Below, one piece after another: positions 1 through 64,000 of a DNA stretch of 64,000 nucleotides. The notes below the pieces were generated by a model. The model had not been told where the DNA came from, did no database searches, and was given only the letters and a program-made list of their open reading frames with translations. This DNA is from Phormidesmis priestleyi ULC007 (GTDB taxonomy: Bacteria > Cyanobacteriota > Cyanobacteriia > Leptolyngbyales > Leptolyngbyaceae): contig NZ_MPPI01000006.1 of NCBI RefSeq assembly GCF_001895925.1, forward strand, positions 124,001 through 188,000. The letters are read 5' to 3'. A program made the translations under genes and the position numbers. Within the stretch, counting starts at the first letter, position 1; every line of letters starts with the position of its first letter.

Positions 1-182
1 TGAATCAATATGACGTTCACCGGGTTGGGTTTGACCCCGATACACTCGCTCTGTACCTTCAAGAAGTGGGGTTTGTAGACTGCACCCCGGTCAGCGAGTT
101 TGGTCTGTTTAACGATTGCAGTAGCATGAAAATTCTCGACAACTTGATCAGCGTCAATATGATCGCGACAAAGCCAGAATGA
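1..182 (+). CDS. SAM-dependent methyltransferase, C-terminal end only
   Basis: The window opens inside this gene. Fifty-nine residues are readable, ending at a TGA at 180-182. They show an H-x3-F-D element, a helix ending in LYLQEVGF, and a closing strand ISVNMIATKP. This order (His/Asp element, helix with a terminal GF, last strand) resembles the C-terminal third of class I methyltransferases such as those in glycan clusters. The SAM-binding half lies outside the window, so the substrate cannot be named. The family call rests on a short tail and is tentative. Confidence 0.5.
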   Translation, partial: NQYDVHRVGFDPDTLALYLQEVGFVDCTPVSEFGLFNDCSSMKILDNLISVNMIATKPE

Positions 183-264
183 GCGATCGTCCCTCCTTAG
201 TCAGTAGTCACGAGCCAACGCAAACCCGTATACTGATCTAGCCTCTCTGCTATGGATATAACTT

Positions 265-906
265 TTGGGTATTGATCTTCGCAGCTACGTCTATCTCGAC
301 AATTTGCAGCCTCAACACGCCGCTTACTTAGGCACCGAGGCGCTGGGCTTCTTACCCCTGCCCGGAGACGCTTCACTTTGGATCGAGATTTCTCCCGGCA
401 TCGAAATTAATCGCATTATGGATGTGGCAATGAAATCAGCCGTCGTGCGTCCCGGTGTGCAAATGGTCGAGCGGCTGTATGGACTGCTCGAAATTCACGC
501 TAGCAATCAAGGCGAAGTCAAAGCCGCAGGTCGGGCAATTCTCGATAGCATGGGCGTTCGGCAAAACGAAGGTCTAAAGCCGCGGGTGATTTCTAGTCAG
601 ATTATTCGCAATATTGATGCCCACCATACGCAACTGATCAACCGCACCCGTCGCGGCAACATGATTTTGGCAGGGCAAACCCTCTATGTTTTTGAAGTCG
701 AACCCGCCGCATTTGCCGCCCTCGCCGCCAACGAAGCCGAAAAAGCCGCCTTCATCAACATTCTGCAAATCTCGGCGGTGGGCAGCTTTGGGCGATTATA
801 TTTAGGTGGCGCAGAGCGAGACATCATGGCGGCATCTCAGGCAGTCGTGGCAGCGATCGAGAATGTCGCTGGGCGAGAGCATCCGACCGAGATGCGAAAG
901 GAATAG
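265..906 (+). CDS. BMC (bacterial microcompartment)-like two-domain protein
   Basis: This 213-residue protein appears to contain two similar alpha/beta units, about residues 35-100 and 140-205. The second reads [14 protein letters not shown] followed by an Ala-rich helix, [13 protein letters not shown], as in BMC shell domains. Related proteins are conserved across cyanobacteria, and I believe they are annotated as BMC-domain proteins. They are distinct from CcmK and CcmO, and their role is unsettled. The start is a TTG at 265; the reading [12 protein letters not shown] fits the family N-terminus as I remember it. An ATG at 252 is out of frame. The pentapeptide gene begins 3 bp downstream, so the two are probably co-transcribed. 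No other carboxysome gene is nearby. Confidence 0.55.
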
Positions 907-909
907 AGC

Positions 910-1821
910 ATGGCAGACTCAAATCATCTCAGGCAGTTGCAGCAAGGTGCAGTGCCGTGGATTGAATGGCGATCGCAGCACCCGCAGATTCACCCCGACC
1001 TCAGCGAAGTTGACTTAAAGGGCGCAAATCTCCGAGGTGCAGATCTCAGTTACGTCAACTTAAAAAAAGCAGAACTCAGTTGGACAAAGCTAATTGCTGC
1101 CAATCTCAATGGGGCAATTCTCAATCAGGCATGTCTTTTCAAAGCCGAATTAATCGACGCAATGCTACAAAAGGCTGAACTAGTAGACGCTAGTTTGATC
1201 GCCGCCGATTTGCGAGGTGCAGATCTCCGCGATGCCAATCTGATTGGGGCAGATTTAAAAGGAGCCAACTTCGATCGAGCCGACTTAACCAGAGCCAATC
1301 TGATCGGCACCGAGCTTCGAGGCGCAAAATTTCGAGAAGCAGACTTCAGCGAAGCAGATCTGAGGCGAACCGATCTCAGCGAGGCAATGCTGCTCAACGC
1401 TAATTTTGCTCATGCAAATCTCAGCAACGCCAATCTCTATGAGGCAGAACTGATGGAGGCGCATTTTTACCATGCCGACTTGCAAAAGGCAAACTTGATG
1501 CGATCGCATCTCAGAAAAGCCTATCTATTCGCCGCAAATCTCAGCGCCGCAAATTTATCGAGTACAGATCTCGCTTGGGCAAACTTGAGTAAAGCAACCC
1601 TCACAGGCGCAGACTTAACCGGAGCCAATCTCAGAGGTGCAAACCTGACTGGGGCAGATTTGACTGGAGCGATATTGACGGCTGCTTGTTTAAGAGGCGC
1701 AAACTTAAGCAGAGCCAATCTCACCGATGCCAATCTCACCAATGCTGACCTTCGAGAGATCAAGCGCCACAAAACAATTCTCAGCAGAGCAATCATGCCT
1801 GACGGCGCAATTCAACCCTAG
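910..1821 (+). CDS. Pentapeptide repeat protein
   Basis: The protein has 303 residues. From about residue 35 almost to the end it is a run of A(D/N)LXX five-residue repeats, such as ANLRGADLSYVNL and ADLTGANLRGANL. The family folds as a right-handed quadrilateral beta-helix. A leader of about 30 residues (QLQQGAVPWIEWRSQHPQIHPDLSEVDL) precedes the repeats and is typical of cyanobacterial members. No signal peptide or extra domain is visible. Some pentapeptide proteins mimic DNA and inhibit gyrase, but most cyanobacterial ones have no known function. The gene starts 3 bp after the BMC-like gene and is probably in the same transcript. Confidence 0.93.
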   Translation: MADSNHLRQLQQGAVPWIEWRSQHPQIHPDLSEVDLKGANLRGADLSYVNLKKAELSWTKLIAANLNGAILNQACLFKAELIDAMLQKAELVDASLIAADLRGADLRDANLIGADLKGANFDRADLTRANLIGTELRGAKFREADFSEADLRRTDLSEAMLLNANFAHANLSNANLYEAELMEAHFYHADLQKANLMRSHLRKAYLFAANLSAANLSSTDLAWANLSKATLTGADLTGANLRGANLTGADLTGAILTAACLRGANLSRANLTDANLTNADLREIKRHKTILSRAIMPDGAIQP

Positions 1822-1863
1822 AAAATGCGAAGAGTTGCAAGGTTGCAGATAAAAACTTAGAAG

Positions 1864-1937
1864 GGCGAACGAGGGGACTCGAACCCCCGGATGGTGGTAC
1901 CACAAACCACTGCCTTAACCACTTGGCTACGCTCGCC
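1864..1937 (-). tRNA. tRNA-His (GTG)
   Basis: The minus strand folds as a complete cloverleaf. The acceptor stem has eight pairs (GGCGAGCG with CGTTCGCC), including the extra G(-1) opposite C73 that marks tRNA-His. The anticodon loop TTGTGGT gives GUG. The T arm carries GGTTCGAGTCC. CCA is not encoded. Two weak reading frames crossing this site are shadows. Confidence 0.97.
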
Positions 1938-2083
1938 ATCACGTTTATTAATATAGCAGTTTAGGTGACAAGTCAGCTAGATCTTTGGAGATGAGAACAA
2001 AACTTGTCCGATCGCGTCTAAAATTGTGGTTTCGCGTTAGTCAGCAGATTGTCTAACGCCTGTGGAGTGGGAATTGACCGCTT

Positions 2084-2467
2084 ATGAAGATAGTCAACCT
2101 GACAGCAGGGATTGTCGGAGTGTTGCTCTTAGTCGGGGCTGTGACGCTGGCAATCACTAACCCGAAACAAGAAGCGTTTGAAAATTTTGCAGTCCAGCGC
2201 ATTCGGGAAGATGCCTGCAAGAAGGCACCTTTAGGGCTGGCAAGCCAATGTCCAAAATTTGTGGATGACAATCAAGCCGAGATCAAAAAGGTGATTACTC
2301 GCAACACCGATCGCCAAGATTTTCTGCTATTTAGCTTTTATCAAACCGACTTATCAGTCCGGGCGATCGTGCCCGATTTAGCCTTTCTTCCCGGAATGCC
2401 GACCTACCACTTTGAGACAGTCGGCTTGTTTGGAAAATTCTATATATACGAAGCAAAAAAACGGTAA
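2084..2467 (+). CDS. DUF4359 family protein
   Basis: The protein has 127 residues and a hydrophobic N-terminus (about residues 4-24, IVNLTAGIVGVLLLVGAVTLAIT) followed by NP, which serves as a signal anchor or signal peptide. The rest is a small soluble domain with two Cys residues (ACKKAP, SQCPKF) that could form a disulfide, and a conserved-looking FYQTDLSVRAIVP...YHFETVGLFGKFYIY block. This matches DUF4359, a cyanobacterial family of unknown function. It is probably exported or membrane-tethered. A dispersed repeat starts 12 bp after the stop codon. Confidence 0.75.
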   Translation: MKIVNLTAGIVGVLLLVGAVTLAITNPKQEAFENFAVQRIREDACKKAPLGLASQCPKFVDDNQAEIKKVITRNTDRQDFLLFSFYQTDLSVRAIVPDLAFLPGMPTYHFETVGLFGKFYIYEAKKR

Positions 2468-2479
2468 TCAAATTCTTTT

Positions 2480-2651
2480 AACGTCAGTTCGATCAGGTCT
2501 TTCGCTTCATTGTAGAGGGCTTGTGTCTCCTAAATCCCCCATTCTGGAGGACTTCAGTCCCAATTTTCGTTTCAAAGTCCCTCACTTGTGGGGGATTTAG
2601 GGGGCTTTCCAGAGGTACAACCGCAGCACAGGATCTCGTCGAATTCACGTT
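2480..2651. repeat. Family A MITE-like element, copy 1
   Basis: This 172-bp element begins AACGTCAGTTCGA and ends TCGAATTCACGTT, which are near-inverted termini. Its middle is a long imperfect palindrome built from CCTAAATCCCCCATT and GGGGGATTTAGGGGG. It is flanked by CTTTT on both sides (2475-2479 and 2652-2656), a 5-bp target duplication. The right duplication overlaps the crcB stop codon. It has no coding capacity. Confidence 0.85.
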
Positions 2652-2654
2652 CTT

Positions 2655-3047
2655 TTATTTTCCAATTCTCGCCAGCATTGCACCGAGTTGGACAAAACCG
2701 ACTCCTAAAACAGCGCTGCCCAACCAATAGAAACTTGCGGCTGAAAAGTTTTGAGTTCTGAGCAGATTAAGGGTGTCCAATCCGTAAGTCGAAAACGTGG
2801 TGTAGGCACCCAAAAATCCGGTGGTTAACATCAGTCTAATTTCGGGAGATGTGGGCTGATCAACAAACAAAGTTGCCAAAAATCCCATTAAAAAACAGCC
2901 GCTTAAGTTGATCAAGAAAACCCCATAGGGAAATGAGATTCCGAAGCGCTGAACTGACCAAACGGTTAGGTAGTAGCGGCACAGAGCACCCGCGATCGCG
3001 CCGAGGCTAATGGCGATCGGCACTCGAATCGTCGGATCTTGCAGCAT
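2655..3047 (-). CDS. crcB: Fluoride channel CrcB/Fluc
   Basis: This is a 130-residue protein with four predicted membrane helices. CrcB exports fluoride as a dual-topology homodimer in the inner membrane. Family signatures are present: R24 in the GALCRY segment, N47 in [13 protein letters not shown], and the TTFSTY motif at 83-88 with the fluoride-coordinating Phe. Length is normal for the family. No fluoride riboswitch is recognisable in the short 5' region. The gene diverges from the Uma2 gene, and a family A repeat abuts its 3' end. Confidence 0.95.
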
Positions 3048-3115
3048 TTACTATCGTCCTTTTGCCGAGAGAGTTCGACCTCTACAATAAGGGTAGTTTG
3101 TTGGAGAAGGCTGTC

Positions 3116-3880
3116 ATGCTTCAAACCGATCCGCCCCGATCGCCCAAAGACTATTTGCCGACGATGTATGACCTACCCAGCGAGAACCCGGAGGAACCTG
3201 GCTTGCCCGACGAGTTTCATTTGCTCCAGCCTCGCCTGCTTGCAGAAACCTTTCTGCCGCCCGACTATCTCAGTGAAGATACATTTACGGGTAGTGATCT
3301 CAATCTTTACTATGATGTGCGCCACACAGGTTGGTATGAGCGCCCCGATTGGTTTGGGGTCGTGGGCATTTCTCGACTCTATGAACAGCGCGATTTGCGT
3401 CTGAGCTATGTCACTTGGCAAGAAGGGGTCGATCCGATGGTGGTGGTCGAGCTACTTTCACCGGGCACTGAACGAGAAGATTTAGGGCAAACCCTGCGAG
3501 ATGTTGACCAACCGCCCACTAAATGGGAAGTTTACGAACGAATTCTCCGCATTCCCTACTACATTGTGTTCAACCGCTACAACGATGAGCTACAGGTATT
3601 TCGTCTCGAAGGAGGAAGCTATCACATTTTTGAAGCAACGCCACCCCGATTTTGGTTTGAAGAACTGCGATTAGGGCTGGGACTGTGGGAAGGCACTTAT
3701 CAAGGCATTGAGCGGCACTGGTTGCGCTGGTTCGATGCATTGGGTAATTGGATTCCGACTCCTTTGGAACGGCAAGTCGATCTCGTTGAGCAAGAACGAC
3801 AACGGACAGAAGAAGAACGACAACGATCGGAACGATTAATCGCCCAGTTACGATCGCTCGGCATCGAACCCGATCTTTAA
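3116..3880 (+). CDS. Uma2-family (DUF820) putative endonuclease
   Basis: I chose the ATG at 3116 because GGAG lies about 10 bp upstream and the protein then begins with the usual cyanobacterial N-terminus, ending LPTMYDLPSENPEE. The frame stays open upstream to a TTG at 3062. The protein has 254 residues. The Uma2 fold is a PD-(D/E)XK nuclease; visible elements are GVVGISRLYE, DPMVVVELLSPGTEREDLG (likely catalytic D-x(n)-E) and KWEVYERILRIPYYIVFN. The C-terminus is a charged EEERQRSERLIAQLRSLGIEPDL coiled tail. Cyanobacteria carry dozens of paralogs of unknown role. The 3' end overlaps the convergent peptidase gene by 4 bp. Confidence 0.9.
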   Translation: MLQTDPPRSPKDYLPTMYDLPSENPEEPGLPDEFHLLQPRLLAETFLPPDYLSEDTFTGSDLNLYYDVRHTGWYERPDWFGVVGISRLYEQRDLRLSYVTWQEGVDPMVVVELLSPGTEREDLGQTLRDVDQPPTKWEVYERILRIPYYIVFNRYNDELQVFRLEGGSYHIFEATPPRFWFEELRLGLGLWEGTYQGIERHWLRWFDALGNWIPTPLERQVDLVEQERQRTEEERQRSERLIAQLRSLGIEPDL

Positions 3881-4950
3881 TCAAGCGAGAAATCCTTTAG
3901 CGTGGGCACTCCCTCTAAAAAAGATCCCATCAATAACAAGCTCGTTTGGGTGTCGAGGTTTCCTGTGCTTTTGACACCTGACGATCGCTGAAACTCCCGC
4001 AAGGCTGATTTGAAATCTTGAGAGTTGGAATTCAAATAGCCCAAGCGCTTGAGATAATCAAGGGCTTGAATGTTCGTCAACAGAAGAATTTCATTAGGTC
4101 GAAAAATCGGCACGTATTGCTCTCGCCAAATTTGAGCAAATTCAGTCCGATCGAGCAGGTAAATTCTGCCACTTGAGGGATCGCCGATCGCCGCTTTATT
4201 TTCATTCATCGCTAACAGCGCCACCGCATGAGAGAGTTTGCGATGGCCGTCGATCAGCCAAACCCCCAACACACCCGGACGGTTAATTTGGCGCATTTGC
4301 TCCCAGGTGGGCGAGAGTTCAACACCGTTTAGACCCAATTTACGGGCTGCCACAATCAGTTGCGGCATCGTTGTGCCCATGCGACTCGTGCCTGCCAGCT
4401 TTGCGACACTGGTTTCGGTGGCTTCTTTGAGTTCCCATCGCTGCAAAACCGTTGCTAAAGCCGACGGCGCACAGCTACTCATCGAGGTTTGCTTAAAGAC
4501 TCCGTTGGGCTGCAAGTTGTTGAACAGATCACGGTAAATCGGAGTCAAGAAATAAGCTTCGGTTGTGGTGAATCCGCCGACTCCGATCGCGCCAAGCAGC
4601 AGCACCGTCAGAATTTGTTTACGAGCGGTTTTCGCCACGATCGTCAACGCCACCCCGCAAAACCCGATCAGCATCACCCGCATAATTGTCCAGGTGGTTT
4701 GCATCCCATAAACGCGCCAGGTCAGCGGAAAGATCTGCATCTGAGGAATGTTGAGCGCCAGAATCAGAAAGGTGACATAGATGCCGATAAACAGCAGCGC
4801 GATCGCATTTTGACCTTTAAATAAATCGTTTGCCGTTGCCCCGCGCCGCAGCAATAATCGCCCAACCCTATTTCCTCCTCGAAAGCATAAGATGCCTAAC
4901 CCGACCGTCACGAGCGCTTCTACCAGCATCCATCGTTTTTGTAGCAACAA
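3877..4950 (-). CDS. Membrane C39-like cysteine peptidase with peptidoglycan-binding tail
   Basis: This 357-residue protein has about four membrane segments (10-22, 48-67, 88-106, 112-130), then a papain-like C39 domain, then a C-terminal PG_binding_1-like unit (about 300-345, LDYLKRLGYLNS...FQRSSGVKSTGNLDTQTSLLL). Catalytic positions fit the family: C160 in SSCAPSALATVLQRW, H241 in SHAVALL and D257 in IGDPSSG. C39 domains usually cleave double-glycine leaders as part of ABC exporters, but here no ABC module is attached. The tail suggests it acts near the cell wall. The substrate is unknown. Confidence 0.8.
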   Translation of the reverse strand: MLLQKRWMLVEALVTVGLGILCFRGGNRVGRLLLRRGATANDLFKGQNAIALLFIGIYVTFLILALNIPQMQIFPLTWRVYGMQTTWTIMRVMLIGFCGVALTIVAKTARKQILTVLLLGAIGVGGFTTTEAYFLTPIYRDLFNNLQPNGVFKQTSMSSCAPSALATVLQRWELKEATETSVAKLAGTSRMGTTMPQLIVAARKLGLNGVELSPTWEQMRQINRPGVLGVWLIDGHRKLSHAVALLAMNENKAAIGDPSSGRIYLLDRTEFAQIWREQYVPIFRPNEILLLTNIQALDYLKRLGYLNSNSQDFKSALREFQRSSGVKSTGNLDTQTSLLLMGSFLEGVPTLKDFSLD

Positions 4951-4969
4951 CTGCCAGTCTAACCTTGGC

Positions 4970-5207
4970 GATCGTGAATTAAATAAACGTCAGTTCGACG
5001 AGTTTTTTCGCTTCGTCAAGCGCGGCTTCTGCTCCCTAAATCCCCCATTCGGGGGGACTTTGAACCGGAATCTTGGCTTGAAGTCCCCCAGTTTTGGGGA
5101 TTTAGGGGGCAGCCCAGATTGGCAACCGTAGCGAAAAGCTTCATCGAATTCACGTTAAATAAAGCAGAAATCTGTGTAAGGGCATGGCACTGCCGTGTCC
5201 ATTAGCG
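4970..5207. repeat. Family B repeat, interrupted by a family A element
   Basis: The left part, 4970-4985 (GATCGTGAATTAAATA), and the right part, 5157-5207 (AAATAAAGCAGAAATCTGTG through GGCATGGCACTGCCGTGTCC), together reproduce the uninterrupted family B copy at 12333-12390. The family A element fills 4986-5156. The shared AAATA is present once in the intact copy and twice here. Confidence 0.85.
4986..5156. repeat. Family A MITE-like element, copy 2
   Basis: This 171-bp element begins AACGTCAGTTCGACGAG and ends CGAATTCACGTT. It has the usual palindromic core (CCCTAAATCCCCC / GGGGATTTAGGGGG). It is flanked by AAATA at 4981-4985 and 5157-5161. It lies between the peptidase gene and aspS. Confidence 0.9.
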
Positions 5208-5362
5208 TCCACCGAACCCATCTGAATCGAAAACCGCTCAATTCCTGGCATAATGGGAAAGTTTTCACGATTTGTCAGAAAAACCTGTGATTCTAAAGCA
5301 CTGAGTTGCTGACGATCGTTAAACTTAAACTCATAAAGATCCCTCATCCTTCATCCTTTGCC

Positions 5363-7159
5363 ATGCGTAGCTACTATTGCGGTCAACTCCGAGCCAGCCA
5401 CATTGGAGAAACAGTGACCCTTTATGGATGGGTCGATCGTCGTCGGGATCATGGGTATGTGATTTTCGTCGATTTGCGCGATCGCAGTGGCACTGTTCAG
5501 ATCGTTAGCGACCCCGAACGAACTCCGGGTTCTTATCAACATGCAGGCGATCTGCGAAACGAATACGTCATCAAAATTGTGGGTCGCGTCACCAAGCGTC
5601 CTGATGAGTCGTTAAACTCTAAAATTGCGACAGGCGAAATCGAAATTTATGCAGACGAGATTGAAATTCTCAACGCTGTTCGTAAACAATTGCCGTTTCA
5701 AGTCTCGATGTCTGATAACGAAACGGTGCGAGAAGATTTACGCCTAAAATATCGCTATTTGGATTTGCGCCGAGAGCGGATGAGTCGCAACTTACAATTG
5801 CGTCATCAAGTGACTAAATCGATTCGTCGCTATCTCGAAGATGCTGAAGGGTTTATCGAAGTCGAAACGCCAATTTTGACGCGATCGACTCCCGAAGGTG
5901 CCAGAGATTATCTTGTTCCGTCGCGGGTGAATCCGGGTGAATGGTTTGCGCTGCCCCAGTCGCCGCAGTTGTTTAAGCAGATTCTCATGGTGTCGGGCTT
6001 TGATCGCTATTATCAAATCGCTCGCTGTTTTCGCGATGAAGATTTGAGAGCCGATCGTCAACCCGAATTTACTCAATTAGACATGGAAATGAGTTTCATG
6101 TCACAAGAAGAAATCATTCAACTGAACGAGGGTTTAGTCAGCCACATCTTCAAAACTATTAAAGGTGTTGAGATTCCGACCCCGTTTCCGCAGTTGACTT
6201 ATGCAGAGGCGATGGATCGTTATGGCTCTGACAAACCCGACACACGCTACGGCTTAGAGTTGGTAGATGTATCGGATATTCTCAAAAATTCTGGCTTTAA
6301 AGTCTTTGCTGATTCGGTCGCGAAGGGTGGCATTGTCAAAATTCTGCCGATTCCGGGTGGAAATGATGCCGTTTCTAATGTGCGAATTAAGCCGGGTGGA
6401 GACTTGTTTAAAGAAGCCGCAGAAGCCGGAGCGCGAGGATTAGCTTATATTCGAGTCCGTGAAGATGGCGAGATCGACACGATCGGAGCCATCAAAGACA
6501 ACCTGACCGACGAGCAAAAACAAGAGCTTCTCAGTCGCACCGGAGCCAAACCCGGACACCTGCTCTTGTTTGGAGCAGGAGACACGATCACGGTGAATAA
6601 AACGCTCGATCGTCTCCGTCAAGCCCTAGCACGCGAACTCGGACTGATCGACCCTGACAAAACTAACTTGCTCTGGGTGACAGACTTCCCGATGTTTGAG
6701 TGGAACGCTGACGAGAAGCGACTCGAAGCATTACACCATCCCTTCACCGCGCCCAAGCCCGAAGAGGCACACGACCTTAAAACGGCTCATGCTCAAGCGT
6801 ATGACTTAGTGTTTAACGGCTTTGAAGTTGGCGGCGGCAGTGTGCGGATTTACCAGTCCGATTTGCAAGCAAAAGTGTTTGAAACGATCGGGCTATCAAT
6901 CGAAGAAGCTCACAACAAATTCGGCTTTTTGTTAGAAGCGTTTGAGTATGGCACACCTCCGCATGGTGGCATCGCTTATGGACTCGATCGCTGGGTGATG
7001 TTGCTAGCAGGTGAAGAATCGATTCGCGATGCGATCGCGTTTCCCAAGACTCAGCAAGCTCGATGTCTGCTCACCAATGCGCCTTCTAGCGTCGATGACA
7101 AGCAACTCAAAGAGTTATATGTCACTTCAACTCATAAACCCAAACCTGGAGCGTCTTAG
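5363..7159 (+). CDS. aspS: Aspartyl-tRNA synthetase
   Basis: This class II synthetase charges tRNA-Asp. The ATG at 5363 gives [16 protein letters not shown], the standard bacterial AspS start; the frame extends upstream only through non-conserved residues. The protein has 598 residues, normal for the bacterial type with a GAD insertion domain. An N-terminal OB fold ([26 protein letters not shown]) is followed by motif 2 ([20 protein letters not shown]) and motif 3 ([15 protein letters not shown]). The GAD insertion lies roughly at 300-420. From sequence alone I cannot tell whether it also charges tRNA-Asn. Confidence 0.98.
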
Positions 7160-7202
7160 GAGCGCGGATTCAATAGAGACGCGCTGTGTTCCAGTCCTTT
7201 CA

Positions 7203-7271
7203 GCCCCCTAAATCCCCCATTTTGGGGACTTTGAACAGATCTAGTTCCCCCAGAATTGGGGGTCAGGGGGC
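7203..7271. repeat. Family A repeat, core-only copy
   Basis: Only the palindromic middle is present (CCCCCTAAATCCCCCATTTT ... CCCAGAATTGGGGGTCAGGG), without the AACGT termini. It lies 43 bp after aspS. As a strong hairpin it may also act as a 3'-end structure for the aspS transcript. Confidence 0.7.
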
Positions 7272-7353
7272 GTATTTATACATTCAGCAACGCCAAGTAG
7301 GTTTCTCTAGATTTCACCCTGACATCTCCAGCAAGATTTAGCACAATAGTCTT

Positions 7354-8722
<1,369 letters not shown>

Positions 8723-8777
8723 CCAAGATGGGATTGCTATAGAATCGTAAGGGACTCATCTACCAGAAAATTTAGTT

Positions 8778-8951
8778 AACGTCAGTTCGATGAGTTTTCT
8801 CGCTTCGTTATTCAGCGCTTCAGCCCCCTAAACCCCCCAAAATTGGGGGACTTTGAACCTCAATTCTGGGCTTGGAGTCCCCCAGAATTGGCGGATTTAG
8901 GGGGCAGCCCGGATTGGCAACCGCAGCGAAAAGCTTCATCGAATTCACGTT
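8778..8951. repeat. Family A MITE-like element, copy 3
   Basis: This is a full-length copy (AACGTCAGTTCGATGAG to CGAATTCACGTT) with the palindromic CCCCCTAAACCCCCC core. The flanks TAGTT and AATGA do not match, so no target duplication is left. It occupies most of the gap between tocopherol cyclase and the histidine kinase. Confidence 0.85.
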
Positions 8952-8996
8952 AATGAGCATTTCTAGACTCGAATCAGTTTCACTCAATAGTTAACC

Positions 8997-11390
8997 ATGT
9001 CGTTTGATCCCTCACCGCGATCGTCCATTCCTGCCAACCCGATCACTTCGACTGAAAGCAGTGCTCTGCTTTATGCGTTAGAAGCTGCCGCTATGGTCGC
9101 CTACGAATGGAATGTAGTCACCGATGAAGTGAGACGATCGGCGAATGCAGACCGCGTGATCGGATTCGCACCTGGAACGACCGCACAAACGGGATCTGAG
9201 TTTTTTGATTTGATTCATCCCGATGATCGCGATCGCGTTTTTAATCAAATTCAGATCGCGTTAATTGCCGGAACAGAATATCGATCGGAGTTTCGATTAG
9301 TCTGCCCAGACGGACAGACTCGCTGGATGCAAGATCGCGGACAGCCGAGTTTTGATGCCAGCCAAGGGCAATGCTTGCGCGGAGTGATCATCGATATCAC
9401 CGAACGCAAGCGGGCAGAAGAAGCACTGCAAAGCAGCGAAGAGCGATTTCGGTTAGCAACTAACGCAGTTGATGGCATTGTCTTTGAGTGGAATCTGCAA
9501 ACGGGGCAAGTCTATCGATCGGAGGGACTATTTCAACTGATTGGCGTATCGGTTGAAGATGCAGAGTCCACTCAACAGTGGTGGGTAAAGCGCCTTCATC
9601 CCGATGATGTTGTCCGTCTGTCAGCCAGCCTTGAATCAACGCTAGCAACCGCCGATCGCTACGAAGGTGAATATCGAGTCCGTCATGCCGATGGGCGCTG
9701 GGTCGATGTTTGGGAACGGGGACAGATATTTAGAGATCAGCAGGGAACTGTAGTGCGGATTGTGGGTTTCACCACTGACATTAGCAGCCGCAAACAAACT
9801 GAAGCCGCCCTGAGCGAGAGCGAAGCCCGTTATCGAGTTTTGGCAGAAGCGATTCCGCAATTTGTATGGATTACGACCTCTGAGGGGCGGAACGAGTATG
9901 TAAATCGGCAGTTTTGCGACTATACCGGGTTGAGCCTTGAGCAACTGCTGAATCTAGATTGGCTGACGATCATTCACCCCGATGATCGCGATCGCACCCG
10001 CGATCGCTGGCTATCGTCTGTTAAAAGCGGTGATTTCTATGAAATCGAATACCGTTTTCGACGGGCTGATGGCGAATTTCGTTGGTTTTTGGGTCAGGGC
10101 ATTCCGCTTAAGAATGAACAGGGGCAAGTGATTAAATGGTTTGGCACCTGTACAGATATTGATTCGCAAAAACAGATTGAATCGGAGCGAATGCAGTTGT
10201 TGCAACACGCGCAAGTTGCCCGCGAAGCAGCCGAACGCGCAAACTGCATCAAAGACGAGTTTCTCGCGGTTTTGTCTCACGAGTTGCGAACGCCACTTAA
10301 CCCGATTTTGGGGTGGTCAAAGATTTTGCTCAACAAGTCACCCGATGCCGACACGCTCCATCGCGGGTTGCAAATCATTGAGCGAAATGCTCAACTTCAA
10401 ACCCAATTGATCGAAGACTTGCTCGATGTCTCGCGAATTTTGCGCGGCAAGCTGGTGTTAGAAAAGGTTCCGGTTAACTTAAAGCGAGTCATTGAGGCGG
10501 CGATCGAGACCGTGCATCTAGCCGCGATCGCTAAAAATATCCAGATTCAGCCTCACTTCAAGGTCGCAGATCTCTACGTCAGAGGTGATGTCGGACGACT
10601 TCAGCAGATTGTGTGGAACTTGCTATCAAATGCAGTCAAATTTACACCTGAAGGGGGGCGAGTTGAGGTGCATTTAAGTCAGCGAGACTCTCAGGTCGAA
10701 ATTCAAACGATCGACACGGGATCAGGCATCAGCGCTGAGTTTCTGCCCAACGTGTTTGAGCGCTTTCGTCAAGCCGACTCGACGACCACCCGCAGATTTG
10801 GCGGATTAGGCTTAGGGCTGGCGATCGTCCGTCAACTCGTCGAACTCCACGGCGGCACGATTCGAGCAGACAGCGCTGGAGAAGGGCAAGGCGCAACCTT
10901 TACCGTCCGATTGCCACGGCTAATGATTGACTCGACTCAGCTAAATGAGCGCGATCGTGAGTCGAGTCTCACCGCATCGCTGGCTGGGTTAAGAATTTTA
11001 GTCGTTGATGACGATGCCGATTCACGAGAGTTTGTCGCCTTCGTTTTAGAGCAAGAGCAGGCAGACGTGATCGCGCTATCGTCTGCGATCGACGCACTCA
11101 AAACCCTCGAACACACCCCAGCAGATCTACTGTTGAGCGATGTGGGAATGCCAGACATAGACGGTTATCAACTGATGCAGCAGATTCGAGCAAAGCCGCC
11201 TGCCCAAGGGGGACAGATTCCGGCGATCGCACTCACTGCTTACGCTGGAGACTATGACCAAAAACGGGCGCTCACGGCTGGGTTTCAGCAGCACATTTCG
11301 AAACCGATCGATCCAGAGATATTGGTGCAAGCGATCATGGATCTAATTCGACCCACTACTGATACCCATTTCGGAGGCAATTGCGACTGA
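8997..11390 (+). CDS. Hybrid sensor histidine kinase, three PAS domains plus receiver
   Basis: This soluble 797-residue protein has no membrane segment. Three PAS/PAC units occupy about 25-140, 145-265 and 275-395; each ends in a DITERK or TDI-type PAC motif, and the first and third carry the HPDDRDR element. A HisKA domain follows with phospho-acceptor H428 in SHELRTPLNPILGW, then an HATPase_c domain (N box NLLSNAVKF, G1 DTGSGIS, G2 GGLGLGLAIV). A receiver from about 660 has acidic LVVDDDADS and phospho-acceptor D715 in LLSDVGMPDIDG. The signal sensed and the partner are unknown, and no response regulator is adjacent. Confidence 0.95.
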   Translation: MSFDPSPRSSIPANPITSTESSALLYALEAAAMVAYEWNVVTDEVRRSANADRVIGFAPGTTAQTGSEFFDLIHPDDRDRVFNQIQIALIAGTEYRSEFRLVCPDGQTRWMQDRGQPSFDASQGQCLRGVIIDITERKRAEEALQSSEERFRLATNAVDGIVFEWNLQTGQVYRSEGLFQLIGVSVEDAESTQQWWVKRLHPDDVVRLSASLESTLATADRYEGEYRVRHADGRWVDVWERGQIFRDQQGTVVRIVGFTTDISSRKQTEAALSESEARYRVLAEAIPQFVWITTSEGRNEYVNRQFCDYTGLSLEQLLNLDWLTIIHPDDRDRTRDRWLSSVKSGDFYEIEYRFRRADGEFRWFLGQGIPLKNEQGQVIKWFGTCTDIDSQKQIESERMQLLQHAQVAREAAERANCIKDEFLAVLSHELRTPLNPILGWSKILLNKSPDADTLHRGLQIIERNAQLQTQLIEDLLDVSRILRGKLVLEKVPVNLKRVIEAAIETVHLAAIAKNIQIQPHFKVADLYVRGDVGRLQQIVWNLLSNAVKFTPEGGRVEVHLSQRDSQVEIQTIDTGSGISAEFLPNVFERFRQADSTTTRRFGGLGLGLAIVRQLVELHGGTIRADSAGEGQGATFTVRLPRLMIDSTQLNERDRESSLTASLAGLRILVVDDDADSREFVAFVLEQEQADVIALSSAIDALKTLEHTPADLLLSDVGMPDIDGYQLMQQIRAKPPAQGGQIPAIALTAYAGDYDQKRALTAGFQQHISKPIDPEILVQAIMDLIRPTTDTHFGGNCD

Positions 11391-11403
11391 TCGTTCAATC
11401 TGA

Positions 11404-11422
11404 CGGGGCACGGTATGCCCCT
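11404..11422. terminator. Hairpin between convergent genes
   Basis: GGGGCA (11405-11410) and TGCCCC (11416-11421) form a short GC-rich stem between the ends of the histidine kinase and tatC genes. There is no clear T-run, so termination activity is only a guess. Confidence 0.3.
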
Positions 11423-11455
11423 ACGCGTCGGATTCTGTTAACGCTGTTGCCAATT

Positions 11456-12277
11456 CTATTTACCCAACATCTTCACAATGCCGATGCCCCCAAAATAAAG
11501 GGCGAGAACGGCTCCTCCTAATAGACTTTGGGTGAACGGATCGGTAGAAGGTGTAATCACAGCCCCCAAAACCGCCGCTCCTAGCAGCACATATTTCCAC
11601 GCTGCCAGCATAGTCTGAGACGAGACGATCCCCAAAAATCCTAATAGTGCTTGCACCACCGGAATCTGAAATGCCAACCCGGTGCTAAACATTAGCAGCA
11701 AGACAAACTCAAAATAGCGATCGATCGACCATGCTTGTTCCACCACGTCTGCCCCGTAGGTGATGAAAAAATTCAGCGCCGCCGGGATCAGGGCGATATA
11801 AGAAAACCACAAGCCACCGACAAATAAAACGCTAGAACCGAGTACGATCGGAGCCAAAAAACGCTTCTCTCGCCGGGTTAACCCTGGAATCACAAAGGCA
11901 ATGATTTGATAGAGCAAAAATGGAGCCGACAGCAGCAAGCCCATATAGCCCGCCACTTTGATCGAGACAAAGAAATATTCCCCCGGTGCAAGCTGAAGAA
12001 ACTTTACCCCCTGCGCGGGCACTTCTAGCAACTGCACGATCGGCTTCACAAAGGCAAAGCATCCCGCCACCGATGCTGCGATCGCGATCAGAGAATAAAA
12101 AATTCGTCGCCGCAATTCTTCGAGGTGATCAAAGAGCGACATCTCTATATCGTCAATGATGTCGTCTTCAGCGATCATCTCCGGCTCTGACGAGGTTTGG
12201 CTCACCTCATCGGTGAGGGCAGCATCCTGGGTGATATCGATCTGGGCCGTCGTTTCAAGTTCCGAAGGAGCAGTCAT
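11456..12277 (-). CDS. tatC: Sec-independent protein translocase TatC
   Basis: TatC is the core receptor of the twin-arginine pathway, exporting folded proteins across cytoplasmic and thylakoid membranes. The protein has 273 residues: an acidic N-terminal extension of about 45 residues, the signature [14 protein letters not shown], then six membrane helices. Conserved segments include [10 protein letters not shown] after the second helix and FQIPVV in the fourth-fifth helix region. The acidic extension is longer than in E. coli. No tatA gene lies nearby. A possible Tat client is encoded at 14640-15692. Confidence 0.97.
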
Positions 12278-12332
12278 GGGTCAGGCTTCTGTCCAAAGGG
12301 TTGTCACTATTGTATCGACCTCAGTCACTTAG

Positions 12333-12390
12333 GATCGTGAATTAAATAAAGTAGGAATCGGTGTAAGGACATGGCACTGCCGTGCCCATT
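12333..12390. repeat. Family B repeat, uninterrupted copy
   Basis: The copy reads GATCGTGAATTAAATAAAG, then GTGTAAGGACATGGCACTGC, then CGTGCCCATT. It contains the palindromic GGCACTGCCGTGCC segment. It matches the two halves around 4970-5207 and partly matches 52310-52345. It lies upstream of tatC. Confidence 0.75.
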
Positions 12391-12497
12391 GACGTTGCAA
12401 GTAATCGATATTATTGATCCACGATCTTTTAAGGAGAGATTCTCTCAGTGAGGATCGGCTAAATTTGCTGGGTGAAACCTCTGCTGGTCAAAAGGGG

Positions 12498-12530
12498 TTG
12501 ACAAACCTGGGGCAATCTGCGAAATTAAGA
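12498..12530 (+). promoter_or_regulatory. Candidate promoter for tRNA-Gly
   Basis: A consensus -35 box TTGACA (12498-12503) lies about 40 bp before the tRNA. The best -10 candidates are the weak AAATTA at 12522 and TTAAGA at 12525. Only the -35 box is convincing. Confidence 0.4.
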
Positions 12531-12542
12531 AGTGGATTAAAT

Positions 12543-12614
12543 GCGGGTGTGGCTCAGTGGTAGAGCGTCACCTTGCCAAGGTGAATGTCGCGCGTTCGAA
12601 TCGCGTCACCCGCT
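12543..12614 (+). tRNA. tRNA-Gly (GCC)
   Basis: A full cloverleaf of 72 nt is present. Acceptor GCGGGTG pairs with CACCCGC, the D arm contains GCTCAGTGGTAGAGC, the anticodon loop TTGCCAA gives GCC, and the T arm contains GCGTTCGAATCGC. The discriminator is T and CCA is not encoded. A small reading frame starting at 12557 overlaps it and is a shadow. Confidence 0.97.
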
Positions 12615-12618
12615 TTCT

Positions 12619-12670
12619 AAAAAAAGTGCTTGTCAGTCTTAGTTCCAAAGACTTTCTAGGCACTTTTTTA
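12619..12670 (+). terminator. Terminator-like hairpin after tRNA-Gly
   Basis: AAAAAAGTGC just after the tRNA can pair with GCACTTTTTT around 12659-12668. The pairing closes a long internal loop and ends in a T-run. Placement and polarity fit termination of the tRNA-Gly transcript. Confidence 0.55.
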
Positions 12671-12783
12671 ATATTTTCTGTCAAGAGCGTTAGGGCTGTA
12701 GCGCTTAGTCACGCTGCATCCAGAGATTGCCATCTTGGCGGAGAAGCCACCGTCAGAGTTAAGGTCGGTTCCCTGTGCGAAGT

Positions 12784-12927
12784 CTACCAACAGTGGAAGT
12801 AGTCCGAATCGAGAAATCGCGCAAATTCAAGCCCTTTGATCGCGAGGTCAGGCTCAACTTCGCCGAATGGAGCCAGCAACTCGCCTAAAAGCTCTTTTGT
12901 AAACTGATCGTGAGGCTGAGTTGTCAT
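12784..12927 (-). pseudogene. Truncated N-terminus of a cyanobacterial Rpn/DUF4351-like protein
   Basis: A 47-residue frame starts MTTQPHDQFTKELLGELLAP and stops early. This opening resembles the first 30 residues of large cyanobacterial families of transposase-like or PD-(D/E)XK proteins that normally exceed 200 residues. After IKG the match is lost. Its ATG overlaps the stop of the upstream kinase (ATGA), so it could be translationally coupled. It is either a decayed gene end or a short coupled ORF; the family assignment is from memory and uncertain. Confidence 0.4.
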
Positions 12928-14438
12928 TCAGATTCGGCAACTTTTTTAACGAACTGACGATCGCGAAGCAAATTTCCTTTGTCGCCCTTCCCCGATTTCT
13001 TTAACACTTCATCTGCGATCGCATACCACTCGTCTCGCATCGCTTGATCTTTTTCGTCATTGCTTAAGAGCTTGCCTTTTTGATCGGGATATTTGGTGTA
13101 AAACTGGTCATTGACAGATCGCACAAAAGCCGCATAATCCAGTCCTAATTCTTGGCAGCGAGTTTCTAAGTCACCGCCTTGAGACTGCTTTGCGGTGGGC
13201 TTTGAACCTTGAGCCAGCTTTAACGCGGGCGCAATGCCTGGAACTAACGCTAAAATTTGCGGCACTGCCCACGCCAACAGCGCCATCACCAGACCAAAAA
13301 TAATCAGTCGATAAATCAGTTGAAAAATTCCCCAAACGGTGAACTTGACGATTCCGAAGACTCCTCGAACGGTGGCTCCGATCAGGTAAGCCGTTCCTTT
13401 GACGATCCAGACGGGGATATAGAGGATTGCATCTAGCGGCGATCGTCGATTTTGCTGTAAATTTCCTGAGATGGCTTGTCCAGCAGGATTGCTTCTCACT
13501 ACAGTAGTGACTCGTCTTCGCCCAACTAACGCTAACGTGTTCTGGTGAGTGAGAGAAGTCGGTGTGACAGCAGGTTGAGCAACCGGAACGGGTTGAATTT
13601 TGATCGGCGCAAGAACTGCCAGAACATCGCTTGCAGAGGAATAGCGATCGCTAGGTTTATAGCTCAACAACCGATTGAGAATAGCGGCGACTGCTGGACT
13701 GACTGTCACATAGCGCTGCCAGATCCACGTTAACGTGATCGGATCATAAAGTGATTTGGGGTCTCGTCCGGTCAGCAGCACAATGCAAGTGACTGCCAGC
13801 GCATACAAATCGCTGCTCGGATTTGCCGTTCCTGCCTGGAGTTGTTCAGGAGACGCATAGCCCGGTTTGCCCACGAGCGTTTGGCTACTAGCGGCGGGTT
13901 GCGCGAGCTTGTTTGCCAGCGCTTTGACCACCCCAAAATCAATCAAGACGGGTTGTTGATCGGTCGATCGTAAAATAATATTGTCTGGCGCAATGTCTCG
14001 ATGCACGATTCCGGCACTGTGAATGTAGGTCAGCACTGGCAAAATTTGATGCAACAATTGCAGGATTTCTGCCTCGCTAAAGCCCTGCCCTGAGCGGGCA
14101 TCCATCAAAGCTTCACAGGTGGTGCCTTCAATGTAGTCTTGGGCGAGAAATAGGAGTTCTCGATCGAGATAATGCACGCGAAACATTTCTCGAAAGCGCG
14201 GAATTTGAGGATGGCGAAGCTGATAAAGCACGCCTGCTTCTCGCGTAAACAAATCTTCTGCCTTTCGCAGATTGGCGGCGCTTTGATCCTGCGGGGCGAA
14301 TTCTTTGAGCACACAGAACTCATTAAAGCGATTGGTGTCGATCGCCAGATAGGTTCTGCCAAATCCTCCTTGTCCCAACACGCGCTCGATGCGGTATCGG
14401 TTTTGAATCACGGTGCCATCAGGAAGCGGTGAGTGCAT
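12924..14438 (-). CDS. Ser/Thr protein kinase with membrane-associated C-terminal half
   Basis: This 504-residue protein begins with a Hanks-type kinase domain at about 14-275. The glycine-rich loop is GQGGFG (22-27), the ATP-anchoring Lys is K45, the catalytic loop is HRDIAPDN (146-153; Ala replaces the usual Lys at 150) and the metal-binding motif is DFG (167-169). A linker leads to a hydrophobic region (about 340-410) with two or three membrane or re-entrant segments, then a soluble helical tail with a Cys (RCQELGLDYAAFVRSVNDQF). The HRDIAPDN variant is common in cyanobacterial kinases. The kinase domain faces the cytoplasm and substrates are unknown. Confidence 0.9.
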   Translation of the reverse strand: MHSPLPDGTVIQNRYRIERVLGQGGFGRTYLAIDTNRFNEFCVLKEFAPQDQSAANLRKAEDLFTREAGVLYQLRHPQIPRFREMFRVHYLDRELLFLAQDYIEGTTCEALMDARSGQGFSEAEILQLLHQILPVLTYIHSAGIVHRDIAPDNIILRSTDQQPVLIDFGVVKALANKLAQPAASSQTLVGKPGYASPEQLQAGTANPSSDLYALAVTCIVLLTGRDPKSLYDPITLTWIWQRYVTVSPAVAAILNRLLSYKPSDRYSSASDVLAVLAPIKIQPVPVAQPAVTPTSLTHQNTLALVGRRRVTTVVRSNPAGQAISGNLQQNRRSPLDAILYIPVWIVKGTAYLIGATVRGVFGIVKFTVWGIFQLIYRLIIFGLVMALLAWAVPQILALVPGIAPALKLAQGSKPTAKQSQGGDLETRCQELGLDYAAFVRSVNDQFYTKYPDQKGKLLSNDEKDQAMRDEWYAIADEVLKKSGKGDKGNLLRDRQFVKKVAESE

Positions 14439-14639
14439 AGCAGTGGGGCGAACAGATAGTCCAGTATTTTAAGCGATCGACCGGAATTGCGCCCTACAAA
14501 TTTAGCATCCTCCTCTCGCGAAAGTCAGCCGATTATGGGCAGTTTGGCGATCGGCTCTTTCCGCCTTTCAAACCAGTTGCGCGCCGAATGTTAGACAATC
14601 AGTAAAGATAGATTAAGCACAACGTCACCTTTTTAACCC

Positions 14640-15692
14640 GTGAATCGTCGAGAACTTCTCAAACACCTACTTCAAGCTTCTGGCGGGCTAATTGCAGCTA
14701 GCGTGTTAGGCGGCTGTCAGTCAAAGTCGATCGACCCGCTCTTTCTCCTGAGTCTGATCAACCCAGAAACCCCTCTGCCTGATCACCTGATCACGCCACT
14801 AGAGGAGTTTTATGTTCAGTCTTATGCGTTGCCTTCCACGGTTAAAGCGGATCAGTGGCAGCTCAAAATTAAAGGAGCCGTCGAAACGCCCTTAACTCTT
14901 ATGCTTCAAGACGTTTTGCAAGCGCCTCAAGAAGACTTTCACCTGACAATGGAGTGCATCGGCAATCCAGCCGGAGGTAATCTGATCGGCAATGCACTTT
15001 GGACGGGAACGCCGCTTCTTCCCTTTTTGAGGCAAGCGGGCGTTCGCTCCGATGTTCAAGAATTTGCTCTAAAAGGGGCTGATTGGTATGAGACGACTCT
15101 GCCTGTAGACGATGTAATGCGCGCTGATGTTCGCTTAGTCCATCGCATGAACAAAGAGCCTCTGACGGCTGCTCACGGCTATCCGATGAGACTGATTGTG
15201 CCTGGGCACTATGGACAAAAACAGCCTAAATGGATTGTTGAAATTGAGGCAATCACGAAACCAAAAACGGGATTTTGGGAGAATCAGGGCTGGTCAAACA
15301 CGGCGGAAATTCCGACTCATGCGCTGATGCGGCAGGTGCAAGAGACTCGCGTGTGGAATCGTCAGAATCAAGTCAATGTCAGTCGAGACGGAGATGCAGG
15401 TTGGCAAAAAGGAGTCTTGCTTGCAGGCGTTGCGCTCGATCGTTCTAGTTCTATCCAAGCGATCGAGGTCAGTACTGACAATGGCGCTTCTTGGAGTCAA
15501 GCCAACCAAAACCGCCCCAACTCGCCCCATGAATGGACATTATGGCGCTATCTTTGGAAACCTCAACAGCCTGGAAAATATACGTTATTGGCGCGGGCAA
15601 AGTCCGATCGGCAACAACAGCCGCTAGAAGATGCTAATGGTAAAGATGGCAGTTCGGGAATTCTCAAAATTCAGGTCACATTGCAGACTTGA
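14640..15692 (+). CDS. Sulfite-oxidase-like molybdopterin oxidoreductase, Tat lipoprotein
   Basis: The gene starts with GTG at 14640. The 350-residue protein begins NRRELLKHL, a twin-arginine motif, followed by a hydrophobic stretch and a lipobox VLGG|C with C26, so it is probably Tat-exported and lipid-anchored. The Mo-MPT domain follows (about 55-215): ECIGNPAGG contains the likely molybdenum ligand C106, and the PMRLIVPGHYGQKQPKWI block is typical of the SUOX fold. A Mo-co dimerisation Ig-like domain ends the protein (ASWSQAN...WRYLWKPQQPGKYTLLARA). The substrate is not determinable, and no heme partner is adjacent. Confidence 0.88.
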   Translation: MNRRELLKHLLQASGGLIAASVLGGCQSKSIDPLFLLSLINPETPLPDHLITPLEEFYVQSYALPSTVKADQWQLKIKGAVETPLTLMLQDVLQAPQEDFHLTMECIGNPAGGNLIGNALWTGTPLLPFLRQAGVRSDVQEFALKGADWYETTLPVDDVMRADVRLVHRMNKEPLTAAHGYPMRLIVPGHYGQKQPKWIVEIEAITKPKTGFWENQGWSNTAEIPTHALMRQVQETRVWNRQNQVNVSRDGDAGWQKGVLLAGVALDRSSSIQAIEVSTDNGASWSQANQNRPNSPHEWTLWRYLWKPQQPGKYTLLARAKSDRQQQPLEDANGKDGSSGILKIQVTLQT

Positions 15693-15758
15693 GGATGCGG
15701 ACTAAAAATTCTGAGCCTTTATCTGCAAGCGCCTCGTTCACAACTCTTGTAATAAATA

Positions 15759-15932
15759 AACGTCAGTTCGACGAGTTTTTTCGCTTCGTTGTCAGCGGCT
15801 TCTGCCCCCTAAATCCCCCATTCTGGGGGACTTTGAACCGGAAATTTTGGCTTGAAGTCCCCCAAAATTGGGGGATTTAGGGGGCTGCCCGAATTCACAA
15901 GCGGAGCGAACTACTTCTGTCGAACTGACGTT
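15759..15932. repeat. Family A MITE-like element, copy 4
   Basis: This 174-bp copy has the best inverted termini: AACGTCAGTTCGACGAG at the left and TCGAACTGACGTT at the right. It is flanked by AAATA at 15754-15758 and 15933-15937. The palindromic core is intact. Confidence 0.9.
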
Positions 15933-16080
15933 AAATAAGCAATTATACTTAATGTCAAAGTCAAGAACTTTATTTGCATGAATTTTGAGAGGCGCTGGAA
16001 GAGCAGCTTTTCCAGCAAAAGACTGTAGTTGCGGGATGGTCTGAAAACGGCAATGTAAATCGAGAGTTTCAGCCCTTACT

Positions 16081-16129
16081 AGAAAAGAACAGTATTTTCA
16101 TTGATCAGGTACGCTCAATGAAAATACTG
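16081..16129 (-). terminator. Strong rho-independent terminator of the ABC operon
   Basis: CAGTATTTTCATTGA (16090-16104) and TCAATGAAAATACTG (16115-16129) form a perfect 15-bp stem with a 10-nt loop. On the minus strand it is followed by GTTCTTTTCT. It lies about 40 bp past the ugpC stop codon. Confidence 0.75.
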
Positions 16130-16166
16130 AAACCCCAACTTTGCCGGGTCAACGATAATTCTGACG

Positions 16167-17345
16167 CTACTCAATTGCTTTTCCATCAACAGCAAAGAAG
16201 TATAGCTTACTCGTATCCACTCCCAGGCTTAGTCTAGTGTCAGGATGAATGTTGCGAGACGAAGGCACACGGGCAATTAAAACAGAACTCATTTGTTCGT
16301 CAGGGTCGTCCCTATTATTAGTAATCGAAACCGCCTGGTTATCCTCGATCGTAAGGGTAGCAGGTGCCTTAGCATAGATGAGCAGTTCATGTCCAAGTGC
16401 TTCTAGTGATATGACTTCAACTTGAACGCACTGATCAACCGGAGTATTGGCATCTGGCAGGAAAAATGCTTCTGGACGCAAGCCTGCCAACAGCGGTTGA
16501 TCATAATAGTGTTCTAAGTTCTGATATCGGTTGACAGTCGAAGAATTGACGATCAAGGGGCGATCGCCCATATTAATCATAAAGGTGCCACTTTCCAGCT
16601 TTTGCAACCGAGTGCGAAAGAGGTTCATGGCTGGACTGCCCATAAAACTAGCCACAAAGATATTGGCGGGATGGTCATAAAGGTCTTGCGGGGGCGCAAC
16701 TTGTTGCAATTCACCTGCCCGCATCACCGCCACACGATCGCCCATTGTCATGGCTTCTACTTGATCATGGGTCACATATACAGTTGTGGTGCCCATTCGT
16801 CTTTGTAACATTGTAATATCTGTGCGGATTTGCGATCGCATCTTGGCATCCAGATTAGACAGGGGTTCATCCATCAAAAATACAGCGGGATCTCGAACGA
16901 TCGCCCGTCCCATCGCGACTCGCTGCCGCTGTCCCCCTGAAAGCTGCTTGGGTTTGCGATCGAGCAGATCCACCAGTCCCAATCGTTCCGCCGCCTCCTG
17001 AATTCGAGCTTGCCTCTGGTGTTTGGGGAGTTGCATCATGCGGAGAGGAAATTCTAGATTTTGCCGAACGCTCATGTGGGGGTAGAGGGCGTAATTCTGA
17101 AAGACCATCGCCACGTTACGCTGTTGTGGGGTGTTGTCATTGACGATGCGATCGCCAATCATTAATTTGCCTGCTGAGATTTCTTCTAACCCAGCGAGTA
17201 ACCGGAGTGCTGTGGACTTACCACAGCCAGAAGGGCCTACAAACACGAGAAACTCACCATCCTCGATCTCTAGGCTCAAATCTTTGAGAGCAGTGTAGCC
17301 GTTGGGATAAACCTTGAACACATGCTGAAATTTGATAGTTGCCAT
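16167..17345 (-). CDS. ugpC: Sugar-type ABC transporter ATP-binding protein (UgpC/MalK family)
   Basis: This 392-residue ATPase powers uptake by the two permeases encoded upstream. Walker A is GPSGCGKST, the Q-loop region is [11 protein letters not shown], the signature is [14 protein letters not shown], Walker B is [12 protein letters not shown] and the switch His lies in VTHDQVEA. After residue 235 comes the TOBE/regulatory domain typical of CUT1 ATPases ([10 protein letters not shown]...[12 protein letters not shown]). This subfamily can serve several transporters. It is the last gene of a minus-strand operon and starts 5 bp after the protease gene. Confidence 0.92.
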
Positions 17346-17350
17346 AATGT

Positions 17351-18496
17351 TTACTGAGCAGTGAGTAACGTAATTTGATCTAGCGCCGACCGATATCGCT
17401 CTTGATTTCCGAGTTGTGAATAAAGCTTTGCTGCCTGTTTGAAGTCAGCGATCGCAGCTTTTTTGTTGCCTTGCTGATCCTGAAGCCGACCTCGGCGATA
17501 AAACGCATCTCCGAAGGTGATAGTGCTGCCCCAGCCCTGATTGATTCTAATGGCTTCACTGTAGTCTTTGATTGCCTGTTGAGGCTGTTTCAGTTCCGAT
17601 TCATAGAGTGCGGCTCGGTTGAAATAAGCCGTAGAAGTGGGTCTAAGCTGAATGGAGCGGGCGAAGTCTTCTAGGGCACCTTGATAGTCTCGCAGAAAGC
17701 GTCTTGTGATTCCTCGGTTTGTATACAACGTAGGATTGTTGGGATACCGTTGAATTCCGGCGCTAAATACCTGTGATGCTTTCTGAAAATTGTTTTGTCT
17801 GAGTTGAAGAAGCCCTACTGTCACATAGTAACTAATGTGTTGGGCTTGTACTCCGGCTGTGCTGCGCCGTCCTGGAAGGGCATTCATTGCACCGACTGGA
17901 ACCGCAAAACTGAAATTTGTTCCCGGAGTACCTGACTTAACAATACCGACCACATAGCCATCCTCATTGAGCAAGGGCCCGCCAGAACTGCCAAAGGTAA
18001 CGGATGCCGTAAATTGAATCAGACCATTTCCATCGATTCGGCTCACGATTCCATCACTAAAGCTTCTCTCTAGTGTTCCAGTTGTCTTAGGGCTTGGATT
18101 TCCGATCGCGTACACCTTCTGCCCAATTTGAGGTGGCACAGCTTGAATTTTCAAGCTTGGAAGCGGCTTCTTCGGCTGGATTTGAATCATTGCTAAATCA
18201 ACATTAGGATTGCGAGACACGACAGTGCCCTGATAAACTGAGCCGTCTGCTAACTTAATCCAAACCTGTCGGTTATTTCCAACAACGTGTTGACTAGTCA
18301 GAATCAAACCTTTGGGGTTCAGAACAACCCCGCTTCCGAGATTGAATGACTTGCCGTTTGGTGCTGCTATTACAGCAACCGCAGGGCTAGATCGTTGATA
18401 GATTGTGACTGGATCAAGTGCGAAAGCGAGATGAGTGACCCCTAGCGCGATCGCAACAGAATTCAAAACAGTAACAGTTTTTGCAAGGAGTTTCAT
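17351..18496 (-). CDS. Secreted trypsin-like serine protease with TPR repeats
   Basis: The 381-residue protein has a signal peptide (about 1-27, cleavage near AFA-LD). An S1C-type protease domain follows with a complete triad: H70 in LTSQHVV, D100 in NVDLAMI and S171 in [10 protein letters not shown]. There is no PDZ domain. Residues 220-370 form about four TPRs, such as [32 protein letters not shown]. Protease-TPR fusions are common in cyanobacteria. It is unusual to find one between the permease and ATPase genes of a sugar ABC operon, with only 29 and 5 bp of spacing. It may process or sense something linked to uptake; this is inference. Confidence 0.9.
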
Positions 18497-18525
18497 AGCA
18501 GTTCACCAAAATTTTGATTAGATTT

Positions 18526-19398
18526 TTAGCCTTTTGTTCCGGTTGAGGCAACGCCTTTAACAAACCATTTTTGGAACAGCAAGAACACCACGAGAATGGG
18601 AGCGACCATCATCACACCAAAGCTCATGATGTCGCCCCACTGAATCGGGGGCAACGTTTGAAAGGTTGCGATCGCGAGTGGCAACGGACGAACTTTCTCA
18701 TCGATCGTAATCATCAGTGCCCATAAAAAAGACCTCCACTCTGATAAGAAGGTGAGAATTGCAACCGTCGCAAACACAGGTTTTGATACTGGCACGATGA
18801 TCTCGACGAAAGTTTGGAACGGACTCGCACCATCCACACGAGCGGCTTCTTCTAACTCTTTGGGCAAATCAGCAAAAAAGGTATAAAACAGGTAAATCGA
18901 GAACGCATTCGCAATAAATGGCACAATTTGAGCCGTGTAGGTATTTCGCAAGCCAAGAAAAGTAAATTGGAAAAATAGGGGAACTGCGATCGCTTCAAAC
19001 GGAAGAATCATTAATGCAATGACGATCAGCAATAATAGCGATCGTCCTCGCCAACGCAATCGCGCAAACGCATATCCTGCTAGCGAGTTGACGATCAAAC
19101 CTAATAATACGATCGTGCTGTTAATGAACAGCGAGTTAAAGAAAAACCGCTCAAACTTGACTCGTTCAAACACATCCCGATAGTTCTGAAGCGAAGTCTG
19201 CTGCGGAATGAATGCCTTGAGTGTGCTTGCTTGGGATAAAACTAGCTCATCAGGTTTGAGACTTCCAACAATCATAAACAGGATGGGCGCAATGAAGAGA
19301 AATGCGATGAACGTCAGTAAAAGGTAGCTTGCTATCTTTCTAAACCATTGCTGATTCGATTGCTTTGACATCCACTGAGTTGAATTCAAATCATTCAT
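18526..19398 (-). CDS. Carbohydrate ABC permease, MalG type
   Basis: This 290-residue protein has six predicted membrane helices. It carries the EAA loop EAARVDGASPFQTFVEIIVPVSKP that docks on the ATPase. The opening FLFIAPILFMIVGSLKP and the end FLLFQKWFVKGVASTGTKG are typical of CUT1 family permeases. Length is normal. It follows the partner permease in the operon, with a partial family C repeat in the 88-bp gap. Confidence 0.93.
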   Translation of the reverse strand: MNDLNSTQWMSKQSNQQWFRKIASYLLLTFIAFLFIAPILFMIVGSLKPDELVLSQASTLKAFIPQQTSLQNYRDVFERVKFERFFFNSLFINSTIVLLGLIVNSLAGYAFARLRWRGRSLLLLIVIALMILPFEAIAVPLFFQFTFLGLRNTYTAQIVPFIANAFSIYLFYTFFADLPKELEEAARVDGASPFQTFVEIIVPVSKPVFATVAILTFLSEWRSFLWALMITIDEKVRPLPLAIATFQTLPPIQWGDIMSFGVMMVAPILVVFLLFQKWFVKGVASTGTKG

Positions 19399-19429
19399 AA
19401 AATTAATTCCTTAAATTGTGATGCCTGGC

Positions 19430-19478
19430 TTGCTGCCCTCCTCACGAAGTGGGGCGAAGTATTTATGCAGGAAGTCTA
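19430..19478. repeat. Family C repeat, partial copy
   Basis: The sequence CCTCCTCACGAAGTGGGGCG and the terminal ATGCAGGAAGTCTA match the right half of the family C copies at 21814-22127 and 30164-30273. It lies between the two permease genes. Confidence 0.6.
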
Positions 19479-19486
19479 ATTAATAT

Positions 19487-20395
19487 TCACTCGATCGTTC
19501 TTTCTTCTTGAACTAACAGCCGTTGCAACAAAGTAATCACTAACACGATCAGAAAGAACGTCACTGTGATGGCTGATCCCTTTGCCATTTTTTGCTGATC
19601 AAACGCCGCCTTAATCGCTTCATTCATTACAGTTGTTGTTGCATCACCCGGCCCGCCGTTCGTCATAATTCGCACTGAGTCAAATAGGCGAAACGATAGA
19701 ATTGTCGTGACCAACACCACAAAGATGAGTGTGTTCCGAAGTTGAGGGAGCGTAATGTAGCGGAATTGATTCCAGCGATCGCTCCCATCCACACGAGCCG
19801 CTTCATAGAGTGAGATTGGAATTGACTGCAATCCCGCCAGCACAATCACCATTTGAAAGCCAACGCCTTGCCAGATTGATAACAGCATCAGAGCGGGTAG
19901 AGCCAGGGCAGGATCATGCAGGAAGTCTCTAGGTTGCCAAAAACCAAGCGTCATAAACTTGAGGAACGCATTCATCATGCCATCAGCACCAGGGGCATAA
20001 ATAATCGTCCAGATCACGGATACGAGTGCCATCGGAAAGACAACGGGCATGAAAAATAGGGTGCGAAAGACTGCCATGCCTTTAAGTGGACGGTTGAGCA
20101 GCAAAGCTAACCCCAAGGCTAATGTGGTTTGTATCGGCACAACCACTAACGCAAAGAGAGCATTGTTGAGTAGAGCCTGACGGAAGCTAGGATCGAGCCA
20201 AATCCGTCGATATTGCTCAAATCCCCAGAATTGAATGGGTAAAGGCGAACCCAGTCTTAGATTTGTAAACGAAAGCACCAACGCTAACGCAAATGGCAAG
20301 ACGACAAATAGAAATAATCCGGTTAGTGCAGGAGCCGCCATACTAATTGCAACGCGAGTATCATCGTTGAGTTTTCGTGTTTTCTGCTCGATCAT
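19487..20395 (-). CDS. Carbohydrate ABC permease, MalF type
   Basis: The protein has 302 residues and six membrane helices. The EAA motif is EAARVDGSDRWNQFRYITLPQLRN. The N-terminal segment APALTGLFLFVVLPFALALVLSFTNL and the MTNGGPGDATTTVMNEAIKAAF block are characteristic of MalF/UgpA-like partners. The start at 20395 overlaps the end of the binding-protein gene by 35 bp in another frame, which suggests tight coupling. Confidence 0.93.
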   Translation of the reverse strand: MIEQKTRKLNDDTRVAISMAAPALTGLFLFVVLPFALALVLSFTNLRLGSPLPIQFWGFEQYRRIWLDPSFRQALLNNALFALVVVPIQTTLALGLALLLNRPLKGMAVFRTLFFMPVVFPMALVSVIWTIIYAPGADGMMNAFLKFMTLGFWQPRDFLHDPALALPALMLLSIWQGVGFQMVIVLAGLQSIPISLYEAARVDGSDRWNQFRYITLPQLRNTLIFVVLVTTILSFRLFDSVRIMTNGGPGDATTTVMNEAIKAAFDQQKMAKGSAITVTFFLIVLVITLLQRLLVQEERTIE

Positions 20396-21713
20396 GGTTC
20401 TCAGATTTAGAGGAAGTTAATCCAAAAATGGGAAGATAAGACACTGAATGAACGTCTGGGTAGCCCTGATTGTCTTGAAGGTCGATCGCGATCGCAGTTG
20501 CCGCTTTATCTAAAGTGGTCTTCACATCTAACCCATTACGAATATCTGCAAAGGCTTGCTCGAAGGTCGATGTAATCACCGGATAAGCAGGCGTTTGAGG
20601 ACGAGAAACCGTTTGTCCTGCTAGCAATTGAGACGAGAATAAGGAAAGAGGCCCGCCTTTAGCATAGAGTTTGGATTGTGCAGTTGCACGTTTCGTTCCT
20701 GGGACTGCACTGTTTGCGGTTGCGATCGCTAACACTTCGTCAGGCTGTAATAAAAATTCTAGGAATCGTGCCGCCACTTTGGGTTGCTTACTATTAGTGG
20801 TAATGCCCCAACTCCAAGAACCTTGAGCCGTTTTTGAGCCGTTTCCAAAGTTAGGCAGCGGCAACAACACTAAGTCATTTCCGGCGGCTTTGGCGTAAGT
20901 CTGATAGTCCCAGTGTCCGCCCCAGGCCAGCGCAACTCGACCACTCGCAAAAGACGCATCATCCACGTTGGGATCGACATAGCCTTTCTGAATCCAGCCC
21001 TGGATCTGCTGCATCGCAAACACAGCCGATGAACTGTTTAAGAAGCGATCGACAGATGGCTGATCAACCCGTCCCCCCGCAGAGTAGATTAGAGGTAAGA
21101 ATGCGTAACTGTACCACTCACCACGAGAATTTAGTTTCAAGTCGAGAACTTGCCGATCGGGATCTTGTTTAGCAAGAGCAACCAGAACTTGGTTAAATTC
21201 CTGAGCCGTCCAAGCATCCTGATTGCCCTTGGGAATCCGAACACCAGCGGCTTCAAGGCGGCTCCGACGAGCATAAAGTCCTAACCCAGAATCGAAGGTG
21301 CCAACGGAGTATAAACGCCCCTTATATGTTCCTTGATTAAGGATTGAGGGTAACAAATCTTGCTGGATTTGCGGCGAGAGTAAGGGATCGATCGCAATGA
21401 GATTTCCTTGCCAAATGTAGTTATAGACTGAAGGCCCATCAAGTTCAACTACATCCGGTAAATCTTTTGAGACCGATGCAGACTGAAGTTGAGCATTGTA
21501 TGAACCTTCAGGAATAAAAGTGAGCGCTACTTTGGCTTCGGTTTGCGATGCATTGAAGCGATCGACCTGTTGTTCGATCGTCTGTCGCTCTGCGGCTTGA
21601 CCCGTGTGAACCCAAACTTGAATAGTGCCCTCTTGAGTCGCGTTACTCCTGCACCCACTAAGGCACAGGAGTAACGGTGTGAGTATACTCAGTCGGCGCA
21701 GGATTTGAATCAT
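20361..21713 (-). CDS. Extracellular sugar-binding lipoprotein (family 1)
   Basis: This 450-residue protein is the first gene of the minus-strand ABC operon. It has a lipoprotein signal, LLLCLSGC, with the anchoring Cys at residue 21. The mature part has the family 1 solute-binding layout: IQVWVHTGQAAERQTIEQQVDRFN near the N-terminus, a central GRVALAWGGHWDYQTYAKAAG block and a C-terminal LEFLLQPDEVL helix. The ligand is probably a sugar, oligosaccharide or compatible solute such as glucosylglycerol or trehalose. The sequence alone does not decide which. Confidence 0.92.
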   Translation of the reverse strand: MIQILRRLSILTPLLLCLSGCRSNATQEGTIQVWVHTGQAAERQTIEQQVDRFNASQTEAKVALTFIPEGSYNAQLQSASVSKDLPDVVELDGPSVYNYIWQGNLIAIDPLLSPQIQQDLLPSILNQGTYKGRLYSVGTFDSGLGLYARRSRLEAAGVRIPKGNQDAWTAQEFNQVLVALAKQDPDRQVLDLKLNSRGEWYSYAFLPLIYSAGGRVDQPSVDRFLNSSSAVFAMQQIQGWIQKGYVDPNVDDASFASGRVALAWGGHWDYQTYAKAAGNDLVLLPLPNFGNGSKTAQGSWSWGITTNSKQPKVAARFLEFLLQPDEVLAIATANSAVPGTKRATAQSKLYAKGGPLSLFSSQLLAGQTVSRPQTPAYPVITSTFEQAFADIRNGLDVKTTLDKAATAIAIDLQDNQGYPDVHSVSYLPIFGLTSSKSENHDRAENTKTQR

Positions 21714-21813
21714 GATTCTGTGTCCTTATCCTGGGTGAATGCTGTTACCGGGGATGAACAAGAGCATTAGTGGGCTGGGGAGAAGTAAGGCCATCGACAA
21801 TCGCAAACGTTAG

Positions 21814-22127
21814 TAGACTTCCTGCATGAATTTGGACAGCGATCGCCAACCCTTCTTGAGAATAAGGGAGCCAGAACTCTCTTGTTCCCTCTCCTTCGGG
21901 CTACCGTTGTATACATAAGTCATTTCGCTTCGTTTTGAGCGGCTTCTGCCCCCTAAATCCCTCAAAAATGGGAGACTTTGAGACTGGAAGTCTGGGGTCA
22001 AAGTCCCCCAGAATGGGGAATTTAGGGGGCGACCCCCAGCCATCCGAACTGAAAGCAATTTGTGTATACACAGCAGTTCCTTGGGGAGAAGGGTTGGCGA
22101 GGGCAGAGTATTCATGCAGGAAGTCTA
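21814..22127. repeat. Family C repeat, split by a nested family A variant
   Basis: The outer ends are an 18-bp inverted repeat: TAGACTTCCTGCATGAAT (from 21814) and ATTCATGCAGGAAGTCTA (to 22127). Inside, the remains of a smaller unit (GGGAGCCAGAACTCTCTTGT, CCTTCGGG, GAGAAGGGTTGGCGAGGGC) flank an inserted family A variant at about 21909-22069. It fills the gap between the two binding-protein genes. Confidence 0.75.
21909..22069. repeat. Family A variant with GTATAC ends
   Basis: It has the same palindromic core as family A (CCCCTAAATCCCTC / GGGGAATTTAGGGGG), but the ends read GTATACATAAGTCATTTCGC and AAGCAATTTGTGTATAC. The right-end sequence recurs at 50740-50765, which defines a subfamily. 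Borders are approximate. Confidence 0.65.
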
Positions 22128-22166
22128 GCATTTGTGATGCAAATATCATTCCATTAGAATATCTGA

Positions 22167-22210
22167 GCAGCAGAAATAGAACCAGAGCAAACAGGGGCAG
22201 ATAAGAGCAG
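22167..22210 (+). promoter_or_regulatory. Phased GCAG array upstream of the second binding protein
   Basis: GCAG occurs at 22167, 22197 and 22207, with GCAA at 22187. All are on one 10-bp register within GAGC/GGGC contexts. The array ends about 78 bp before the start of the gene at 22288. Similar arrays occur at three other loci. Its role as an operator is inference. Confidence 0.4.
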
Positions 22211-22287
22211 TTAAAGAACTTTAGGATGAAGCCGCCCAAACGAATGCTAGGCTAGATTCACTTCACTTTATTGCTGGGGCTAGTACC

Positions 22288-23697
22288 ATGACTAGTCAGT
22301 GGTATGACAAACTACAGAGAATTTGGCCAAGACCTAGATTTGCTGCGATCGGCTTAGGGTTGCTGGCGGTTTGTCTAATATTTGTTACTTCAAACTGGAT
22401 GCTGTCGAACTTGACGCGATCGCATCCTCATAAAGTCACGCTCAGTTTTGTCGTGCCAAACAATGAGGCACAACCGTGGCAGTCTTTGATTGACGAATTT
22501 GAAACAGCCCATCCCAAAATTGCGATCGATTTGGTAAACCTTCGTGACCAAGATGCAATCAAGCCGCAAGATCCTAGAGCCGTCAAAAAGCAGTATATTG
22601 ATTCATTCAATCAGGAAAACCCTCTCTACGACTTGGTTTTCATGGATATTATTTGGGTTCCCGAATTTGCGAAGAAACAATGGATTCGAGATTTACCAAT
22701 GCAACCCACCGATCCAGAGTTGAAGAAATTTCTCAGCGATGATGTCAAGGGTGGAATATATCAAAACAAACTGTATCGAATGCCCGTCCGCTCTGATATT
22801 GGCTGGCTCTATTACCGTACTGATCTACTCAAAGATGCAGGATTGAAGCCACCAGAGACGTTTGAGGAGTTGATCGACAGTTCTCAGAAACTTCAAGCCA
22901 AAGAACTGCGTTGGGGATATCTTTGGCAAGGACGACAATCGGAAGCCCTCTCAGCAATGTTTGTTGAAGTTCTCCACGGGTATGGCGGGTTCTGGATTAA
23001 TGAAAAGCTGGACGTGGGGCTAGATCGAACTGAAGCGATCGCAGCCGTTCAATTTTTGCATGACACTATGTTCGATCAAAACCCCATTTCTCCTAAAACA
23101 CTGACAACCTATCGGGAAGATGAAACGCTCAAGCTATTCCTAGAAGGTAAAGCCGCTTTCTTGCGAAACTGGTCAAATGTTCTGCCGCGAGCTAATCTAA
23201 CAGATTCTAATATCCGCAACAAAATTGGTGTGAAACCGATGGTTCATACGTCAGGTTATACGAGTGGCGGCTGTCAGGGAGGATGGGGATTAGGAATTGC
23301 TCAAAGAACGCAGCATCCAGAAGAAGCTTGGCAAGCGGTTCAATTCTTTACCAGTGCAGCAGCGCAGCGCAAACTCTTTCTTGCTGCCAGCGATGGATTA
23401 CCCACCAGGCGAGAACTATTCAAGGACTCACAACTCGTCAAACGGTACAGTCACTATCCAGCAATCCTAGACTTCTTTGAAAATCAAAAGCCGCACCCGA
23501 TCGTTTTACGTCCTGCTATCTCCCAATACGCCCAAGCAACCTGCATCTTACAAAAATATCTCCATACCGCTCTGACTCAAGAGAATCCAGAGATTGAAAG
23601 AAAAATGCAAGATGCTGCTAGAGATACTAGGATTTTGCTCAAAACGATCGAGGGTACACCGAATGAAAAGGGTTGTATCTTTGACGATCGTGGGTAA
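22288..23697 (+). CDS. Second sugar-type extracellular binding protein, membrane-anchored
   Basis: This 469-residue protein has an N-terminal hydrophobic helix (about 19-41, AAIGLGLLAVCLIFVTSNWML). It lacks a lipobox, so it is probably tethered by an uncleaved anchor. The rest is a family 1 binding-protein fold: VTLSFVVPNNEAQPWQSLIDEFETAHPKI, then YDLVFMDIIWVPEFAKKQWI and a C-terminal GGWGLGIAQRTQHPEEAWQAVQFF. It diverges from the ABC operon and probably feeds the same permeases. Two binding proteins for one transporter would broaden the substrates. Its stop codon touches a truncated family A copy. Confidence 0.88.
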   Translation: MTSQWYDKLQRIWPRPRFAAIGLGLLAVCLIFVTSNWMLSNLTRSHPHKVTLSFVVPNNEAQPWQSLIDEFETAHPKIAIDLVNLRDQDAIKPQDPRAVKKQYIDSFNQENPLYDLVFMDIIWVPEFAKKQWIRDLPMQPTDPELKKFLSDDVKGGIYQNKLYRMPVRSDIGWLYYRTDLLKDAGLKPPETFEELIDSSQKLQAKELRWGYLWQGRQSEALSAMFVEVLHGYGGFWINEKLDVGLDRTEAIAAVQFLHDTMFDQNPISPKTLTTYREDETLKLFLEGKAAFLRNWSNVLPRANLTDSNIRNKIGVKPMVHTSGYTSGGCQGGWGLGIAQRTQHPEEAWQAVQFFTSAAAQRKLFLAASDGLPTRRELFKDSQLVKRYSHYPAILDFFENQKPHPIVLRPAISQYAQATCILQKYLHTALTQENPEIERKMQDAARDTRILLKTIEGTPNEKGCIFDDRG

Positions 23698-23700
23698 TCA

Positions 23701-23783
23701 GAGTTCAAAGTTCCCCAGAATTGGGGGATTTAGGGGGCTGAGGCCTTGAAGAACGAAGCGAAAAACCTCGTCGAACTGACGTT
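23701..23783. repeat. Family A element, left-truncated copy
   Basis: Only the right half is present (GAGTTCAAAGTTCCCCAG to TCGAACTGACGTT). It is nevertheless flanked by AATCA at 23696-23700 and 23784-23788, which overlap the stop codons of the two convergent genes. It is 83 bp long and fills the entire gap. Confidence 0.75.
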
Positions 23784-23785
23784 AA

Positions 23786-26700
23786 TCAAGGGCAAATCTC
23801 TCGATCGTTCTCATGACCCATGTAGCGCTTCCACTCCTTCTGTGTGAGGTTGTCTGTAATGTGTTCACAAGCTTTACGATGTAAATCTTCTAATCGCCAG
23901 AACCATACTGCTGTTGCGTCTGAGCTGACCGTTGCAATCTTCTGATCGTCTGGGAGCTTAAAGGTGACAGCATTGACTGGCTTTGCATGATCCAAGCGTA
24001 CAACTTCTTGACCACTAGATCTCTCCCATACTCTTGCTGTTTTATCATCACTCGCCGTTGCAACAAACTGATCATTAGAACTAAAAGCGATCGCATTGAC
24101 TCTACCATCGTGGCTCAATGCAACAGGCACCGCATTCTGACAATGCTTGAGATCCCAAACCCGTCCTCGACTATCTAAGCTGCCCGTTGCTAGATATTGT
24201 TCATTGTGGCTGAATGCGATCGCAATCACACCCCCTTCATGTTGCAGCGTCGCACACTGTTGCCCGTCTTTCTGAAACACTTTTGCTTTATTGTCATCAC
24301 TTGCCGTTGCAATCAAGTTACCCTGCAAACTAAAGGTGACTGCATTGATTTTACTTTCATGAGTCCAGTTAGCTAAACGTTGCTGGGTTGCCACATCCCA
24401 CAACGTCGCTGTGTTATCAGCCCCCGCTATCACCAGCCGCAAACCATCATGGCTCAACGCGATCGCCTCCACAGAACTCTCTGATGAAAACTTCTGAACG
24501 GGATCACGAGTTCTCTTGATCAAGGTTTTGGGATTAGAGGTAAACTGATCATCATCAGGAACTCTCCAAACCCGTACTGTATTATCATCGCTAGCAGTGG
24601 CGAAGAACTTATTATTCTGGCTAAAAGTAATGAACTGATTCACACTCTTGTCCTGGCTGATCTCTACGACAGCAGAGTCACCCCTGTTTGTTTTCCACAA
24701 CTGTATCGTTGTTTTCTCTTGGCGAGGATCAGAACTCGATATCGCGCTGAGTTGTCTATCTGGGCTGAAAACCGCTGCTTTCGCAGAATCATTGTGTGCT
24801 AGGCTCACCGTTGCATTATCCCTGATTTTCCACAAGTGGGCTTTATTGTCCAAACTTGCAGTTGCAATCAACTTCTCGTTTTCTAGACTCGGATTAAATG
24901 CGACAGCACTCACAAAGTCCTGATGAGGAATGTAAGCAATCGGCTTACCACTCGCAATGTCCCAAACTCTCACCATCTTGTCCATACTTGCAGTAACCAT
25001 CAATTTGCTGTCATAGCTCATTGATACAGCCGTGACCGCTTGCTCATGCTGTAATGTTATCGGTGGACGATCGCTTCCCACCTCCCATATCGCGGCTGTC
25101 TTGTCTAAGCTAGCAGTTGCCACATACTTTCCATCCGGGCTGAATGCAACATCGAGAATTGCGCCTTTATGCTTCAGCAACTGCCCAACCCGTTCTCCAC
25201 TAGCGGTCTTCCAAACCTGAGCAGTCCCGTCAGCACTTGCTGTAACGATTAACTTCCCATCGGGGCTGAAGGTTAGAGCATTGACGCTATTGCCCTTATG
25301 AGACGAGATTAGCTTGCCGCTCGTTACTTCCCAAACCTGAGATGTAATCCGCGTCTCACCAAGCTGGTTCAGATTAACAGTATCAACAGTCGCAGTCGCA
25401 ATAAACTTGCTATCAGAACTGAATGCGATCGCATTGACATAAGCCGAAAGTTTTAAGCGTCTAATCAATTTCCAGCTTTTAGTCTCCCGGATTTGAACAG
25501 TATTATCACTTGCTATTGCAATAAATTTCGCTTCGTCATCAGAAGTAAAGGCAATAGCATTCACTTTACCAGTATTATTTAGACGCTCAACCTTGCCGCT
25601 GAATACATTCCATACATTGATCATCCCGTTTAAGCTAGTAGATATTAAGTGTTTTCCTGTGCGGCTAAAGGCAACTGTTTCCACGTCATCAAGATGTTCC
25701 ACAGTTTTAAGCAAACGGGGTAGAGCATCTAATCGACGATACAAAACTTGCGCTGCGTCTGGAGAGAAGCGTCCCTGATCCTTGAATTGTTGCATTGCCT
25801 CTAGCGCCAGCAGTACACTGATTCGCGGATTGCTAGATACTTGAGCCTGCGTCACAAGCGTTTGTCGTTTTATCTCCTGTAATCTACTCCCGACAAACAC
25901 CAGACTGAGTACCAGAATAATCAGCAGAGCGAAGTAAATAAACCGTCGAGTTAATTGCCGAGTTAACCGCTTGAGCTTTCGTCGATTTAGTTTGTTAGCG
26001 CTGGCGGTCAAAAATCGTTGATCCTCATTGCTGAGATGTTTGTCTTTTGCCCATTCCATGGCTTCTTGAAATGCTGGCTCATCTAAAAGCCAACCCCCAT
26101 CCTGACAACCAGAAGCGAACCAATTGGCTAACGCATCGCCATAGAGACGACGCTTCTTGACTAGCTCCTCAGCCACCCAAGTTTGGTTAAAAACCTCACG
26201 ATAAATCCGGTTATGAATTCTTAATTGATGATGTCGTTCCACCACTAATCCAGACAGGCACAGTTTCATTTGTTCGGGGCTGTGATCGGCAGTAACGTCT
26301 TGCTGACGTAAGATTTGCTGATACAGTCCTAGCAGAAAACAGGCTTGCTGATCATTGACTAGAATACGATCGCGGATATGACTAAGATGACCTTTTTCAT
26401 CCTGGAATTCCCAGTTTTGAATGATGCGCGATCGCACGAGTTTCTCAACCCACTCCGCTTCATCGCCAACTGGAATCAAGGCTTTACTGGTCTGGATCAG
26501 CGCACAGAGCCGTTGAGTCAGAAAGGGTTGCCCATTAGTCCACGCTAAGACCTGTTTCAAGACAGCTTCAGAATCGCCAATGCCAATTAACCCCTTCGCT
26601 AATGGTTTGGCTTCTTCAAACTGAAACCCTGCCAGTTGAATGGCTTGACCAATATTAAAGGGAGTGAATTCTTTATCTTGAATCAAATCTGAGGGAGTCG

Positions 26701-27247
26701 CGACCCCGAACAAAGCGAAGGTGAGGCGATTGTAGTCTGGGTGATCGGCACGGCGGTTGTAGCAAGCTCGAATCAAGGCGAAAAAATCATCCACTCGAAA
26801 CTGCAAACTCAGGACACTATCAATTTCATCAATAAATAAGACAATATTTCCCGGAACAGTTGCCAACAATACTTCTTCAATAAAATTGCTCAATCGTTTG
26901 ACCGGAGAAAGCGCCTTTCGTTCAGTCCACCAGGTTAAACTGACTCCCAAATCAAACTGGGTTACGAGTTCATCGAAGGTATCGGCATACCACTGCTCTG
27001 GTTGACTTCGGGTATCGCGAACTGAAAAATCGAGTACACCACAAGACGTTCCGATCGCTTCTAATCGGCGTTCCATCTGCACCCGTAAGCTAGATTTTCC
27101 GGTTTGTCGAGAGTTCAACACATAGCAAAACTCTCTAGCCGTGAGTGCCTCATAGAGATCGTGGTCTGCTTGGCGCGTGACATAGCTGTTTGCGTCGGAA
27201 AATAGTGTTCCACCAACAATATAGTGATAGGTAGAGTGATAGGTCAT
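23786..27247 (-). CDS. AAA-like ATPase fused to a WD40 propeller
   Basis: The protein has 1153 residues. Residues 1-370 form a STAND-type AAA-like domain: [20 protein letters not shown] entry motif, Walker A RQTGKSS, Walker [13 protein letters not shown] and a winged-helix-like tail. A membrane helix follows at about 435-455 ([15 protein letters not shown]). About thirteen WD40 blades fill 520-1130, with repeats such as [25 protein letters not shown], enough for two propellers. The N-terminal ATPase probably faces the cytoplasm; the side on which the propeller lies is uncertain. Such proteins act as scaffolds or sensors. It is the second gene after the HTH-AAA gene, with a 30-bp gap, so probably the same transcript. 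Confidence 0.9.
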
Positions 27248-27277
27248 CCCTTTGTTAAAGCGAGTGGTTGTATTGGG

Positions 27278-28567
27278 TCAATTTTGTAGACGATCGCGAA
27301 AATAGCGGCGGTATAACTCACAGGATGGTATCACACCCCTTTCCTCCACTTCGACTAATCCCATACTGTATAGCTGAAACACATAAGCAGGTTCAATACT
27401 GATTGGAGTCGTCGAATTCACAATACTCTCGAATGCAGCCGCTAAATTTGAATTCTGGTGAAGTGTGTTCAAAAGCTCACCTAAATAGTTATGGTAAGGA
27501 TCAATTGCTGTGGCTGCATTGTGCAAAAATTGCTCTAGTGTCATCTCTGGATGCATCGTCAGGTGATCAAGCGCCTCATGGATCAGATAAGGATTTCCGC
27601 CAATCAAAGCCATCATTTGCTCAACCTGATCCGCTTGCCAATGCAGCTTATACTGCTGAACTAATTCTGTCACCTCATTTAGATAAAACTTCCGCAAGGA
27701 AAAGACATTGCCAACATTCGCCAGCGGAGAGTAATTAATATTAAGCGCGCCGTAAATATCTGTGGAGTGGATAATCACGAGTCGCAGATTGCGCCAAGCG
27801 CTGCCGCGAACTCTCCTAGCTCTGTCATACCAACTTCTGAGCAAGGTACAAAAGTCATCGGCAATATCGTGCTGTTCAAAAACCAGATCAACATCATCCA
27901 AAACAAGCACTAAAGGGGTGTTGATACTTGCCCACAGACAGGTTTCAAAATAATTTGTGCAGTTGCTATTGTTCCCTAGCCCGTGTTGCCATTTCTCCTC
28001 CACTTGGTTGGGCAACTCTAAACTATTGCCCACACTAATACAGAACCACTTTAAGAATGTTTGTAAGTCCGTGAAAACAGCCCGATCGGCATCCCGAAAG
28101 CTCAACGTTGCCGATCGATATTGATTCTCTTGTACCTGATTCAACAGGTGTTCGACAAACCAAGTTTTGCCCATCCGGTGGGGTGCTTTGACCCGAATCA
28201 GAGCGCCTGATTGCGAAAAAATTGTGTCATAACATTGAGATTCAAGGGGCGGGCGTTCTACATAAAAGTCTGAAGGTCGCGGATCGCAGCTAGGTTCAAT
28301 AATATCAGCGAGTTCCAACCCCAGAAATTGAGCGATCGCATCGGCAGAATACTTTCTCACCTTGACACCCCTTAGTAATCGCTTCAAGGTGTCAATGCCT
28401 ACACCTGCCTGAACTGCCAAATCCTCCCGCGTGTAGGGCGTTTCATCATGTCTATCTCTCCGTTGCTGCCGCTCCCGTAAAATTCTGTTGTCCACGCGAT
28501 CTCTGACAAGCCGCTTGCCCTGTGTAGTCACCTTAACACTATCGGTTTCGCGTTGCTTACACATCAC
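27278..28567 (-). CDS. HTH-AAA-like (STAND) putative regulator
   Basis: This 429-residue protein has an N-terminal helix-turn-helix (about 43-90, YTREDLAVQAGVGIDTLKRLLRGVKVRKYSADAIAQFLGL) of the Xre-like type seen in vWA-MoxR-associated proteins. An AAA-like ATPase domain follows: entry YVERPPLESQCYDTIFSQSG, Walker A variant APHRMGKTW and Walker B LVLVLDDVDLVF. The C-terminal part is helical. It reads as a DNA-binding STAND protein, with analogy to MalT-like activators. It diverges from a kinase gene across a 190-bp region containing a phased CTGC array, so autoregulation is plausible but inferred. Confidence 0.85.
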   Translation of the reverse strand: MMCKQRETDSVKVTTQGKRLVRDRVDNRILRERQQRRDRHDETPYTREDLAVQAGVGIDTLKRLLRGVKVRKYSADAIAQFLGLELADIIEPSCDPRPSDFYVERPPLESQCYDTIFSQSGALIRVKAPHRMGKTWFVEHLLNQVQENQYRSATLSFRDADRAVFTDLQTFLKWFCISVGNSLELPNQVEEKWQHGLGNNSNCTNYFETCLWASINTPLVLVLDDVDLVFEQHDIADDFCTLLRSWYDRARRVRGSAWRNLRLVIIHSTDIYGALNINYSPLANVGNVFSLRKFYLNEVTELVQQYKLHWQADQVEQMMALIGGNPYLIHEALDHLTMHPEMTLEQFLHNAATAIDPYHNYLGELLNTLHQNSNLAAAFESIVNSTTPISIEPAYVFQLYSMGLVEVEERGVIPSCELYRRYFRDRLQN

Positions 28568-28642
28568 CTAGTCACCGCTTGTAGCTACTCTCATAGTTTA
28601 AGAGTCAGGAGCATTTCGACAAGAGCAGATGACGAAACTTAA

Positions 28643-28693
28643 CTGCACCTTGACTGCACGGATCTGCCTCTACTTGCCCAAATCTGCCTCTGC
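28643..28693. promoter_or_regulatory. Phased CTGC array in divergent promoter
   Basis: CTGC occurs at 28643, 28654, 28664, 28684 and 28690, with TTGC at 28674. Most are separated by 10-11 bp, one face of the helix. The array lies between the HTH-AAA gene (start 28567, minus) and the kinase gene (start 28760, plus). GCAGAT at 28625 adds an inverted site. The binding protein is unknown. Confidence 0.5.
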
Positions 28694-28759
28694 CTAAACT
28701 TCTCGCTCTCACCTATGATGTCGATCGTCTATCAAGGAGCTATCAACGGGAGTGATGAC

Positions 28760-30163
28760 ATGTTTGAATCGGGACAGGTTCTGCAAACGCGGTATCAACT
28801 CCAGCATCGGCTAGGACGATCTCCCCAAGGGCGACAAACTTGGTTAGCCACAGATTCAGCCACAAACCCCCCAGAAGCTGTCATCCTCAAGCTTTTGGTA
28901 TTCACTGAAATGCAATGGCATGATTTGAGGTTGTTTGAACGAGAGGCTCAAGTTCTAAAGAATCTAGATCATCCTCGAATTCCGCGATATCGAGGCTACT
29001 TTTTAGTGGAGCAACAGCCCCATTCACAACTGTGTTGGTGGGGATTAGTCCAAGACTATATTCCAGGTCGATCGCTACAGGACTTGCTAGAACAAGGAAC
29101 CCGATGGAGTGAACAAGAGGTTCGCCGGATTGCTGAAGACGGGTTGCAAATTCTCAACTATTTACATAGCTTAAGTCCTCCGGTTCTCCACCGGGACATT
29201 AAACCGAGTAATTTGATTTTGGATGATGCTCAACAGGTCTGGCTGGTTGATTTTGGGGCTGTACAAGATCAAGTTGCCGTTACAGGTGTATCGTTCACTG
29301 TTGTCGGAACAGTTGGCTACGCGCCGCTAGAACAGTTTTGGGGAAGACCTGTTGCTTCTTCCGATCTTTATGCGTTGGGAGCAACGTTAATTCACTTACT
29401 GACTGGAGTCGCTCCTGCTGATTTGCCATACCGTGATTTAAGAATTCATTTTAGCGATCGCACCAGTACAAATTCTAGCTTTGTCAGTTGGATTGAGAAA
29501 CTAACTGAACCTGCCTTAGAAAAGCGATTTAGCAGTGTCAATGAAGCCCGCGAAGCACTGGAACACGGGATAGATTCTGAAATCACACCTGTCAGCGATA
29601 GAGTTCAGACAGTTTGTTCTACCCAATCGAAAAAGATTCAATGCATCAGACCGCACATTGTGGTGAAGCAGACTTCTCCACAAATGCTGAAAATAAAAGT
29701 TCGTGAACCTTCGCCTAGCATCAATAATCGTGATCCTTTGTTTGTGTTCTATTCCGTTTGGGGTTTCACGACTTGTCTGTTGCTGCCATTTATTGGAGGA
29801 GCCTTCGCATTCATCTTTGCGTTCATCCTGGCTTATCTTGTCTCGATCCGCATGATTCTATCGGAAGCCAGAAAAATAGATCCCGAAAATGCAAGTTCGA
29901 TTCGGTTTGATGCGGCAAGCGATCGTTTTGAGGTGACAACGCGATCGCGTTTCTCTGCAAGGCGAGAATCAGGGATAATCTCAGCGATTCGTTATCTTTC
30001 GATTACTTCGTCTCAAGTGTGTATCAACCAATATGCCTCATACACAGTTTGGGCAGTCACGATTCGAGCCAACCGAAACTACACAGTGAATTGGGGACTA
30101 ACTGAAGAAGAGTGTATTTGGCTAGTGAACGAAATTCAGACTTGGCTTGACGCTAAAAAATAG
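28760..30163 (+). CDS. Ser/Thr protein kinase with two C-terminal membrane helices
   Basis: The ATG at 28760 follows GGGAG by 8 bp; an earlier in-frame ATG at 28715 has no ribosome site. The protein has 467 residues. The kinase domain spans about 10-270: the nucleotide loop is the variant LGRSPQGRQTW, the catalytic loop HRDIKPSN and the metal motif DFG (LVDFGAVQ) are intact. After a linker, two adjacent membrane helices (about 330-370, VWGFTTCLLLPFIGGAFAFIFAFILAYLV) lead into a PH-like beta-rich domain (IRFDAASDRFEVTTRSR...). It is the first plus-strand gene after the regulator and probably controls the downstream export cluster. Confidence 0.9.
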   Translation: MFESGQVLQTRYQLQHRLGRSPQGRQTWLATDSATNPPEAVILKLLVFTEMQWHDLRLFEREAQVLKNLDHPRIPRYRGYFLVEQQPHSQLCWWGLVQDYIPGRSLQDLLEQGTRWSEQEVRRIAEDGLQILNYLHSLSPPVLHRDIKPSNLILDDAQQVWLVDFGAVQDQVAVTGVSFTVVGTVGYAPLEQFWGRPVASSDLYALGATLIHLLTGVAPADLPYRDLRIHFSDRTSTNSSFVSWIEKLTEPALEKRFSSVNEAREALEHGIDSEITPVSDRVQTVCSTQSKKIQCIRPHIVVKQTSPQMLKIKVREPSPSINNRDPLFVFYSVWGFTTCLLLPFIGGAFAFIFAFILAYLVSIRMILSEARKIDPENASSIRFDAASDRFEVTTRSRFSARRESGIISAIRYLSITSSQVCINQYASYTVWAVTIRANRNYTVNWGLTEEECIWLVNEIQTWLDAKK

Positions 30164-30273
30164 TAGACCTCCGGCGTGAATCAAAATTTGTCCTCCTCAC
30201 GAAGTGGGGCGAAGCCCTCGCCCAAGTTTAGGAGAGGGATTTAAGGTGAGGGAAGATTCGTGCAAGAGGTTTA
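30164..30273. repeat. Family C repeat, complete copy
   Basis: The unit runs from TAGACCTCCGGCGTGAAT to GATTCGTGCAAGAGGTTTA, an imperfect inverted repeat. Inside are CCTCCTCACGAAGTGGGGCG and GGAGAGGGATTTAAGGTGAG. It starts directly after the kinase stop codon. Confidence 0.65.
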
Positions 30274-30706
30274 GTGTTAATCAGAGCAGTTAAGGGCAGA
30301 TACCTCAACCTCAACTGCTCTGTACTGCTCCTGTTCAAAGCCTCAATACCTATATATTCTTTCAATAGAGCGCAAGATGGCACTAGGTTTAGAACACATC
30401 ACCCTTGCTGACGGCTCTACAGGTGAGCCAGCCTACGATCGTATTCCCAACCTTTCACTGTTTAGATAAATTGTAAACTTTTGCAGTAATCTGCACTTTG
30501 AGATCTGAGGAGATAACAGAGGTTAATCAAATTACTTTCTAGAAAAATAAGAAACGGTTTGGAGGCGCTGCATAACTGAATCGCGATCGACGTGTAGTAA
30601 GTTGGGGCTGATAAAAGAACAGCTTCTCCAGGCAATCGTCCAGTTTTCATAGGTTACGAACGACCATTCCTCGTCTTTTCATTCTGTTAGGAGTCGGGTT
30701 CACACT
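30274..30706. other. Leader region of the coiled-coil operon
   Basis: This 433-bp stretch has no convincing gene; a 62-codon minus-strand frame at 30462-30650 has no recognisable features. It holds a GCAG/CTGC array at 30286-30328 and ends in AGGAG 11 bp before the ATG at 30707. A long untranslated leader or a promoter region is likely. Confidence 0.5.
30286..30328. promoter_or_regulatory. Phased inverted GCAG/CTGC array
   Basis: GCAG lies at 30286 and 30296 and CTGC at 30315 and 30325. This forms two 10-bp-spaced pairs facing each other around a CTCAACCTCA centre. It is about 380 bp upstream of the coiled-coil operon start and resembles the arrays at 22167, 28643 and 58839. Confidence 0.4.
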
Positions 30707-31594
30707 ATGTCAGACATCAATGCCTTAATTGACGAAAATTTAGAGCGGATGCAAGTGCTTTCTCAAGAAGCAGATACCGCTTTAACCGAAGTGAATCAAC
30801 TAGAACAGCTTGCAACTGACTTAGTTGCAAACCTCGCTGAGAAAGAACAAGCGGTGTTCTCAGGGTTTGAAACGATCGGCAGTCAACTAGCAGAGTTGGA
30901 TCAGAAGTTGGAAACGGAACTACAAACTACGAAAGAAGATCTTGGTGAGCTACGACAAAAGGCAGAAGGAATTGAGGATCAACTTGAACAATTTGCCAAT
31001 CAGATTCAAACTCAGTTGGGCGACTTGAAAACCCGTGCTGAAGAAATGCTGACAGAGGTCGAGTCGAAAGCGGGGGAAATTCAACAAGATTTGGATCAGT
31101 TAACTCAGCAGGCGCAGGGATTTGAAGCGGATGTGGATGGCTTGGAAGATGAGGCAGTTCAAGGTGTTGAGGAATTGGGGAACACCGTTGAAACCGCTAA
31201 AGGCGAATTTGAGAGTCGCAGAACTAACTTAATGGAAGGATTCAACTCGCTCTCGCAAGAAGTGGGCGAAAAGCTGCAAACCTTACAGCAGGATTTTGAC
31301 CATTTAGTGCAGGAGAGTAGCACTCAACTAAGTCAGATAGATACAGCGCTAACCACGTCTGCCAATGAAGCGATGACTGCAATTCAAGAGAAGTTTAACG
31401 AGATTGGCGGTGAAATTACGACTTCTGCCCAGAAGTTAGCGACGGCTCTTGCCAACACGGGTGAGGCGGGAACTGATGACTGTGAGCGCATGAATGACAA
31501 GTTTGGTGAGGCGATCGATCGCTCTGGTGATGCAGTTTCTGTGATTCAGGAAATCGTGCCAGTGCTGGAAGACGTTGAAGAAGAACTCGGTTAA
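30707..31594 (+). CDS. Acidic coiled-coil protein 1
   Basis: The 295-residue protein is strongly acidic and almost entirely helical, with heptad-like spacing from about residue 10 to 240 (for example IGSQLAELDQKLETELQTTKEDL). There is no signal peptide or membrane helix. It has a single Cys near the C-terminus in GTDDCERMNDKF, followed by a short helix. It resembles tropomyosin-like or MCP-like rods only in composition. The gene at 35445 has the same design and Cys position, so they are probably paralogs. AGGAG precedes the ATG by 11 bp. It is the first gene of a ten-gene operon. No known function; it may be an exported or structural rod. Confidence 0.8.
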   Translation: MSDINALIDENLERMQVLSQEADTALTEVNQLEQLATDLVANLAEKEQAVFSGFETIGSQLAELDQKLETELQTTKEDLGELRQKAEGIEDQLEQFANQIQTQLGDLKTRAEEMLTEVESKAGEIQQDLDQLTQQAQGFEADVDGLEDEAVQGVEELGNTVETAKGEFESRRTNLMEGFNSLSQEVGEKLQTLQQDFDHLVQESSTQLSQIDTALTTSANEAMTAIQEKFNEIGGEITTSAQKLATALANTGEAGTDDCERMNDKFGEAIDRSGDAVSVIQEIVPVLEDVEEELG

Positions 31595-31620
31595 CTATTC
31601 AGCTTAAACGGAGATGAACT

Positions 31621-32604
31621 ATGTCAGAAGTTGTAGAGCTTAATCAAAATGTTGAGGAGACTACTGAGAGTTTGGAGCGATTGTCGGGTGTGCTTGAGCA
31701 AGTCAGCACACAGTTAAAGGATGCATGTTCGGAGGTGGAATCGGAAAGCGATGCTCTGAGTCAGGGGAATGAAATCGAAGCTCATCTAGATGCGCTAGAG
31801 CAGAGTTTGCAGCAGGCAGAAGACACGCTAGAAGGGGCGGAGTCGGAAGTCATTCAGGAGTTGGGTGAGTGGCAACAGGCGGTGACGGAAGCTACAAATG
31901 GATTGGAGGAAGGTGGGGGGGCGATCGCCGAACTTCAGGACGGGTTTCAAGAAGTGGCAAATGCCATCCCAGAATTTGAGGCAGAAGCCGCCGAAGTTGA
32001 GCAAGCACTGGCTCAGACAGCAGATGCGATTAGTCAACTAGAGGAGTCGCTGACCCAATCGATCGAGGAGACACGGCAGGCGTTTCAAACCCTAGATCAA
32101 GGGCTTTCAGAGTTTCAGCAGCAAGTTGAGCCACTATCCGAACTGGACAGCGATTTGGACGAATTGATCACTGACATTACTGAGACTCATCGGGAGGAAA
32201 TTGAAACAGGTTTCAGTGAACTCAGTGAAGATCTGCGTCAAGAGCAAACCAGCGAAATTCAAACGACGGCTGATAGTTGCGAAACCAGCCTGAGAGAACA
32301 GTTTGAAACGTTTAGTAAGGAAGCCGAAGATTTAGCCGATCAGTACGAACAGGATGTTTCAGAGGTGATTTCTGACTTGGCGGATGAGTGCGAGAACGAG
32401 TATAAAACCAGGATTGAAGAAGCTGTGAATGATGTTGTAGACAGTGCAACTGATGAACTGATCAGCGAAGTGAACGAAGCTAATACTTCATTTGAGGATG
32501 GCTTGTCTGTCGCAAATGAGATCAAACCGATCGTTCATGACATCGTTACGGCTGGAAATGTTTTGGTGGCTGCTGATGAAATGGTTAAAGAGATGGTTGG
32601 TTAA
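31621..32604 (+). CDS. Acidic coiled-coil protein 2
   Basis: This 327-residue protein is Glu/Gln-rich and helical through most of its length, with long heptad runs (about 60-290). It has no signal peptide. Cys residues occur in KDACSEVES, DSCETSLR and DECENEY. The tail is less charged (ANEIKPIVHDIVTAGNVLVAADEMVKEMVG), a possible amphipathic contact helix. The gene starts 26 bp after coiled-coil gene 1 with GGAG before its ATG. The toxin gene follows. No family is recognised. Confidence 0.8.
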   Translation: MSEVVELNQNVEETTESLERLSGVLEQVSTQLKDACSEVESESDALSQGNEIEAHLDALEQSLQQAEDTLEGAESEVIQELGEWQQAVTEATNGLEEGGGAIAELQDGFQEVANAIPEFEAEAAEVEQALAQTADAISQLEESLTQSIEETRQAFQTLDQGLSEFQQQVEPLSELDSDLDELITDITETHREEIETGFSELSEDLRQEQTSEIQTTADSCETSLREQFETFSKEAEDLADQYEQDVSEVISDLADECENEYKTRIEEAVNDVVDSATDELISEVNEANTSFEDGLSVANEIKPIVHDIVTAGNVLVAADEMVKEMVG

Positions 32605-32667
32605 GCGATCGTTGTGGATTGAGTAGCGATCGTGCCAGTTCAATGTTGTCTATTTCAGTAAACCATC

Positions 32668-33624
32668 ATGAGTGCAGCAGATTTAATAGCTCGTATTGAT
32701 GCAGCGAGGGGCGATCGACAGAGGGCAAGTGACCTGTTGGCAGAAGCCCGTGGGATGTCTGAACCCCAACCAGAACCTCCACAAGAAGGATTGCCTGACA
32801 CACTCATTGATATTGTTCAAGGTGACTTTGATTGGGGTGATGGTCGCGATGTCGGAGGACTTTTTGGGGAAGTTCTCGGTGGTGCATTAGGTGGATCACT
32901 GGGTACTAGAGGAGGTGTCGCTCTCGGCGGACTCATTGGACCAGTTGCAGCGGTTGCTGGAGGAATTATTTTAGGAGGTGTTGGACACATAGTTGGAAGT
33001 GAAGGTGGAAGAGCACTTGGAGGTGAGCTTGGAGAAGAGATTGAAGATTTACTTGAAGGCAGAGGGTTTGGGACTGGAGATGAAAATTCTGAGGGCGCAA
33101 TACCAGCACCACGAACTGGAGATCCAGTACCAGTACCAGTAATAGGTGATCGAGTGCCGGGGCTACCGACATCACATTATGGAGAATCTCGCGATCAAAC
33201 GCCTACGAACCCCAGCAACACCAAAGCTAGAGAATACGATGCAAAAGTTAATGGCAATGACACAGGTTTGGTTGTTTACCTAGACAATCCTAACTCCGGA
33301 AGATCTGACAAAGACAATCCTAACTTTGGAATGGGGGATACAGAGTTTGATTGGGTAGAGTATGGACCAAATGGTAAAATAACGCTTCTAGACGCTAAGT
33401 ATGCAGGTGACAGTGGCTACTACGCAAACTACCCGCAAGGAAGTGTAGCGCAAGCACAAAAGCAAATTTTAGCAATGGCGAACAGTGGTATTGACCATGA
33501 AAAGATACGAATAGAGTGGCGTGTGTCTACTAAAGAAGCACAGCAGGCACTACAGGCTAAGTTTAAGGAAAAAAGTATAGATGATAAGCTCATTACCGTT
33601 GAGTATTACCCTGAGGAAGAGTAG
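32668..33624 (+). CDS. Polymorphic-toxin-like protein with restriction-endonuclease-fold C-terminus
   Basis: The 318-residue protein is modular. Residues 1-30 form a short charged helix; 60-125 are a Gly-rich hydrophobic stretch with glycine-zipper pattern (GGALGGSLGTRGGVALGGLI); 145-170 are a Pro-rich linker. The C-terminal domain, 185-318, has a PD-(D/E)XK-like core: TEFDWV with D228, then KITLLDAKYAG with D242 and K244, then a helix containing QAQKQILAMA, and EWRVSTKEAQQAL. This pattern fits the Tox-REase-5 group of nuclease toxins. No signal peptide is present. It sits among coiled-coil genes, with a putative immunity gene directly downstream. No strong ribosome site is visible. Confidence 0.75.
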   Translation: MSAADLIARIDAARGDRQRASDLLAEARGMSEPQPEPPQEGLPDTLIDIVQGDFDWGDGRDVGGLFGEVLGGALGGSLGTRGGVALGGLIGPVAAVAGGIILGGVGHIVGSEGGRALGGELGEEIEDLLEGRGFGTGDENSEGAIPAPRTGDPVPVPVIGDRVPGLPTSHYGESRDQTPTNPSNTKAREYDAKVNGNDTGLVVYLDNPNSGRSDKDNPNFGMGDTEFDWVEYGPNGKITLLDAKYAGDSGYYANYPQGSVAQAQKQILAMANSGIDHEKIRIEWRVSTKEAQQALQAKFKEKSIDDKLITVEYYPEEE

Positions 33625-33633
33625 GTGGAAAAA

Positions 33634-34347
33634 ATGGTTGATTACGTTGTCAGAATCCTTTCCTTTTGCCCTCAGAAGGTGGATATAGTCCATTCAGTAC
33701 TAGCTTGCCCTGAGGTAGACAGATTGATTTTTCCAGCAGTACTTTACACCGGAAATGATAGTACTATCCCGATAAACTCTGCCGATCAATTTAATATTGC
33801 ATCTGTATCTAAAGAACTTGTCAGGATGCCGGATGCACAAAAAGTAGAGCAGCTTGATGATGATCAAACCCTTGTTATTGCTGAATTGCGTGGAGAAAAT
33901 AATATTGAGTTTTCTAGCACTATTAACTTAGTACAATCCCCTACACCCAATGTTATTAACTTAAGGTTTTCAAGCGAACATTTACAGTCTGAGGCTCTTA
34001 CGCTTTCAAATCTCAAGAAATTGTTTTCTGAGCTTATCTCAGTTTTTCAAGCTGATCATGCCTCTATCTACGATCGTAAATCCATTCATCGATCAAAACA
34101 TCCTAAGTATCTCAGGACAGCTAACTTTAGATCTTACCCAATTGAGATGGAGTGGCTCACTTACTTTGGACCACAAATGATTGAGCTTCTAGGGCACGAA
34201 CGATTTACAAACTTACACACCTGCGTAGAAAAATATGATTTGCACGGAGGAACTATGGTGATTCTTCAGGAAGATCCATTTGATGAGGATAATCCTCAGC
34301 ATCAGGAACGTCGAATCCAGGCAGAACGCGAGCTTCACTTGAGCTAG
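33634..34347 (+). CDS. Putative immunity protein for the adjacent toxin
   Basis: The ATG at 33634 follows AGGTGG; a GTG at 33625, directly after the toxin stop codon, is the alternative. The protein has 237 residues, is soluble and alpha/beta, and contains the block MEWLTYFGPQMIELLGHERF, reminiscent of the Imm52-like immunity family, which I recall being linked to Tox-REase-5 toxins. The family name is tentative; the immunity role rests mainly on position and the lack of any other domain. The gene looks more AT-rich than its coiled-coil neighbours, as expected of a swapped toxin-immunity module. Confidence 0.6.
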   Translation: MVDYVVRILSFCPQKVDIVHSVLACPEVDRLIFPAVLYTGNDSTIPINSADQFNIASVSKELVRMPDAQKVEQLDDDQTLVIAELRGENNIEFSSTINLVQSPTPNVINLRFSSEHLQSEALTLSNLKKLFSELISVFQADHASIYDRKSIHRSKHPKYLRTANFRSYPIEMEWLTYFGPQMIELLGHERFTNLHTCVEKYDLHGGTMVILQEDPFDEDNPQHQERRIQAERELHLS

Positions 34348-34475
34348 TAGGGTGGCAGTGCCCACTTTATTGAAAATCTTCCGTGTCAGAAGGCGAGCTA
34401 TCAAGTTTAGAACACGACGGTTTCATTTCAGAACAAGAATCTTTCCGTCCAGAAGTCAAAGTAAGGTAGTCAAAT

Positions 34476-35396
34476 ATGAGTGATACAACCAGTTCGTTAG
34501 AACAACTAGCCACAGATGTGCCAGAGAAAATGAATCTCTTGGTTCAGGAACTATCGGCAGTTCAGGAAGAAGTAGATGGACTAGAAACCCATCTGGATGA
34601 TATGAACGACAAAGTAGCAGATTTGCTGAGTCAGGTTGAAACGGCGTTAGATGGTTTGCATACAGAACTGTCGAATCAGCGATCGCAACTCACCGAAGAA
34701 GTGTCATCGTTAGACGGTGAATTTGAATCTTTGAAGAGTGAAGTTTCAACCGCACAGGATGAGTTAGCGACAGAGCTTCAAGAAGCGCAAGGAAAGCTGA
34801 CAGAACTCAAAGGTAATCTAGAAGAGGGGCAAAATTCGATTGGAACAGCGGGGCAAAATGCTGTAACGATGCTGAGTCAGGCACACGGCAAAGTGCAATC
34901 TAGCCAAGAACAGTTAGATGGTGTAGTGGATGCGATCGCCCAAGAAATCCAGGAAGTTCAACAGGGTATCGAAACCGCAAAGACTACGCTCACCAGTCAA
35001 GTTAATCAGCTTACCGATGAACTCGATCAGGCACAGAAAGAAGTAGACAGTAAAGTTCAGGAAGTAGTAGATGCTTTCACCGACATTGAAGAACTGAATA
35101 CTCAACTGACTGATATTCAGGACAAAGCGGTGAGGACACAACTCGACGGATTGTTAGACACCGCTAAACAGGACGTTGAAACCTTGCAATCAACTGTTGA
35201 AAGCGCGATCGACCCCGTTGTAGAAGCCATTCGCGGCTTAAGTGATGATCTATCGGATGTTGAGGGAGAAATCTCCTCAAAGCGCGAGGAGTTAGATGCT
35301 CAGTTTGACGAACTCAAAGAACTCATTGAACCGCTGAAAAAGGGTGTCGATGATGCTCGTGAATTGGCAGACAAACTTGCGCTTCCGTGGGCATAG
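34476..35396 (+). CDS. Acidic coiled-coil protein 3
   Basis: This 306-residue acidic protein has heptads through about residues 15-290 (for example LSNQRSQLTEEVSSLDGEFESLKSEVSTA, a Leu/Val seam) and contains no Cys. It ends KLALPWA. No signal peptide or membrane helix is seen. Starting at an ATG with AAGG upstream, it follows the immunity gene by 128 bp, a gap that might hold an internal promoter. Composition and length match its three cluster mates. Confidence 0.8.
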   Translation: MSDTTSSLEQLATDVPEKMNLLVQELSAVQEEVDGLETHLDDMNDKVADLLSQVETALDGLHTELSNQRSQLTEEVSSLDGEFESLKSEVSTAQDELATELQEAQGKLTELKGNLEEGQNSIGTAGQNAVTMLSQAHGKVQSSQEQLDGVVDAIAQEIQEVQQGIETAKTTLTSQVNQLTDELDQAQKEVDSKVQEVVDAFTDIEELNTQLTDIQDKAVRTQLDGLLDTAKQDVETLQSTVESAIDPVVEAIRGLSDDLSDVEGEISSKREELDAQFDELKELIEPLKKGVDDARELADKLALPWA

Positions 35397-35444
35397 AGTT
35401 TGAGTTAGAGGCGAAAACCCTATTAGTGATTAGGAGATAAGTCG

Positions 35445-36335
35445 ATGGCAGATTTTCAAAGTGCGGCAGCGGAAACAACCGGGAAGTTGTCTGTTTTACT
35501 CGATGAAGTAGATCAAACTCACACTCAGTTGCAAACCACAAAAACAGAACTAACAAACTTCAAACAGCAGCTTGAAGAAGCTTGGACTAAATTTAGCGAT
35601 CAGGCACAGTCACTTCTAGAACAAGTCACCACCAGCAAGAGTGAACTAACGGCTGAGGCAGATTCTGTCGAACAAACGATCGCCCAACTCAAGCAAAAGA
35701 TTGATACCGTGCAGCAGGAGTTAGTGCAGGAGTTGGAAGATACGAAAGGAGCGATCGCTGCCGTTGATGACAAATTAAATGAACTAACTCCTGAGTTAGA
35801 AGGAGACTTGCAAGAAGCTGAGAGCGCACTCAACCATTTAGACGAGAAAGACATTGGCACCGAGCTAGAACAGGCAGTGACACAAACCCTGCAAGAGCTT
35901 CAAACAGTTAATGGCGACCTGCAAGGATTTCAAGCTGAACTCAATCAACAGACCGAATCTTTTGAAGGGTTCATTTCAGATCAAGCTGTTCCGGCAATTA
36001 CCAGCAGTGCTACTGGTTTAACCGATCATTTAGATAGCATCGTTGATCAGTTTAACGATCAAATTCAAGCAGTAGGAGATGGCGTTGAACAGTCAATTCA
36101 AGGATTGATGGAGCAGGTAGGACAGGGACAGGAAACTCTGTTCGATCAGCTTGAAGACAATGCCCAACAGCTAGAAGAACTCATGGGTAAGCTAAACACT
36201 GCCGTTGAGACTGCCAGTTCCAGCGTGGTTGATGCAGGTCGCACAGTAGTAGACGGTACAGAATTAACCAATGACGGTTGTAAAACAGCGATTCAGTTGC
36301 TATCAGACGCTAAGGAATCGCTGGAAAAACTTTAG
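35445..36335 (+). CDS. Acidic coiled-coil protein 4 (paralog-like to protein 1)
   Basis: The protein has 296 residues and is helical over about 5-265. The tail TNDGCKTAIQLLSDAKESLEKL places a single Cys some 20 residues from the end, as in protein 1 (GTDDCERM... about 42 from the end). AGGAG precedes the ATG. No signal peptide is present. It is followed by the Wza-like gene after 52 bp. A shared C-terminal Cys could be a crosslink, lipid or recognition site; this is inference. Confidence 0.8.
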   Translation: MADFQSAAAETTGKLSVLLDEVDQTHTQLQTTKTELTNFKQQLEEAWTKFSDQAQSLLEQVTTSKSELTAEADSVEQTIAQLKQKIDTVQQELVQELEDTKGAIAAVDDKLNELTPELEGDLQEAESALNHLDEKDIGTELEQAVTQTLQELQTVNGDLQGFQAELNQQTESFEGFISDQAVPAITSSATGLTDHLDSIVDQFNDQIQAVGDGVEQSIQGLMEQVGQGQETLFDQLEDNAQQLEELMGKLNTAVETASSSVVDAGRTVVDGTELTNDGCKTAIQLLSDAKESLEKL

Positions 36336-36387
36336 CGTTTGTCGATCGCAAAAATGACTTCACCTCGATCGCTAAAGGGTTGCCATC

Positions 36388-37596
36388 ATGAACAACACAA
36401 TTTTTCGCCACCTTCACTCGCCTATTGTAGACGCTCAAGCGCTACTTCGGATTTTGCCCTTCTCCTGCCTTCTGTGGGGACTGAGTGCAACAAGTTTCAC
36501 TCTATCCGCAGTTAGTCAAGAACAGTCAGAAAACAAACCCATTGAGATCACGGCTCCTGACTACCTTCGGACTTCAGACCTACTCAGGAAACTAAGGCAG
36601 GAGTTTGGCGATCGCACCGACTCAAACCCTTCAGAGCAGGCAGAATTTAGTACTTATCGTTTAGGCCCCGGAGACGCTATTTCTGCTAACGTTTCACCCC
36701 GTGGGAAAGACTACAACTTTAATGCAACATTAGATTGGGCTGGTAATATTTCAGTGCCCTTAATCGGAGTCCTGTCTCTAAAAGATCTGACCCTGGAACA
36801 AGCTCAGGAAAAGATTCGGACTAGTTTAGCTGAGTATTTGGTGAATCCTCAAGTTGGATTAGTTTTAGCAAGTACTAGACCCGTCAAAGTCATGGTCACG
36901 GGTGAAGTTGTGAAGCCTGGATTTTATCCTTTACAAGATCCTCGACTTCCGGCTGCCTTAATTGAAGCAGGTGGCACGACTCGCCTTGCTGATTTGAGGA
37001 CAGTGCAGGTGCGACGACGATCGGGGAACAAGTCATCACAAGAGCAGCAAATTGACCTCTACACGCCACTGCTCAAAGGCAGCGAATTACCCGATTTGCG
37101 GTTAGTCGATGGCGATGTAGTTGCAATCTCCGCCTTAGCTCCTGAGAAAGCAAACGAGTACGATCGCAACTTAATTGCGGGTGTCAATGTGGCACAAAAA
37201 GAAATTACCATTCGGGTTTTAGATTATTCCAGCGGTGTGAATCGAGTCCGTTTGCCCAACGGCAGCGATTTTGTGGATGCACTAACCTCGATTAAGCCAA
37301 ACCTCAAAGATACCAACTTGAAAAAGGTAAGTTTGGTTCGATTTGATCAAGCGCAAGGGAGAGCGATCGAAATCAAAATCAACGCTAGAGATGCTTTGAA
37401 GGGCGATTCCTCCCAGAATCCAATATTGGAAAATAATGACGTGATTGTGATCAATCGCAACCTGATTTCCAAAATCAATTATTTTCTCAATCAAGTAACG
37501 CAACCCTTCAAAGATACTTTAGGATTTCTGCTGTTCTTTGACACCGCAAGCAATGGTGTTAACAAAGTGTTTGGCTCTGAAAAAGAAGACCGTTGA
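36388..37596 (+). CDS. Wza-like outer-membrane polysaccharide export (OPX) protein
   Basis: The 402-residue protein has a hydrophobic N-terminus (about 18-38, LRILPFSCLLWGLSATSFTLS). A Poly_export domain follows: YRLGPGDAISANVSPRGKDYNFNATLDWAGNISVPLIG, then ...LTLEQAQEKIRTSLAEYLVNPQVGL, then SLBB-type domains starting VMVTGEVVKPGFYPL. OPX proteins form the outer-membrane exit pore for capsule and exopolysaccharide. No glycosyltransferase, Wzx or Wzy gene lies in this operon, so an export role for something other than a standard polysaccharide must be considered. Confidence 0.88.
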   Translation: MNNTIFRHLHSPIVDAQALLRILPFSCLLWGLSATSFTLSAVSQEQSENKPIEITAPDYLRTSDLLRKLRQEFGDRTDSNPSEQAEFSTYRLGPGDAISANVSPRGKDYNFNATLDWAGNISVPLIGVLSLKDLTLEQAQEKIRTSLAEYLVNPQVGLVLASTRPVKVMVTGEVVKPGFYPLQDPRLPAALIEAGGTTRLADLRTVQVRRRSGNKSSQEQQIDLYTPLLKGSELPDLRLVDGDVVAISALAPEKANEYDRNLIAGVNVAQKEITIRVLDYSSGVNRVRLPNGSDFVDALTSIKPNLKDTNLKKVSLVRFDQAQGRAIEIKINARDALKGDSSQNPILENNDVIVINRNLISKINYFLNQVTQPFKDTLGFLLFFDTASNGVNKVFGSEKEDR

Positions 37597-37612
37597 AATC
37601 AGGGATAAATCT

Positions 37613-39703
37613 ATGAAAGTTCATCTGTTTCTGAAGCGCTACCTCGCCGCATTGAATCAGTATAAGTGGGCAGGACTTACTTCCTTTGCTTGCATTTCAG
37701 CGATTGCTGGAGTTGCGACGACGCGGCTGCCTGAAACCACTCATCTCGCTCAGGGAAAATTACTCTATAAGCCTATTGTTGAAGCAGCTCCAGCAACCGG
37801 AACTCAAGCAGTCGCGCAGAATTCTGTGCCTGGTATTGAGTCATTAATCTCCGATCAGCTACTGCAACAAACTTCTGACACGTTGGAGGCAAAACATCAG
37901 TCGATCGTGCCCAACGAGCTTCGGAATCGCATCAAGTTAGAGAAAGATCCCAAGCAAGAAAATCGGATTTTGATTCAGTCTCAAGATAGCAACGCAGAGC
38001 AGGCAAAACTCGTTGTTGAATCGTTTGTCAACACAGTGAGCAATCAAAGCCTTGCACACAAACGCAAGGAGGTTGAAGCCTCTCTTAAACTACTAGAAAA
38101 ACGCAAGGCATTGTTGAGAAATAATCTTCGAGTTGCTGAAGAGAAGTTGAGAGAGTTTGGCAGACGGGAGAAGCCCGCGATTCAAGCAGCCGTAGACGGT
38201 AGTTTGGTCTCTGCAATCACGACGATTCAACAGCAACAGCGCCAATTTCGTCAACAGCTTGAAGGAACAAATGCCGAAATTGCCAGTCTCCAAAATCAAC
38301 TCGGAATGACTCCACAGCAAGCCTATGTTGCATCGGCGCTGAGTGCTGATCCGACGATCGCCAACCTCACCACAAAAATTGCTGACATCAAATCACAAGT
38401 TGAAGTACAGCGTCGCGAACTACAGCCCAAACACCCAGACATCATCGCCTTACAGTATCAACAGCAAGTCAATGAAACTCAACTTCAGCGGAGAGTTGCA
38501 GAGATTGCAGGTGCCAACAGGGGGAGTTCTCCAGTTCAAATGGTTGCTCTTCGCAGAGTTAGTAACCTGGACAAGGCACGACAAGATTTGGCCAATAAGC
38601 TGGTGAATTTGCAAACTCAGCGCGATCGTTTAGCTCAAGAGTTAGGCATTCTCAGTCGATCTGAACCTGAGCTACGGCAAAATTATCAGGACGGGACAGA
38701 ACTGAAACTAGAGCAGGAAAAACTGACAAAAGAAGTCGCTCGCTATCGAGAAACCTTTGATCAGACAGAAAAGCAATTGGCGGCGGCTGAACTAAAGAAG
38801 GCAGAAACCAGAAGCGATTGGGCGAGTGAGGGCACACCGCAGGTTAAAGAGATATCCAATGGGTTGTTGAATCGTCCTGTCATTCTGCTGGCAGGAGGCG
38901 TGTTAGGAGTCCTGATTGCTGGCACTACAGTACTACTACTAGATATACTGGGAGGCAGACTTTTGATTCCTGAAGAAGTTCAAGCAATTCTGCAACAACG
39001 GGTGCCATTTTTAGGAGTTTTACCGCATCTTTCCAAGCAAGCCGAGCAAAAATTTCCAGTTTTAATCAAGACAGACTCGCCTGATCTAGACGCTTACGAG
39101 TTGCTTCGGAGTAGTCTACATCGTCATAGCCAAAATCAGCCACTCAAAATGGTTGTGCTGTCTAGCACTCGCAAAGGTGAAGGCAAAACGATCGCTGCCT
39201 ACAACCTGGCGATCGCGTCAGCCAGAGCGGGAAAGAAAACTCTGTTGATTGAAGCAGATTTGCGAACATCTTCGCAGGTGCAGATGTTAGGAGTTCCTAC
39301 CTATCAGAGTGAGGAATTAGGTTCTCTACCCGAAGGTATGCAGATTGAAAGCGTTCAGCCAGTGCCCCACATTAAGAACTTATTTGTTTTACCCAGTTCA
39401 GGCTGTGTAGAACAGGTGACAGAGGTCTTAGACTCTAGCCAGATGCAGGAGTTGTTAAAGCTGGCGCGAGATGAATTTGAGTTTGTAGTGATCGACGCAA
39501 CCGCTCTCCGTTTTAGTGATGCGCTGTTGATTGAACCCCTCACCGATGGGCTAGTTTTGATGACTCGACCCAGTTACACCGATCGCCGTAGCTTCAAGGT
39601 TGTGATTGAAAAATTAACAGAATTTAGCGACATCAAACTGCTTGGCGTGGTCATGAACAATGTCGCAAACTCAAATAAACATGCCCACTTGCTATCGCTG
39701 TAG
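37613..39703 (+). CDS. Wzc-like PCP protein with degenerate BY-kinase domain
   Basis: I chose the ATG at 37613 (MKVHLFLKRYLAALNQYKWAG) because the upstream frame overlaps the OPX gene. The protein has 696 residues: a Wzz-like N-terminus with first membrane helix (20-37), a long periplasmic coiled coil (about 130-390), a second helix (about 425-445) and a cytoplasmic ATPase. Walker A is STRKGEGKT, A' is LLIEADLR (usual form LLIDADLR) and Walker B is FVVIDATAL. No C-terminal tyrosine cluster is visible; the end is NNVANSNKHAHLLSL. It may therefore work as an ATPase or scaffold without normal tyrosine cycling. It pairs with the OPX gene. Confidence 0.85.
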   Translation: MKVHLFLKRYLAALNQYKWAGLTSFACISAIAGVATTRLPETTHLAQGKLLYKPIVEAAPATGTQAVAQNSVPGIESLISDQLLQQTSDTLEAKHQSIVPNELRNRIKLEKDPKQENRILIQSQDSNAEQAKLVVESFVNTVSNQSLAHKRKEVEASLKLLEKRKALLRNNLRVAEEKLREFGRREKPAIQAAVDGSLVSAITTIQQQQRQFRQQLEGTNAEIASLQNQLGMTPQQAYVASALSADPTIANLTTKIADIKSQVEVQRRELQPKHPDIIALQYQQQVNETQLQRRVAEIAGANRGSSPVQMVALRRVSNLDKARQDLANKLVNLQTQRDRLAQELGILSRSEPELRQNYQDGTELKLEQEKLTKEVARYRETFDQTEKQLAAAELKKAETRSDWASEGTPQVKEISNGLLNRPVILLAGGVLGVLIAGTTVLLLDILGGRLLIPEEVQAILQQRVPFLGVLPHLSKQAEQKFPVLIKTDSPDLDAYELLRSSLHRHSQNQPLKMVVLSSTRKGEGKTIAAYNLAIASARAGKKTLLIEADLRTSSQVQMLGVPTYQSEELGSLPEGMQIESVQPVPHIKNLFVLPSSGCVEQVTEVLDSSQMQELLKLARDEFEFVVIDATALRFSDALLIEPLTDGLVLMTRPSYTDRRSFKVVIEKLTEFSDIKLLGVVMNNVANSNKHAHLLSL

Positions 39704-39738
39704 ATTGCGAAAAACTTGATTCTGAGGTGACTGTGGAA

Positions 39739-41850
39739 ATGCAGAACAAAATCATTCATCACTACAGAATTATCAAACCGCTGGGAGCCGGAGCCTTTGG
39801 ACAAACCTACCTGGCTCAAAACTTGAAACTGCCAGGTGAGCCTGTGTGTGTGGTTAAACAACTAAAGCCGCAAAGCACTGATCCCGAATCGGTTAAGGCA
39901 GCAAAGATGCTGTTCGATCGCGAGGCGAAAACCCTACATAAAATTGGAAGTCATGAGCGAATTCCTCAAATCTTGGACTACTTTAAGGAAGATCAAGAAT
40001 TCTACTTGGTTCAAGAGTATATTGAAGGAAAAACGTTAAGAGAAGAGTTAGACAGTCAGCAGTCTTGGGATGAAAGCCAAGCAATTCTATTTCTGCAAGA
40101 AATTCTGCGGATTATAGCGTTTATTCATTCTCAAAAAATCATTCATCGCGATATTAAACCCGAAAATATTGTCCGTAGAGCTTCAGATCAAACGCTGTTT
40201 TTAATTGATTTTGGAGCCGTTAAACAATCTTGCTGTGATCGTCAACAGCCATCATCCACAATCATTCACAGCCGTGGATACAGTCCCCCAGAACAACTCG
40301 CTGGAATTCCAGAGCCAAGCAGCGACATCTATGCATTAGGAATGACTTGCATTGAGGCATTAACTAAAGCCACGTCCAAATCTTTCATACAGCTTAGAAA
40401 GACTAAAACTCAAAAAATTAACTGGTCTGAAAGCTTAAGAATTTGTCCTGAGTTCAAATCTATTCTGGATAAGATGGTCTGTATTAACTCTCAAGATCGG
40501 TATCCGACTGCTAATTGTGTGTTGCGAGATCTAGAACACATTGCCACTAGCTCCCCCAACAACTACACGCCAACAGAGATTACTACGTCTCACAATTTAC
40601 ACACTTACACGCCTACAGAGTTGAGAGCGGACAGTTTTACAGATTCCTCTTTAGGTTCAGGAGATTTTGAACAACCGTCGGAAGCGAGTCCCATTCTCAA
40701 AACTTCAGCGCCTCCACTGAAGAAGAAACTGAACTCCAGAGAGTTATCACTAGAATTGATTGAGTGCCTTAAAGATAAACAGAGAGCGCCACAGCCTAAA
40801 AAAGTAGTGGATACGACTCGCCAGTGGCTAAGAAAGAAATTTCTGATTATATCTGGCTCTTTAATTTTTACGGTTGTCGGGCTGCCGCTTGTTCTGATTC
40901 TTAATCACATTCATAAATCTGCCCATCTCTCCAACACAACCAGCAGTGAAACTGTCAATAGTCAAGAAACGTCAGCTATTTTCGAGGAAAAGAGTAACTT
41001 TAAAGAACACTCATCAGCAATAAAATTCTTAGCATTCGCACCCGATCGCAAGACCCTAATTTCTGGCAGTGAAGCAGGTTTAGTCAAACTGCGAGACATA
41101 CAGAATTCGTCAACCACGACTCTCACTCAAACTCAAAGTCAGATTTTGGCAATGTCTAGTAGTGCTAATGGAAACACTTTAGCGATTGCCACCGAAGGTA
41201 AGTTGATTGAACTTTGGGACTTGAAACATCATAAAAAGATGAACCAAATTCCAACTCAACAGCTTGTTTGGTCACTTGCACTGAGCCAATATAGTGATTT
41301 AGCGGCTGGGGTAGTGGGCAAGATTAAGCTGTGGAAGATTCAGCCAAAGCTATCGGAAACGAAGCAACTTCCAGATGAGCGTTCTCAGTCAATCACATTT
41401 AATCCTGCTGCTGACGTTCTTGCTAGAGGAAGCGCTGATGGCACTGTCAAAATTTCTCATCTCGCATCTAACAAATCACAAAGCTTCCATAAACACTCAA
41501 ACGCCGTCAATGCTGTTGCAATTGATGTCAACGGTGCACTTCTATTCACGGGTAGCGAAGACGATACAATTCGCATCTGGAATCTATATGCGCTGAGTGA
41601 ACATATATTGCCTACCATACAGGCAGATTTGGGTGGGGTGAAGGCGATCGCAAGTAGTCCCGCTGCAAAAATAGTGGCTGGAGGCGGCGCTTACGGCACA
41701 GTTAAAATTTGGAACTGGCAGACAGGTAAAGCGATCGCCAGATCCTCAAATCATTTAACAGAAGTTACTGCACTGGCGTTTAGTCCAGAGGGTCAAGTGC
41801 TGGCCGTTGGTGACAGAGAAGGCAACATTGTGATTTATACCTTAAAGTAA
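39739..41850 (+). CDS. Ser/Thr protein kinase with C-terminal WD40 propeller
   Basis: The start is the ATG at 39739, or GTG at 39727/39733. The 703-residue protein has a kinase domain at about 5-265: LGAGAFGQTYLAQ loop, VVKQL Lys, HRDIKPEN catalytic loop and DFGAVK metal motif. A linker with Thr/Pro repeats (YTPTEI, YTPTELRA) could be autophosphorylated and bound by an FHA domain. One membrane helix (about 370-392) precedes about seven WD40 blades (430-703). This is a typical kinase-TM-sensor layout. The FHA gene follows 31 bp downstream. Confidence 0.92.
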   Translation: MQNKIIHHYRIIKPLGAGAFGQTYLAQNLKLPGEPVCVVKQLKPQSTDPESVKAAKMLFDREAKTLHKIGSHERIPQILDYFKEDQEFYLVQEYIEGKTLREELDSQQSWDESQAILFLQEILRIIAFIHSQKIIHRDIKPENIVRRASDQTLFLIDFGAVKQSCCDRQQPSSTIIHSRGYSPPEQLAGIPEPSSDIYALGMTCIEALTKATSKSFIQLRKTKTQKINWSESLRICPEFKSILDKMVCINSQDRYPTANCVLRDLEHIATSSPNNYTPTEITTSHNLHTYTPTELRADSFTDSSLGSGDFEQPSEASPILKTSAPPLKKKLNSRELSLELIECLKDKQRAPQPKKVVDTTRQWLRKKFLIISGSLIFTVVGLPLVLILNHIHKSAHLSNTTSSETVNSQETSAIFEEKSNFKEHSSAIKFLAFAPDRKTLISGSEAGLVKLRDIQNSSTTTLTQTQSQILAMSSSANGNTLAIATEGKLIELWDLKHHKKMNQIPTQQLVWSLALSQYSDLAAGVVGKIKLWKIQPKLSETKQLPDERSQSITFNPAADVLARGSADGTVKISHLASNKSQSFHKHSNAVNAVAIDVNGALLFTGSEDDTIRIWNLYALSEHILPTIQADLGGVKAIASSPAAKIVAGGGAYGTVKIWNWQTGKAIARSSNHLTEVTALAFSPEGQVLAVGDREGNIVIYTLK

Positions 41851-41881
41851 ATGCTGATTTTTTGAATTAAGGATTTGACGT

Positions 41882-43948
41882 ATGGTAACCAAGAACAGCC
41901 AGCTATTAACTCATATCCACGAACTAAAACAGCTAATTGCCGACGATCTTGATAAAGATCAGTTCTTTCAACAGATTAGTCAAGATTTAGATCAAATTGT
42001 CCATGATTTAGGTTCAGAAAAGCTAGTTGTCCATCTTTTGAGTGGCGATCGAGACTTAGCAAACTCGTTTTATCATCTCCTAAACCCTAACCAAGATCTA
42101 GAGCAGAAGTATCAGTTTCGGTTTCAGGAATTGCCAAATCGATCGTTACAAGAACAGAAGTCTGTGCATCCAGCCTTTTTGGTGCTGCAACCACTAGAAG
42201 ACGAGGTTAGACAGACTCGTTACACGCTTTCATTAAAAGAAGCGGTGATTGGACGTAAACCTGAGTGTGATATCTACATTCCCGATCACTACACTTGTGT
42301 GAGTGGGCGGCATCTGGAGGTGCATGGTTACTCAACAAACGATCAAGTTTCTCCCGATCAGTGGCAAGTCCAAAATTGTGCTGAGTGTAAGAACGGCACC
42401 TATATTAATGGTGAACCGCTTGTTGGTAGTCGCATTCTAAAATCTGGCGATCGTCTAGTCTTAGGGGACAAACTTCTAAGCTCCAAGAGTCCCCAACTTA
42501 TATTTGCGTGTCCGTCTATCTCAAATAAAGTTTCGACAGAGGCTGACCATAACCCCTATAGAAGATTAGTAAACTGCGATGTTCTATTTCTCGTTGCAGA
42601 TTCTAAACGTGAAAGTTTAGAAGCAGAAAAATTGTTAGATTTAGCCAGTGCTAATACTAGACTTGAGGTGTTTTCGATCACTTTGGTGCATGGCTCGATC
42701 GAGGTTTTTCAGATTACTCAACAAGAGGATTCTCCTATAAGTTTGGCGGATCTAAATCAGCAGTTGACTTTCATCAGTGAAAAGCAAGGCAGTTTTAAGC
42801 TTCAACGCATCTTATTTCAAATCAACTTAATCATTACTGAAGTTAATCAGATTCTTCTCAAAAAAAAAGAAAAACTCAAACAAGAGATTGAGGAAATTGA
42901 AGCTCAACAATCACCCGGAAATAGAAAAAGTATTGAAGCCGTATCCTTACTGTTAAAAGCAATTAATGAGCAAAAGATGGACTTGTTAAAAGCGATCAAT
43001 TCTTCAGTCAGCCAAGCAAAACAAGATTTACTAGATGATTCATTATCAGACAGTATTCTACAGAAAATTCAGGAACTTGTGGATGACCTAGAAGCGCAAG
43101 TATTTAAGCAAGAAGGTAAGAAATATTTAGAACTAAAAGCTAAAGGGTTTGAGTCAAACGTGAATGACTTCATTGTCCAATTTTGTGAAAATGAACTGTT
43201 CAAATGGGCTGATGAAGAATGGAGAAAGATTCGTAAGGAATATGGTAACGGCGGTTTGGAAAGCTTAGTCAGAAGCTCAAATAGACTGCTGAAAACAGCC
43301 TGTGCAAACAGCAACAAAAACTGCACTGCGAAAATTAGGCCCAGACTTGAGGTTGAAGGAGTTTTTCAAGCTTCTCTAAGAAGAATACCTGTCAGAATTG
43401 AATATCAGGCAGAGCCAGCTTGGATTTATTTTATCAAGAAAATTAGAGGTTCTGTTTTTCAAGTCATGGGTATTCTATTTCTCTTCAGCTTTCTCGGTTT
43501 CAGCAGAACCATTATTATCAGAATCATCAACAAACAGATCTCTAGCTCTTTCTTTTTGTCTATTTTTGTCTTTGGTTTTATTGCTTGGTTGACATATAAA
43601 TTATACAAAGATTATCAAAAAAATAGAGACTTTGACATCCATAAGTCAGCAGAGAAAATTAGACAAGACTTAAAGAATTACTATTACAAGGTAGTCAAAA
43701 ATCGCTTTGTTGAGAGGATAACTCAAAGATTAGAATCCCAGTTAAAAGAAGAAATTGACGTGTTTGATCAGAGCCTTAAATCTTCCTTGGATATCACGAA
43801 CAAAAACTCTTCCGAAACAAAAGACAGTCAGGTAGATACTAAAAGCTATCTAAGAGACTGCCAGGATCAAACTAGGAGATTAGAGAGAAAACTGAGAGAT
43901 TTTCAAAAAATCAAAGACAAATTCCAAAGGCTTCAGTCGAGCAGCTAA
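41882..43948 (+). CDS. FHA-domain membrane protein
   Basis: The 688-residue protein has an N-terminal helical region (1-100), an FHA domain at about 112-200 (YTLSLKEAVIGRKPECDIYI, then YTCVSGRHLEVHGY and NGTYINGEPL), a helical mid-region with a basic segment (KKKEKLKQEIEEIEAQ), two membrane helices (about 520-545 and 555-575) and a coiled-coil tail. FHA domains bind phosphothreonine, so the kinase encoded just upstream is the obvious partner. The stalk and paired helices recall dynamin-like proteins, but there is no GTPase motif. AAGGA precedes the ATG. The gene is AT-rich and closes the operon. Confidence 0.85.
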   Translation: MVTKNSQLLTHIHELKQLIADDLDKDQFFQQISQDLDQIVHDLGSEKLVVHLLSGDRDLANSFYHLLNPNQDLEQKYQFRFQELPNRSLQEQKSVHPAFLVLQPLEDEVRQTRYTLSLKEAVIGRKPECDIYIPDHYTCVSGRHLEVHGYSTNDQVSPDQWQVQNCAECKNGTYINGEPLVGSRILKSGDRLVLGDKLLSSKSPQLIFACPSISNKVSTEADHNPYRRLVNCDVLFLVADSKRESLEAEKLLDLASANTRLEVFSITLVHGSIEVFQITQQEDSPISLADLNQQLTFISEKQGSFKLQRILFQINLIITEVNQILLKKKEKLKQEIEEIEAQQSPGNRKSIEAVSLLLKAINEQKMDLLKAINSSVSQAKQDLLDDSLSDSILQKIQELVDDLEAQVFKQEGKKYLELKAKGFESNVNDFIVQFCENELFKWADEEWRKIRKEYGNGGLESLVRSSNRLLKTACANSNKNCTAKIRPRLEVEGVFQASLRRIPVRIEYQAEPAWIYFIKKIRGSVFQVMGILFLFSFLGFSRTIIIRIINKQISSSFFLSIFVFGFIAWLTYKLYKDYQKNRDFDIHKSAEKIRQDLKNYYYKVVKNRFVERITQRLESQLKEEIDVFDQSLKSSLDITNKNSSETKDSQVDTKSYLRDCQDQTRRLERKLRDFQKIKDKFQRLQSSS

Positions 43949-44253
43949 TTTTCAACTAAGCTCTGGCATAATCCCTATTGCTATTGCTGTCGATCGTCCC
44001 CGGTGTCAAAGCGTTAATTCTCAAAGCAACCGTGCAAAATCAGGATGTTGGCTTTATGCGATCGGGATAGTCGAAGGAATCATCAGTTGAATAAGCCCTA
44101 ATGCAATCAATTAGCCAAACGTTGCACTCCTGAAGCTGCAAGCCCTGAAAGCTCGTGAAACCGTTCAAAAACTATCCAGACTACTGATTTGACGAGGAAT
44201 GGAATTATCAGACGGCTGATAGGAACGTCGCTACGCTACTCTAGAAATGGGTC
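43949..44253. other. Intergenic region with family D repeat
   Basis: There is no gene in these 305 bp. Positions 44120-44187 match 63686-63745 (AAGCCCTGAAA, then GAACCGTTCAAAAA, then TATCC or TGTCC). The segment before the chemosensory operon must also hold its promoter, but no clear boxes stand out. Confidence 0.45.
44120..44187. repeat. Family D repeat, copy 1
   Basis: The segment GCAAGCCCTGAAAGCTCGTG, then AAACCGTTCAAAAACTATCC, resembles 63686-63745 over about 60 bp, with several mismatches. It may be the end of an old mobile element. There is no coding capacity. Confidence 0.45.
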
Positions 44254-44271
44254 TTGGTGGGCTGTTTGAAT

Positions 44272-45888
44272 ATGTTAAATCGCTGGAAAATTAGTACTAA
44301 AATTGCTACGGGCTTTGCACTGGGGTTAGCGATCTTTACCACGATCGGCATCATTTCTTATCGAGGGACAGAGCAAGTCATTTCAACCGCTCGTCAAGAA
44401 AAGCAAACCTATCAGGTGTTAAGTCAGGTAGAAGACATTCTTTCGTTGGTTAAAGATGCAGAAACGGGGCAACGAGGCTATTTGCTGACTAGCGACAATC
44501 GCTATCTCAGGCCCTACAATCAAGCGCGAACTGCGCTTAGAGCAAGACTTGATGAATTCAAGCGTTTAGTCCAAGATAATCCAGGTCAACAGAGTTATGT
44601 TCAGACCCTAGATTCTCTCGTCGGCCAAAAGCTAGCCGAGCTTGACAACACCATTCGTCTTAAACAAGCCAACAAATCTGATGCCGCACTAAAAGTGGTT
44701 CAAGATGGTGAGGGCAAGCGGTTGATGGATCAGATTCGCGACACTGTATCGCGGATGAAAGCTGGAGAGCGCGATTTATTGCGGACCCGATCGCAGATCG
44801 CCGAAAACTCTGCCCGCCGCACCCTCAATAGCGTTCTCTATGGAATGCCATTAGGGATTTTGCTCCTGGCTTTAATTGGCGTGATTCTAAATCGTCAGAT
44901 TACCCGTCCGCTTAACCGAGTTTCAGCAGTGGCGCAAAAGGTCGCCGATGGAGATCTGACCCAATCACTCGAATGCACCAGAAATAACACCGAAATCGAA
45001 AAACTGATGACGGCGTTTCAAAATATGACCAAAAGTTTGAGTGCTTTAATCACCCAAGCCCAAAAATCTGGCATTCAGATCAGCACGTCTACCACTCAGA
45101 TCGCGGCGGCAGGGAGACAGCTTGAAGCCACAGTCAATGAGCAAGTTGCCTCAATGCACGAAGTGAATGCTACGTCTCGACAAATTGCATCAACGGCAGG
45201 CGAGTTGGCAAAATCAATGGATGGCGTAGCGGCAACGGCTCACACCACGACCGAAGCGGCCTCTAATAGCCAAACCAATCTGAATAAAATGCAATCAGCA
45301 ATGCAAAACTTAGTGCTGGCGACAAACGCGATTTCAGCAAAGCTAACTGTGGTGGATGAGAAAGCGAATAATATTAATACAGTCGTGACCACGATTACAA
45401 AAGTTGCCGATCAAGCGAATTTGTTGTCTTTGAATGCGGCGATCGAAGCCGAAAAAGCCGGAGAATATGGAGCCGGGTTTGCAGTCGTGGCCCGAGAAAT
45501 TCGTCGCCTTGCCGATCAGTCAGCCGTTGCCACCCTCGAAATTGAACAAATGGTCAAAGAAATGCAATCATCGGTGTCTACGGGCGTGATGGAGGTCGAT
45601 AAATTTAGCAAAGAAGTCGGACAATATGTGAATGATGTCGGCGATATTAGTCAGCAAATTGCTGGATTTATTCAAAACGTGCAAGGATTAACGCCTCAGT
45701 TTGGAGCTGTCAGCCAACGCATGGATGAACAATATCGAGGGGCAGAGCAGATTAGTTTGGCGATCGGACAACTCAGCGATGCCTCTTATCAAACGGTGCA
45801 ATCAATCCAGGAAACCAACAACGCCCTGACTCAATTAGATGACGCTGCCCAGGGCTTGCAGCGAGAAATCTCTCAATTCAAGGTGTGA
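44272..45888 (+). CDS. Methyl-accepting chemotaxis protein with CHASE3-like sensor
   Basis: The ATG at 44272 gives MLNRWKISTKIATGFALG; a TTG at 44254 is less likely. The 538-residue protein has a first membrane helix (about 9-30), a helical periplasmic CHASE3-type sensor (about 40-180, with VKDAETGQRGYLLTSD), a second membrane helix (about 187-208), a HAMP domain and a long signalling helix hairpin whose tip reads KVADQANLLSLNAAIEAEKAGEYGAGFAVVAREIRRLADQS. This is the receptor of the downstream CheW-CheA pathway. It has no C-terminal CheR-tether peptide, and no cheR gene is visible in this cluster. Confidence 0.94.
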   Translation: MLNRWKISTKIATGFALGLAIFTTIGIISYRGTEQVISTARQEKQTYQVLSQVEDILSLVKDAETGQRGYLLTSDNRYLRPYNQARTALRARLDEFKRLVQDNPGQQSYVQTLDSLVGQKLAELDNTIRLKQANKSDAALKVVQDGEGKRLMDQIRDTVSRMKAGERDLLRTRSQIAENSARRTLNSVLYGMPLGILLLALIGVILNRQITRPLNRVSAVAQKVADGDLTQSLECTRNNTEIEKLMTAFQNMTKSLSALITQAQKSGIQISTSTTQIAAAGRQLEATVNEQVASMHEVNATSRQIASTAGELAKSMDGVAATAHTTTEAASNSQTNLNKMQSAMQNLVLATNAISAKLTVVDEKANNINTVVTTITKVADQANLLSLNAAIEAEKAGEYGAGFAVVAREIRRLADQSAVATLEIEQMVKEMQSSVSTGVMEVDKFSKEVGQYVNDVGDISQQIAGFIQNVQGLTPQFGAVSQRMDEQYRGAEQISLAIGQLSDASYQTVQSIQETNNALTQLDDAAQGLQREISQFKV

Positions 45889-45894
45889 CAGATC

Positions 45895-46572
45895 ATGCTC
45901 ATGAACGACTGCTGGAATCAAATCGGCGTTTGGGGCGATCGCTCATGCAGTCAGCTAGAAACGGTGACTCACTGCCGCAACTGTCCCGTTTATTCGACGG
46001 CAGGGCGCAGTTTGTTAGAGCGAGATATTCCGCTTGATTATCTCAACGAGTGGATGGCCGCGATCGCCACACCCGCAAACGAAGTGATCAATCCTTCGGA
46101 CGATCGCCCTGTCTTAAAAGGGTCAGCAGATCCGCTGTCTGTGATTCTGTTTCGTCTCGGAGACGAACAGTTTGCCCTACCCGTGAGCGTACTCCACGAA
46201 GTCACCCATCCTGGTGCAATTCACCGATTGCCTCATCGCAGCAACGACGTGTTTTTGGGGCTGATTAACATTCGGGGCGAGATTTTGATGACAATATCGT
46301 TGAGTCAGTTTCTCGGCTTAAAATCGGTGACAGATTCTTCGTCTCTCAATCGACTGTTAGTAGTGGGGCACGACGATCGCAAGTGGGTGTTTCCAGTCGA
46401 TGAAGTGCATCGCATTCATCGCGTCCAGGCAAGTGAGTTAAAAGAAGTGCCTGTTGTTGTGTCTCAAGCAAGTCAGGCATACACCCAAGGGATTATTGAC
46501 TGGCAGACCAAAAAGGTGAATTATCTGGATGCTGACCTGTTGTTTTACACACTTGAGCGCAGCCTATTGTGA
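45895..46572 (+). CDS. CheW-type adaptor with N-terminal Cys cluster (WspD-like)
   Basis: The 225-residue protein starts with the Cys-rich segment CWNQIGVWGDRSCSQLETVTHCRNCPVY, a hallmark of WspD-like adaptors and a possible metal site. A CheW domain follows from about residue 78 (SVILFRLGDEQFALPVSVLHEVTHPGAIHRLPHRSNDVFLGLINIRGEILMTISL). It couples the receptor to the kinase. It starts 6 bp after the MCP gene, and its stop codon overlaps a possible upstream cheA start. Confidence 0.92.
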   Translation: MLMNDCWNQIGVWGDRSCSQLETVTHCRNCPVYSTAGRSLLERDIPLDYLNEWMAAIATPANEVINPSDDRPVLKGSADPLSVILFRLGDEQFALPVSVLHEVTHPGAIHRLPHRSNDVFLGLINIRGEILMTISLSQFLGLKSVTDSSSLNRLLVVGHDDRKWVFPVDEVHRIHRVQASELKEVPVVVSQASQAYTQGIIDWQTKKVNYLDADLLFYTLERSLL

Positions 46573-46589
46573 TGAGCCGTGGAGACCCT

Positions 46590-49574
46590 ATGAGCGATTA
46601 CTCCATGCTGGATCTATTTCGTCAAGAAGTAGAGACTCAGGTCAAATCTCTCAAGCAAAGCCTGTCGATTTTAAAGCAGCAGCCCTCGTTAGGTGGCGAA
46701 TTGGATACGGCAATTCGATCGCTCCATGCAATTACTGGCTCGGCCCAACTGGTTGAAATCGCAGCCGTCGCCACGCTATCTGAAACGATGCGAGTCAGAT
46801 TAATGGCGATGCAAGCTAACTCGATTGCTTTGTCCGATGTGCTGATTGAGCAACTCCTCCACGCAGGAGATCTGCTAGTAGAAATGAGTGATGCGACTGA
46901 AGAAATCGATCGTTGGCTATCAGATCACGCCGAAGATTTGGCCCAGACGCAAACGGCGATCGTGGGAGGTAACGGAGAGTCTATGCCTCCTCCCATCCAG
47001 CAAAGGACGGGGCACACAGAAGTCATCGAATCTAGCTCTGATCATCAGGTTCGCCCTCCTAGCCCCCCCAGGGAAACCAAAGTTCAAAGTCCCCCAATTT
47101 TGGGGGATTTAGGGGGCGAAGATCTCGGCAATGACGGATCGAAAGACTCCCGCGTACACGACACTATCCCAAAAGAGATCAGGGCAAACCCTCCCGAAAC
47201 GCCCGACTTAAAACCACCCAATGACCCCCAACCCAATCCGCCATCTCTGCTGTTAGATAGCTCGATGATGGATTTGTTTCGGCTAGAAGTTGAGGCACAG
47301 GCGACCCTCTTAAATAATGGTCTTTTAGCGTTAGAGACTCAGCCCCGATCGGCTCAAGAATTAGAAGCCTTGATGCGAGCCGCTCACTCGATCAAAGGGG
47401 CCGCTCGCATTGTGGGTTTAGATGCCGCAGTTCACCTTGCTCACGCGATGGAAGACTGCTTTGTTGCGGCTCAAAGTCAGACGATTAGACTCGATGGCGA
47501 TCGCGTTGATGTGCTGCTGCGAGGCGTTGATTTGCTGCAAAATCTCGGTCAGGTGAGTGATGCCGATTTACCCGCTTGGCTCACAAAACATGACTTGGAC
47601 TTTGCATCGGTGCGATCGACGATCGAGGCGATTCGCAACCCAGAGACATCGGCTGTCATTCAACCTTTAGAGGCGAATGTGATTCCACAAGCACCGATCG
47701 CGCCCACGCCTGCCGCCCCGACTTCAGACGCTACTGATGTACCGAAAACGACAACTCCCGAAGTCAGTGTCTCTCCGATAGAATCAAGCCCTACTGAATC
47801 ATCAACGATTCAGGATCGCGTCGTGCGAGTCAGCGCCGACAATCTCAACCGCATGATGGGACTCGCGGGCGAATCGCTGATCGAGGCAAATTGGCTGCCG
47901 CCGTTTGCAGATGCACTTGGGGCGCTTAAATCTCAGCAGCTAAAGCTTTCTAAATACCTAGAGCAGTTGCAGCAAAACGCTCTGGCGAATCCTATCGATC
48001 AAACGGCTAAAACGCTACTCGACGCGACCCGCAAACAGGATCAAGAATGCCGAAAACTACTCAACGATCGCTTGATCGAACTCGAAGAATTTATTCGGCG
48101 ATCGACAAATCTCTCCGATCGGCTCTATCGAGAAGTGATCACCTCAAATATGCGGCCGTTTATGGATGGGATGCCAGGGTTTCCGCGCATGGTGCGAGAT
48201 CTTGCCCGCACCACTAACAAGCAAGTCAAGTTAGAGATTGTTGGAAAATCCACCTCGGTCGATCGCGACATTCTCAAAAAGCTAGAGGCCCCGCTCACGC
48301 ACATTTTGCGAAACGCAGTGGATCACGGCATAGAACTGCCAGAAGATCGCGTCGCAGCAGGCAAACTCGCCGAAGGAACAATTCGATTAGAGGCGATGCA
48401 CCGAGGCGGAATGTTAGCGATTACGATCGCCGATGATGGCAAAGGCATTGCGCCGATGCTGCTGCGTCAACAAATTGTTGATAAAAAATTAGTCACACCC
48501 GACGTTGCCACCCAGCTTACCGACGCTGAACTGATGGAGTTTTTGTTTCTACCCGGCTTCTCAATGTCAAAGCAAGTCACCGAACTCTCTGGTCGAGGCG
48601 TGGGTTTAGACATTGCCAAGAACATGGCGCAAGAAGTAGGCGGCACGGTGCGGGCAACTTCACAGCCTGGAAAAGGCATCAGTTTTTACTTTCAGCTTCC
48701 CTTAACGCTCTCCGTCGTGCGGACTTTGCTCGTCGAAGTGTCTGGCGAAACCTATGCGTTTCCTCTGGCTCGAATCGATCAAATTGTAGCGGTTAAGCCT
48801 GCCGAGATTTCAGTGGTCGAAACGCGTCAATATTTCACACTTGATCAAAAAAACATTGGTCTGATTCCAGTCCATCAAGTGCTCGATTTGCCACCGCCTC
48901 CGTCATTGTCTGATCCGCTTTGGGTCGTGGTAATTAGCGATCAGGCAAACACCTATGGGCTAGTGGTCGATCGCTGCCTTGGAGAACGAGAACTGGTCGT
49001 GCGTCCGCTCGATGCTCGGTTAGGTAAAGTGCAAGATATCAGTGCAGCCGCCCTGATGGGAGACGGATCGCTGGTGCTGATTGTCGATGTGTCTGATCTC
49101 GTCCGATCCACTAATACCCTACTCAACGAGAGTACGATCGCCAAAATCAGTCACATCGAAGAGAATTCTGACCTGACCTTAAATGGATCTGCCCATCACA
49201 AAGAGCCAAGGCGAGTGCTGGTAGTAGACGACTCGATCACAGTTCGAGAAATGGAGCGGAAGCTGCTGCAAAATCGCGGCTATCTCGTTGATGTGGCAGT
49301 CGATGGAATGGAAGGCTGGAATGCGGTACGATCGTCTCCTTATGATTTGGTAATCAGCGATATTGATATGCCACGAATGAACGGAATTGAACTGATTAAA
49401 GCGATTAAAGGACATCCCCGACTGGGTGCGATTCCGGTAATTGTGGTGTCTTATCGCGATCGAGAAGACGATCGTATGCAAGGATTAGAAGCAGGCGCAG
49501 ACTATTATCTAACCAAAAGCAGTTTTCATGACGATACGCTGATTCGGGCAGTCATGGATTTGATCGGTGAGTGA
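46590..49574 (+). CDS. CheA-type hybrid kinase, two HPt domains and receiver (WspE-like)
   Basis: I chose ATG 46590 because GGAG lies 7 bp upstream; ATG 46569 is the alternative. The protein has 994 residues. HPt1 (about 5-110) has H46 in SLHAITGS, and HPt2 (about 230-345) has H266 in [10 protein letters not shown]. The catalytic part has the N box [11 protein letters not shown], then ADDGKGI and [12 protein letters not shown] CheW-like domain and a C-terminal receiver ([24 protein letters not shown]) follow. The linker between the HPt domains (about residues 155-176) is partly encoded by a family A repeat. It phosphorylates the CheB and cyclase regulators. Confidence 0.94.
47052..47117. repeat. 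Family A repeat inside the cheA coding sequence
   Basis: Positions 47082-47117 carry the standard right core (TTCAAAGTCCCCCAATTTTG then GGGGATTTAGGGGGC), and 47052-47070 a diverged left arm rich in CCCCCC. Read in the cheA frame it gives [13 protein letters not shown] with no stop codon. It lies in the linker between the two HPt domains. Confidence 0.8.
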
Positions 49575-50599
49575 CTATGAGAATCGCAATCGTCAACGAT
49601 ATGTTTATCGCGATCGAAGCGCTTCGACGAGTCGTGTTGACGATCGCCGAACACCAAATTGTCTGGATCGCCAAAGATGGGGCAGAAGCGGTTGCCAAAT
49701 GCGCTAAAGACACGCCCGACCTGATCTTAATGGATCTGATCATGCCTGTGATGGATGGGGTTGAGGCAACTCGGCAGATTATGAAACGCTCTCCCTGTGC
49801 CATTTTGATTGTGACAGTGAGTATCGAGCAAAATTCTGCAAAAGTGTTTGAAGCGATGGGCTATGGCGCACTCGATGCCGTCAACACGCCTGTTTTAGGC
49901 AACCAAGGCACGCCCGGAGCCGCCCTAGCCCTGCTCGGAAAGATTGCGATGATTTCTAAGCTCACTGGCAAGCCCAATCCGCCTCTATCCACTCCCCTGC
50001 GACCTCCCCTTCCTCTGCAATCGTGTCCATTATTTCCCCTGATCGCGATCGGTTCCTCAACAGGCGGGCCCAAGGCCCTTTCGACTATTCTTTCTCGGCT
50101 GCCTGCTGATTTTGAAGCCGCGATCGTCATTGTTCAGCACGTCGATGCTCAGTTTGCTGGAGGTATGGTTGACTGGCTCAATCAGCTAACTCCCCTCACC
50201 GTCAAAAAAGCTGCGGTAGGCGATCGTCCCCAAAAAGGCGTTGTTTTAATTGCCTGCACCAACGATCATCTCTGTCTGCAATCCAATCAGACGCTCAACT
50301 ATGTCAGAGAGCCGATCGACTATCCTTACCGTCCGTCGATCGATGTATTTTTTAAAAGTGTGGCTCACTATTGGGCGGCTCAAGGCACGGCGGTTTTGCT
50401 AACTGGAATGGGGCGGGGTGGGGCTGAAGGGCTGCGATTGCTGAGAGATGCGGGCTGGCACACGATCGCGCAAGATCAAGAAAGCTGCGCGGTGTATGGG
50501 ATGCCCAAAGCGGCGGCTGAATTAAACGCGGCGGTTGAAGTGTTGAACCCGGAAGCGATCGCGGCAACACTGACGCACCGGACTACGGTTAGGCGTTAG
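49571..50599 (+). CDS. CheB-type methylesterase lacking the catalytic Asp (WspF-like)
   Basis: The 342-residue protein has a receiver (phospho-acceptor D55 in [13 protein letters not shown]) and a C-terminal methylesterase domain from about 155. S163 in [10 protein letters not shown] and H190 in IVQHVDAQF fit the triad. The third residue, normally Asp in TGMGxDGAxG, is Gly283 ([11 protein letters not shown]). The N-terminal start overlaps the cheA stop by 4 bp (ATGA). It may have reduced or no esterase activity and act as a binding regulator instead. Confidence 0.9.
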
Positions 50600-50633
50600 G
50601 ATCATGGATTAAAGGGTCTGTAAAACTTGTGAG

Positions 50634-50765
50634 CGGCTTCTGCCCCCTAAATCCCCCAAAATTGGGGAACTTTGAAACTGAAAGTTTTGGGTCAAAGTCC
50701 CCCAGAATGGGGGATTTAGGGGGCAAATCCCCAGCAATCTGAACTTAAAGCAATTTGTGTCTACG
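50634..50765. repeat. Family A variant with AAGCAATTTGTG end
   Basis: The core (GCCCCCTAAATCCCCCAAAA ... GGGGGATTTAGGGGGC) is complete and the right end is AAAGCAATTTGTGTCTACG, matching the subfamily at 21909-22069. It separates the cheB and cyclase genes. Borders are approximate. Confidence 0.7.
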
Positions 50766-50794
50766 TTCCTTAATGTTCTCTGGTGTTTTTTGGC

Positions 50795-52285
50795 ATGGAC
50801 GATTCGATCACGGTGTTGCTGATTGACGATCAATCGATGATCGCAGAAGCCGTGCGGCGAATGCTGGAGACTGAACCGGATATCACCTTTCACTATTGCA
50901 GTGACCCGACGCAAGCGCTCAAGATTGCTAGAGAGTGCCAGCCCACGGTGATTTTGCAAGATCTGGTAATGCCACAAATGGATGGGCTGCTGTTGGTGCG
51001 CTTTTTACGATCGCACGATGCCCCCACCTATCAGATTCCGCTAATCGTGCTGTCGAGCAAAGAAGAGCCTGTGATCAAAGCCCAGGCGTTTGAACTGGGC
51101 GCAAACGACTATCTCGTCAAGCTGCCCGATCGCGTTGAGCTGCTCGCCCGCATTCGCTATCACTCTAGAGCCTACACCAATCTGCTCAAGCGCCAAGAAG
51201 CCGAAGCGATGCTGCGCGACGAAAACCAGCGACAGGCACTCTACATTCAACAGGTTGATAAATTGACCCATGCTGCCGTGACGGTCGAGCAAGACACCTT
51301 TGAGTCTGAGAGTTTGAGTGATGTTGTCGATCGCAGTGACGAATTGGGACAACTGGCACGGGTCTTTACTCAAATGGTGAAGACGGTGAAAAATCGCGAA
51401 CAGGAATTGCAGCGATTAAATGATTCCTTTGCGCGATTTTTTCCAGGTGAATATCTCAAGTTTCTTCGCAAAGACAGCGTGACCGAGGTGCAGTTGGGCG
51501 ATTATGTCAGCAAAGTGATGGCAGTGATGTTTAGCGACATCCGATCGTTTACCACGATGTCAGAAACGATGACCCCGCGCGAAAACTTTGATTTTGTGAA
51601 CGCCTATCTCAAGCGCGTCAGTCCAGAGATTCGCAATCACTATGGCATCATCGTCAAATTTTTGGGAGACGGCATGATGGCGGTGTTTCCCGATGGGGCA
51701 GATGATGCGGTGGCGGCGGGGGTTGCCAAACAAAAGCGGGTGCAAGAATATAATCAGCAGCGCCAAGCGAGGGGCAATTTGCCCGTGCAGGTGGGCATTG
51801 GCATTCACGTCGGGCAGATGATGTTAGGCATGGTCGGCGAAGCAAACCGTATTCAGGGCGATGCGTTTTCAGATAATGTCAATTTGACCTCGCGGTTAGA
51901 AGGATTGACCAAGTTTTATGGCGTTGCCATGATCATTTCGGGTCAAACCCTAGAGCATCTCAGCAACCCTGATCGCTATCAGATACGCTTTTTAGATCGC
52001 GCGATCGTCAAAGGACGAAATGAAGCGATCTCAGTCTACGAAGTCTTAGACGCTGAAGTTGAAGAAGTGCGATCGCTCAAACTGCAAACTCAACCTGATT
52101 TTGATCGAGGCGTTAATTGTTATCGCGATCGAGCGATCGGCGATGCCAAGCTTTGTTTTGAGCAAGTGTTAGCCGTTCACCCTGCCGACAAGACCGCAAA
52201 ACTCTATCTAGAGCGAGTGGAATCTTTACTAGAGCAAGGCATCCCCGACGATTGGAATGAGGCGTGGGTGTTTATCGACAAATAA
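50795..52285 (+). CDS. Response regulator with class III adenylate/guanylate cyclase output
   Basis: The ATG at 50795 (MDDSITVLLIDDQ) is preferred over a GTG at 50783. The 496-residue protein has a receiver at about 5-125 with D56 in VILQDLVMP. A HAMP-like segment follows (SDELGQLARVFTQMVKTV) and a linker NDSFARFFPGEYLKFL. The class III cyclase domain is at about 235-410: metal-binding Asp residues in MFSDIRSFTTMSE and KFLGDGMMAVF, and catalytic Asn/Arg in DNVNLTSRLEGL. A short TPR-like tail ends it. The second messenger is probably cAMP, as in other cyanobacterial regulators of this form, but this is not proven. It takes the place of WspR in a Wsp-like pathway. Confidence 0.88.
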   Translation: MDDSITVLLIDDQSMIAEAVRRMLETEPDITFHYCSDPTQALKIARECQPTVILQDLVMPQMDGLLLVRFLRSHDAPTYQIPLIVLSSKEEPVIKAQAFELGANDYLVKLPDRVELLARIRYHSRAYTNLLKRQEAEAMLRDENQRQALYIQQVDKLTHAAVTVEQDTFESESLSDVVDRSDELGQLARVFTQMVKTVKNREQELQRLNDSFARFFPGEYLKFLRKDSVTEVQLGDYVSKVMAVMFSDIRSFTTMSETMTPRENFDFVNAYLKRVSPEIRNHYGIIVKFLGDGMMAVFPDGADDAVAAGVAKQKRVQEYNQQRQARGNLPVQVGIGIHVGQMMLGMVGEANRIQGDAFSDNVNLTSRLEGLTKFYGVAMIISGQTLEHLSNPDRYQIRFLDRAIVKGRNEAISVYEVLDAEVEEVRSLKLQTQPDFDRGVNCYRDRAIGDAKLCFEQVLAVHPADKTAKLYLERVESLLEQGIPDDWNEAWVFIDK

Positions 52286-52309
52286 TTGAATGTCGTACCA
52301 GTTTGATTG

Positions 52310-52345
52310 ACCCGTAGGGATATGGCACTGCCGTGTCCTCTCGCG
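52310..52345. repeat. Family B repeat, partial copy
   Basis: GTAGGGATATGGCACTGCCG and TGTCC match the palindromic part of the family B copies at 5157-5207 and 12333-12390. It lies just upstream of a family A element. Confidence 0.5.
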
Positions 52346-52362
52346 ATCGTTCGATCTATAAA

Positions 52363-52536
52363 AACCTGAATTCGATGAAGCTTTTCGCTGCGGTTGCAAA
52401 TCCGGGCTGCTCCCTAAATCCTCCATCAATGGGGAACTTTGAGCCAAGATTCCCGGTTTCAAAGTCCCCCAGAATGGGGGATTTAGGGGGCAGAAGCCGC
52501 TGAGAACGAAGTGAAAAAACTCGTCGAACTGACGTT
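52363..52536. repeat. Family A MITE-like element, copy in reverse orientation
   Basis: This 174-bp copy runs from AACCTGAATTCGATGAAG to CGTCGAACTGACGTT and is flanked by ATAAA at 52358-52362 and 52537-52541. Relative to copies 1-3, the GAATTC end is on the left, so the element can insert in both orientations. Confidence 0.9.
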
Positions 52537-52616
52537 ATAAAAGATTCTGTTAAACCCCATTGATAACCGCCTTACGATCGTCTAATGATGGGTTACATAA
52601 ATGCGATCGATAATCT

Positions 52617-53153
52617 TTAAATCCAGTTGGTTTGTTTAGGCGGTGGTGGCAGGGGCTTTCCTCGCAGCAAATTCCAAGTAATGGTGCCGACTTTGCCATC
52701 TGCTCTCAGCTTGTGCTTTTGTTGAAACGCAATCACGCCCTTTCGCGTCTCCTCGTCAAAAACGCTGTTGCGCTGAACGCGGTAGCCATTGACATTGAGT
52801 AACCCTTGCAGTTCATAAACATCTGCACCGTTTAAACCTGATCTCAGCAAACGCGTACCCGGTTGAACAGTACTCTTTAACATTGCCCAGGTTTTGGCAT
52901 CGACAGTGCAATCCAACCTCAGCCGATGTTCAATTTGATATGCTCTAACCGCTTCTTCTGTGCGGCTGTTAAAGGCCCCGTCTACCCTGAGCCTAAATCC
53001 GTGAGCGTTGAGCAACTCTTGCAGCACTGCAACCGCCTCGCCTACATCCCACGGGCGAAGTTCTGGTTCTAAGATGGTTTCTTGAGAAGTTGGCGGAGGG
53101 GTGCCTGGGTCAATTTCAGAATCAGAATTGACAGATTCAGGATTAGTCATCAC
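52617..53153 (-). CDS. Protein with two peptidoglycan-binding (PG_binding_1) repeats
   Basis: The 178-residue protein starts with an acidic Pro-rich stretch (1-35) and continues with two helical PGBD units at about 38-95 and 102-168: GEAVAVLQELLNAHGFRLRVDGAFNSRTEEAVRAYQ and GADVYELQGLLNVNGYRVQRNSVFDEETRKGVIAFQ. No signal peptide is seen. No catalytic domain is attached; such proteins may anchor others to the wall. The gene is monocistronic in appearance. Confidence 0.88.
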   Translation of the reverse strand: MMTNPESVNSDSEIDPGTPPPTSQETILEPELRPWDVGEAVAVLQELLNAHGFRLRVDGAFNSRTEEAVRAYQIEHRLRLDCTVDAKTWAMLKSTVQPGTRLLRSGLNGADVYELQGLLNVNGYRVQRNSVFDEETRKGVIAFQQKHKLRADGKVGTITWNLLRGKPLPPPPKQTNWI

Positions 53154-53281
53154 ACCAAAAGCAACTTTTATCTAGGTTGGAAGGAGTTTCCAGAATAGTA
53201 CGACAAATCTCAAGAAGCTACAAGCAATCCTTGCTGTGATCAAAAGTGTCATGATTCGCTTCTCAGAGTTATAAAAAATTG

Positions 53282-53761
53282 CTACAGCGCACAGATCGCC
53301 TTGACAGCTTCAGCCGATTTATTTTTGGATGTGCCATTACTGAGTGTTGTTTCATAACGCTCCCAACCCGCAACCCGCATATCGTCTTTCTGTTCGCGCA
53401 CAAACCGATAGAGAGTTTTGGTCTTGCAATCCACCTGCATGATCTGAAATGCCAGCACTCCTCGACAGGCAGTCCCTTCTCGACCCCGAGAAATCTTGGC
53501 TAGAAAGAAGCGATCGGTGCCGTCTTTTTTGACACCCGTTGGATCAATTTCATAAGAACAAGCCCCGCGATCGTCTCCTAGCCACAGGTTATATTGCTGC
53601 AAATAGCCGTAAAATTTGTTCAGCACCGCTTCTGGAGGCACATTACTAGGCTTGGCGGCTGGTGTAGCGGTTGTGGGTGCAGCTTGAGCCAAAGAGCCGC
53701 TGATTGTTCCACAATTCAATGAGCCGAGAAAAATGAGGCTTAGACTGATTTTAGAGAACAT
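53282..53761 (-). CDS. Small secreted protein of unknown function
   Basis: The ATG at 53761 gives MFSKISLSLIFLGSLNCGTI, a typical signal peptide with cleavage near LAQAAP; the frame extends 8 residues further upstream without improving it. The mature part, about 130 residues, has four Cys residues (GACSYEID, TACRGVL, VDCKTK, AICAL) suggesting two disulfides. It has a Pro/Ala/Thr linker and no recognised domain. It is periplasmic or secreted. Confidence 0.6.
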   Translation of the reverse strand: MFSKISLSLIFLGSLNCGTISGSLAQAAPTTATPAAKPSNVPPEAVLNKFYGYLQQYNLWLGDDRGACSYEIDPTGVKKDGTDRFFLAKISRGREGTACRGVLAFQIMQVDCKTKTLYRFVREQKDDMRVAGWERYETTLSNGTSKNKSAEAVKAICAL

Positions 53762-53811
53762 AGGTGTTTCAAATCGGATTGCCACATTATTGCAGATTCA
53801 GTTAGAACTTT

Positions 53812-53942
53812 ACGCGGTTGTAAAACACTCGCTTCACATTTTCGGCTGGGATGACATAGAGGGCAACGATCGCCCCTAACACCAGCACAAAGCTCAACGG
53901 CAATGGTTGAAATCCAAAGATCTTGCTACAGCGCGAACTCAT
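53812..53942 (-). pseudogene. C-terminal remnant of a P-type cation ATPase
   Basis: A frame of 42 codons reads FGFQPLPLSFVLVLGAIVAL and then YVIPAENVKRVFYNRVKF. This is the last membrane helix and tail typical of Mg2+/cation P-type ATPases (compare HPIDLTICLAGAAISLLWFEYLKTL in the intact gene at 55504-58122). It has no body, and its 5' end overlaps the end of the DUF6920 gene. The rest was probably deleted. Confidence 0.6.
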
Positions 53943-54774
53943 AGTTAATCTCTGTAGTTCTTCCTTTAAAGTAGAGCCGAGTGCCTTCTGGATACTCCCA
54001 TCCCACCTCGCCTTCTAGGGGAATAAGCATCCCATCACGAACTGAATATTCCCAGAATCGACCGCTCCAAGGCATAGCAGTCAGCTTGTCACGATAACGA
54101 GCCTCAGCCCGCATGGTAGCGATCGCCCCTTCAGCATTAAACTGAAACACGAGGGAGACAGTTGTTGCACCATCCGTCAAAGTAGCGCGAGCCGAGATGT
54201 CATCGATCGCTTCCCAGCGCACACCCTGACTGGGTAATAGGGCAGTGGGATACCAAGTAGCTTCAGCAAAGAACCGCAATAATTCACCTTGGTTCGCTTC
54301 AGGCGTACTGGGTATTTTTGCAACGGTGAAAAGACCGAGTAATGATGCGTGTAAGCTGCCTTCTCCTAACAGATAGGTATCATGGACAAAGGCGTTCAGT
54401 CCTGGAGCCATCTGAATACGTGCATCCCAGTCAAAACCTAGCCGTTGAGTCGTTACAAGTTGAGTGGCAGTAAACGGACTCCACTGGTTCTCAGTTTCGC
54501 TCAGATTGAACTGTCCCTGCTGAGAGAGATTGACCATAGCCACGATCGCTTGTCCATCCTTGAGTACTGTCCGAAAGAATCGCTGTACGGGATCTGGTAA
54601 GCCTTCGATCTCTTTTTGGTCATAGATTTTGGGTTCAATGGTTCGCTGTCCATTTGTTAATTTGGCTCGTAAGCGATCGGTATCTGACTGCCAGCGGTAG
54701 CTACCATAAATGGCAGCAATTCCAAAGCTGACTATGATTAAAACACCAATAATTGCAATCCACTTAATCCACAT
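53926..54774 (-). CDS. DUF6920/DUF6544 family protein
   Basis: The 282-residue protein has one N-terminal membrane helix (3-24) and a soluble domain rich in aromatic beta strands. Recognisable family segments are LPDPVQRFFRTVLKDGQ, VTTQRLGFDWDARI, LLRFFAEATWYPTALLP and the closing WEYPEGTRLYFKGRTTEINYEF. The family is widespread and of unknown function. The small membrane-protein gene upstream is 9 bp away, so the two are co-transcribed. Confidence 0.8.
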   Translation of the reverse strand: MWIKWIAIIGVLIIVSFGIAAIYGSYRWQSDTDRLRAKLTNGQRTIEPKIYDQKEIEGLPDPVQRFFRTVLKDGQAIVAMVNLSQQGQFNLSETENQWSPFTATQLVTTQRLGFDWDARIQMAPGLNAFVHDTYLLGEGSLHASLLGLFTVAKIPSTPEANQGELLRFFAEATWYPTALLPSQGVRWEAIDDISARATLTDGATTVSLVFQFNAEGAIATMRAEARYRDKLTAMPWSGRFWEYSVRDGMLIPLEGEVGWEYPEGTRLYFKGRTTEINYEFAL

Positions 54775-54783
54775 GATACTGAC

Positions 54784-55131
54784 CTATTTTTGTTGATTTA
54801 GAACTTGATAGATTGTGATGATGAAAACGATCGCGAAAATAGTGGTGTAGATTAGCTTCGTATACTTAGCTAGCCAACTTGGAAGATAAATATCAAAATT
54901 GTCCTTTGTGGAGTTTGAGTATTTTCGGGCAAGTAGATTTAATGGACAGTGGGAGTTAAAAGTTAGAAGAATTAGTCCTTCCAGAAATACAAATCCGTAA
55001 CCAATCCAGAGCCAGTGATCGAGTTTATTGGCGATCGCGGCATATAGCATATAGAAAATCACGAAATTAAAGAATACCCATATTAAAGTGTGAATGACTT
55101 TAATCAGCATCAATTTGGTTTTATTTTCCAC
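54784..55131 (-). CDS. Conserved small membrane protein
   Basis: The 115-residue protein has four predicted helices (about 10-30, 38-58, 85-110 plus a re-entrant segment). The motif HCPLNLLARKYSNSTKDNFDIYLPSWLAKY is conserved in similar short proteins of Bacteroidota and cyanobacteria, as far as I recall. No function is known. It starts 15 bp before the remnant of a carotenoid-desaturase-like gene. Confidence 0.7.
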   Translation of the reverse strand: MENKTKLMLIKVIHTLIWVFFNFVIFYMLYAAIANKLDHWLWIGYGFVFLEGLILLTFNSHCPLNLLARKYSNSTKDNFDIYLPSWLAKYTKLIYTTIFAIVFIITIYQVLNQQK

Positions 55132-55146
55132 ATTACCTTCCTATTT

Positions 55147-55338
55147 TCAAGGTGTCATTGCCCGAAAAGTCTGCTTGTCTTCCCGACAGATTTGCTGAAT
55201 AATATTGCGTCCCGACATTGCCACCACTGGCAGGCTACCACCGGGTTCGACCCACTGGCTGATCGAATAGAAATTTCGCAGTTTAGGTAATGTTTTCGGT
55301 AACCCTTTTATCGACAGTGGGAGGGGTTGCTTGATCAT
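55147..55338 (-). pseudogene. C-terminal remnant of a CrtI/CrtISO-like FAD oxidoreductase
   Basis: The 63-codon frame reads KGLPKTLPKLRNFYSISQWVEPGGSLPVVAMSGRNIIQQICREDK. This is the FAD-binding C-terminal motif of phytoene-desaturase and carotene-isomerase-like enzymes (QWVEPGGG.P..A.SGRN). The roughly 440 upstream residues are absent; the sequence upstream to 55503 shows no continuation. It is a deletion remnant that may still be transcribed with the genes below it. Confidence 0.7.
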
Positions 55339-55503
55339 TGGTTGTAGAGTTCTTCATGTAACACCTTCACTACTTTTTTTAGCACCGACACGTCCGCGAT
55401 CCGATTCTAAAATTGGTAAGCTGTTCATCCGTGCCATAGCACTATAAAGTCAGTCCGCGTCCCCAGCAAATGACTTGCTCTGCTTTAAATGGAACCTAGC
55501 TGT

Positions 55504-58122
55504 TCAATTCTGTTTGGGACGATTCAGAGTTTTGAGATACTCAAACCAAAGTAAGCTAATCGCTGCACCTGCTAGACAGATCGTGAGATCGATCGGATGT
55601 AGAAAAGAGAAACTGAACAACTGACGTAAGAACGGAACGTAAAGTACAAGTGCCAAAAAAACAAGTCCTCCCCCAACTACCCACCAAAGCGCCGCGTTAG
55701 GAGATCGCAAGACCTTGAGGCTGAGGCGCGATGAGGAACGTTCGCTCAAAATTAATCCTAAATTTGCCAAAATCAATGTGGTAAACGTCAAGGCACGAGC
55801 ATCGAGTTCGCCTTGTTTGCGATAGACTGCAATCCCAAAAATCACAAGCACGATCGCCAAACTCCCCAGTCCTTGCAGAAGTGCGAGACGGATCGTTTTT
55901 CGACCAAACAATGGCTCCTTGGGGTTGCGGGGCGGACGCTTCATCACATTGGGTTCTGCGGGTTCGGCTTCTAACACGATCGAACAGGCAGGATCAATGA
56001 TCAAATGGAGAAATGCAATGTGAATCGGAAGCAATACTAACGGCAACTTAAATAAGACTGGAATCAAAGACATCCCAGCGATCGGAATGTGAACCGCTAC
56101 AAGATATGCCATTGCTTTGCGGAGATTATCAAAAATTCGCCGTCCCAGTTTGACTGCCTGTACGATCGACGAAAAGTCATCATCCAACAACACCAACGCC
56201 GCAGACTCACGAGCAACATCTGTGCCGTGTTGCCCCATCGCAATCCCGATTTGGGCAGATTTGAGCGCCGGGGCATCGTTCACGCCATCTCCCGTCATCG
56301 CAACGACTTCACCTTTGGCTTTCAAAGCATTGACTAATCGCAATTTCTGTTCGGGGACGGCTCGTGCAAAGATGTTCGTACTTTGAATGCGCTGCTGGAG
56401 GTCAGCGTCACTCATCTGATCTAATTCTGCTCCAGTTAGAATGGCTCCCATTTGCAGCAATCCAATCTGTCGAGCGATCGTTTGAGCCGTCTCTGGATAA
56501 TCACCTGTAATCATCACGACTCGAACACCAGCGGCATAACATTCTTGAATCGCTGCTGCAACAGTTGGACGCACGGGATCAGACAGTCCGACTAATCCTA
56601 TAAATTGAAAGGAAAAGTCATGTTGTTGATCGGGTAAATGATCAGGTTTGAGTGACGGATGAGGCGGCAAAAATGGCGGCGGCGCACCCAGAAGAGACGC
56701 TTTAGCAACGCCCAACACCCGCAATCCTTGAGATGCCATTTTGCTGACTTGCGCCGTTACAGCTTGCTGTTGTTGAAGCGTGAAATGGCAGAGATCTGCG
56801 ATCGCTTCTGGTGCGCCTTTTGCAGCAACTTCATACTGCTTGCCATCGGCAGATTGCCAAACGTGAGACATTGCCAGGAGATGCGGTGAGAGCGGATATT
56901 CTCGTAACAGCTTCCAATCTTTGTGCAAATGTTCGGTATTCGCAAGATAGCGATCGCCCAATTGCTTAAACGCCTTCTCCATTGGATCAAACGGATCTCT
57001 CTGACTCGCCAGAATACAATACTCTACGAGTTCATGTACAGCTTCAGGGAGCGGATCTTGTAAATGCAGACTCAAATCATAAGGCTGAGTATTTTCTGAG
57101 CTATGAGGGAATAGCTGCTGTACCGCCATCTGATTCAGGGTCAGCGTCCCAGTTTTATCGACACAGAGAACAGTTGCAGAACCCAAAGTTTCAACGGCTG
57201 AGGCGCGACGAGCCAAGACATGGTTTCGAGAAATGCGCCAAGCTCCCAACGCCAGGAAGAGCGTCACGACGACCGGAAATTCATTTGGCAAAATTGCCAT
57301 CGCCAAGGTGATGCCCGCGAGAATTCCTTTGAGCCAATCGCCTGTGGTGAATCCATAAATGATCACGATCGCGACACACAACGCTAACGCGATCCCAAAC
57401 AAACGGCTCACCAACCGAGTCATTTCTTGCTGTAAGGGGGTTGATTCGGGCTTCATTTTTTGTAAGGCATTGCCAATCTTGCCCATCTCTGTTTGAGCGC
57501 CGATCGCTTGCACTTGAGCAATTCCTTGCCCCTGAACGACCAATGTCCCAGAGTAGACAAATGGCAGCTCATCACCACCCGGACGCGCCATCTTTACCCT
57601 GCCCTCAGCGGCAATTTTGCGAACGGGTAGCGATTCCCCGGTCAATAACGATTCATCGGTTGAAAGGTTGGTACAAGACAGCATGATCGCATCCGCAGGC
57701 ACGCGATCGCCTTCTGCCAGCACTAAGATATCTTCCCGAACGACTTCTCGCCCAGCAATTCGTTTTCGCTCTCCGTCCCGAATCACCAAAGCACGAGGAC
57801 TGGAAAGATCGCGCAAGGCTTCTAGGGCATGTTCGGTCTTGCCTTCCTGGTAGAGGCTAATCCCCATCAGGAATATGACGAAACCTAGCAAGATCAGGGC
57901 TTCCTGTAGGTCGCCTAAAATCCAATAGACGATGCTGCCCCCGACCAACAAGAGGAAGATCGGATCTTGAACCATGCCCCAAGCGATCGACCAAAGACTC
58001 CGAGATTGAGCCGAGGGCAGTTCGTTATAGCCTTCTTCTTTGAGCCGCGCGATCGCGGTTTCAGACGGCAAACCATTATCGGGTAAACCAGCCACGGTCT
58101 TGAGATCGGACGAAGAAACCAT
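55504..58122 (-). CDS. Cation-transporting P-type ATPase (P2-like)
   Basis: The 872-residue protein has an N-terminal cation-ATPase domain (LPSETAIARLKEEGYNELP), an actuator TGES loop (SLLTGESLP), the phosphorylation site CVDKTGTLT, a nucleotide-binding KGAPE and the hinge TGDGVNDAPAL. The TM4 motif is LPNEFPVVV rather than PEGLP, and TM6 contains HLIIDPACS. Ten helices are expected. Ca2+ or another divalent cation is likely, but the altered TM4 motif leaves the ion open. A remnant of a second P-type ATPase lies 1.6 kb away. Confidence 0.92.
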   Translation of the reverse strand: MVSSSDLKTVAGLPDNGLPSETAIARLKEEGYNELPSAQSRSLWSIAWGMVQDPIFLLLVGGSIVYWILGDLQEALILLGFVIFLMGISLYQEGKTEHALEALRDLSSPRALVIRDGERKRIAGREVVREDILVLAEGDRVPADAIMLSCTNLSTDESLLTGESLPVRKIAAEGRVKMARPGGDELPFVYSGTLVVQGQGIAQVQAIGAQTEMGKIGNALQKMKPESTPLQQEMTRLVSRLFGIALALCVAIVIIYGFTTGDWLKGILAGITLAMAILPNEFPVVVTLFLALGAWRISRNHVLARRASAVETLGSATVLCVDKTGTLTLNQMAVQQLFPHSSENTQPYDLSLHLQDPLPEAVHELVEYCILASQRDPFDPMEKAFKQLGDRYLANTEHLHKDWKLLREYPLSPHLLAMSHVWQSADGKQYEVAAKGAPEAIADLCHFTLQQQQAVTAQVSKMASQGLRVLGVAKASLLGAPPPFLPPHPSLKPDHLPDQQHDFSFQFIGLVGLSDPVRPTVAAAIQECYAAGVRVVMITGDYPETAQTIARQIGLLQMGAILTGAELDQMSDADLQQRIQSTNIFARAVPEQKLRLVNALKAKGEVVAMTGDGVNDAPALKSAQIGIAMGQHGTDVARESAALVLLDDDFSSIVQAVKLGRRIFDNLRKAMAYLVAVHIPIAGMSLIPVLFKLPLVLLPIHIAFLHLIIDPACSIVLEAEPAEPNVMKRPPRNPKEPLFGRKTIRLALLQGLGSLAIVLVIFGIAVYRKQGELDARALTFTTLILANLGLILSERSSSRLSLKVLRSPNAALWWVVGGGLVFLALVLYVPFLRQLFSFSFLHPIDLTICLAGAAISLLWFEYLKTLNRPKQN

Positions 58123-58187
58123 AATCTCTTTTCCTATAAAATATAAAAAATAGGCAGCCCCATCCGTTATGTCTCTCTAGACGAGCC

Positions 58188-58688
58188 TCACGCCTGCTCA
58201 GAATCGATCGCTCTCTTTTTCGGCGTTTCTACCAGCACAGAGATCACGAGTAAACTTAGCCCCATAATTTTGATAAAAGCATTTACCGCATGTGCATACT
58301 CCCATTGATGGCGATACCGCGTCCAATCTACTGGAATGGGGTTAGTCAACCATTTGGAAAATTCAGCGTTCATTGGCGCGACAAACATGACCCAACTCAC
58401 AAGTGCCAGCACCAAGAAAATTGCTCCGCCCATTGTCCAGTAAAAAGTTGAACCCCGATCGCGAACTATAAATGCCAATATAATTGCTGTCAGAACCGAG
58501 GTGATTTCAAAAGCTGCGCCAACTGTGCCAAATAACTTATAAACATTTTCAACAACCGTCACTCTCACCCAGAGTTGCTGGTCAAACTGCATTCTTTGCG
58601 GCAACTCTAGCAAATGTGCCATAGACAGACTGAGGCTAAACGAAGCCAGCATCAGTGTTATGAATCGCCACGATCGGATGAATGTCAT
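58188..58688 (-). CDS. DUF1772-like membrane protein
   Basis: I chose the ATG at 58688 (MTFIRSWRFITLML); the frame extends to 58724 without conserved residues. The protein has 166 residues and four membrane helices. Typical residues are AHLLELPQRMQFDQQLWVRVT, FGTVGAAFEI, FVAPMNAEFSKW and the WEYAHAVNAF helix. DUF1772 is related to anthrone-oxygenase-like proteins, but most members are uncharacterised. A pair of CTGC boxes 21 bp apart lies about 150 bp upstream. Confidence 0.75.
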   Translation of the reverse strand: MTFIRSWRFITLMLASFSLSLSMAHLLELPQRMQFDQQLWVRVTVVENVYKLFGTVGAAFEITSVLTAIILAFIVRDRGSTFYWTMGGAIFLVLALVSWVMFVAPMNAEFSKWLTNPIPVDWTRYRHQWEYAHAVNAFIKIMGLSLLVISVLVETPKKRAIDSEQA

Positions 58689-58838
58689 TTGATTACCTTT
58701 GCGTAGAGAGATTAATGTGAACAACTTTAACTTCTGGCATTACTGTGATAGGTGGTTGTTCTATTTTCTGGATGAGTTGATTGAATAGGGTGCCGAACGT
58801 AGTCAAAAATACACGAGTCCATCATTACCGCATAAAAT

Positions 58839-58863
58839 CTGCCTATTTTCCTTTACCATCTGC
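58839..58863. promoter_or_regulatory. CTGC pair spaced 21 bp
   Basis: ATCTGCCTATTTT (CTGC at 58839) and ATCTGCCTAAG (CTGC at 58860) form a direct repeat two helical turns apart. They lie between the DUF1772 gene and the 3' end of the serine hydrolase gene and match boxes at 28664 and 28684 (ATCTGCCTC). Confidence 0.35.
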
Positions 58864-58921
58864 CTAAGCCTTCGGATTACCAACCAAAACCTTGTTCCAT
58901 GAACGCATCTACGAGTCTGGC

Positions 58922-60133
58922 TTACTTCTCCCCAAAGACTATCTTTGCGATCTGTGTATGCATTTCAGACAGATCCATATCTTGCCGATTGCCCAAGATG
59001 ATGATGACGGTCTTGTCGTTGGGGTAGCGAGCAATGACACTATGAAAGCCACTAACCCCTCCTTCGTGACTGACTATTGAACGATCGCCTTCCTTGCCGA
59101 TGACCCAACCATAGCCATAGCCGAATCCGCCGCCGTTAGGCATCAGGGCAAAAGGAGTGAACAGGATGTCTTGCAAGTTTTTAGGAATCAGTTTGTCGGT
59201 GTACAACGCCTGATCCCAACGGTAGAAGTCTTCCACAGTGGAATACAATCCGCCAGCAGCGTAGGGGATAGACATATCGATGTAATTAGCCGGAACGATC
59301 GTCTGGTCACGATAGCCGACAGCAAGATTGTTGTGGTGGTGGTCGTAGCCCGAATTGACCATCTGCAACGGGACAAAAATATTGTCTCTGAGGAACGCTT
59401 CATAGGTCGCGCCGGATGCCCACTCGATGATGGCACCTAGCACAACATAACCGGAGTTGCTGTAGCTAAACTTTTCACCTGGCTGGAAATCCAACGGTTT
59501 GTCTTTGAACCGTGCGATCGTTTGAGTAGGAGACGACGGCGATCCTTGGGTGGTCTGGAAGTCTGGGAACCGGGTAAAATCTGGGATACCAGAGGTATGG
59601 GTCAAGAGATGATGAAGGGTGATCTTTTGCCATGTGGCAGGGCATTCTGAAAGGTAAGTGCAGATGCGATCGTGAACATTGAGTTTGCCCTGTGTCTGTA
59701 AGATCAGGATTGCCATCGCCGTGAACTGCTTCGTCAGTGAGCCAATCCGAAATTTTGTTTGCGCCGTGTTCACCAGATGCTTTTCGCGGTCTGCCTCGCC
59801 ATACCCCTTTCTGACCAGAACTTTGCCGTTTCGCGCAATCAGCACTGACCCGCTAAAGAGCCTCTCTTTAGTCAGTTTGTCCAGGTATAGGTCAGCTTTG
59901 GAGATGATGTCCTGATCTGCTGGAAAAGCTGAGGCGGCAGTTGCAGAAGGTGGGGCTGGACTCGTCGCAGATGTAGCTACGGTAGTGGTTTCAAGCTGAG
60001 GTGTTGGCGTTGGTATTGTCGCTGTCGCCGACGAGGTTGGCAGCCATATTCCCCAAGAAAGGAGATAGATAAGACCAACAAACGAGGGGATGGAGTGATG
60101 ATTTGCCCACTGGTGAAGATGAATTTGAAGCAT
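58922..60133 (-). CDS. Beta-lactamase-family serine hydrolase
   Basis: The 403-residue protein has an N-terminal membrane/signal segment (about 15-38) and a Pro/Thr/Ala-rich linker to about 70. The class C-like hydrolase domain follows: SxxK nucleophile motif in IGSLTKQF, Tyr motif YSNSGY and HEGGVSGF replacing KTG. These residues suit a D-Ala peptidase or esterase, not clearly an antibiotic-degrading enzyme. It is secreted or membrane-tethered and monocistronic. Confidence 0.9.
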   Translation of the reverse strand: MLQIHLHQWANHHSIPSFVGLIYLLSWGIWLPTSSATATIPTPTPQLETTTVATSATSPAPPSATAASAFPADQDIISKADLYLDKLTKERLFSGSVLIARNGKVLVRKGYGEADREKHLVNTAQTKFRIGSLTKQFTAMAILILQTQGKLNVHDRICTYLSECPATWQKITLHHLLTHTSGIPDFTRFPDFQTTQGSPSSPTQTIARFKDKPLDFQPGEKFSYSNSGYVVLGAIIEWASGATYEAFLRDNIFVPLQMVNSGYDHHHNNLAVGYRDQTIVPANYIDMSIPYAAGGLYSTVEDFYRWDQALYTDKLIPKNLQDILFTPFALMPNGGGFGYGYGWVIGKEGDRSIVSHEGGVSGFHSVIARYPNDKTVIIILGNRQDMDLSEMHTQIAKIVFGEK

Positions 60134-60404
60134 AGAATTCTTCCAAGATAGTATGTGAGGCTGAACGGTTCGATTTGATAGATGAGAGCAATCCGATTCT
60201 CAAACTGTTTCAGAAGGGTGGCAGTGTTGCCATGTTTTTAGGACTTCCCCAAAAAATGTTGGCGTAGCCTCTCTGAAAGAGCATCGCACTCACAATTGAC
60301 AACTTGGGTAGCCGATTTTGTTTGCGGCGATGAATGATGGGAGTTATGATAATTTCACTATTTGAATTGCCTCAGCTTCAGAGTGAGACTTGCTTTGACA
60401 GAAG
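60134..60404. other. Intergenic region, nothing recognised
   Basis: These 271 bp between the serine hydrolase and DUF2807 genes hold no convincing gene or known repeat. A short segment (GCATCGCACTCACAATT) recurs loosely near 62210. The serine hydrolase promoter must lie here. Confidence 0.4.
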
Positions 60405-61070
60405 CTACCGTTTCTTGACAGTTCCCAAGCCCCGCCCAGATTTCCGGACTTGGGGAGAGCCGACGTACTCTATTGACCCCACACCGGACAGATGAGTGTC
60501 CAACTGCTGACTCACATTGACCACAGCGCTTCCCACGCCGCTATTTCGGACTGTCGCCTGCTTAGTCTTGAACGCCTCGCCCTGGAAGCTTCCGACCCCA
60601 GAAAGGCTAAGATCCAGCGTATCGGCGCTTCCCACGATCGTGACTTCCCCCACGCCATCCATCTCAACTGCCAATCGTTTGCCTTGGATACCCTGTGCTT
60701 CAATACTGCCAACCCCGTCTGTGCTCAAGCTCTCTAAGCTTTTTACCTGCACAACAAACTCAATAGGCTTAGTCGGATTCATCTTGCCATCTTTCGCGAG
60801 GGTGAGATACAAAGTGTTGTCTGCTACACGACTCTCTAGAAGAGGCAAAATGTTGTCGTCGGCAGTGATCGTGAGGGACTCTTTTCCCGTCTGCTGCACC
60901 GTGACTTTGCCTACGGACTTAAAGGAAATCGATGAGAATTCGCCTACTCTTCGAGATTGAGTTTTAACGATTCCAGAGCCTCTAACCCCGTTATTACCAA
61001 TGTTGAAACAGCCTGATAATAGGCTAAGAGCCACCAAACAGGCAAGTAACCAGTATCGCTTTGACCTCAT
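60405..61070 (-). CDS. DUF2807 (putative auto-transporter adhesin, GIN domain) lipoprotein
   Basis: The 221-residue protein has a lipoprotein signal, LSLLSGC (C at 21). The mature part is a right-handed beta repeat with short turns, such as ESLSTDGVGSIEAQGIQGKRLAVEMDGVGEVTIVGSADTLDLSLSGVGS. The repeated GVG turns match DUF2807. Related proteins often sit with PspC-type genes, as here. It is the last gene of a four-gene minus-strand group. Confidence 0.88.
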   Translation of the reverse strand: MRSKRYWLLACLVALSLLSGCFNIGNNGVRGSGIVKTQSRRVGEFSSISFKSVGKVTVQQTGKESLTITADDNILPLLESRVADNTLYLTLAKDGKMNPTKPIEFVVQVKSLESLSTDGVGSIEAQGIQGKRLAVEMDGVGEVTIVGSADTLDLSLSGVGSFQGEAFKTKQATVRNSGVGSAVVNVSQQLDTHLSGVGSIEYVGSPQVRKSGRGLGTVKKR

Positions 61071-61098
61071 TATTTTGCCCTCTTTGGTTCAAGTCGTC

Positions 61099-61443
61099 TT
61101 AAATGTCCATCGCCCATTTATCCAGTGGGAATCCGATGAGCGAGTAACCTGTTGCGAAGAAGATCGCTGCGATTAATACATTGTTGGGAAAATATGATGA
61201 CAAAGCGGCGGCAGCCATTCCGCCTAGTGGCGTTGCTCCAATTATGATTGGATAAACCCAAAACGAATTAGCCTTGGCATAAGAACTTTTCTTGCATTCA
61301 GGACAGCGATAATTTCCCCACGGTGCAGACCAATATCGCCGCCACGTAATGGGAAAAGCCGTTTGGCAATGGGGGCAAACTAACTGTCCCGCAAAGGTGG
61401 TTTTTGGGTGGTGAGGATTTTGATGATCTTGACGTAGACTCAT
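61099..61443 (-). CDS. Zinc-ribbon membrane protein
   Basis: The ATG at 61443 overlaps the stop of the PspC-like gene. The frame extends to 61839 only as a shadow of that gene. The 114-residue protein has a zinc ribbon, CPHC (about 23-26) and CPEC (about 48-51), with the spacing of a rubredoxin-like knuckle. Two hydrophobic helices follow (about 65-85 and 88-105). No function is assigned. It is co-transcribed with the PspC and DUF2807 genes. Confidence 0.7.
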   Translation of the reverse strand: MSLRQDHQNPHHPKTTFAGQLVCPHCQTAFPITWRRYWSAPWGNYRCPECKKSSYAKANSFWVYPIIIGATPLGGMAAAALSSYFPNNVLIAAIFFATGYSLIGFPLDKWAMDI

Positions 61444-62018
61444 AATTGTTCGCCTACAGCTTGTTGAGATTGCGGCTCGATCGGGAATGCCAACCAACAC
61501 CAGAAGTACAGAAAAATGAATCCAGGGATGACGATCGCCAAAATAACGGTCACAATTCGGACACCCAGGATTGGTAAATTCCATAGCCGAGCAAGGGCAT
61601 AACACACGCCTGCGAAAACTTTGTGGCGACTGCGATAAAATATAGCCCTTGGCACGACGGGAGTATTGGCATTCGATCGCTTGATCTTGAGAATCAAAGA
61701 AATCAGGAGTCCGATCGCACCCAAAATGGCTGATGGAATTGCGAAAATCGCCAGCCAGTGAGCCATGAACATCCCCGAAATGACATCTCCAAGCCAGGAT
61801 GAGGATGGACAACGAAAGCGAATTGCTTCCGCTGAACAACCAAGGTGTTTAGCCAAACCCATTCCCCCCCAAGTGACCAGGAATGGAAAAATTCCGTAGA
61901 GGATACAAGTGCCCAACAAAACCAAATGCCCACGGGTGGTCAGCGATCGCGTCACTGAGATCGCTGCAAGTGCTGGTCCAAAAAGCAACAGGATTGAAAT
62001 CAAAGGCAAGTAAATCAT
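61440..62018 (-). CDS. PspC-domain membrane protein
   Basis: The 192-residue protein has three N-terminal membrane helices (about 2-24, 30-55, 85-110) and a C-terminal PspC domain at about 128-180: YRSRHKVFAGVCYALARLWNLPILGVRIVTVILAIVIPGFIFLYFWCWLAFP. PspC senses envelope or membrane stress in proteobacteria. The extra N-terminal helices are unusual for stand-alone PspC. It lies upstream of the zinc-ribbon and DUF2807 genes. Confidence 0.8.
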   Translation of the reverse strand: MIYLPLISILLLFGPALAAISVTRSLTTRGHLVLLGTCILYGIFPFLVTWGGMGLAKHLGCSAEAIRFRCPSSSWLGDVISGMFMAHWLAIFAIPSAILGAIGLLISLILKIKRSNANTPVVPRAIFYRSRHKVFAGVCYALARLWNLPILGVRIVTVILAIVIPGFIFLYFWCWLAFPIEPQSQQAVGEQL

Positions 62019-62042
62019 GGATTTTCTTAAACTTAAATAAAG

Positions 62043-62261
62043 TCAAATTAAGGTTTCTGATTTAGATTTAATGGTTTGTCTTTTTAGGGTCAACCAACGA
62101 GCCGAAATCGTTTGCCACTCTTGGAGTGTTGTTGAGGGGATCTGCAACTCGATCTCCAGATTCGTAGCCGCGGGTAAAGTCAGGAGAATGCGCGCTGCTC
62201 CGCAGATACCTCTAGGGTCGCACTCACAATTTGCGTAACTATTTCGACCCTTGCATCCGTC
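62043..62261 (-). pseudogene. Open frame without start, possible gene end
   Basis: Seventy-two codons read through to a TGA at 62043-62045. The sequence NCECDPRGICGAARILLTLP and then LEIELQIPSTTLQEWQTISARWL looks protein-like (three close Cys residues, amphipathic helix) but has no start codon and is preceded by a stop. It may be the end of a decayed gene between PspC and the bactofilin-like gene. The family is not recognised and the call is weak. Confidence 0.3.
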
Positions 62262-62309
62262 TCAAGTATCGGTTGCAGATCAGAATGATGAACATTCATG
62301 CCGCCCTGC

Positions 62310-63191
62310 TCAGTCAGTAGCTGTTTGAGGTTTCTCTCTACCAAATTTCCACAGCAAGATGATACCCAGTCCGAACAGATTGACTAGAAAAACGACTAGC
62401 CCTCCAAAAAATGGAATGAGTGCCAAAACTGTGAGGATTGCCAAACCCACCAAGAACTGCTGCTGTAACGATCGATCGCCACTACTGACTAGGCGTTGAC
62501 CGACAAAAAGCGCCACACCTAATGACCCTACTAGAGAAGTGACAATCGCAGTCAGAATTAGTAGTGGAATCAGGGGAATACCAATCAGCGTAATCGCCAG
62601 GAACACACTGACAAAGATAATGGCGACAATCGCCCCGATCCCCCATAGAGCAGTCAAACTGGGGTGTTGACGCAGTTTTGTAGCCAAATTTGGCAGGAAC
62701 TGTGGGCTAGTATGCAAAATAATCAGTCCGAGAATAGTTGCTGCTATGGCGGCACTAATTCTAAAAATGGCACTGAAGAAATAGTGAGCGAAGAAGCTAC
62801 TTCTGCCTTGATCGACCCCATACATCATGCCATGTCGATCGCTGAATGTAGCGCGTTCACCGCTCACGATCGCACTAGGTTCCTGTACGATTTTGCCGCC
62901 AAAGGAGTAAGCGTCCCCTTCTACCCGCGCTTCTTTTTGCAGGATGACATCGCCGCCAAACGCGATCGCAGTGTCCACAACTTTGGCATTAGGGGATACC
63001 GTAACATTCCCGCCAAAAGCAAGGGCATTTTCGACAACTTGGTTCTCTGGTACGGTCACGCTGCCACCAAAGCGAATGAGGTTGGTGTTGTTGATATTGA
63101 TATCAGTCTGCGCTAGGGCACTGCCTGTAAATATCATGCAAATAGTAGCGATAAAAGCCAGAATTACTTGGTGCCATTTCATAGATTTCAT
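62310..63191 (-). CDS. Bactofilin-like exported membrane protein
   Basis: I prefer ATG 63191 (MKSMKWHQVIL...), or 63182; the frame extends to 63212. The protein has about 293 residues and a signal peptide (cleaved near ALA-QT). It has a beta-helical repeat region in which GG recurs every 18-19 residues (RFGGSVTVPENQVVENALAFGGNVTVSPNAKVVDTAIAFGGDV), and four membrane helices (about 150-285). Such proteins occur with PspC/DUF2807 and are thought to respond to envelope stress; the role here is inferred from context. Confidence 0.75.
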   Translation of the reverse strand: MKSMKWHQVILAFIATICMIFTGSALAQTDININNTNLIRFGGSVTVPENQVVENALAFGGNVTVSPNAKVVDTAIAFGGDVILQKEARVEGDAYSFGGKIVQEPSAIVSGERATFSDRHGMMYGVDQGRSSFFAHYFFSAIFRISAAIAATILGLIILHTSPQFLPNLATKLRQHPSLTALWGIGAIVAIIFVSVFLAITLIGIPLIPLLILTAIVTSLVGSLGVALFVGQRLVSSGDRSLQQQFLVGLAILTVLALIPFFGGLVVFLVNLFGLGIILLWKFGREKPQTATD

Positions 63192-63356
63192 CCTTGTAAA
63201 CGATAAGAACATCGACTATCTCTCATGACATTGAAAAAATATGAAGAACCTGTGAGGAAGGTCTGAATGAGATGACTTGTAATCGACCAAATCATCCAAG
63301 CGATTAAGTATGCAAGTCCGAAATAGGTTAGTAATTGTTTCAATTGAAAGTATTGT

Positions 63357-63563
63357 TCAACACAGAAGGGTTTTCTTACGACTATATGCTATTCCTAAAA
63401 TGACGGATACTATTAGCTCAATGGAAAAAGCTACAATTACTTTCCGATTCAAATTTAGCTGCAAGGCTCCGTTATTACCCATATATAAAGCTAACCCAAT
63501 ACATCCATTAAACCAGGCATGACTTAATACACAGAGAAATAAGTTCTTTGTGTATTTATACAT
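63357..63563 (-). pseudogene. C-terminal fragment of a CPBP-type membrane protease
   Basis: The 68-codon frame starts MYKYTKNLFLCVLSHAWFNGCIGLALY, which resembles the last conserved motif of CAAX-type (CPBP) proteases, where a His followed by a small residue and F/N is expected. It then has one more hydrophobic helix. The upstream domains with the E-E-x-x-R motif are absent. Either a remnant or a spurious hydrophobic frame. Confidence 0.35.
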
Positions 63564-63568
63564 AGTGG

Positions 63569-63643
63569 TACAATACTCCGGACAAAATTTGAGCAGGTTT
63601 TAAGGCTCAAACCCGCATCCTGCCGTAAGCGGGATCTTTTTTT
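63569..63643 (+). ncRNA. Candidate small RNA with promoter and terminator
   Basis: A -10-like TACAAT (63569-63574) with a weak -35 (TTGTGT near 63548) would start RNA at about 63581. The transcript would contain a 7-bp hairpin, TTTGAGC/GCTCAAA (63588-63611), and a second hairpin, CCCGC/GCGGG (63612-63633), ending in TTTTTTT. No reading frame spans it. Length would be about 60 nt. It does not match Yfr1 or Yfr2 motifs that I know. Confidence 0.4.
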
Positions 63644-63685
63644 CCAAGTCAGGGGCAGAGCTAACTTTGAAAAAATAGCTCGATC

Positions 63686-63745
63686 TTGGAACCGTAAGCC
63701 CTGAAAACCTTATAGAACCGTTCAAAAAACTGTCCGGGGTATTGA
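63686..63745. repeat. Family D repeat, copy 2
   Basis: The sequence AAGCCCTGAAAACC, then GAACCGTTCAAAAAACTGTCC, matches 44120-44187 with mismatches. It lies 43 bp after the candidate small RNA terminator. Confidence 0.45.
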
Positions 63746-63846
63746 TGTTATGGAAAAAGTGTAAAGTAGAAAAAGTTCGATTTGCTTTAGCGATCGCTTC
63801 TTTTGTTTCATATTTTTATCGCTCCTTAACTTTTTACAAAATTCTT

Positions 63847-64000
63847 TTATAGGTGCTGATCGCCAAGTTTTTTGGTTGTTGTTATGTTCATCAAATAACC
63901 GCCTAAGCCTGTTATCCATAGCACAATAGGATAAACAAGCCATCTTTCTGTTCCACCCAAGCCAATAAAAGGAACAACAATATTAGGGGCAAATACAACA
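63847..64000 (-). CDS. Membrane protein, C-terminal end only
   Basis: The gene enters from the right edge; 50 residues are visible, ending in TAA (63849-63847). They contain two hydrophobic helices joined by FIGLGGTERWLVYPIVLW, and a short tail NITTTKKLGDQHL. A turn with Glu-Arg before the last helix resembles DUF998 proteins, but this is a weak match. No function is assigned. Confidence 0.4.
   Translation of the reverse strand, partial: VVFAPNIVVPFIGLGGTERWLVYPIVLWITGLGGYLMNITTTKKLGDQHL

Follow-up and report, generated by a model that had tools for sequence, protein, structure and literature searches.

How does a piece of a dispersed repeat come to be read as part of a signalling protein, and what becomes of that protein? 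The question is raised by a cheA-type gene of Phormidesmis priestleyi ULC007, described in PMC5313606 as an Antarctic cyanobacterium. We studied the gene within a window of 64 kb (C102:124001-188000), the whole stretch of DNA that was analysed, taken from a draft assembly of 5,684,389 bases in 118 contigs. According to the original prediction, a diverged copy of a mobile repeat had been captured as a protein linker between two HPt domains. Our analysis leads to a similar but broader answer: the segment is very probably a copy of a high-copy palindromic, MITE-like element that was captured in frame and is now CheA linker sequence. The gene and the relevant parts of its product are as follows.

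46569..49574, plus strand: cheA-type hybrid kinase gene, 1001 aa, intact (ORF list and Pfam); domain order in the product HPt1, linker, HPt2, H-kinase_dim, HATPase_c, CheW, response regulator (Pfam).
46605..46967, plus strand: HPt1, residues 13-133, degenerate; the His is kept here and the Lys of HxxKG is Thr (Pfam, motif check, AlphaFold2).
46971..47252, plus strand: HPt1-HPt2 linker, residues 135-228, predicted to be disordered (AlphaFold2, pLDDT <50).
47259..47636, plus strand: HPt2, residues 231-356, with the canonical phospho-acceptor motif AHSIKG (Pfam, motif check, AlphaFold2).

The listed start codon is GTG, and translation may well begin instead at an ATG further in, ahead of SDYSML. 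HPt, dimerisation, HATPase and CheW domains, by which membership of the CheA class was tested, were all recognized by Pfam, and two NCBIfam CheA equivalogs stayed under their cut-offs with this product (among the best 25 of 103 families). The gene adjoins a CheW-domain gene and a CheB-type gene (Pfam).

Translation of 47052-47117 confirmed that the repeat is read in the cheA frame without a stop: these bases make up exactly 22 in-frame codons of an ORF of 1001, and the peptide originally quoted corresponds to the last 13 of them (47079-47117). A neighbouring frame was predicted to terminate within the repeat, and indeed both other forward frames are stopped there, one by the TAG of GATTTAGGGG and the other by the TAG of CCTAGCC. 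The placement between two HPt domains also proved right, as Pfam Hpt falls into two stretches and AlphaFold2 predicts helical bundles at residues 13-133 and 231-356, with the correction that the first HPt is degenerate. Judging by the intact ORF, the segment is probably translated.

The segment was said to be a diverged member of a repeat family, and here the DNA evidence is strong. It is 85% identical to another copy in the window over 47 bp. When 47030-47245 was compared with the ULC007 genome by BLAST, at least 69 matches including itself were obtained (40 of 327 candidates scored; these are matches, not copies). Several of the matches listed extend to query base 130 or 131 (47159-47160), and among them the last 85 query bases are covered by the self-match only. 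Nine genome copies aligned with the cheA copy have inverted arms outside the core, mostly CTACGGTGTACACACAAGTC-like with the complement opposite. A profile of nine aligned copies, from which the cheA copy was left out (profile 1), matched 47080-47163 on the plus strand with an E-value of 4.3e-24 in a search of 826 kb. It also matched 47008-47159 on the minus strand (E 1.2e-10), because the element is palindromic. The identity over 47 bp, the profile E-value and the number of own-genome matches together place the segment in the family far above chance.

The same results bear on the idea that a Pro/Gly-rich linker merely happens to resemble the repeat. Pro/Gly-rich linkers are low in complexity, and Pro-rich ones are found in other orthologues; however, the profile match spans 84 bp that include the right arm, which is not Pro/Gly-rich, and DNA identity to the five best other genome copies reaches 87-95% over 59-78 bp (BLAST). 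A match of this kind at the DNA level, by BLAST as well as by profile, rules out chance resemblance for all practical purposes.

Although 47052-47117 does lie inside the element, alignment, profile and arm tests indicate that it is only the middle of a longer unit. The parts of the whole are listed below.

47007..47163, plus strand: the captured palindromic element as a whole, spanning about 52 codons (residues 147-198) with approximate outer limits (alignment, profile, arm tests).
47007..47051, plus strand: left arm, decayed, ACGGGGCACACAGAAGTC... against the consensus ACGGTGTACACACAAGTC... (shuffle tests).
47052..47070, plus strand: left half core, decayed, GCCCTCCTAGCCCC against GCCCCCTAAATCCCC (alignment; own-genome BLAST matches begin at query base 22).
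47080..47117, plus strand: right half core, near-canonical, TCAAAGTCCCCC..GGGGGATTTAGGGGGC, reads as 12 residues (BLAST, profile, translation).
47118..47163, plus strand: right arm, well conserved, GAAGATCTCGGCAATGACG...GTACACG (alignment, profile, arm tests).

Taken alone, the left arm exceeded dinucleotide shuffles against two consensus arms (p 0.0004 and 0.0008), and 0 of 543 windows of the same gene were as good. Against the best of 18 single arms the result was less sharp (p 0.009, 0 of 268 gene windows). The left half core by itself did not rise above shuffles (p 0.229). In the same battery, a control stretch at 47165-47230 reached p 0.010 against one arm, so values near 0.01, such as those for the BC1401 remnant described below, weigh little. 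On balance, about 52 CheA residues (147-198), and not 13, would be derived from the element, the left boundary being the least certain part. We could discern no target duplication flanking the cheA copy. RNA folding of 47005-47165 was unremarkable (z -1.48; 15 of 200 shuffles as good).

Another explanation to consider is an error in the assembly, namely a chimaera at the repeat, or a gene that is broken. The draft state of the assembly, in 118 contigs, speaks for this, as a high-copy repeat could mislead an assembler. Against it, the cheA copy is unlike the canonical ones (its left half is decayed and its core measures about 65 bp vs about 82 bp), the ORF is uninterrupted across the six domains that Pfam recognizes, and the contig continues to 207,709 bp. 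We regard a chimaera or pseudogene as very improbable.

A repeat search of the 64-kb window yielded a family, D2, of nine aligned copies including that in cheA. The other copies in the window, to which no strand was assigned, are given with the repeat families that define them.

2466..2651: CGTCAGTTCGA-armed copy (D2, D4, D12).
4972..5157: CGTCAGTTCGA-armed copy (D2, D4, D9).
7199..7262: core (D7, D14).
8764..8951: CGTCAGTTCGA-armed copy (D2, D3, D4, D12).
15745..15939: CGTCAGTTCGA-armed copy (D2, D4, D16).
21933..22069: copy (D2, D3, D19).
23692..23790: right part of a copy (D2, D9, D16).
50627..50764: copy directly downstream of cheB (D2, D3, D19).
52394..52543: CGTCAGTTCGA-armed copy (D2, D3, D9, D16).

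Two arm types, CGTCAGTTCGA and CTACGGTGTACACAC, occur on one common core. A scan of the whole window against Rfam at gathering thresholds returned two tRNAs only. A different dispersed repeat, GTAAGGGCATGGCACTGCCGTGTCC, has three window copies (5176-5207, 12363-12394 and 52314-52345; D15). At 50609-50977, a 122-aa ORF on the minus strand crosses a repeat copy; it is probably no gene, yet it could be annotated as a protein. Outside the window, the same contig carries a tandem array of three head-to-tail copies of the element, about 185 bp each (C102:118473-119031).

On the genome scale, profile 1 found 80 copies in 825,888 bases, with merged lengths of 58-204 bp; the contigs were picked for carrying BLAST match rows and not for their ORFs. 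An ORF of at least 120 aa spans 5 of the 80, and two lie well inside long ORFs, namely cheA and a glycosyltransferase gene. After a second profile had been made for CGTCAGTTCGA-armed copies and more contigs had been added, the two profiles together raised the count to 111 copies (35 bits or more) in 1,190,890 bases. Four of the 111 lie inside ORFs of at least 200 aa, a share that is biased because parts of two contigs (C36 and C103) were added after matches there were known. Exact GGGGATTTAGGGG occurs 87 times in forward and 80 times in reverse orientation in 1.19 Mb of ULC007. In 376,515 bases of BC1401, which belongs to the same genus, the family is sparse: we counted two exact GGGGATTTAGGGG and two exact reverse strings, the two profiles gave 9 and 10 rows at E 0.01, and one copy has long arms.

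Reading frames stay open in 68 of 666 cases across the 111 copies, and 46 copies have at least one such frame; most insertions into genes would therefore end them. The peptide of the cheA frame gave at least 149 matches in the own genome at E <=10 (150 of 180 candidates scored). Among the matches listed, only those in cheA (1005 aa) and on C103 (1034 aa) lie in open frames longer than 160 aa. The latter is a HEAT-repeat protein of about 1033 aa (C103:349-3447, minus strand) that contains HTQSPSILGDLGG, a half copy in the cheA frame.

The clearest evidence that the family moves comes from a glycosyltransferase-like gene (PMT_2, C30:304243-306021), which carries a CGTCAGTTCGA-armed copy. Compared with BC1401, the gene shows a gap of 138 bases (46 codons) between well-matched flanks, as well as a separate 3-base indel. 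The 8-bp sequence TGGTTTAA flanks the insert on both sides and is present once in BC1401, so that the 138 bases resolve into a 130-base element plus an 8-base target duplication. This clean insertion, absent from BC1401, shows that the repeat family is mobile, and it supports the claim that a mobile element has become part of a signalling protein. In orthologues from other genera (L205, L206 and L208), low-complexity, repeat-like stretches are seen at the loop where the ULC007 insert lies.

Two further genes of ULC007 have in-frame copies. MenD (TIGR00173) shows a 120-base gap against BC1401; in the case of MenE the open frame has 511 aa vs 463 in BC1401, and the DNA alignment is less clean at the insert. 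The two genes lie on one contig (C36; MenE at about 50942-52450, MenD at 58131-59981), with the in-frame copies within about 9 kb. In other relatives most MenE and MenD matches break at the insert places. MenE of G006 and MenD of G007 were matched in one piece, and both are longer at the insert place. The MenD gene of G007 has a half core of the family (E 5.4e-5) at the same inter-domain place as its ULC007 counterpart. An ORF adjoining menE of G006 has a weak profile match. A copy at C30:202120-202215 was dropped as an in-gene candidate, since the ORF there (543 aa) probably has its start beyond the repeat.

With these genes in hand, the element can be compared with known systems. By the description in PMC10969869, in-frame fusions of MITEs are not unusual, and Rickettsia palindromic elements (RPEs) are the frequent case; their presence inside protein-coding genes is credited to Ogata et al. 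2000 and 2002, as cited via PMC10969869 and PMC3733652, and nearly half of the copies in R. conorii are given as in-gene (PMC10969869). PMC3733652 describes REPs within genes; in Xanthomonas recB, REPs that differ from each other occupy roughly one site. As far as these descriptions go, the ULC007 elements are like RPEs in being palindromes of about 150 bp that lie in frame in unrelated, intact genes (cheA, the glycosyltransferase gene, MenD and MenE) and add peptide to proteins that probably still work. They differ in belonging to another phylum, in that in-gene copies are a small minority (2 of 80), and in showing inverted arms, target duplication and recurrent capture at homologous linkers of orthologues.

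Small size, terminal inverted repeats, target duplication and high copy number liken the family, by description, to cyanobacterial MITEs such as Nezha (PMC10969869), from which it differs in carrying two arm types on one core. The terminal inverted repeats, CTACGGTGTACACACAAGTC / GACTTGTGTGTACACCGTAG or close to them, are present in most aligned copies and decayed in that of cheA. The 8-bp duplication belongs to a copy of the other arm type, the one in the glycosyltransferase gene. Both the number of copies (111 of at least 35 bits) and their lengths (58-204 bp in the first 80) agree with the many copies of about 70-300 bp expected of MITEs. GTAG- and CGTC-tagged REPs are likewise described as high-copy palindromes, some in frame inside genes (PMC3733652); unlike them (20-40 bp, tag at one end), the element has about 130-165 bp and arms at both ends, so it does not belong to that class. 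The letters GTAG and CGTC also occur in its arms.

When did the cheA insertion occur? CheA of BC1401 is 80% identical over residues 218-1001, and its HPt1-HPt2 linker counts 29 residues vs 90 in ULC007. Missing from BC1401 cheA are 183 bases, namely the core and right arm plus about 70 bases free of any repeat match. The sequence that BC1401 retains on the left resembled one arm consensus (p 0.007; none of 543 gene windows did as well) and not the other (p 0.587, 374 of 543). With the best of 18 arms as reference its p was 0.016, a level reached by 3 of 268 gene windows. A second copy of it is not clearly seen elsewhere in the BC1401 genome, where the best other hit has an E-value of 0.131. 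BC1401 cheA may thus keep a remnant of the left arm, to which these tests point weakly.

We rejected a recent, precise insertion into ULC007 cheA that would make BC1401 the clean empty site, because BC1401 lacks too long a stretch and may retain part of the left arm. For the same reasons the event cannot be polarised: from the sequences compared, a deletion in BC1401 and a post-split insertion in ULC007 appear about equally likely. It is fair, for instance, to read the locus as an old insertion of which BC1401 later lost a part. Consequently, the claim that the repeat lengthened a flexible linker stands in part: the linker is predicted to be disordered, but its lengthening in the ULC007 lineage does not follow, since the 183-bp difference exceeds the element.

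Why cheA could accommodate the insert may be seen from the protein. In the AlphaFold2 model, computed from six aligned sequences (pTM 0.42), residues 135-228 have pLDDT <50 between the helical bundles at 13-133 and 231-356. For comparison we collected from the fetched loci the distinct cyanobacterial CheA genes in which HPt1 and HPt2 are both present, 18 in all (34 rows, duplicates removed by hand; three non-cyanobacterial rows were set aside). The linker ranges from 24 to 118 aa over these orthologues. The HxxKG motif of HPt2 is kept in 18/18, and in HPt1 the phospho-acceptor His is found in 9/18 and the motif Lys in 0/18. HPt1 is thus apparently losing its phospho-acceptor role, which would place its tether under weak constraint. 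A disordered linker that joins a degenerate HPt1 to a canonical HPt2 may account for the tolerance of the insert.

Put together, the course of events could have been the following. An element of about 130-165 bp, palindromic, high-copy and probably non-autonomous, would have inserted into cheA, perhaps before ULC007 and BC1401 separated, with the later deletion in BC1401. The gene would have survived by virtue of an insertion that kept the frame, an element frame free of stops and a site in the disordered tether between the two HPt domains. The element would now be read as about 52 residues of a Pro/Gly/Ser-rich linker, and its effect on signalling would be near-neutral. We claim no positive function for the linker peptide.

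The original prediction proposed a comparison of orthologues, with a linker sequence shared by all of them as the sign that it predates the repeat. No such sharing was observed. The family was found in the linker of 3 of the 18 CheA genes, those of ULC007, G006 and FACHB-502. In G006 the match is strong (E 2.8e-23) and the frame, PLNPP..GGFRG, differs from that of ULC007; in FACHB-502 it reaches 29.6 bits and is read in the ULC007 frame, SELGDLGG. These linker pieces gave at least 77 and at least 40 match rows, respectively, in their own genomes, including themselves (40 candidates scored in each case). Profile matches at E <=1 in the 18 genes (50,214 bases) all fall within the HPt1-HPt2 linker, and 14 of the genes have no profile match at this threshold. 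Since the sequences and positions differ, as does the frame in G006, independent insertions into cheA are likelier than one ancient event.

Recurrence of this kind, together with the shared inter-domain place in two MenD genes, invites the stronger proposal that a repeat-derived Pro/Gly-rich tether was selected for the spacing of HPt1 and HPt2, which would make the capture adaptive and not just tolerated. Several observations tell against it: linkers free of the family often reach a similar length (24-106 aa in the 15 remaining genes), the frames differ (GDLGG in ULC007 and FACHB-502, GGFRG in G006), unrelated repeats occupy the same CheA linker, HPt1 is decaying, and captures are found in unrelated genes too. 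We consider such recruitment unlikely and retain tolerated in-frame capture as the better account. A more general proposition is that the CheA linker and that just after the middle domain of MenD act as recurrent capture sites, invaded separately by this palindromic family in different genera and by other repeat families too, and that mobile palindromes regularly supply these proteins with new linker sequence; it strikes us as evenly balanced between true and false.

In-frame capture of palindromes as such is known from Rickettsia; what appears to be new here is the element and its recurrence in CheA and MenD linkers. A literature search of titles and abstract openings, with most subscription journals outside its coverage, returned no paper on the element or on capture in cheA or MenD linkers, and four core strings searched as text gave results unrelated by title. 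The locus adds a further documented setting outside Rickettsia, in a photosynthetic bacterium, in which selfish-looking palindromic DNA has probably turned into protein. It is worth stressing that the genes hit have well-understood products, namely a chemotaxis-type kinase and two steps of phylloquinone synthesis (MenD and MenE). Pairs of ULC007 and BC1401 genes with and without the insert make it possible to ask whether such peptides are tolerated ballast or change the protein, and the repeated capture at homologous linkers hints at the places where proteins tolerate such inserts.

Other repeats were also met in the HPt1-HPt2 linker. The CheA gene of G033 (L007) gave a weak profile match at the linker (16.3 bits), which we assigned to another palindrome family. 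The palindrome near 1953-2031 of this locus, CCCTCACCC...GGGTGAGGGC, differs in sequence, gives 20 match rows in the genome of G033 and is likewise read in frame. In two further CheA genes (L004 and L009) the linker contains short tandem repeats, GGCAGAG and GTCAGCA, that are read in frame.
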